A DNA stretch of 22,965 nt, from the IMG/VR virus record IMGVR_UViG_3300022678_000014, positions 1 through 22,965 of that record; one strand, written 5' to 3'. The DNA is from a virus. This document shows, one piece after another, positions 1-22,965 of the stretch. The position numbers were made by a program, and so were the translations under genes. The notes beneath the pieces were generated by a model, which saw nothing but the letters and a program-made list of their open reading frames with translations, was not told the DNA's origin and did no database searches. Numbering within the stretch: position 1 is the first letter of the stretch; each line of letters opens with the position of its first letter.

Positions 1-1
1 T

Positions 2-400
2 GGTGTTGTCAATGATCTTGCACCACTAACACCAAGGGGTATTCGTAATAATAACCCTGGTAATATTAGATCCAGTAATTCTAATAACTGGCAGGGTGAG
101 GTACCATCTAATGATCCTGCCTTTGAACAATTCAGAGGTCCAGCAGATGGGCTTAGAGCAATGGGTAGGGTAATCCAGAATAACTCTAATCTTACTGTAG
201 AGCAGTTGATCAATAGGTATGCACCACCTACTGAGAATGACACACAAGCGTATGTTGATGCCGTTAGAAATGCAGGTATTGACACTACTAAGTCTGTGTC
301 TGAGGTTAACAAGCTTGATCTAGTTAAGACTATGATTAGGCAGGAGACTGGTGTCATGCCCTTCAATGATGACTTTATACAAGGTGTGTTAGGTTCTTAA
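2..400 (+). CDS. Virion-associated protein, C-terminal part (5' end outside window)
   Basis: The reading frame is open from the first bases of the window to the TAA at 398-400, so this is the last 132 residues of a longer gene. It contains a GIRNNNPGNIR motif, then WQG, a DPAFEQF-like stretch, GLRAMGRVI, and an INRYAPPTENDTQAYVDAV block. This order is typical of a domain found in phage structural proteins and virion-associated lysins, often annotated as structural protein P5-like or at the end of internal virion proteins. Role by family: a capsid-internal or tail-associated protein, possibly acting on peptidoglycan. It is on the + strand, opposite to the replication genes, as expected for the end of a late operon. 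The ATG at 161 is internal and not the real start. The family is reasonably sure; the enzymatic activity is not shown. Confidence 0.75.
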   Translation, partial: GVVNDLAPLTPRGIRNNNPGNIRSSNSNNWQGEVPSNDPAFEQFRGPADGLRAMGRVIQNNSNLTVEQLINRYAPPTENDTQAYVDAVRNAGIDTTKSVSEVNKLDLVKTMIRQETGVMPFNDDFIQGVLGS

Positions 401-483
401 TAGTTTGGTTCACTTTTCTTTCCCCGTATAATTCCACCACTCTACAAAAAATCTAATTATCTTATCTAACATATGGAACTCCA

Positions 484-816
484 ATGGATGACGCCTACAT
501 TAATGCAGAAATTAAAGAACTACGCTTGTTTAGGCATGACGTAGAAGGAAGAGGTATTATGAATCTACCAGAGAGAGTATCAGCACTAGAATTATCTAAG
601 CATGAGAACGCTCTTAAGGATCAGAGACAGACCATAGTTGTAGAGAGCCTACAAGCAGGTATGACTGAATTATCTGATACCATTAAGAGCGTTCACAAAG
701 ATCTTCAAGGAGTAAGAAAGTTATTTACTGTAGCTATCTGTGTTGTTATCGTTAGTATCCTATTGCCTGATGACATTATACATCAAGCATTAGGATACTT
801 GATTAAGCTTCTTTAA
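484..816 (+). CDS. Coiled-coil, single-TM small membrane protein (holin-accessory/XhlA-like architecture)
   Basis: A 110-residue protein. Residues 1-75 are charged with heptad-like leucines (EIKELRLFRHD, LPERVSALELSKHENAL, LSDTIKSVHKDLQGV), and one hydrophobic segment at about 80-97 (LFTVAICVVIVSILL) precedes a short tail. GGAA at 475-478 lies 5 nt before the ATG and supports this start. A helical N-terminus followed by a single C-terminal TM segment matches hemolysin XhlA-like proteins and holin accessories. Its place after a virion/lysin-type gene at the end of the late strand fits a lysis role. No motif proves this, so function is inference. Its last 4 bp overlap the end of the converging minus-strand gene. 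Confidence 0.7.
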   Translation: MDDAYINAEIKELRLFRHDVEGRGIMNLPERVSALELSKHENALKDQRQTIVVESLQAGMTELSDTIKSVHKDLQGVRKLFTVAICVVIVSILLPDDIIHQALGYLIKLL

Positions 817-1049
817 TTGTAGTGATGACGGCTCCAAGCACTGTAGCCAAGGCCACGAGTGTCGTGCTTAGACTTACTCCAAGTCACACCACTACCTGCC
901 TTATCATTCTTACTGCCTGATCCAGACTTACCTGACTTAGAACCAGAACCACCAAAGCTGCCAGAGGTACTACAACACTGACCTAGTCCTCCTTCAGCAT
1001 GGGCTGACAGGGGAAGCGACAAAGCAAGTAAAATAACAAGATACTTCAT
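813..1049 (-). CDS. Small exported Gly/Ser/Lys-rich protein
   Basis: A 78-residue protein with a clear N-terminal signal peptide: a Lys after Met, a hydrophobic run VILLALSLPLS, and a likely AHA|E signal-peptidase cleavage near residue 18. The mature part holds an adjacent Cys pair and a low-complexity stretch of Gly, Ser and Lys (GSGSKSGKSGSGSK). The start ATG overlaps the stop of the upstream gene (ATGA) and follows AAGGAA at 7-nt spacing. There is no lipobox, so it is not an outer-membrane spanin. It would be released in the periplasm or outside the cell. I do not recognise the family. It is the last gene of the minus-strand block and overlaps the late + strand gene end to end. Confidence 0.65.
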   Translation of the reverse strand: MKYLVILLALSLPLSAHAEGGLGQCCSTSGSFGGSGSKSGKSGSGSKNDKAGSGVTWSKSKHDTRGLGYSAWSRHHYN

Positions 1050-1267
1050 GGTCGAATTCCTTTCGATCGCTTGTCTTGGAAGAGGACACCATTACCAGCA
1101 CCATTAGCTTTACATGGTACAGCATTGTGTCGATCACACTGGTTACTAGTCCAAGATTCTACACTACGATCTGGTTGCGATGGTGCTGGAGTCTCTGGTT
1201 GAGATGTATAATAGGTAGCATAGGCTGGTGTAGCAAACAACATAATAGCAAGAATATACTTAATCAT
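1046..1267 (-). CDS. Small exported protein
   Basis: A 73-residue protein with a signal peptide (MIKYILAIMLFATPAYA, cleavage likely after AYA near residue 17). The short mature part is rich in Pro and Ser and has two cysteines (NQCDRH, VPCKAN) that could form a disulfide. The start is TAATG, coupled to the end of the DUF3310 gene, with GGAGG about 9 nt upstream. The stop overlaps the next gene, which is also exported, so the two are probably translated together. Family and target are unknown. Confidence 0.65.
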   Translation of the reverse strand: MIKYILAIMLFATPAYATYYTSQPETPAPSQPDRSVESWTSNQCDRHNAVPCKANGAGNGVLFQDKRSKGIRP

Positions 1268-1602
1268 TAGTCTAAGTCCTCCAAGTACATTTGCAGATAG
1301 TGAATAGCCTTCTCGATATCCTGTCGAGGAGTGCCTTTGTGTTCGTGTCGTTGGATATACTTCACTACATTACCTAGATCCCAAGACAGGTCCCAGTCTC
1401 TAATGACATCTCTTGGTTGGATCTTACTCTTGAGATAGTGGTCACCTCCAATCATTTCTGTACTCCATACCTTTCCTAAGTACCATGATGGTCCTGTCTG
1501 TGGTTTAGGATTACTTACAGTGCCAGCTTTATCACTATGTTTGTAAATATTGCCAGAAGCATCTTCATAATAGTCACTCATATCAAATCCACAAGTTCGC
1601 AT
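1267..1602 (-). CDS. DUF3310 family protein
   Basis: A 111-residue protein. The C-terminal half carries the DUF3310 signature: GGDHYLKSKIQPRDVI, then a Trp-containing helix, LGNVVKYIQRHEHKG, and a final helix DIEKAIHYLQMYLEDL. The family is very common in phages next to nucleotide-metabolism genes and is sometimes loosely called a nucleotide kinase, but no reaction is established. Here it directly follows the ribonucleotide reductase, whose stop codon TGA is 16 nt upstream. AGGAT lies 11 nt before this ATG. An internal ATG (MSDYYEDAS, 7 codons in) is an alternative start. The N-terminal 40 residues are less conserved in type. Confidence 0.85.
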   Translation of the reverse strand: MRTCGFDMSDYYEDASGNIYKHSDKAGTVSNPKPQTGPSWYLGKVWSTEMIGGDHYLKSKIQPRDVIRDWDLSWDLGNVVKYIQRHEHKGTPRQDIEKAIHYLQMYLEDLD

Positions 1603-1618
1603 ACACTGTGTTTATCCT

Positions 1619-2198
1619 TCATAGGTCTACAATTTCACACATTCCATCCCCACTGCAAGCCATAGACCTAGCACCAGCACCTGTATCTAGGCCATTCTCA
1701 AACTTGTCTAGCTCATGCCAGTCCAGCGCAACAGTGTGCTCTGCTAACGCTTTGTACTCCTCTTCAGTAATAGCTTGATAGGGTGCCTGCTTGTAACTAC
1801 CAGAGTCCCAAGGCAAGAAACTAACACCACTAATAGTATCAAAGTTCTCATACACCCATGCGCCTACATCCATCCATTCATGTTCCTTAACCTGAATGGT
1901 AACACTAGGCTTGTGCTCACACCAATAGTGTTGAAGCATATGCCAGTCTTTTAGATGCTCTACTGCACTGATGTCTGTTCTCTTGACACTCTTGGTAGGT
2001 GCTTGAATGTAGAAAGAGAAGACAGTTGTAGTGCCTTCCTTGCCTATCGCTGGTTCATTAGGTACTCCTTGGTCTTTGAGAAACATCGTGAGAGGATCTT
2101 TATTATCACCACGAACGGTGCGGATATAATAATCACTATACCTGGGATGACAGCCAGAAGCAGCATCCACAAGCTGACTAACAGTACCGCTAGGCTTA
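1619..2198 (-). CDS. Class II (B12-dependent) ribonucleotide reductase, exon 2
   Basis: Second exon of the RNR gene. After removal of the intron the frame continues GT|T AAG CCT, giving V-K-P-S-G-T-V-S-Q-L-V-D, the phosphate-binding loop of monomeric adenosylcobalamin-dependent reductases of the Lactobacillus RTPR type. ASGCHPRYSDYYIRTVR follows, also typical of that family. The C-terminus carries the mobile cysteine pair (ACSGDGMCEI) that re-reduces the active site. Joined with exon 1 the protein is 623 residues, shorter than the 739-residue L. leichmannii enzyme. The ATG at 2212 lies inside the intron and is not a real start, since the bases before 2198 are intron. Confidence 0.9.
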
Positions 2199-2969
2199 CA
2201 AAAGTTCGTCATTGGTCGTTACCCAATGACCGTCTTAACCGATAGTAGTGTGTCTTACTGATGCCAAACTTAGAGTGTGCGTCCTTAAAGGATAGACTAG
2301 CAACACTCTCTGGATTGTATGTATCCTTGTCAGCCCAGTAGTCTCTACTCACCTTGGAGAACAGCTTCTTATTCTCTTCAGTATGAGACATACCTAGTGC
2401 AGGCTTACGCCCAACACGGGCCTTCTTTAGTTTCTCAATCCAGTCTTCTTTATCAGTAATAAACCACCCACCTTCACCACCGGGTGCTAGATTATAGGTG
2501 TCATCATCAAATGAAATCAACCGAGTCTCTAAATACCCGGCGTACTCCCTATCAGGGCATACACAGAGGATTACCATTAAGAATTGTTCAATACCATACT
2601 TTCTCATGGCAGCATAGAGTGGTCTATTCGTTGTGAAGTAGGCACACTTGTGGGCGTTCCAACGTAATCTTAGGTTGTTGGTAATACCGTAGTACACCTT
2701 GTCATTCACACTGTTGATGATCTTATAAACGTAGCAGACAGCCTTAGATTTCTCTAAGGATCGGACTATATCATCACCCCTACTAAGGGTGCCCTGAGCT
2801 TCCACATCACTTGATGTGTACGAGGACAAAGCCTCTAGTCTCTGAACCTTCAAGAACGTATCAGTGTCCTTGCTTGGCTGCTGATTACCATATGAGGGTA
2901 CTAAGCTCACTTAGGCTTCCAGCAATTCACAGGGTTTACATTAACCATTACTGATTAACGGCGCCATTG
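2199..2969 (-). ncRNA. Group I intron (self-splicing ribozyme) in the RNR gene
   Basis: A 771-nt insertion interrupts the conserved VKPSGTVS motif of the RNR. The core elements are visible on the minus strand in order: P at 2930-2916 (GTGAATTGCTGGAAG), Q at 2886-2873 (AATCAGCAGCCAAG), R at 2847-2834 (GTTCAGAGACTAGA) and S at 2772-2763 (GATATAGTCC). R and S form P7 (GACTA with TAGTC). CTAAG/CTTAG between P and Q fits P5. CCTTAG/CTAAGG just after S fits P9. P1 can be drawn at the 5' site: exon end GCGU pairs with intron GCGC, with the obligatory U.G at the cut. The intron ends in G (2199), and the join restores the RNR frame exactly. A GIY-YIG homing endonuclease gene fills the 3' part. Confidence 0.92.
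2209..2910 (-). CDS. Intron-encoded GIY-YIG homing endonuclease
   Basis: The open frame is 233 codons and ends 10 nt before the 3' splice site. The GIY-YIG domain starts near residue 59: VYK at 61-63, YYG at 73-75, catalytic Arg in RLRW (81-83) and Glu in YLETRL (128). A NUMOD3-like DNA-binding segment follows (GRKPALGMSHTEENKKLF, about 167-184), then a probable helix-turn-helix (about 205-226). The enzyme would cut intronless RNR alleles and drive intron homing. The first 57 codons overlap the ribozyme core and look untranslated or non-conserved. The frame opens with GTG at 2910, and no ATG lies in frame before the catalytic domain, so the true start is unclear and may be a GTG or TTG. Confidence 0.85.
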   Translation of the reverse strand: MSLVPSYGNQQPSKDTDTFLKVQRLEALSSYTSSDVEAQGTLSRGDDIVRSLEKSKAVCYVYKIINSVNDKVYYGITNNLRLRWNAHKCAYFTTNRPLYAAMRKYGIEQFLMVILCVCPDREYAGYLETRLISFDDDTYNLAPGGEGGWFITDKEDWIEKLKKARVGRKPALGMSHTEENKKLFSKVSRDYWADKDTYNPESVASLSFKDAHSKFGISKTHYYRLRRSLGNDQ

Positions 2970-4261
2970 ACGCAAGTGATTGCAGCAGACTCTTCAATAC
3001 CTAGTTCCTTAGCCTGCTTCTGATTAGTGATGATAGCATTACTCTTCCAATGTTCTAGGTTCTGGGGATTCAAGACTAGTTCAGGGTTGTCATAGATACC
3101 AGTAAGACTAACACCTAGTAGCCTCTCACTCTCAGTAGTAGTCTTCCACATGCGTCGAAGATACTTGAAGTCAGTGAGTGTAGCTTGGTGAGTACCGAGT
3201 ATAGTAGCCAGTCGTACTTTATCCGTAACAGATCCACGAGTGTCAGACTCTCTGACAACAACCTCCGATAGATTACAGAATTGATTTGGTCGGAGAATGA
3301 TTTCACTACAGGGATTCGTTCCAAAGTGAAGACACTCTTCTCGTCGTCCGTTGCGCATAGCCTGTAGTAGGGATGCTTGACGGTTAAATATTCCTCTCTC
3401 CCCACTCTTACTTTCGTAAAGACTAGTCCATTCTCGTAGCCATACTCCCATGTCAGGACGTTCGGTGTACACGGCAGAATTATTTGCAAGTGCTCGGTAG
3501 GGATTCTGCTCCCACCATTGTCCACTCTTCGCATGCCTCATCCTTTCATCACTAAGGTTGGATAGACCAATCATAGCTGAACGCCTGACACCACCAACCA
3601 CTACGATATCAGCAATCTTACAGCAGATATCATGGACCTCAATAGAGGTTAGCTTGCGGCCCATAGCTCCGGTAAAGATTCTTGTAGTAAACTCAAAGAG
3701 GTCTTCCAATGGCTCAGGTCCTGAAGCTCTTCCACCAAAGGTTTTAAGTGGAGTGCCGGCAGGACGAACGTCTGATGTGTCCCATCTTGGAATTTGACCT
3801 GAATAGAGAAGACTGATGAGTTCTCGATAGGCCCTACTCCAGCCTGACTTACTGTCACCCACTCTGATGACGGATCCAGATTTCTCAAAATGCTCTGAAA
3901 TTGCTGGTAGCTCATTAATATACTGCCTCTCAGTACTAAAGCCAACTCCTGTACCACACATCAAGATGTACATCAGTTCATCAAAGCACCTGATGTGGTT
4001 AATAGGCAGGTAGCTACAGTTGTACGCTGCTACATTACAGCGGGTTAACGCCTCTCCGGCCGTCCACATAGCACGCATAGATGGCATGACTTCAAGATTG
4101 TAGATAGCATCATAGAGTTCAGACCTAAGAGTACCATCAAGCGGGTTGTCCCGCTCTAAGAAGTCAAGATACCTATTGACAGTCTCATCCCACTGCTCAC
4201 GTCGGTTACCCAGCCATCGTGAGTACCTAGATTTGTAAATAAAGGAAGAATAAGCATCCAT
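2970..4261 (-). CDS. Class II (B12-dependent) ribonucleotide reductase, exon 1
   Basis: Encodes residues 1-430 plus two bases of codon 431. The enzyme reduces ribonucleotides to deoxyribonucleotides using adenosylcobalamin, so it needs no oxygen or separate radical subunit. Visible motifs: C82 in YNCSY (equivalent to RTPR C119), the RRSAMIGL stretch near 226-233, and the catalytic NPCSE (N316, C318, E320) with C329 eleven residues later, the same spacing as C408/C419 of RTPR. The ORF would run seven codons into the intron to a TAA at 2950-2948. That extension is lost on splicing. The start ATG overlaps the stop of the upstream 76-aa gene (TAATG). The N-terminus is shorter than in RTPR. Confidence 0.92.
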
Positions 4262-4491
4262 TACTTCACCATACCAAAGCTAACAACATTAGACTCAAGT
4301 TGTTGGTTGCCCTCAGCATCGAACAACTCATCAATATCCTCAAGCACACTAGGTCTGATACCAGTCACCTCCCATTCTTCACTATCATTATAACTATTCC
4401 ATTCATCAACACACCTACCAATATTAATAAAGGTATGGGTCTTGTCTGTCGTACCCTTAGTAGTCATAAAAGTATAGGTCTGCACTTTCAT
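4261..4491 (-). CDS. Small protein of unknown function
   Basis: A 76-residue acidic protein, probably cytoplasmic. It has a beta-like N-terminus (VQTYTFMTTKGTTDKTHTF) and an acidic helix (SVLEDIDELFDAE). GAGGAAG lies upstream of the ATG. Its stop is fused to the RNR start (TAATG), so it is co-translated with the reductase. I see no known motif. Its link to RNR rests on position only. Confidence 0.6.
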   Translation of the reverse strand: MKVQTYTFMTTKGTTDKTHTFINIGRCVDEWNSYNDSEEWEVTGIRPSVLEDIDELFDAEGNQQLESNVVSFGMVK

Positions 4492-4509
4492 TACAAATAC
4501 TTCCTCATA

Positions 4510-4863
4510 TTAAAGATAGCTACGCATGTCTGTTGGTGTGTACCCATCTGGCTTAAGGATCTTACCATCACTACGCTTCTTAATCTTACCATTAGTTAGT
4601 TTGCTTAGATTGTTCTCAATCTTATGTTGCTCTGCTGCATGATAGTTCCAACCCTTAACGACACACAGTACCTTGATGGTAAAGATAACATCCATCATCT
4701 CATCTAGGATGGAAGCCTGATAGTCTTCATCATCACCCGGTAAAGAAAAGGTGAACCAGTCATCAAGAGCAATACTTAATTCATTTAATTCTTCTTGTAT
4801 CCTCTCAGCAAGAAAGCTGTCACTTTGGGGACCACAGCCTTCAATCCACTTACGGTATGTCAT
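4510..4863 (-). CDS. MazG-like nucleotide pyrophosphohydrolase
   Basis: A 117-residue all-helical protein. It carries the EExxE...ExxD metal-binding pattern of the MazG/all-alpha NTP-PPase superfamily: ERIQEELNELSIALDD (helix 1) and LDEMMDVIFTIKVL (helix 2). The tail has the phosphoribosyl-ATP-pyrophosphohydrolase-like ending often seen in phage copies (NNLSKLTNGKIKKRSDGKIL...PDGY). Such enzymes hydrolyse (d)NTPs to monophosphate and pyrophosphate. In phages they are thought to clean the dNTP pool or alter nucleotide alarmones. AGGAG 8 nt before the ATG supports the start. The gene overlaps the upstream one by 14 nt and lies two genes before RNR, in keeping with a nucleotide-metabolism cluster. 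Confidence 0.8.
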   Translation of the reverse strand: MTYRKWIEGCGPQSDSFLAERIQEELNELSIALDDWFTFSLPGDDEDYQASILDEMMDVIFTIKVLCVVKGWNYHAAEQHKIENNLSKLTNGKIKKRSDGKILKPDGYTPTDMRSYL

Positions 4864-4993
4864 CGCTTACGCTCCTGTAATCGGCTTCCAACTCTTCCTC
4901 AATATACTGATCAACATCCTCAATAGGGTCAGTGTACTTCTTAGGATGTCTTGCTCTTGGTTTCTTAGGAGTTTCTTTAACTGTTTTGGACAT
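4850..4993 (-). CDS. Small charged protein
   Basis: A 47-residue protein with a basic N-terminal half (KTVKETPKKPRARHPKK) and an acidic C-terminal half (DPIEDVDQYIEEELEADY). I chose the ATG at 4993 because it overlaps the stop of the preceding gene; a longer in-frame opening upstream would overlap that gene more heavily. It may bind nucleic acid or a charged partner. The family is unknown. Confidence 0.5.
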   Translation of the reverse strand: MSKTVKETPKKPRARHPKKYTDPIEDVDQYIEEELEADYRSVSDDIP

Positions 4994-5237
4994 AGCTTGT
5001 AATAGGCTTTCCTTCAAGGAGAAGATAATCAGTCTCATACTCTATATACTTTTTATTATCAAAGAGTAGAACTAACTTCCATTTACCGGGAGCTTGGGTG
5101 CAGTCATATGTAAAGTTAATGTCAATAATTGTCTTACTCATACGTATACCTGGTCCTTGTGGTTGTCTACATGGTTTGTACATACATTCTTTGTGTCGTT
5201 GACAAGAACCAACATGACACCTCGTCCAGTCAGTCAT
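4977..5237 (-). CDS. Small Cys-rich (zinc-binding-like) protein
   Basis: An 86-residue protein if translation begins at the ATG at 5237, which overlaps the stop of the upstream gene. The N-terminus has four clustered cysteines with histidines (CHVGSCQRHKECMYKPC), resembling short zinc-ribbon segments seen in small phage proteins. The rest looks like a beta-rich domain (IIDINFTYDCTQAPGKWKLVLLFDNKKYIEYE). A second ATG (MSKTIIDIN, about 5140) could make a 54-residue product without the Cys motif. The Shine-Dalgarno signal is poor for the first start, so the start is unsure. Function unknown. Confidence 0.5.
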   Translation of the reverse strand: MTDWTRCHVGSCQRHKECMYKPCRQPQGPGIRMSKTIIDINFTYDCTQAPGKWKLVLLFDNKKYIEYETDYLLLEGKPITSYVQNS

Positions 5238-5421
5238 CAAATGGCAATGCAAAATGATCAGCCTCTTCAGCATACAACTCTTCAAAAATACGAAGGTCAA
5301 TGTTAGCACGGTTCAAAGCATTAATCAACTCTGATGCACTAAGGTCCAACTCATACAGGATATCCTCTGGCTCAAAGGAATCAATCACCCAGTCAATAAC
5401 ATTCTTTGGCAAGTTGTTCAT
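5230..5421 (-). CDS. Small acidic helical protein
   Basis: A 63-residue, strongly acidic protein, predicted helical (NVIDWVIDSFEPEDILYELDLSA, LRIFEELYAEEADHF). AGGAG lies 9 nt before the ATG. It overlaps the next gene by 8 nt. No family is recognised. Small acidic phage proteins of this kind sometimes mimic DNA or inhibit host enzymes, but nothing here shows that. Confidence 0.6.
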   Translation of the reverse strand: MNNLPKNVIDWVIDSFEPEDILYELDLSASELINALNRANIDLRIFEELYAEEADHFALPFDD

Positions 5422-5444
5422 CCTTCACAACTCCTCTTTGTCAT

Positions 5445-6227
5445 TTACAGGTACTCCTTCTTTAGTGTATCCAAACTAATAGCTTCAAAGTCTTCAAAGG
5501 TACCATTCTCTACACCCTTAAGTACCACAATACCAGACCACCAGTTCTTGGTGCCTGTGCCTGCATACCTAAACGTAGCACTATCACGCTCAATAAAGGA
5601 ACCGCAGACCACACCCCAAATAGGGGTACCATCAATTGCTACCTTACGAGAGATATCAAAGTGATGACTGTGCCCCACAACTGTAGTCCGCATAGTGTGG
5701 TTAACAATATTCGAAGCAAGGTTGATGCCCGACATTGCTCTTGAAGTACCATTTGTAGGTACAAAATGAGTGTAGCTAATGCCATCAATCCCCACAATAG
5801 CAGGAGTGTCGCCGACATAAGGGTAGTACTCCCATCCATTACGTTGCCAATTAAAGCTATGATGTCCGTATGTACTTTTCAACTGGGTAGGATTCCGATT
5901 AATAGCCTTGGTTAGTCGGTAGTCATGGTTACCCTCTAGGGAAACAAAACGAGGTAGGCGCTTTTTAGCACGACGAATAGTAGCGCCCAACAAAGCGTGG
6001 CCCACGACACCAGCATTAAGATCGTCATATAGTGAACGACTATTGAATGACGCCAATCCAGAATCATAATGACATAGAGAAGGGAGGTCGAACCAATCGC
6101 CAATATTGATAAGCACATCAGGACGATAAGCATTGACAAGGTTTCCTAGTGCTGTAAATCTAGAGTAGTTTTCATTAGGTGCTACGTGTGCATCCCCGAT
6201 GACAATATGAATCTTGGTCTTACTCAC
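5445..6227 (-). CDS. Calcineurin-like metallophosphoesterase
   Basis: A 260-residue protein with the full metallophosphoesterase signature: GDAH (D12, H14), GDWFD (D44), GNHD (N100, H101), a His at 154 (YTHF) and GHSH (H186, H188). These residues bind two metals and cleave phosphomono- or diesters. Phage copies of this size are common beside replication genes, and their substrate (nucleic acid, nucleotide or protein phosphate) is usually unknown. The start is GTG with GGAG 7 nt upstream, overlapping the stop of the preceding gene. It has no signal peptide, so it acts in the cytoplasm. Confidence 0.88.
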   Translation of the reverse strand: MSKTKIHIVIGDAHVAPNENYSRFTALGNLVNAYRPDVLINIGDWFDLPSLCHYDSGLASFNSRSLYDDLNAGVVGHALLGATIRRAKKRLPRFVSLEGNHDYRLTKAINRNPTQLKSTYGHHSFNWQRNGWEYYPYVGDTPAIVGIDGISYTHFVPTNGTSRAMSGINLASNIVNHTMRTTVVGHSHHFDISRKVAIDGTPIWGVVCGSFIERDSATFRYAGTGTKNWWSGIVVLKGVENGTFEDFEAISLDTLKKEYL

Positions 6228-6423
6228 TAACGCTCTCCTGCGTTTGTCGCCTCTTGTGGTAGTCTTCCATATGGTTACTCATCTCTTCACTGTTCCACAT
6301 TTGGTAAAAGACTTCTATTGGCAGATAGATAAAGTCTTTAGTGTTACCATCATAGAAAGATACATTGTCTTCTTGAAAACGAACTTCATAAGTATTAAGT
6401 GTCAATGATACTTGTCTATTCAT
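6220..6423 (-). CDS. Small protein of unknown function
   Basis: A 67-residue protein with a beta-rich first half (QVSLTLNTYEVRFQEDNVSFYDGNTKDFIYL) and a charged helical end. GGAG is 7 nt before the ATG. It overlaps the phosphoesterase start by 8 nt, so the two are translationally coupled. No family is recognised. Confidence 0.6.
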   Translation of the reverse strand: MNRQVSLTLNTYEVRFQEDNVSFYDGNTKDFIYLPIEVFYQMWNSEEMSNHMEDYHKRRQTQESVSE

Positions 6424-6427
6424 ACCC

Positions 6428-6586
6428 TTACTCCATCATCAAGATGTCATCATCACTCACATTAAACAAGAAGAAGGTGTCATACACATTACTAGCAAGG
6501 ATGTCGCCATTATCAAAGATACGCTTGATAGTATAAACATTGACATGTCTATACTTGTTGTTAGTGCACATGTAAAGCTTATTCAT
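6428..6586 (-). CDS. Small protein of unknown function
   Basis: A 52-residue protein starting MNKLYMCTNNKYRHV and ending in an acidic SDDDILMME. The ATG overlaps the stop of the GIY-YIG gene (ATGA) and AAGGGA lies 7 nt upstream. It exactly fills an otherwise empty gap between two genes, which supports it. Likely one beta-sheet domain; function unknown. Confidence 0.6.
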   Translation of the reverse strand: MNKLYMCTNNKYRHVNVYTIKRIFDNGDILASNVYDTFFLFNVSDDDILMME

Positions 6587-7077
6587 AGTCTGATCCCTTT
6601 CAACAAACTCTTTACCACTGGTTGATCCTTACCTGCTGGCGCATAGGTATCATCAATCCGTTTGTTATACCAATTAGTGTAATCCAACAGCACATCCTCT
6701 TTGTGTTGGATATTAGTTTCAAGATACCTTAACGCCCCTCTACTTGGTGCTTGACAAAGGATTTCAAACTTAAACTGGTTTAGTCCTAGGTTGCGGATGT
6801 CCCTGTTCACTTCATTAGAGCTACCAGTGTACCATTCCCAATCAGTTTGGTGTGTGTTCTTACCCTTACGTGTATGCCAGTACTGCTTCTTACCTAGGTA
6901 CTTTCTTCCAGTTTTCTTGTTAGTGATGAGATACAAGAATCCAAAGTACTTATGAGGCTCTGGTGTACATCCTTCCCAAGGAGTTCTGGTTGTGGATAGT
7001 CCCTTAGGATCGCAAGCAGGAGCTTGTTTCGATAGTACCTTTGTGCTCCTTCGTCGGGGTCGTTTAGGTTCTGACAT
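6583..7077 (-). CDS. GIY-YIG endonuclease overlapping the exonuclease gene
   Basis: A 164-residue protein. After a basic N-terminus (KRPRRRSTK) comes the GIY-YIG core: FLYLITN (47-53), KYLGKKQYW (59-67) and catalytic Glu in YLETNI (120). The type matches free-standing phage nucleases such as the Seg group, where TPEPHKYFGFLYLITN-like openings are common. Its first 61 codons are read in another frame from the 3' end of the 5' exonuclease gene. The ATG at 7077 has only a weak Shine-Dalgarno site, and the basic leader may be translated poorly. A promoter-like sequence lies 174 nt upstream inside the exonuclease gene. Probably a mobile homing-type nuclease. Confidence 0.8.
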   Translation of the reverse strand: MSEPKRPRRRSTKVLSKQAPACDPKGLSTTRTPWEGCTPEPHKYFGFLYLITNKKTGRKYLGKKQYWHTRKGKNTHQTDWEWYTGSSNEVNRDIRNLGLNQFKFEILCQAPSRGALRYLETNIQHKEDVLLDYTNWYNKRIDDTYAPAGKDQPVVKSLLKGIRL

Positions 7078-7673
7078 ACATACAAATCCAATATCGAGCT
7101 AGGGTGTGGATTCTCCTCTAGATATTTCTTTGCCTTTACTGGTCCCATCCCTCTGATGCCATAGACATTATCAGCATTGTCACCAGTAATTAGTTGTGTG
7201 TATAGAAAGAGATCAGCTTCTTCTTCAGTCACATATTTAAGAGACTTTAAATTATAATGCCATCCCGGTATCTGGTCAAGATCTTTATCAGTGGTTACAA
7301 TACAGGTTGTGTCAACCTCAGCAGCACATTGGAGTATACCTAATCCATCATCAGCTTCTATACCAGCGAGACTAATAGCATCGTAATCAGAGATAAGGTA
7401 ATCACGAAGCTGACCAAGATGCTGAGGAATCTTTGCACCCTTACGGTTTCCCTTATATGCTGGACCATCAGATGTCTTACTCACCTGCTTTCTAAACTGA
7501 TGTGGCCCTGTTAAAAAGATAGTACCATCATGACAGTCAAGCTTATCTGCCACTCTCATGATGGTACTGTCAAGACGTGCCTTAGCAGCGTGGTAGCCCA
7601 CTTTCTCAGTCGACCAAGCTGTACGATAAAGCAGGATATCCCCGTCGATAAGAAGATGCCTAAAAGACGGCAT
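6894..7673 (-). CDS. 5'-3' exonuclease (FEN/T7 gp6-like)
   Basis: A 259-residue protein of the flap-endonuclease superfamily. Metal-binding acidic residues appear in order: D10 and D12 (LLIDGD), E106, D108 and D109 (GIEADDG), D129 and D131 (TTDKDLDQIPG), D165 and D168 (ITGDNADN). A helix-hairpin-helix DNA-binding motif follows (GIRGMGPVKAKKYL, 172-185). By family it removes RNA primers and degrades host DNA in T7-like replication. T7 gp6 is about 300 residues. Here the C-terminus past about residue 235 is overprinted on the GIY-YIG nuclease gene and may be a replacement tail. The start overlaps the upstream 64-aa gene by 14 nt. Confidence 0.88.
   Translation of the reverse strand: MPSFRHLLIDGDILLYRTAWSTEKVGYHAAKARLDSTIMRVADKLDCHDGTIFLTGPHQFRKQVSKTSDGPAYKGNRKGAKIPQHLGQLRDYLISDYDAISLAGIEADDGLGILQCAAEVDTTCIVTTDKDLDQIPGWHYNLKSLKYVTEEEADLFLYTQLITGDNADNVYGIRGMGPVKAKKYLEENPHPSSILDLYVCQNLNDPDEGAQRYYRNKLLLAILRDYPQPELLGKDVHQSLISTLDSCISSLTRKLEEST
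7251..7279 (-). promoter_or_regulatory. Possible sigma70 promoter inside the exonuclease gene
   Basis: On the minus strand TTGACC (7279-7274), a 17-nt spacer and a perfect TATAAT (7256-7251) lie upstream of the GIY-YIG gene at 7077. The sequence also encodes a conserved exonuclease stretch (LDQIPGWHYN), so it may be chance. Confidence 0.3.
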
Positions 7674-7854
7674 TCAATAGAGCAGTTAGATCATTAATTA
7701 GTAGTCGGGTGTGCTTAAGGCTAAGGTAGATGTACCTTTCCGCTTCATCTTCATAGTACATAGAAAAAAGTATTTGATCTCCTTCACGAGTAATACCTAA
7801 ATTATCTCCGGGCGTATAATCACACGGGTACTCAAGGTATGGGTACTTACTCAT
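7660..7854 (-). CDS. Small protein of unknown function
   Basis: A 64-residue protein with a beta-like N-terminal half (GDNLGITREGDQILFSMYYEDE) and a helical end (HTRLLINDLTALLNAVF). The ATG overlaps the stop of the ssDNA-binding candidate (ATGA), and its own end overlaps the exonuclease start, so the three are coupled. No family is recognised. Confidence 0.6.
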   Translation of the reverse strand: MSKYPYLEYPCDYTPGDNLGITREGDQILFSMYYEDEAERYIYLSLKHTRLLINDLTALLNAVF

Positions 7855-8372
7855 GCCGCAAGACCTGCTGCCTTAAGCATCTCTTCGTCTTCTGACTTAC
7901 CTTCAAACCTAACAAGCTCAGTGACAAAGACCTTAGCTGGGCGCTTCAGCTTAAAGAACTCCTTCTTACCAAAGCTAGTACGTGCAAGGTCACACTTAAC
8001 CACAACCTTAGAACCATTACCAATCTTAGTTCCAGCCTCTACAGTCTTATCATGGTAGGTAACCTTAGGGCCGTAGATAGCGCCCTTAGATGATGGGATG
8101 TAGACGTACTCAACATTGTCTTCAACGACATCATACAAAGGATTACCATCGTCACCCGTATGATCCTTCTGAGACATACTACGGAGATTACCATACTGAT
8201 CCTTGAAACCAACCATGGTATCAGCACCAGTCTCCTTAACTTCTTCCATGCTATCAGGGATAAGCTTAAGATCAAAGACATCAGTCATAGAGTTAGGCTC
8301 ATGGACACATGCCCAATGAATCTCACCCTTAATCATAACATCCTGAAGCTTCTCGTAGTTCTTAGTAGCCAT
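7851..8372 (-). CDS. Candidate single-stranded DNA-binding protein
   Basis: A 173-residue protein, beta-rich and with a mixed-charge acidic C-terminal region (RFEGKSEDEEMLKAAG), as expected of an OB-fold SSB. Segments such as KVVVKCDLARTSFGKKEFFKLKRPAKVFVTELVRF recall the ssDNA-binding proteins of marine podoviruses. It lies between the 5' exonuclease and DNA polymerase, where T7-like phages carry gp2.5-type SSBs. A strong promoter at 8581-8609 lies just upstream of this gene and its 59-aa partner, fitting a need for high expression. The family call rests on size, fold impression and place, with no diagnostic motif. Confidence 0.55.
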   Translation of the reverse strand: MATKNYEKLQDVMIKGEIHWACVHEPNSMTDVFDLKLIPDSMEEVKETGADTMVGFKDQYGNLRSMSQKDHTGDDGNPLYDVVEDNVEYVYIPSSKGAIYGPKVTYHDKTVEAGTKIGNGSKVVVKCDLARTSFGKKEFFKLKRPAKVFVTELVRFEGKSEDEEMLKAAGLAA

Positions 8373-8551
8373 TAGTTCAACTCCTTGTTAGTTTCAAGAG
8401 AGTCGCTAGACTCTTTCCAACCATCAGCCATGATATGCAAGAACTGATCAGGTGTACCGGGCAACTCATACATCTCACCAAAGGCATCAACACCATAGTA
8501 GGTATCTTCTGCTTCATTAATTAAGATGGTTAGTATTGGGAACAGGTTCAT
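8372..8551 (-). CDS. Small acidic protein of unknown function
   Basis: A 59-residue protein starting at the ATG at 8551; a TTG three bases upstream is also possible, and GAGG serves both. It is acidic and ends in TNKELN, with the stop overlapping the SSB candidate's start (TAATG). It is the first gene behind the promoter at 8581-8609, with a leader of about 20 nt. Function unknown. Confidence 0.6.
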   Translation of the reverse strand: MNLFPILTILINEAEDTYYGVDAFGEMYELPGTPDQFLHIMADGWKESSDSLETNKELN

Positions 8552-8580
8552 CAATGAGTATCCTCTTTTAAAGTTGGTGA

Positions 8581-8609
8581 ATTATAGCCGATCAAACTTA
8601 GACAGTCAA
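8581..8609 (-). promoter_or_regulatory. Sigma70-type promoter before the SSB-candidate genes
   Basis: Minus strand: TTGACT (8609-8604), 17-nt spacer, perfect TATAAT (8586-8581). It sits in the short gap behind the HNH gene, with the -35 box inside the last codons of that gene, and would start transcripts near 8575 for the 59-aa gene and the ssDNA-binding candidate. Confidence 0.7.
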
Positions 8610-9020
8610 TAGATATTTATGGGCGTTAGTCAGTGTTTCTAGGTCATCTTTAAAAAGTCCTAGCCCTCTGTTACAGTTATGACAAAGTAAACCTCTAACC
8701 TTTCCTGTCTTATGGTCATGGTCTACCACTAACTTGAGCTTGTGGTGTTGGGCCATGACAAACCCCTCACCACCACAGATAGCGCACTTCCTGTCTTGAC
8801 ATTCAAGAAGACGACAGTACTCCTTATAATCTATTCCGTAATTTCTTTTTAGATAAGCTGATGTCTGCCCTGATGTAGAACACTCTGTAGAACAGTACAA
8901 ATTACAAGGGGAAACAGGTGCAAACATAGTACCACAACATTTACAAGCTTTATCTTTAAACCATTTCTGTGGCCAATCACTAGCTTTAGTCGTTACAATT
9001 GGGTTGTGTCTCAGATACAT
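8598..9020 (-). CDS. HNH endonuclease (endonuclease VII-like) with own promoter
   Basis: A 140-residue protein. An N-terminal zinc-ribbon-like part (C26, C28, C29, C39, C43, C47) is followed by an endonuclease VII/HNH fold: C79-x-x-C82, the DHDH motif at 100-103, and LLCHNCNRGLG with C113, H114, N115, C116. This DHDH...CHNCN type includes T4 endonuclease VII resolvase and many free-standing homing nucleases. AGGAG lies 6 nt before the ATG. It stands alone between DNA polymerase and the SSB candidate, with its own promoter upstream and another promoter at its end, so it looks like an inserted cassette. A Holliday-junction role cannot be excluded. Confidence 0.85.
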   Translation of the reverse strand: MYLRHNPIVTTKASDWPQKWFKDKACKCCGTMFAPVSPCNLYCSTECSTSGQTSAYLKRNYGIDYKEYCRLLECQDRKCAICGGEGFVMAQHHKLKLVVDHDHKTGKVRGLLCHNCNRGLGLFKDDLETLTNAHKYLLTV

Positions 9021-9044
9021 ACTAATCTCCTTTGAGCTAAGAAT

Positions 9045-9073
9045 AGTATATCTGATTCACTTCTTAATGTCAA
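9045..9073 (-). promoter_or_regulatory. Strong sigma70-type promoter before the HNH gene
   Basis: Minus strand: perfect TTGACA (9073-9068), 17-nt spacer, TATACT (9050-9045). It lies in the gap between the DNA polymerase stop and the HNH gene. The start site is expected near 9038, giving a leader of about 18 nt with an AGGAG ribosome site. Confidence 0.8.
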
Positions 9074-9081
9074 GTACTTTA

Positions 9082-10890
9082 TCAGTGGGTGAATTTCCAC
9101 GAGGAACCTACTCTCCATTCCCCATCGATAGGGCACCCACACTTATAATATCTCCCAGCTTGTTGAAGAGCCAAGGTTTGGATAGGGCCTAGTTTGTTAG
9201 CAGTCGCCAATGAATCAACTTCAGTTTGCCACTCATCGTGATTAACTGTAACTAAAGTATAGTTTAATTCCTCTTTGTCTGCTCTCCTTGTCCAGATACG
9301 TAGAGCGCGTTTCATAATCGATGCCTCGCCCTCTTGTAAATAAGAGGCCAGCCAGTCACCATGCCAATCACTTTGACAAGGCATTCGCCTATGAGTAATC
9401 CGACTAGTTACATATCCCTTACGAGCTTGCTGTTTGCCTTCCTTCATGAGATCAGATAACCCAGGGATGAGGACATACAATAAATCCCTCAACTCTTCTG
9501 CTTCTCCTAAAGAGCATTGGGCCTGTGCTGCCAGTTTAGGAATACCTGCACCTAAGAGAAACGAGTACGTTATTGTCTTAATCTGAGAGCGCTTAACTTC
9601 TTTACTGAGAAGAACTGTTCCTTCATCTGCATGTGTCTGATGTATGTCAGAGCCAGGAGCAGTTAGTTTACTGATCCACTCTCTATCTCCTGTGTAGTGC
9701 GCCAGGACTCGAAGTTGAATACCACTTGCATCACATCCAAGAAGAGCCTTACCTTCTGGGACACTCCAACAATCCCGACATTCAGCACCGTAAGGGGCAT
9801 CACTGGATGGAACCTGGGTAATCGGTGGATCTCTGTGAGCCATTCGGTGAGTGCGGGTTCCGATGTGAATGATTGAACCGTGCTGTCGGTGAGTGTCATG
9901 ATTATAAAACTCCAACCATTTATCTATCTGTTTAGTGATACGGGTGTTAAGGATACGCCACTCTTGGTACGGCTTGTATTGGTCACCTACCTGATGGATG
10001 ATATCATCAAGCAACTCATCACTTAGCTTTGGCTGCCCCGTTGGTGTGAATACTTTGGGTTGCCAGCCAGCCTTGAGAAGGTGTCGACGAATGAACACAT
10101 CTCTAGTGTATTCAGGCTTGGGGTAGTCAACCCAGGTGAACTCAGCTCCTGGCTCGAACCACTCGACCGGACAGCCTCTAAGGCCTCGCTCACCAAGGCT
10201 TCCGTCCTTTCTAGCCTTTGGTTTGTACGTCTCAAGCTCGCCTTTAACGAACTTAGCTTCTGGGAGAGAAGGGAATAAGTCTCGTAGCTCATCTTCACAT
10301 GCTTGTCGTTTGTCACTAAGCTCACTCCTAAGGATACTACACTTCTCGATATCAAACCAGAACCCATGCCGCTGTACTTGTGTCATCTTCCAGTGTACCC
10401 ACTCTTCAAGATACACTTCAGACCACGGTATCTGTTTCTCATTGATACTATTAATCAGCAGTTTGTATAGCTTGGCGTTGATACGACAGTCTTCAACATT
10501 ACGATGGACCATAGCGTCAGATAGCTGTGACCAATCTTCGTGCTCTGGCTTCTGTACTCCTAGTCGTTGTCCCCATGCATCCAGACTATGGCCACCATCC
10601 CGATTACTGTTATCAATCCGAGATATGCAAAGAGTATCATGACACTGGTCCAGTGGAAGGGCAAAGTCAAGAAGATCACTGACAACCCACCAATCGTAGC
10701 CGAGAAGGTTATGACCAATAAAGTTAGAACCTTTAGATATCTCTCTCTTGAGGACACTGTGTAATTCCTCCATGTTAGTGTAAGATTTGTATTCACCTGT
10801 ATCTAAGTCCCATACTGTACCAACCCAGATGGTGGTATAGTTAGGCCATAGTCCGTCAGTTTCTAAATCGAGAACAATCTTTCCACTCAA
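9082..10890 (-). CDS. DNA polymerase, family A (T7 gp5-like)
   Basis: A 602-residue replicative polymerase with a 3'-5' exonuclease domain at the N-terminus (D8 and E10 in DLETDG, D66 in LLGYDWW) and the family A palm and fingers: motif A GCDASGIQLR (D386), motif B KTITYSFLLGAG (K438, Y442) and motif C VNHDEW (H551, D552, E553). The Tyr in motif B matches the T7 polymerase residue that allows dideoxynucleotide use. It is shorter than T7 gp5 (704 residues). The start is TTG with a strong GAGGAG 8 nt upstream; no nearby in-frame ATG would keep the exonuclease motif. It overlaps the upstream small gene by 35 nt. Promoter 9045-9073 follows its stop. Confidence 0.95.
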   Translation of the reverse strand: MSGKIVLDLETDGLWPNYTTIWVGTVWDLDTGEYKSYTNMEELHSVLKREISKGSNFIGHNLLGYDWWVVSDLLDFALPLDQCHDTLCISRIDNSNRDGGHSLDAWGQRLGVQKPEHEDWSQLSDAMVHRNVEDCRINAKLYKLLINSINEKQIPWSEVYLEEWVHWKMTQVQRHGFWFDIEKCSILRSELSDKRQACEDELRDLFPSLPEAKFVKGELETYKPKARKDGSLGERGLRGCPVEWFEPGAEFTWVDYPKPEYTRDVFIRRHLLKAGWQPKVFTPTGQPKLSDELLDDIIHQVGDQYKPYQEWRILNTRITKQIDKWLEFYNHDTHRQHGSIIHIGTRTHRMAHRDPPITQVPSSDAPYGAECRDCWSVPEGKALLGCDASGIQLRVLAHYTGDREWISKLTAPGSDIHQTHADEGTVLLSKEVKRSQIKTITYSFLLGAGIPKLAAQAQCSLGEAEELRDLLYVLIPGLSDLMKEGKQQARKGYVTSRITHRRMPCQSDWHGDWLASYLQEGEASIMKRALRIWTRRADKEELNYTLVTVNHDEWQTEVDSLATANKLGPIQTLALQQAGRYYKCGCPIDGEWRVGSSWKFTH

Positions 10891-11020
10891 CTGAATAGCT
10901 CCTCACCCACGCATTTTCTACCCCTTCAAACGATATTGAACCGTTCTCGTTAATACAATACCAAGGAGTGGTGACAACAGCCAATGCTCCTCTGTCAAAC
11001 TGTAACTTAAGATGGTACAT
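10856..11020 (-). CDS. Small protein of unknown function
   Basis: A 54-residue protein starting MYHLKLQFDRGALAV, which overlaps the end of the gene before it by 14 nt. A GTG at 11038 would add six residues but has no ribosome site. Likely beta-rich; no known motif. It runs into the polymerase gene, so the two are probably coupled. Confidence 0.5.
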   Translation of the reverse strand: MYHLKLQFDRGALAVVTTPWYCINENGSISFEGVENAWVRSYSVEWKDCSRFRN

Positions 11021-11240
11021 TTCCTGTGAACTCTTCACTTAAGGTGACATGGGGTGGAGCCTTTACAATATTGGAAGTCATATGCCATGCTCCAGACTTA
11101 CCCCTAGGGTCATACAACAGAGCTAGTTTATTCTTGAACTTTTTAACCACACGGATAGCCATACCTCGTGGTCGGCTGCCACGAATAGCAACAGCTACGA
11201 CATCACCAATATTAATCTCTTGTCCAAAGATATCCTTCAT
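11007..11240 (-). CDS. Small beta-barrel-like (KOW/SH3-type) protein
   Basis: A 77-residue basic protein. The opening INIGDVVAVAIRGSRPRGMAIRVVKKF followed by KLALLYD resembles the short beta-barrel modules seen in many phage small proteins (KOW/SH3-like). The ATG overlaps the stop of the helix-hairpin-helix gene (TGATG), with AAAGG about 8 nt upstream. It may bind nucleic acid; this is inference from the fold only. Confidence 0.6.
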   Translation of the reverse strand: MKDIFGQEINIGDVVAVAIRGSRPRGMAIRVVKKFKNKLALLYDPRGKSGAWHMTSNIVKAPPHVTLSEEFTGNVPS

Positions 11241-11857
11241 CACTGTAACCTTTCAAGACATGACAAATGGTAATCACTGCTAGAACCGTTTGGTCCAAAG
11301 TGGGTGGGGTATTTTTGATCGACAAAGAAACACCAATTATCCCAAAGAGTTTGACTACCAATATGATTACATAGAACAGAATACTCTAAAGGTTTAGATT
11401 TAATAATAGTATTAATATTAATAGATATATTATCTTTATTAATATTAATATCTCTAAGTATATCTTTAATAGTATATATATTACTCAGGTTGTGCCTGTC
11501 AAGGCATCCACCTCTATTATTTTTTACCAGTTGCAATACGAACCCACCCTTAGCCAAACCAATGCCTGGAATCTGGCTAATTGTAGCAATAGCTTCAGCA
11601 TCAGTCAAGGAGTCAAAGTTCCTATAGATAGTCATTAGATGATTAGGACAATCTTCCAACCACTCAAAGGTCTTACGTTTATTTCCCCATACATACGGAC
11701 TAAGCTTACCTTTGTCATTCACACTATCAATCTGATTACCCATAGAGTAGAATGGTTGTCGGATAGTTAGGGATACAAACTTAATAACCTTTGGGAAGTT
11801 CTTCTCAGGGTCTGCCTCTACCCATTCTTGAATCTTAGGCTGAATGATTGAGTACAT
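11240..11857 (-). CDS. Helix-hairpin-helix protein, possible DNA glycosylase-like fold
   Basis: A 205-residue helical protein. A helix-hairpin-helix motif (ISQIPGIGLAKGGFVLQL, about 93-110) is followed by GCLDRHN (D120), the order seen in HhH-GPD base-excision glycosylases, where a catalytic Asp follows the hairpin. It lacks the cysteines of an iron-sulfur cluster. Base-excision repair or DNA-modification work is possible but unproven. Residues about 126-155 are an Ile/Asn/Asp-rich low-complexity insert coded by almost pure A and T with a long palindromic repeat (11410-11450), unlike the rest of the gene. It overlaps the genes before and after it. Confidence 0.6.
   Translation of the reverse strand: MYSIIQPKIQEWVEADPEKNFPKVIKFVSLTIRQPFYSMGNQIDSVNDKGKLSPYVWGNKRKTFEWLEDCPNHLMTIYRNFDSLTDAEAIATISQIPGIGLAKGGFVLQLVKNNRGGCLDRHNLSNIYTIKDILRDININKDNISININTIIKSKPLEYSVLCNHIGSQTLWDNWCFFVDQKYPTHFGPNGSSSDYHLSCLERLQ
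11410..11450. repeat. AT-only inverted repeat inside the HhH gene
   Basis: Two copies of the 14-bp self-palindrome TATTAATATTAATA (11410-11423 and 11437-11450), separated by 13 bp. They can fold as one long hairpin or as two small ones. They encode the NININ/ISININ low-complexity residues. Confidence 0.85.
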
Positions 11858-11990
11858 CTTTACACCATTCCCTTACCTTGTCTTCTTCTTTAACAAAGAC
11901 AGCTCCATCTGTGATAATAACGTATGCTTCTACGTCTCTTTTCTTCCCAACCCAATCAATTAACTGTTTAACGAGATCTTGTACTGTCAC
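11835..11990 (-). CDS. Small protein of unknown function
   Basis: A 51-residue protein read from GTG at 11990, with AAGGA 8 nt upstream. It overlaps the stop of the 30-aa gene before it and runs 23 nt into the HhH gene. Pattern: amphipathic helix (VQDLVKQLIDWVGKKRD), strand (EAYVIITDGAVFV), helix (EDKVREWCKDVL). A compact alpha-beta-alpha fold is plausible; family unknown. Confidence 0.55.
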   Translation of the reverse strand: MTVQDLVKQLIDWVGKKRDVEAYVIITDGAVFVKEEDKVREWCKDVLNHSA

Positions 11991-12079
11991 TTTGGTGGTC
12001 CTTGTTCTTCAATGTAATCAATCAAGATACAGATACCGAGTACAACCCATGCCATTACAGCTATGTTAAACAAAGACAT
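11987..12079 (-). CDS. Very small single-TM membrane protein
   Basis: A 30-residue peptide with one hydrophobic helix (IAVMAWVVLGICILI, about 6-20) and a short polar tail. GGAG lies 7 nt before the ATG. It overlaps the end of the methyltransferase-like gene by 14 nt and the next GTG start by 4 nt, so it fits the operon precisely. Function unknown. Confidence 0.5.
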   Translation of the reverse strand: MSLFNIAVMAWVVLGICILIDYIEEQGPPK

Positions 12080-12617
12080 TCCATTGCTCCGCCATTGCGT
12101 TTGCTATTCCTTGATAAGTAATAGACCTAAGCTTACCCCTATCCTTAGAGGGTGACATGTGGTGTATTCTGCTTTCTCTACCACTTACTACAATAGTAGG
12201 CTCAAGCTTAGGTAGATTCTTTAACCATAAACAAGTCTTCTTTGTCTCCCCATGACCAAACATCCAGGGTTGAATGATCTGATCAGGCTTTCGTATCTTG
12301 GTACTGATCACACTAACAGGGTTTTCAATACAAATTTTATCAATGGGTGCATTCATTAAAGTCTGAACAAACTCAAGTGCTTCTTCTTGTTCTTTCATCC
12401 TATCTTTAAACCACCTAGCCCCTGATACTGCAAGGTAAGTACAAGGAGGATGGGCAATCATCAAATCCCAGGTAGAGGACAGTAGCTTAGTTACATCTCC
12501 TTGTATATGATACGGACTATCAGAATGAAGCAAATCACAGCTCCATGCATCATGTCCTCTTGATCTAAAAGCCTTACGCACTACACCTGAGAACTCACAA
12601 GCTACTAATACTTTCAT
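12066..12617 (-). CDS. C5-cytosine methyltransferase-like protein, short
   Basis: A 183-residue protein with features of C5-cytosine methyltransferases: an AdoMet-loop-like start (VLVACEFSGVVRKAF), the PPC motif IV (AHPPCTYLAVSG, C59) and ENP motif VI (KICIENPVS, 98-100). It lacks the target-recognition domain and late motifs VIII-X of true DNA methyltransferases. Such short proteins are frequent in phages, and their activity on DNA or nucleotides is unproven. I chose the ATG at 12617 (GAGA 8 nt upstream); a TTG four codons earlier is possible. It follows the ThyX gene directly, so a pyrimidine-modifying role is conceivable. Confidence 0.7.
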   Translation of the reverse strand: MKVLVACEFSGVVRKAFRSRGHDAWSCDLLHSDSPYHIQGDVTKLLSSTWDLMIAHPPCTYLAVSGARWFKDRMKEQEEALEFVQTLMNAPIDKICIENPVSVISTKIRKPDQIIQPWMFGHGETKKTCLWLKNLPKLEPTIVVSGRESRIHHMSPSKDRGKLRSITYQGIANAMAEQWNVFV

Positions 12618-12632
12618 AGATCGTCTCAATCT

Positions 12633-13733
12633 TTATGGGGCATACCACTGCATCAAAGCAGCCCAACTGTAAGGGAACTCATCAGCTAGTGGTTCAACAA
12701 ACATCTCAGCAAAGTCTCTGATCTCCTTCTGAGCGCTTCGCTCTGTCCTTTGCTTAACAAAGTGTGCCCAAGCAAGGAGACTACCAGTCCATACCCATTC
12801 GGTCATTTGAGATTGTGGCATAAAACCGCGAGCCTGTTCTGGACAAACTCCTTGATCAACTAAATTCCGGTAAAGGGATTGCATCTCTGAATAAAATTGA
12901 CCAACAGAATCGATTTGAGGAACTAAGTATCCGCCATGAAGAGTTAGAACAGACTTGGCAAATTCAACAAGTTCTTCTTTGTTCGCTGAATTTTTCATAG
13001 CGTTAGCTTTGTGGCTAATCGTTTGGATATTGTTTTTAGTATATCCGAATCTGTTATCAACACGATCTACTGATGGTGAGTTATCTTGAATAGCATTAGC
13101 TGAGTAGTCTAATTTGATACTCAAGTACACACAGGTCTCCGGCATTGGGATATCATCGGCTACTAGATCAATAGGGATGCCCCTTTCTTGGGCACTAATT
13201 TTAAGTCGTTCTAACTTAGCAACGCGCCATCCTTTATTCGTAATCTTATATGCCTTGCCCTGACATTTTGGAGTGCAAAACTTTTGCCTGTTATTCCTAG
13301 AAATAAACTCATCTTTACAGTATGGGCATACTCCCTTCGATCCCTTTATAACAATAGCTTCATCAGAAGAACCCTGCTTTACATTGTCAGCTCTCTTACG
13401 CCATACCTCAGGGATATAAAACTCTGGAGTTTCATCAACGTACCTACGAGAAACTTCACTCCATGACATGCCTACTTGATGTTTTCCAGCCTGACGAGCA
13501 ACAAAGAGGGGAGCACTACATTGGAATGTCATCTGAGGGTGTCGGAAGGGAAGCCAATGAGAATGCTCGGCAAGGTATTGGATTAGCCTCGCATCCTTTT
13601 CTGATAACGTAAAAGATTCTGCCCAATAGTTACCATCTAAATCTTCTTGCCAATTAGATACTTTACTAAAGCTGGCTCTTGCTGCATTAACGACAAGCAA
13701 GTCACCCTTCCAATCTACTGGGTTAGCTTTCAT
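12633..13733 (-). CDS. thyX: Flavin-dependent thymidylate synthase ThyX with in-frame HNH endonuclease insertion
   Basis: A 366-residue single frame. Residues 1-122 and about 272-366 form ThyX: RHPQMTFQCSAPLFVARQ, the signature-region RQAGKHQVGMSWSEVSRRY (80-98), EFYIPEVWRKRADN, then FYSEMQSLYRNLVDQGV, the PQSQMTEW stretch and QKEIRDFAEM. The enzyme makes dTMP from dUMP using FAD and methylenetetrahydrofolate. Residues about 125-270 are foreign: a zinc-knuckle (C136, C139, C153, C157) and a phage HNH nuclease (NSPSVDRVDNRFGYTKNNIQTISHKANAMK, given here as two parts: NSPSVDRVDNRFGY at 218-231 and TKNNIQTISHKANAMK). Without the insert ThyX is about 216 residues, the normal phage size. No intein splice motifs are visible. 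The start overlaps the upstream stop (ATGA). Confidence 0.9.
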   Translation of the reverse strand: MKANPVDWKGDLLVVNAARASFSKVSNWQEDLDGNYWAESFTLSEKDARLIQYLAEHSHWLPFRHPQMTFQCSAPLFVARQAGKHQVGMSWSEVSRRYVDETPEFYIPEVWRKRADNVKQGSSDEAIVIKGSKGVCPYCKDEFISRNNRQKFCTPKCQGKAYKITNKGWRVAKLERLKISAQERGIPIDLVADDIPMPETCVYLSIKLDYSANAIQDNSPSVDRVDNRFGYTKNNIQTISHKANAMKNSANKEELVEFAKSVLTLHGGYLVPQIDSVGQFYSEMQSLYRNLVDQGVCPEQARGFMPQSQMTEWVWTGSLLAWAHFVKQRTERSAQKEIRDFAEMFVEPLADEFPYSWAALMQWYAP

Positions 13734-13909
13734 AGTATTTCATCCCACACAATCTCAACTACATTAGAGTGTTTATCTTTCTTTATCTTTTCAATGTCAC
13801 TACCAAGCCAGATTGTTCCTTCTTCAATGTGATTGTATTTGCCAGTTACTTCTACACGAAGATCAGGATCAAACTTCTGTAGTTTTTCAATCAACTGTTG
13901 GACTTTCAT
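13730..13909 (-). CDS. Small protein of unknown function
   Basis: A 59-residue protein: helix (VQQLIEKLQKF), DPDLRVEVTGKYN, then EGTIWLGSDIEKIKKD and a final strand (NVVEIVWDEIL). GAGG lies 7 nt before the ATG. It overlaps the ThyX start by 4 nt (ATGA) and the upstream gene by 4 nt. The LIEKL-DPDLRV pattern is common in small phage proteins of unknown role. Confidence 0.65.
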   Translation of the reverse strand: MKVQQLIEKLQKFDPDLRVEVTGKYNHIEEGTIWLGSDIEKIKKDKHSNVVEIVWDEIL

Positions 13910-14058
13910 GTCTCATCCTCTTCAGTTACACTAAGCCCAAGCTTAATGTTCTCAACGATAACCTCTAGCTCAGAGAAGGTAAGAATAATGTTACTTACTT
14001 CAACACACTGGTTATCAAAGTCAATCCAAACATCAAGGTCTTCAATAGGGGCAAACAC
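13906..14058 (-). CDS. Small acidic protein of unknown function
   Basis: A 50-residue acidic protein read from a GTG at 14058, with AGGA about 10 nt upstream. Two strands and a helix are suggested (DVWIDFDNQCVEVSNIILTF, ELEVIVENIKLGL). It fills the gap between primase-helicase and the next gene and overlaps the latter by 4 nt. Confidence 0.55.
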   Translation of the reverse strand: MFAPIEDLDVWIDFDNQCVEVSNIILTFSELEVIVENIKLGLSVTEEDET

Positions 14059-14075
14059 TTTAACTAATCCTTTCT

Positions 14076-15725
14076 CTATTCTTCCAATGTGATTTCACTA
14101 AGACCATAAGGTCTTTGACTGTACTTCAAGTTGCATACATGTCCTGAGTATCCACTCTCCCTTGCCTTGTTAACATGCACTTGGGTAACATCTCTATCAG
14201 CTACAACCTCAGCCATCTTGTTACGTGCAAGACTAAAGATATTAGATGGAAGCTGGTACATAGCACCACTACCATACGCATCCTCCATCGTAGGCACTGC
14301 ACCCTGTTCCCAACTCTTACCGTTAGAGTTCTTCCGTAGGTGACAGCAGGTACAGATGTAGATATCCAGTCTACCAGCCAACTGTCTTAGCTCTGTGATA
14401 AACTCTTGAGTAAGGGCTAGGGTATTCTCAGCAGCATTAGAACTAATGATGTAACTGATGTGATCAAGTATAACAATACGACAACCATATACCACAGCGG
14501 CTAACTCTATAAGCTGAAGTATGGACTTGGTTGTTAGCATGCCGTATTCTTTTTGATCAAAGAGATGCAAACGATTGGTACCTAAAGTTGCTGACCAAGC
14601 AACTTCTCTGTCTGTCTCGGTGAACTCCTCTTCTGGTCGTTGGAATGGGATGCCTGACTCAAGGCTCATGTACCTTAGAGTAGACTTCTTAAGACTATCC
14701 TCAAGGAAGAAGATAGCCTGATGATCCTGTGGTCTAGTGTGTAGCATATGTCTTGAGTGTTCAGCAAGGAAGAGAGACTTGCCTATGCTAGAGCCAGCAA
14801 GGAAGAGATCAAGGGTACCATACAACCATCCCCATGTGCTCTTGGTGACACTATCCCAAGGGTAAGGATGGAAGTCTAGTTGTGTATTATCATACACATC
14901 CTGCTTGAGTGAGTTAAGATCACAGAAAGCCTTTAGCTTTACTGGCTGACTAGACCACCAAAGCTTGGTTAGTTCTCCTGTCCTCCCCTTAACAAGACAC
15001 TCATTAGCATCCTTTGGGAAGTCAATAGGCAATTCGATAACCTCTACCTTACCAGGGAAGAGGGTAGCAATCTTTTGTAGATCAACTGCCTTACCTGCTT
15101 CATCATTATCAGGTAGAATCTTAATCTTCTCAAACTGGTTTAGTCTTTCAAAGTTATTTGACAGTGCCTCAACTGCAACAGTATCAGATGGGACAGCATA
15201 GACAGGGTAGCCGCCCATGATCTGAGACAAGCTTGGTGCATCCCACATACCGAAGACAATAGTACACGCCTTGGTAGTCTTAGGTGGGATGTGCATACCC
15301 CATAGATCGTACTCAGTCTGCTTAAACCCCTTGTTTAAATACGTGTACTTCTGCTTCTCAACCTCAGGTTGGTTTACTTTAAAGTTCACCTCCTTCCCCT
15401 TGATATACAAGGGAAAATAGTAATGACCCTTATCATCAGGACCACGTATCTGCCACTGCTTTAGAACAGTAGGGTTGATGCCCCTGTAAGCAGAAATACA
15501 AACGGGAGGCAAACTAGAGTTGCCACTATCCCGAATACTAGTACTACTAACAACTCTAGTAGTATCTTTCCCATCCATCTTACCCTTTCCTTTACAACTA
15601 TGACAATACCAAGAAGTTGGAGTGCCCTCCGCGCTATACCAGATAGTACATGCATCAGAACTAGAGCACTCGACACATGGTTGGTGTTCTTTTTTAGTCA
15701 TAAAAGTATGTACTTTCTCGCCCAT
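14076..15725 (-). CDS. DNA primase-helicase (T7 gp4-like)
   Basis: A 549-residue replication protein, close to T7 gp4 (566). The N-terminal zinc-binding domain has C17, C20, C41 and C44. The TOPRIM-type primase core has a divergent first motif (VFGMWDAPS, 157-165) and DND (D206, D208). The RecA-type helicase has Walker A GSSIGKS (311-317), Walker B VILD (D421) and a CHLRK H-motif (462-464). It unwinds DNA at the fork and makes primers for the polymerase. The usual TOPRIM glutamate appears to be Phe158. The start at 15725 puts the first two zinc cysteines at the same numbers as T7; a second ATG 8 codons in is possible. It overlaps the upstream gene by 32 nt. Confidence 0.92.
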   Translation of the reverse strand: MGEKVHTFMTKKEHQPCVECSSSDACTIWYSAEGTPTSWYCHSCKGKGKMDGKDTTRVVSSTSIRDSGNSSLPPVCISAYRGINPTVLKQWQIRGPDDKGHYYFPLYIKGKEVNFKVNQPEVEKQKYTYLNKGFKQTEYDLWGMHIPPKTTKACTIVFGMWDAPSLSQIMGGYPVYAVPSDTVAVEALSNNFERLNQFEKIKILPDNDEAGKAVDLQKIATLFPGKVEVIELPIDFPKDANECLVKGRTGELTKLWWSSQPVKLKAFCDLNSLKQDVYDNTQLDFHPYPWDSVTKSTWGWLYGTLDLFLAGSSIGKSLFLAEHSRHMLHTRPQDHQAIFFLEDSLKKSTLRYMSLESGIPFQRPEEEFTETDREVAWSATLGTNRLHLFDQKEYGMLTTKSILQLIELAAVVYGCRIVILDHISYIISSNAAENTLALTQEFITELRQLAGRLDIYICTCCHLRKNSNGKSWEQGAVPTMEDAYGSGAMYQLPSNIFSLARNKMAEVVADRDVTQVHVNKARESGYSGHVCNLKYSQRPYGLSEITLEE

Positions 15726-16155
15726 TCAAACACAAGTCTTCATACTCTTCCATCCTTTTTTGTATTCTACCATCTAGGTATCCTCTTTCTTTTTGACACT
15801 CAATAATTTCTTTAAGCAGATTGTCTTTAGTTACTTCTAAACTTCTTTTAGCCCCTTTCTTTTTGAATAGTAGACCAGAATAGCAGTTAGAATGTGTGAG
15901 GTTAAGAACGTCTGTCTTATCGTAGTTCTCAATGGAGTGAACAGGCTCATAATCATTAATGTTACCAAGGTAGGTAAGTTCTACCTTATCTGGATCTAGT
16001 ACCTTCCTATCCCTAAAACTAACCTCACCAAATCCCCAGTAGATATCTAACAACTTACCCCTACGTACTTCACAATACGGTGAAGTACACCATCTGTTGA
16101 AATCGTTGTACTGCTTCCAGTGCCAACGAAAGATATCTCCTTCTGTTAATCGCAT
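15694..16155 (-). CDS. Protein of unknown function
   Basis: A 153-residue protein with a Trp/Tyr-rich N-terminal half (GDIFRWHWKQYNDFNRW, LDIYWGFGEVSF) and a long charged helix or coiled coil at the C-terminus (VTKDNLLKEIIECQKERGY, RIQKRMEEYEDL). It overlaps both neighbours and directly precedes the primase-helicase. No family is recognised. The coiled coil suggests it forms oligomers or binds a partner. Confidence 0.65.
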   Translation of the reverse strand: MRLTEGDIFRWHWKQYNDFNRWCTSPYCEVRRGKLLDIYWGFGEVSFRDRKVLDPDKVELTYLGNINDYEPVHSIENYDKTDVLNLTHSNCYSGLLFKKKGAKRSLEVTKDNLLKEIIECQKERGYLDGRIQKRMEEYEDLCLNGRESTYFYD

Positions 16156-16334
16156 GTCAACTCCCTTCGTATCTCAGCACTATACATACCTTCAAACATA
16201 ATCTTAGTACCGTACCCTTGAGGAGGATATGCTTGAATGATTCTCATCATTGCTTGCCTTAGTTCCTCCTTGGTATCAGCTTGAATGGTGTAGGTTATGT
16301 ACGGTGGGTGGATGTAGTCTTCAACTGTTACCAC
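16146..16334 (-). CDS. Small protein of unknown function
   Basis: A 62-residue protein read from GTG at 16334, with GGAG about 10 nt upstream in the end of the preceding gene. Pattern: strand (YITYTIQA), helix (KEELRQAMMRIIQAYP), strand (GTKIMFEGMYSAEI), a small alpha/beta fold. It overlaps the next gene by 10 nt. Unknown function. Confidence 0.55.
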   Translation of the reverse strand: MVTVEDYIHPPYITYTIQADTKEELRQAMMRIIQAYPPQGYGTKIMFEGMYSAEIRRELTCD

Positions 16335-16340
16335 AGGACA

Positions 16341-16532
16341 TTACTCCACCATCATAGGGGGCAAAGGTGACCACCATAATCCATTGAAGGTCTCCTCCTT
16401 GTAGTTATCAAGACTCCAGACTGTGAATAGAGTATCTCCTACCCAAAACCCCGGTCTCCATAACCCATCATACCAAACAAGGATAGTATCTGTAGGTTGG
16501 GGTGTACATGATGTAATCTTATAAGGACCCAT
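16341..16532 (-). CDS. Small Trp-rich protein, DUF551-like
   Basis: A 63-residue protein starting MGPYKITSC; GGAGAG 8 nt upstream makes this start far better than the longer in-frame opening. Tryptophans recur (ILVWYDGLWRPGFW, WWSPLP). The closing WWSPLPPM and a Trp-rich strand order recall DUF551 proteins of phages, whose role is unknown. It is the first gene after the rIIB terminator, so it needs read-through or its own promoter, which I could not find. Confidence 0.6.
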   Translation of the reverse strand: MGPYKITSCTPQPTDTILVWYDGLWRPGFWVGDTLFTVWSLDNYKEETFNGLWWSPLPPMMVE

Positions 16533-16546
16533 TGTTCCACTCTCCT

Positions 16547-16582
16547 TAAAAGAAATAGGGGTAGCTAACAACAACTACCCCT
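16547..16582 (-). terminator. Rho-independent terminator after rIIB
   Basis: On the minus strand an 8-bp stem AGGGGTAG/CTACCCCT (16582-16575 and 16564-16557) with a 10-nt loop is followed by ATTTCTTTT. It lies 9 bp behind the rIIB stop and would end the rIIA-rIIB transcript. The stem followed by TTTAAAAG on the + strand makes it weakly two-way. Confidence 0.85.
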
Positions 16583-16590
16583 TTAAAAGT

Positions 16591-17760
16591 TTAGCCTACC
16601 TTACGGTACCTTGTAATGTCACGACTCCAACCATGTACACAATCAGCAGAGTAAGGGCCACTGGGATCATCACCATCATTCCACTCTACCATGAGCTTAT
16701 CATCAGGCTCAACCCAAAGGGGCATCTCACCCCTACCATCAGAAGTAGGGGCAGTAGGAGTATGTTCTATCCAATACCCCATCATGTAGTCTTCTTTCTC
16801 ATAATCATGAAGACTAAGTCTATCGGTATCAACAAGCCATTCAAGGTATGCATCATAATCATCTTCAAATCCATAAGAGTCAGGACTATCTAGCCACTCC
16901 TTTCGATAAGTCCAAGACTGATCAAGATCATCTTCCTCATCGTCGTAGTCATCAGTATCAAGATAAGGGCGATAGTCAAAGCCTTCATCAACACCATAGT
17001 CAAGAGCATGATCCCGACCAACATCAAGACCAATAGTATCCTTCACCTTATCAGTGATATCCTTTAGCACACGGTACTGGCAGACACGCATCTTAGAGTT
17101 GTTATAGTCGTTAGGAACAGCGACAACATCACGAGGGTTGACACTGACAACGACAACACGATCAGTACCACTGCGGACAGAGCCGAAGGCGTTAAGGTAC
17201 TCAAAGGCACACACATGCAGACCACGAGAACAGGTAACAGTGCTGTCCTCATCAACCTGATTACGATTAACCCAGACCAACTTACCTGGGCTGTTATCAA
17301 AGGTACGAGAATGCAAGTCCTTGTAGTCCTGAGTAACGATCTTGTATGCCAAGAACGAGCCATCCTCAGCAATCATATGGTTGTTCTTTTCCAGAAAACC
17401 ATACAACTCTTGGACCGCACGATACGAAGGGTTAAGCATAAGGTTATCCAAGAACCTAACCAGATGGGTTACCTCATCATTACCCAAGATACGATCAACA
17501 AGAAGTCCGTGAACAGGACTGCCATTATAAAGAACACTATCGTCAGTCACTGTGATATTGGTACCATCAACAGCCTTGCGCACAGTCTCAATAGGCTTCA
17601 TTGCTTCCAAGACATCATCAAGACTGCACTCATTAGCAATGAGAGCTAGAACAAGATCAAAGTTAGGATGACTAGTATCAATAGAGACAGGCACGTAGTC
17701 ATTATCAAAGACAGTGATCACGTTATTGTTACGAGTGTAAGGAATGGTTCCCATTTTCAT
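16591..17760 (-). CDS. rIIB: rIIB-like protein with acidic linker and C-terminal extension
   Basis: A 389-residue protein. Residues about 1-240 match the phage rIIB family: GSPVHGLLVDRILG, LVRFLDNLMLNPS, GFLEKNNHMIAEDGSFLAYK, TCSRGLHVCAFEYL and VVSVNPRDVVAVP. T4 rIIB is 312 residues. Here a long Asp/Glu-rich stretch (about 246-325) leads to a C-terminal module with VEWNDGD, Trp378 (HGWSRDI) and DITRYR (381-386), resembling small stand-alone phage domains ending in W...DIxxYR. T4 rIIA/rIIB protect against Rex-type exclusion and are membrane-associated; the mechanism is unsettled. The start ATG shares a base with the rIIA stop (TAATG), so translation is coupled. A terminator follows. Confidence 0.85.
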   Translation of the reverse strand: MKMGTIPYTRNNNVITVFDNDYVPVSIDTSHPNFDLVLALIANECSLDDVLEAMKPIETVRKAVDGTNITVTDDSVLYNGSPVHGLLVDRILGNDEVTHLVRFLDNLMLNPSYRAVQELYGFLEKNNHMIAEDGSFLAYKIVTQDYKDLHSRTFDNSPGKLVWVNRNQVDEDSTVTCSRGLHVCAFEYLNAFGSVRSGTDRVVVVSVNPRDVVAVPNDYNNSKMRVCQYRVLKDITDKVKDTIGLDVGRDHALDYGVDEGFDYRPYLDTDDYDDEEDDLDQSWTYRKEWLDSPDSYGFEDDYDAYLEWLVDTDRLSLHDYEKEDYMMGYWIEHTPTAPTSDGRGEMPLWVEPDDKLMVEWNDGDDPSGPYSADCVHGWSRDITRYRKVG

Positions 17761-19694
17761 TACTCCACTTCCAGTTGTGTAAGTGTGTTAGAATCATACT
17801 TCAGTAGATCAAACAGAGGGACGTCAGTCCCTGTAAAGGTCTTAACCTTTAGTCCTTTGAGATACTGTATCTTCTTGTCAATCTCCCTCATGTAGTTGAT
17901 AGCGACTGATGTCTGAAAGTTATCAGTGATAAAGGTGGGCAGTCTGCCCCACTCAGGACAACCACCAATTTTAGGTGGGTCTGTAAATAAAAAATCTACA
18001 CGTAAACTAAGTTTGTTAAAGTCTACATCAACCCAATCAGAGTGATACGCGTTAATGTAAGAATGAATGTAGTCCTCTTTGTGTTGATTACCTGCCTTCA
18101 CCCACTCCTGAATTACATCATCAATGTGCTTGATACCTGCATTCTTTAGCTTAGTCAGGTTCTTAGACGTAGCACTAATGGCTTTGTACTCAGTATCTTT
18201 AAGTAGGCTGTGGTACTGCATCGCATTAGTGTACTTGCCTTCATCCTTTCTATCATAGTAGCACACATTACCAGGGTTGTCTAGGTCTAGCTTCTGTTCA
18301 CTTGTGTACTTACTATCATAATAGCCTGCGTTAGGCTTGTAGTACACAACCAGTGCTTCACCCTTGGTTACACTCGGACCACTAGTCTTAGGTTGTTTAA
18401 CCCTAGGTGCTGACTTCATGCGTTCGTAGGTAGATAGTAAGCTGTAAGGTACACCAATCTCATTCAGTTCTTTAATACTATCAGAGCCATCTTTAAGTGG
18501 CCTAAAGTATCCAAGTGCAGAGGATGGGTAGGTTTGCCACACTGTCTTGATACGACTAGGTACAAACTTATCAATATCAATAAGGATGTAGTGAGTAGGA
18601 GGAGCGCCGTATCCATACCTATTGCAGACAAGATCAGAATCAGGTAGATAGTAGTTTGTCTTTACTGAACCAGCACTATTAACATCTACTCTCTCAGTAT
18701 GTATCATCTTTGGTGGAGAGAAGAACCTAGTCCCCATAATATGAGCAGCAATATTTGGATCAGTATTCTTACACCACTTATACTTTTCCCACTCATTGGG
18801 CAGTGCATCGTACTCAGCTTTATACACTGACACTAGATCATCAACAGCCTGAGTAATGACAGGCTTAAGTTTCTTTACTGTGTCTTCACTGTATCTAATT
18901 GACTCTCGTGAGGCAGTGATATTAAGCGAGCCTATCGGTTGTTTGATGACAAAGTAATTAGAACCTAACAAGCTAGTATCCTTTAGTATCTCATCACTAT
19001 CACAGTGATATGGGATACCACCCATGACGACAGTAAGAAGTTGATGGGCACTGGTTGTCTTATACAAATCACCCTTAACATGCTCAAACCTGTCTGGTGC
19101 TATGTCTACTCCCTTAATATTAACACCACTAAAGAATGAAAGGTAATTGGAGAAGTGGTTGATCTGATCTCTGAATGTGTGGTAGTCTTGTGTCTTTACT
19201 GGTACAATAACCTCAGTACCAGTCTCATCACTAGCTCTACTCCCTCTTAGTGTCGTTGAGTATGTACCATCTGGTTTCTTAACACACTCATAGGTACTAA
19301 CAACACCTTTCCACCAAGACCTGACAGTAAAAGTATCAGTGTAACTGAAGGGAGCCTTACACCCAAGCCCTAGTCCACCTCTCTTAATGTTATCAAGGTT
19401 CTTGTCACTAAAACCATAGGTTGTGTAGTTCTTTTCGATAAACTCAGGGGACATACCACGTCCATGATCCCGAACCTTGAAGTATGGCACGAGACTAGAT
19501 GGAGTAGTGACAGAGAAATCACCCTCGTCAGCAGCATTAGTTAATGTCTCACGGACAGTAGCCTTGATAGGGTCCTTGTAAATACCAGAGCTAAGAACAT
19601 CTAGCATCTCTGGTGTTGCTATAATGGTGTAGTCGGTAGACTTACCAACATATCCATGCTGACTAAGAGTGTGTTCTTTACGAAGAGGTATCAT
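17760..19694 (-). CDS. rIIA: rIIA-like GHKL ATPase-domain protein
   Basis: A 644-residue protein (T4 rIIA 725). The N-terminal GHKL ATP-binding fold is plain: N-box RETLTNAADEG (E49, N53), G1 box VRDHGRGMS (D76, G78, G80) and G2 box RGGLGLGCKAPF (G106-G111). Further on, EVIVPVK and a transducer-like domain with SRESIRYSE (about residue 270) are as in rIIA and other GHL proteins. The rest is unassigned. With rIIB it is likely to guard the infected cell membrane or counter host exclusion systems. A good AAGGTAGG site precedes the ATG, which overlaps the stop of a 29-codon ORF. Confidence 0.9.
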   Translation of the reverse strand: MIPLRKEHTLSQHGYVGKSTDYTIIATPEMLDVLSSGIYKDPIKATVRETLTNAADEGDFSVTTPSSLVPYFKVRDHGRGMSPEFIEKNYTTYGFSDKNLDNIKRGGLGLGCKAPFSYTDTFTVRSWWKGVVSTYECVKKPDGTYSTTLRGSRASDETGTEVIVPVKTQDYHTFRDQINHFSNYLSFFSGVNIKGVDIAPDRFEHVKGDLYKTTSAHQLLTVVMGGIPYHCDSDEILKDTSLLGSNYFVIKQPIGSLNITASRESIRYSEDTVKKLKPVITQAVDDLVSVYKAEYDALPNEWEKYKWCKNTDPNIAAHIMGTRFFSPPKMIHTERVDVNSAGSVKTNYYLPDSDLVCNRYGYGAPPTHYILIDIDKFVPSRIKTVWQTYPSSALGYFRPLKDGSDSIKELNEIGVPYSLLSTYERMKSAPRVKQPKTSGPSVTKGEALVVYYKPNAGYYDSKYTSEQKLDLDNPGNVCYYDRKDEGKYTNAMQYHSLLKDTEYKAISATSKNLTKLKNAGIKHIDDVIQEWVKAGNQHKEDYIHSYINAYHSDWVDVDFNKLSLRVDFLFTDPPKIGGCPEWGRLPTFITDNFQTSVAINYMREIDKKIQYLKGLKVKTFTGTDVPLFDLLKYDSNTLTQLEVE

Positions 19695-19780
19695 AGTCCT
19701 ACCTTTTTGTATGCTTTACGTGCTTGCCAGTTACTCGTATCCTCACGCTTCGCTTTAAGGCCTACTGGCCGTTCATACAT
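19691..19780 (-). CDS. Tiny basic peptide (possible)
   Basis: A 29-residue basic ORF (MYERPVGLKAKREDT... ending KAYKKVGL). It spans the whole gap between metallopeptidase and rIIA, overlapping the first by 19 nt and the second by 4 nt (ATGA). No Shine-Dalgarno site is seen, so it would depend on coupling. It may be only a leader. Confidence 0.35.
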   Translation of the reverse strand: MYERPVGLKAKREDTSNWQARKAYKKVGL

Positions 19781-20223
19781 TGAGTAAGAAACAAGGTGTA
19801 GAGTGGATCAATACCCATCACCTTCCATTCATCCTCAACACCAGTACCTGCAATGAACTTACGGTGCACCTCATATGCTTCCTTCTCAACAGTACTACCT
19901 TCACACGGATCAAGGTTAGTAATGTCAACTAGATTAATGTCCTGCATGTAGTGCGTTAGCTCGTGCACTAGGATACCAACATCCTTGATCTTACTGCCAT
20001 CCCAATTGTGATTGAGATACACGACACCACCATGATAGTATGCCAATACGCCACGGGTACCACTCTCATCATAGGGTTGCCCAGGCATGACACTGTACCA
20101 CATCTGTTCTGGTGTCTTGTATTCCAATGATGGTGGTTGAATAGAGCCAGTCTCGCTGGCTGGAAGCGTGTAGCCTGTAGCTACAGCAATCCATGACATT
20201 AGTGCGATCATTAGAGTGTTCAT
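19762..20223 (-). CDS. Secreted HExxH zinc metallopeptidase-like protein
   Basis: A 153-residue protein with a signal peptide (MNTLMIALMSWIAVATGYTLPA) and a zinc-protease motif ILVHELTHYMQ (H87, E88, H91). E114 or E118 (EKEAYEVH) could be the third ligand, as in gluzincins. C107 and C149 may form a disulfide, fitting periplasmic life. The layout (GGVVYLNHNWDG before the motif, a C-terminal helix after) resembles the small DUF6647-type peptidase-like proteins. It would act in the periplasm or outside the cell, on an unknown substrate. AAGGAA 8 nt before the ATG supports the start, which overlaps the stop of the gene before it (ATGA). Confidence 0.75.
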   Translation of the reverse strand: MNTLMIALMSWIAVATGYTLPASETGSIQPPSLEYKTPEQMWYSVMPGQPYDESGTRGVLAYYHGGVVYLNHNWDGSKIKDVGILVHELTHYMQDINLVDITNLDPCEGSTVEKEAYEVHRKFIAGTGVEDEWKVMGIDPLYTLFLTQCMNGQ

Positions 20224-20627
20224 CGCGTTAGTTCCTTAGGCCAGACGTATGGTAAGTCATCACTAACAGTCCAGCCATACCTATTGTAGTACTCAGGAAA
20301 CTTACGCAATAGGTTAGACTTGTGGCTGTCGTGAAAGGCTGTGTCTCCCATCCAGTGCGGATCAGCCATACTAGTGTCTTTGAACCTCTTCATGAATGGG
20401 ATTAAAGAGATATTATTTTTGTATCCTCTTGCCTCCCACTCTTGAATAACACAGAGACCATAGGCAATCAAAGCGTACTCGTGCCCTTGCCACATCTTGA
20501 CAGCAGGATGATGAGGGAAGTCCCGGTTAAGTATCTGCACTACCTCCTTTCGTTGACAGCCTAGTCGTTGATAGTCAAGACATTCAGCACTAGCCTTGAA
20601 GTCAGGATATGGGAGAAAGGTTTGCAA
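20220..20627 (-). CDS. MSMEG_6728-type protein, pyrimidine-dimer DNA glycosylase (T4 endonuclease V) relative
   Basis: A 135-residue protein with the family pattern MQTFLPYPDFKASAECLDYQ, RLGCQRKEVVQIL, HPAVKMWQGHEYAL, an EWEARGY helix, and HDSHKSNLLRKFPEYY near the end. The family is related to T4 endonuclease V, which cuts at UV-made pyrimidine dimers; for this subfamily activity is predicted, not shown. A repair role for phage DNA in sunlit water would make sense. The start is TTG with GGAG 8 nt upstream and keeps the conserved QTFLPYPDF opening. It overlaps the metallopeptidase gene by 4 nt. Confidence 0.75.
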   Translation of the reverse strand: MQTFLPYPDFKASAECLDYQRLGCQRKEVVQILNRDFPHHPAVKMWQGHEYALIAYGLCVIQEWEARGYKNNISLIPFMKRFKDTSMADPHWMGDTAFHDSHKSNLLRKFPEYYNRYGWTVSDDLPYVWPKELTR

Positions 20628-20643
20628 CTTGTCACTCCGTTCC

Positions 20644-21207
20644 TTACGCTGCTACCTTCAGACTATCGAGCAAAGCCTGAGCACCGACAGCAACCTGATG
20701 CACAAGAGCCTTGTCTTTGTCTGCAATCGGACGCTTGTCCTGTTGCTCGATGACAGCCATCCTCTTAAGCTGAAGCAAGAGCTGCTCATAGGTGATAGGC
20801 TTGGCATCCGCAGCACTACTACTATTGAGCTTAAAAAACGGTGTCTCCTTAGCAGCATCGAACTGCCAATCGTTGTCGGTTAGATTGTCCCATTTCTTAG
20901 ACAGCTTACACGTATACCGTTGCTTATCCTTATCAAACAAGACCTTGATAGGGAAGTTAGACTCAGTCCACTCCTTCATTTGCTGATGAAAGCTCTTGAT
21001 GTCGTTATCGAAGAGCCCTTGATAGAGCTTAGTCATGTACTTGTCCAAGCCTGCTCCCTTGTTCTCCCAAGCATACTGCACACTAGCACACAACGCGATA
21101 TGGATCGCGTCTCTGCCCTTCTTATTGGTGTTGATAGCACTGGTGACAGCACCGCTAACCCTGGCTGCACTGATACCGTTAGTCTTAACGATTGCGTTAT
21201 TAGTCAT
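20644..21207 (-). CDS. Early protein of unknown function
   Basis: A 187-residue protein. I chose the second ATG (21207, MTNNAIVKT) because AAGGAG lies 7 nt before it; another ATG six bases upstream is too close to that site. The N-terminal half is helical (RVSGAVTSAINTNKKGRDAIHIAL, given in parts: RVSGAVTSAI and NKKGRDAIHIAL), and a Lys-rich middle (KDKQRYTCKLSKKWDNL) precedes a long C-terminal helix pair. No known motif is seen. As the largest gene in the promoter-proximal cluster it may be an abundant early protein, perhaps binding nucleic acid. The long reading frame that extends further upstream covers other genes and is not real. Confidence 0.75.
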   Translation of the reverse strand: MTNNAIVKTNGISAARVSGAVTSAINTNKKGRDAIHIALCASVQYAWENKGAGLDKYMTKLYQGLFDNDIKSFHQQMKEWTESNFPIKVLFDKDKQRYTCKLSKKWDNLTDNDWQFDAAKETPFFKLNSSSAADAKPITYEQLLLQLKRMAVIEQQDKRPIADKDKALVHQVAVGAQALLDSLKVAA

Positions 21208-21346
21208 AGTCATACTCCTTACGAGTAGCTGGTTTGTTCTCAGTCCAATTCCAAGCTGGATACTGCTCACCGGGGGCAAAGAACACTCGATAGAATGATC
21301 GCACCATCTCCCACTGTAGCATTTTCCATTCGTCTCTAGTATCCAT
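21200..21346 (-). CDS. Small aromatic-rich protein
   Basis: A 48-residue protein (MDTRDEWKMLQWEMVRSFY... ending RKEYDYD), with AAAGG 10 nt before the ATG. It overlaps the next start by 8 nt. It is rich in Trp, Tyr and Phe. Function unknown. A longer reading frame upstream lacks a ribosome site. Confidence 0.55.
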   Translation of the reverse strand: MDTRDEWKMLQWEMVRSFYRVFFAPGEQYPAWNWTENKPATRKEYDYD

Positions 21347-21390
21347 GACACTTAAGCCTTTCAAGATGGTTAGCAGACCAGCATGGATCA

Positions 21391-21504
21391 CTACGGCCCA
21401 TAGCCTTTAAGCCCTTCGGGCGTAAGGATAGCGTCTACTGCTGGGATGACAAAGAAGATGACGACAAGCACTGTCATCACATACAGGAATAGACGACTAT
21501 CCAT
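21391..21504 (-). CDS. Very small membrane protein
   Basis: A 37-residue protein with one strong hydrophobic helix (LFLYVMTVLVVIFFVIPAV, 5-23) and a short polar tail. AAAGGTG lies 4-5 nt before the ATG. It overlaps the end of the upstream gene by 8 nt. An early inner-membrane peptide; role unknown. Confidence 0.6.
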   Translation of the reverse strand: MDSRLFLYVMTVLVVIFFVIPAVDAILTPEGLKGYGP

Positions 21505-21718
21505 AAATCACCTTTCCCTTCGCTTTCATGTTGTTCAGCTTGCGACGCTGACGATCAAAGGCCGCACACTCACGCTTGTAGTCAAACTTCTCTCTGTCCC
21601 TTCTATCCCTAGCAGCAAGCATCTTGTCGCTGTAAGGATGATAGACACGAGACTTTGGATGGTTGTCGCTAGGATCACCAGCATGGGACCCTTTACAGTT
21701 GACTGTAACCTGTCTCAT
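21497..21718 (-). CDS. Small basic protein
   Basis: A 73-residue, strongly basic and charged protein; start MRQVTVNCKG at 21718 with GGAG 8-9 nt upstream. A longer in-frame opening would run over the preceding gene in another frame and is not used. The C-terminal half is a charged helix (KMLAARDRRDREKFDYKREC, AFDRQRRKLNNMKAKGK), suggesting nucleic-acid binding. Family unknown. Confidence 0.6.
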   Translation of the reverse strand: MRQVTVNCKGSHAGDPSDNHPKSRVYHPYSDKMLAARDRRDREKFDYKRECAAFDRQRRKLNNMKAKGKVIYG

Positions 21719-21722
21719 TTGA

Positions 21723-21908
21723 TTACTCCGCAGTGTAGACTTTCGTCTTGTTAACAGTAAGACGATGAGGCTCACTTGGGCCGACCCAATGATGAGCAAA
21801 GGATATTGCTTGTTGAATGGTGCCGATAAAGATGAGGTTATCAGACACCACCTTCCCGTCAATCTCATAAGAGACAACGATTTTCCAAGCCTCTTTAACT
21901 GTAGTCAT
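21723..21908 (-). CDS. First gene of the minus-strand block, small protein
   Basis: A 61-residue protein beginning MTTVKEAWKIVVSYEIDG. The alternating pattern suggests a beta-sheet domain with one helix (IQQAISFAHHW). AGGAGAGG, the best ribosome site in this region, lies 4 nt before the ATG. It is the first gene after the 1-kb non-coding region, so probably among the earliest expressed. Family unknown. Confidence 0.65.
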   Translation of the reverse strand: MTTVKEAWKIVVSYEIDGKVVSDNLIFIGTIQQAISFAHHWVGPSEPHRLTVNKTKVYTAE

Positions 21909-21934
21909 TGACCTCTCCTAAGATAATGACACAA

Positions 21935-21956
21935 ATGCTTCTAAAGTGCGAAGCAT
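21935..21956. repeat. Inverted repeat (hairpin 1)
   Basis: ATGCTTC and GAAGCAT form a perfect 7-bp stem with an 8-nt loop, 27 bp upstream of the first minus-strand gene. No T-run follows on the minus strand, so it is not a normal terminator. Confidence 0.8.
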
Positions 21957-21986
21957 CTTTCACAACTTGTATGCCATTACGCTAAG

Positions 21987-22005
21987 AGAGCATCGCTTGT
22001 GCTCT
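21987..22005. repeat. Inverted repeat (hairpin 2)
   Basis: AGAGCA and TGCTCT form a 6-bp stem with a 7-nt loop. GAGCATCGCTT here resembles GAAGCATCTTT in hairpin 1 and GAGCATCTTT in the hairpin at 22445. Confidence 0.75.
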
Positions 22006-22342
22006 TAAAACAATCTACTAAGTACACTTGTCATCCATTGATACTATACGGCCTATAACAGTATATCTCTACTGACTTTGGCCAGCTTGCTAGGTTACTC
22101 GCGGTCGATCAATACAGCTAGTGCCGTACCTCTCAATGGCAAGCGTACTAGAGCACGTATTAGAGTTTCTGCCCGTGCTAGGCTAACAGAGGTTACTAGC
22201 CCCACTGTGATGGTAGTCAATCGACAAGGTTTCCCGTTCGATAAGCTAACAAGGCGGCCCATTAAGAGGCAAGCCCACCTCTGCTCCATGTAGTAGGTAC
22301 TAACAAGCCGTGCGGAATACCTCCACCACAACCAGTCTTAAC

Positions 22343-22378
22343 CCTTGCGCGATCCGCCCCTAACGGTAGGTCGCAAGG
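22343..22378. repeat. Inverted repeat with inner stem
   Basis: CCTTGCG (22343-22349) pairs with CGCAAGG (22372-22378). Inside, CCG (22354-22356) can pair with CGG (22364-22366), giving a two-part stem. Confidence 0.7.
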
Positions 22379-22412
22379 TATGGCCACAGCGCTGCTAACG
22401 CTATGAGGGTCT

Positions 22413-22433
22413 GACCAACGCCGCTCGCTGGTC
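22413..22433. repeat. Inverted repeat
   Basis: GACCA (22413-22417) pairs with TGGTC (22429-22433) over an 11-nt GC-rich loop. A further AGCG/CGCT pair lies just upstream (22388-22402). Confidence 0.55.
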
Positions 22434-22444
22434 TAGTGCTATCA

Positions 22445-22461
22445 CTAAAGAGCATCTTTAG
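22445..22461. repeat. Perfect 7-bp hairpin
   Basis: CTAAAGA-GCA-TCTTTAG, a 7-bp stem with a 3-nt loop. An AAGGG/CCCTT pair (22477-22494 area) follows it, adding to a row of hairpins. Confidence 0.75.
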
Positions 22462-22576
22462 CTTTAAAGGGGAAGCATACCCTTAACAAAAAACGCTAGG
22501 CACAACCATTGCGGTTATCAAGAGCCAAACCCGGAACCGGATAGAGCGTCAGAGGGAACCTCATCGGCTAGGCTCA

Positions 22577-22666
22577 TTAACGTTTCTTATTGAGACCCAA
22601 ACCTAAACCGAGTGAAGACAGATTGAAACCCCCTATTTGATTAAAGATTGTCCATACAGTTGTCAT
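22577..22666 (-). CDS. Possible tiny hydrophobic peptide
   Basis: A 29-codon ORF (MTTVWTIFNQIGGFNL... ending GLGLGLNKKR). The composition (hydrophobic, Gly/Leu-rich, basic end) looks like a small membrane peptide, but only GAGA next to the ATG serves as a ribosome site. Low confidence; the region may be purely non-coding. Confidence 0.2.
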   Translation of the reverse strand: MTTVWTIFNQIGGFNLSSLGLGLGLNKKR

Positions 22667-22796
22667 TCTCAAGAACAAATGTTCCAGGCTTAACGGACAA
22701 AGGCAAGCAATTGCCGTGCCAAGGTTAGTCCTAGGAACAGACATAATACCTAAAACGGCTATCTTTATTTTTATGACCGGAGGTACCGGGCAAGAG

Positions 22797-22805
22797 TTAT
22801 CCACA
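22797..22805 (+). other. DnaA-box match
   Basis: TTATCCACA, an exact match to the bacterial DnaA-box consensus. It is the only exact copy I noticed in the non-coding region, so origin function is open. Confidence 0.5.
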
Positions 22806-22844
22806 GCGCAAAGGGGCTTAAAAGTGTGTCAAGACTATATTTTT

Positions 22845-22875
22845 GCATAGCTTAGAAAAGGCAACGCATAGCTTA
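22845..22875 (+). repeat. Direct repeat with 21-bp period
   Basis: GCATAGCTTA occurs at 22845-22854 and 22866-22875. The 21-bp spacing is two DNA turns, as in paired operator or initiator sites on one face of the helix. Confidence 0.65.
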
Positions 22876-22891
22876 TGGCACGTTTGTTGCT

Positions 22892-22910
22892 ACTATATCA
22901 AACCGATATA
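22892..22910 (-). promoter_or_regulatory. Possible extended -10 promoter with overlapping dyad
   Basis: On the minus strand TGATATAGT (an extended -10 pattern, hexamer 22897-22892) overlaps a dyad TATATC-AAACC-GATATA (22894-22910). The -35 position is poor (CCGTAC). It could be a regulated early promoter reading toward 21908, with a leader of nearly 1 kb. Confidence 0.3.
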
Positions 22911-22929
22911 TGTCGTACGGTCGTGGGTT

Positions 22930-22945
22930 GTAACCGGCTGGTTAC
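22930..22945. repeat. Inverted repeat near window end
   Basis: GTAACC-GGCT-GGTTAC, a 6-bp stem with a 4-nt loop. A further 10-bp palindrome AACAATTGTT lies at 22954-22963. Both could be protein-binding sites. Confidence 0.6.
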
Positions 22946-22965
22946 TTAGGGTGAACAATTGTTTA

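Follow-up and report, generated by a model that had tools for sequence, protein, structure and literature searches.

A putative HNH homing endonuclease recurs in frame at one site within phage ThyX

Introduction

To our knowledge, homing nucleases that interrupt a coding sequence are thought either to need a self-splicing intron or intein or to split the gene in which they reside. The authors who reported on the WHO elements of yeast name two recognised classes of homing element, inteins and intron-encoded nucleases, both of which are self-splicing (PMC7282813). Inteins carrying an HNH nuclease are present in ThyX itself, including in mycobacteriophage (PMC5050341). Genes are split by mobE in nrdA of Aeromonas phage Aeh1 and by mobA in gene 60 of T4 (PMC2988022). 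In-frame fusions of rps3 with LAGLIDADG sequences in Ophiostoma mitochondria are described in PMC7902536, which cites Gibb and Hausner 2005.

Here we describe an HNH-type insert within the thyX reading frame of a 22,965-base viral contig from IMG/VR (the whole of which we refer to as the window), whose DNA polymerase is closest to those of SIO1-like (zobellvirid) podoviruses. Freestanding phage HNH endonucleases (PHROG 3322; PacI-like zinc-ribbon HNH) share the domain order, DRID-GY-N-N-K core and C-terminal helix of this insert, but each has start and stop codons of its own and is located next to genes, whereas the ThyX insert has neither codon and sits inside a gene. The ThyX inteins, of mycobacteriophage and of our locus L041, are likewise in-frame nuclease insertions at one site in thyX. 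In contrast to these inteins, the ThyX-HNH insert has no splicing domain, lies at a different site and is taken up over its whole length by the nuclease. Aeh1 mobE and T4 mobA also place an HNH nuclease within the coding sequence of an enzyme of DNA metabolism, which remains functional, as we predict for ThyX; however, they yield separate polypeptides, while ThyX-HNH is one continuous frame. The Ophiostoma fusions similarly join a homing endonuclease sequence in frame to a host gene, but this is a LAGLIDADG sequence in an organelle, within intron-encoded rps3, rather than an HNH within a phage enzyme loop. WHO elements likewise home into an enzyme gene without splicing, but they sit downstream and replace the 3' end, whereas the ThyX-HNH element interrupts the gene (PMC7282813). 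We found no report of such an HNH inside ThyX in the literature.

Results and Discussion

The ThyX-HNH fusion ORF lies on the minus strand of the window at positions 12633 to 13733, as do all of its parts given below, and encodes 366 aa. Its product matched Pfam Thy1 (PF02511; E 5e-40, 137.7 bits against a cut-off of 24.8) in two stretches flanking the insert and NCBIfam thyX (TIGR02170; E 1e-33, 116.4 bits against a cut-off of 87.9), also in two stretches. Between these, at residues ~130-264, PHROG HNH families matched (phrog_3322, E 9e-23 to 5e-22). The edges were placed by alignment with uninterrupted phage ThyX. The N-terminal ThyX part (residues 1-123, 13365-13733) ends in KQGSS, within RADNVKQGSS, and ThyX is back at residues ~275-277, ahead of the helix leading to PEQAR; its C-terminal part comprises residues 276-366 and the stop codon (12633-12908). 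The profiles and alignment confirmed the original prediction that the 366-codon frame is ThyX interrupted by a zinc motif and HNH nuclease and then resumed, with no stop codon across its 366 codons. The insert that had been placed at 12900-13375 is also present, but its edges lie slightly further in, at 12909-13364 (residues 124-275), a span that rests additionally on the PHROG match, freestanding relatives and an AlphaFold2 model.

Pattern and profile scans of IMG/VR detected an in-frame HNH in thyX in at least six further distinct contigs, making at least seven with the window. The fused members are the window, L008, L011, L075, L097, L100 and L205, with L008 counted as one with L007 and L098, whose proteins are identical to it. 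Chance and misassembly were excluded as sources of the fusion, because the same arrangement is found in six other distinct contigs. All seven inserts begin directly after KQGSS (residues 119-123, codons at 13365-13379). Every ThyX row of the insertion-site alignment has the motif KQGS, as do 137 of 187 ThyX ORFs or fragments. The loop at this site naturally tolerates changes in length: uninterrupted rows that were measured had 18-43 residues from Ser 123 to Tyr 288, against 142-171 for the interrupted proteins, and approximately 128 other ThyX ORFs that were compared had only an ordinary variable loop.

Searches of named phages with the fused proteins matched 1021-1252 records, and no fusion was present among the matches listed. 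Few of these matches covered at least 80% of the query, at low identity, and the two inspected were ordinary ThyX proteins of 236 and 255 aa. A scan of bacterial genome contigs gave no fused ThyX among the best loci, and a single-protein scan of IMG/VR gave no match. A nucleotide pattern scan for the C side of the insert also gave no match, because most relatives lack the exact WxWT codons.

Judged by its sequence, the insert is a complete phage HNH protein of the freestanding type, minus its own start and stop codons. In the window it consists, in order, of a Cys4 zinc ribbon, a linker helix, a DRVDNRFGY...N...SHKANAMK core and a C-terminal helix, the same helix at which freestanding nuclease relatives stop. 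The zinc ribbon (CPYC..CTPKC, residues 136-157, 13263-13328) has the motif CPYC-X13-CTPKC, with Cys 136, 139, 153 and 157. These four Cys are invariant in six of the seven inserts, that of L205 being an HNH without a zinc ribbon. The beta-beta-alpha metal (HNH) core covers residues 220-249 (SVDRVDNRFGYTKNN...SHKANAMK, 12987-13076). An AlphaFold2 model of the insert alone (mean pLDDT 93) contained the core elements E97-101, E113-117 and H118-126, and Foldseek with this model gave PacI (3ldy) as the top solved match (prob 1.00, E 3e-3). Together the modelled beta-beta-alpha metal fold, PacI as its best match and the PHROG endonuclease assignment point to an endonuclease fold of a known homing family. 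A match of the insert to a designed TPR in the PDB sequence search was dismissed as a repeat artefact.

In canonical HNH nucleases, the first strand of the core ends in a catalytic His. This first His is absent from the window, which has Arg 224 (DRVD) at this position, and from all relatives with the motif, which have Arg or Lys; the motif of the subfamily is DRID, with Arg in place of the usual His. A Tyr has been proposed as the catalytic base of PacI (PMC4081073). Tyr 231 of the fusion ORF is invariant here and may act likewise, and catalysis by the insert is predicted from its PacI-like fold. Two members depart from the motif. In L097 (4533-5639), which has NRIN with ML, the acidic residues of the motif are gone, and L100 (4968-6008) has the variant motif DKIV; both frames are still open. 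The L097 insert may be dead and that of L100 is perhaps also degenerate, so some of the copies may be inactive.

ThyX forms a tetramer, with which the extra domain might clash. We mapped its catalytic and ligand residues by alignment onto the solved ThyX of T. maritima and T. thermophilus. In all seven interrupted proteins, H65, Q81, H85, E93, S95, R97 and Y98 of the N-terminal part and E299, R302 and R329 of the C-terminal part were invariant; we take the roles of these residues around FAD and dUMP to be those generally known for T. maritima ThyX. A model of the fused protein (pLDDT 86.5, pTM 0.67) matched the ThyX structures of both species (TMt ~0.67-0.75), and in it the HNH forms an additional loop domain.

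Synonymous differences in the insert were saturated (pS 0.76-0.95) while pN was 0.21-0.48, and ThyX gave similar values; no number is given for dN/dS, dS being saturated. Nucleotide identity near both edges of the insert was low, at 46-60%. Saturated synonymous sites, a conserved protein and low nucleotide identity at the edges indicate that selection acts on the reading frame and not on the RNA. From the catalytic residues, the fold model and this selection, we infer that ThyX folds around the HNH domain and remains active. The suggestion of a nuclease translated as a loop domain within a functional ThyX is accordingly well supported, by seven open frames, the catalytic residues, the variable loop, the fold model and the lack of a splicing element in the members searched.

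Evidence for movement of the insert came from comparison of thyX alleles. L146 is syntenic with L008, with flanks of 73-80% DNA identity, and has an uninterrupted thyX, which constitutes an empty allele. The inserts of L008 and L011 are 72% identical and their ThyX parts 54-61%. The ThyX tree joins L008 and the uninterrupted L146 as sisters (100/100) and places L011 within the SIO1/CRP-603 group, whereas in the insert tree the L008 and L011 inserts are sisters (100/97). The AU test rejected both the seven ThyX hosts as a single clade (p = 8e-6) and the L008 and L011 ThyX as sisters (p = 3e-4). It accepted the seven inserts as a single clade among freestanding phage HNH proteins (p 0.75), a clade that had moderate support in the unconstrained tree (80/92). 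The phylogenies of element and host gene are therefore in conflict, as is characteristic of homing elements, and the fixed site, occupied in some relatives and empty in others, is a further such characteristic. The tree conflict, the single site and the empty alleles indicate that the cassette moved between thyX alleles as homing elements do, and that one site-specific nuclease lineage was passed between them. This extends the original prediction, which concerned a single locus: the cassette recurs, is tied to one fixed site and moves between thyX genes, behaving like a homing element.

At least four putative mobile nucleases are encoded in the 23 kb of the window. An RNR gene (1619-4261, minus strand) is interrupted by a group I intron (RF00028, 2742-2979, E 6.5e-22) that carries a GIY-YIG ORF (2209-2910). 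A SegE-like GIY-YIG endonuclease ORF (6583-7077, minus strand) overlaps an exonuclease-like ORF (6894-7673) at the latter's 3' end, in a different frame, and an Endonuclease VII-like ORF with a zinc motif (8598-9020, minus strand) lies beside the family A DNA polymerase gene (9082-10890). An rIIA-like GHKL ATPase protein is also encoded on this SIO1-like podovirus contig (17760-19694, minus strand). Other mobile elements were observed at thyX loci elsewhere. ThyX of L041 (9120-11090) has a genuine HNH-bearing intein at another site, the RHR motif, and a thyX on a bacterial contig (L334, 136-1695) is interrupted by a group I intron (RF00028, 947-1165) close to the flavin motif. In L105 (5001-6158), a complete thyX is followed by a LAGLIDADG ORF (5662-6006; PF00961, 4e-6) and an orphan thyX 3' fragment (6006-6158), an arrangement that resembles the yeast WHO elements.

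We consider it probable that the insert is an unspliced, in-frame homing endonuclease of the zinc-ribbon, PacI-like HNH type that forms a loop domain of a working ThyX. A homing endonuclease gene would have been stripped of its start and stop codons and would now reside in frame in a surface loop of ThyX. The open frame suggests that a single ThyX-HNH polypeptide is made, and ThyX would accommodate the additional domain in its fold and remain active. In a mixed infection, the HNH may nick or cut an uninterrupted thyX near the KQGSS codons, and repair would copy the cassette in; cutting and copying are proposed because of the phylogenetic conflict, the fixed site and the empty alleles. The occupied allele would be immune to its own nuclease, because the insert splits the target. 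No intron or intein would be needed, because the loop tolerates changes in length.

It is also conceivable, though we regard it as unlikely, that the HNH-fold insert is a domesticated domain that no longer homes and serves ThyX or the phage, for example in DNA binding, localisation or regulation, its scatter resulting from recombination and loss. The family-wide absence of the HNH His would fit such a role, as would the strong purifying selection and the inclusion of proteins named Srd or sigma decoy in related PHROGs. The degenerate motif of L097 fits as well, since its frame has stayed open as expected of a retained domain. However, the one fixed site, the conflict between the ThyX and insert trees and the empty alleles are what homing predicts, and most inserts keep the DRID..GY..N..N..K core found in freestanding nuclease-like relatives.

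The three known ways to interrupt a gene, by intein, intron or split gene, were tested and none fits. Removal of the insert by an unrecognised form of protein- or RNA-level splicing, raised in the original prediction as an alternative to a loop domain, is unsupported, and we think it very improbable. The insertion is precise and adjoins a very conserved motif, and elsewhere thyX does harbour a true intein, in L041, and a group I intron, in L334. Against splicing of the protein, the intein models TIGR01445, TIGR01443 and PF14890 matched none of the seven fusions, while the same search found the L041 intein through intein N, intein C, splicing-domain and HNH models. There is no HN-(C/S/T) at the C edge (GGYLVPQIDS and homologues), and Ser 122/123 are already part of KQGSS in uninterrupted ThyX; a nuclease of ~140 residues also leaves no room for a splicing domain. 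Against splicing of the RNA, Rfam searches detected no group I intron at thyX of the window even at E<=10, or in the other members, with the RNR intron of the window and that of L334 recovered as positive controls, and the poorly conserved edge nucleotides argue that no RNA core is shared. The claims that intein splice blocks and a group I core are lacking both held in these controlled searches. The frame is moreover open in all seven members, and the loop is variable in length in any case.

We give even less weight to the nuclease being freed as a separate protein by an internal translation start or by proteolysis, leaving a split ThyX like Aeh1 NrdA. Aeh1 mobE is a precedent (PMC2988022), and in L097 and L100 there are in-frame start codons close to where the insert begins. 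However, the first ThyX part does not end in a stop codon, and the separate ORFs delimited by stop and start codons seen for mobE were not found, all seven members having a single open frame. The window, L075, L011 and L205 have no in-frame ATG, GTG or TTG before or within the zinc-ribbon region; before the HNH core, such starts are absent from L205 and restricted to codons 197-204 in the window. Most inserts have no usable start codon for themselves, and a free nuclease would thus not be easily produced from these four.

Least probable of all is a dead passenger, an inactive nuclease in a non-functional or recently broken thyX left open by chance, which the metagenomic origin of the window and the putative nature of its function might allow, but which is contradicted by seven divergent open frames, by protein conservation in ThyX and insert despite synonymous saturation, and by invariant catalytic residues.

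Conclusions

On balance, we lean towards regarding ThyX-HNH as an additional structural class of homing element, unspliced and fully in frame, whose host enzyme would keep the nuclease as a permanent loop domain that spreads among the thyX genes of distant phages without an intron, an intein or an intergenic position. A cassette that repeatedly enters one enzyme loop and is apparently kept in the mature protein represents a simpler solution than splicing or splitting of the gene. The natural occupied and empty thyX alleles, one pair of which is in syntenic phages, are usable for work on homing and on domain insertion. With ThyX-HNH, the idea that mobile nucleases give rise to new multidomain enzymes can be put to the test.
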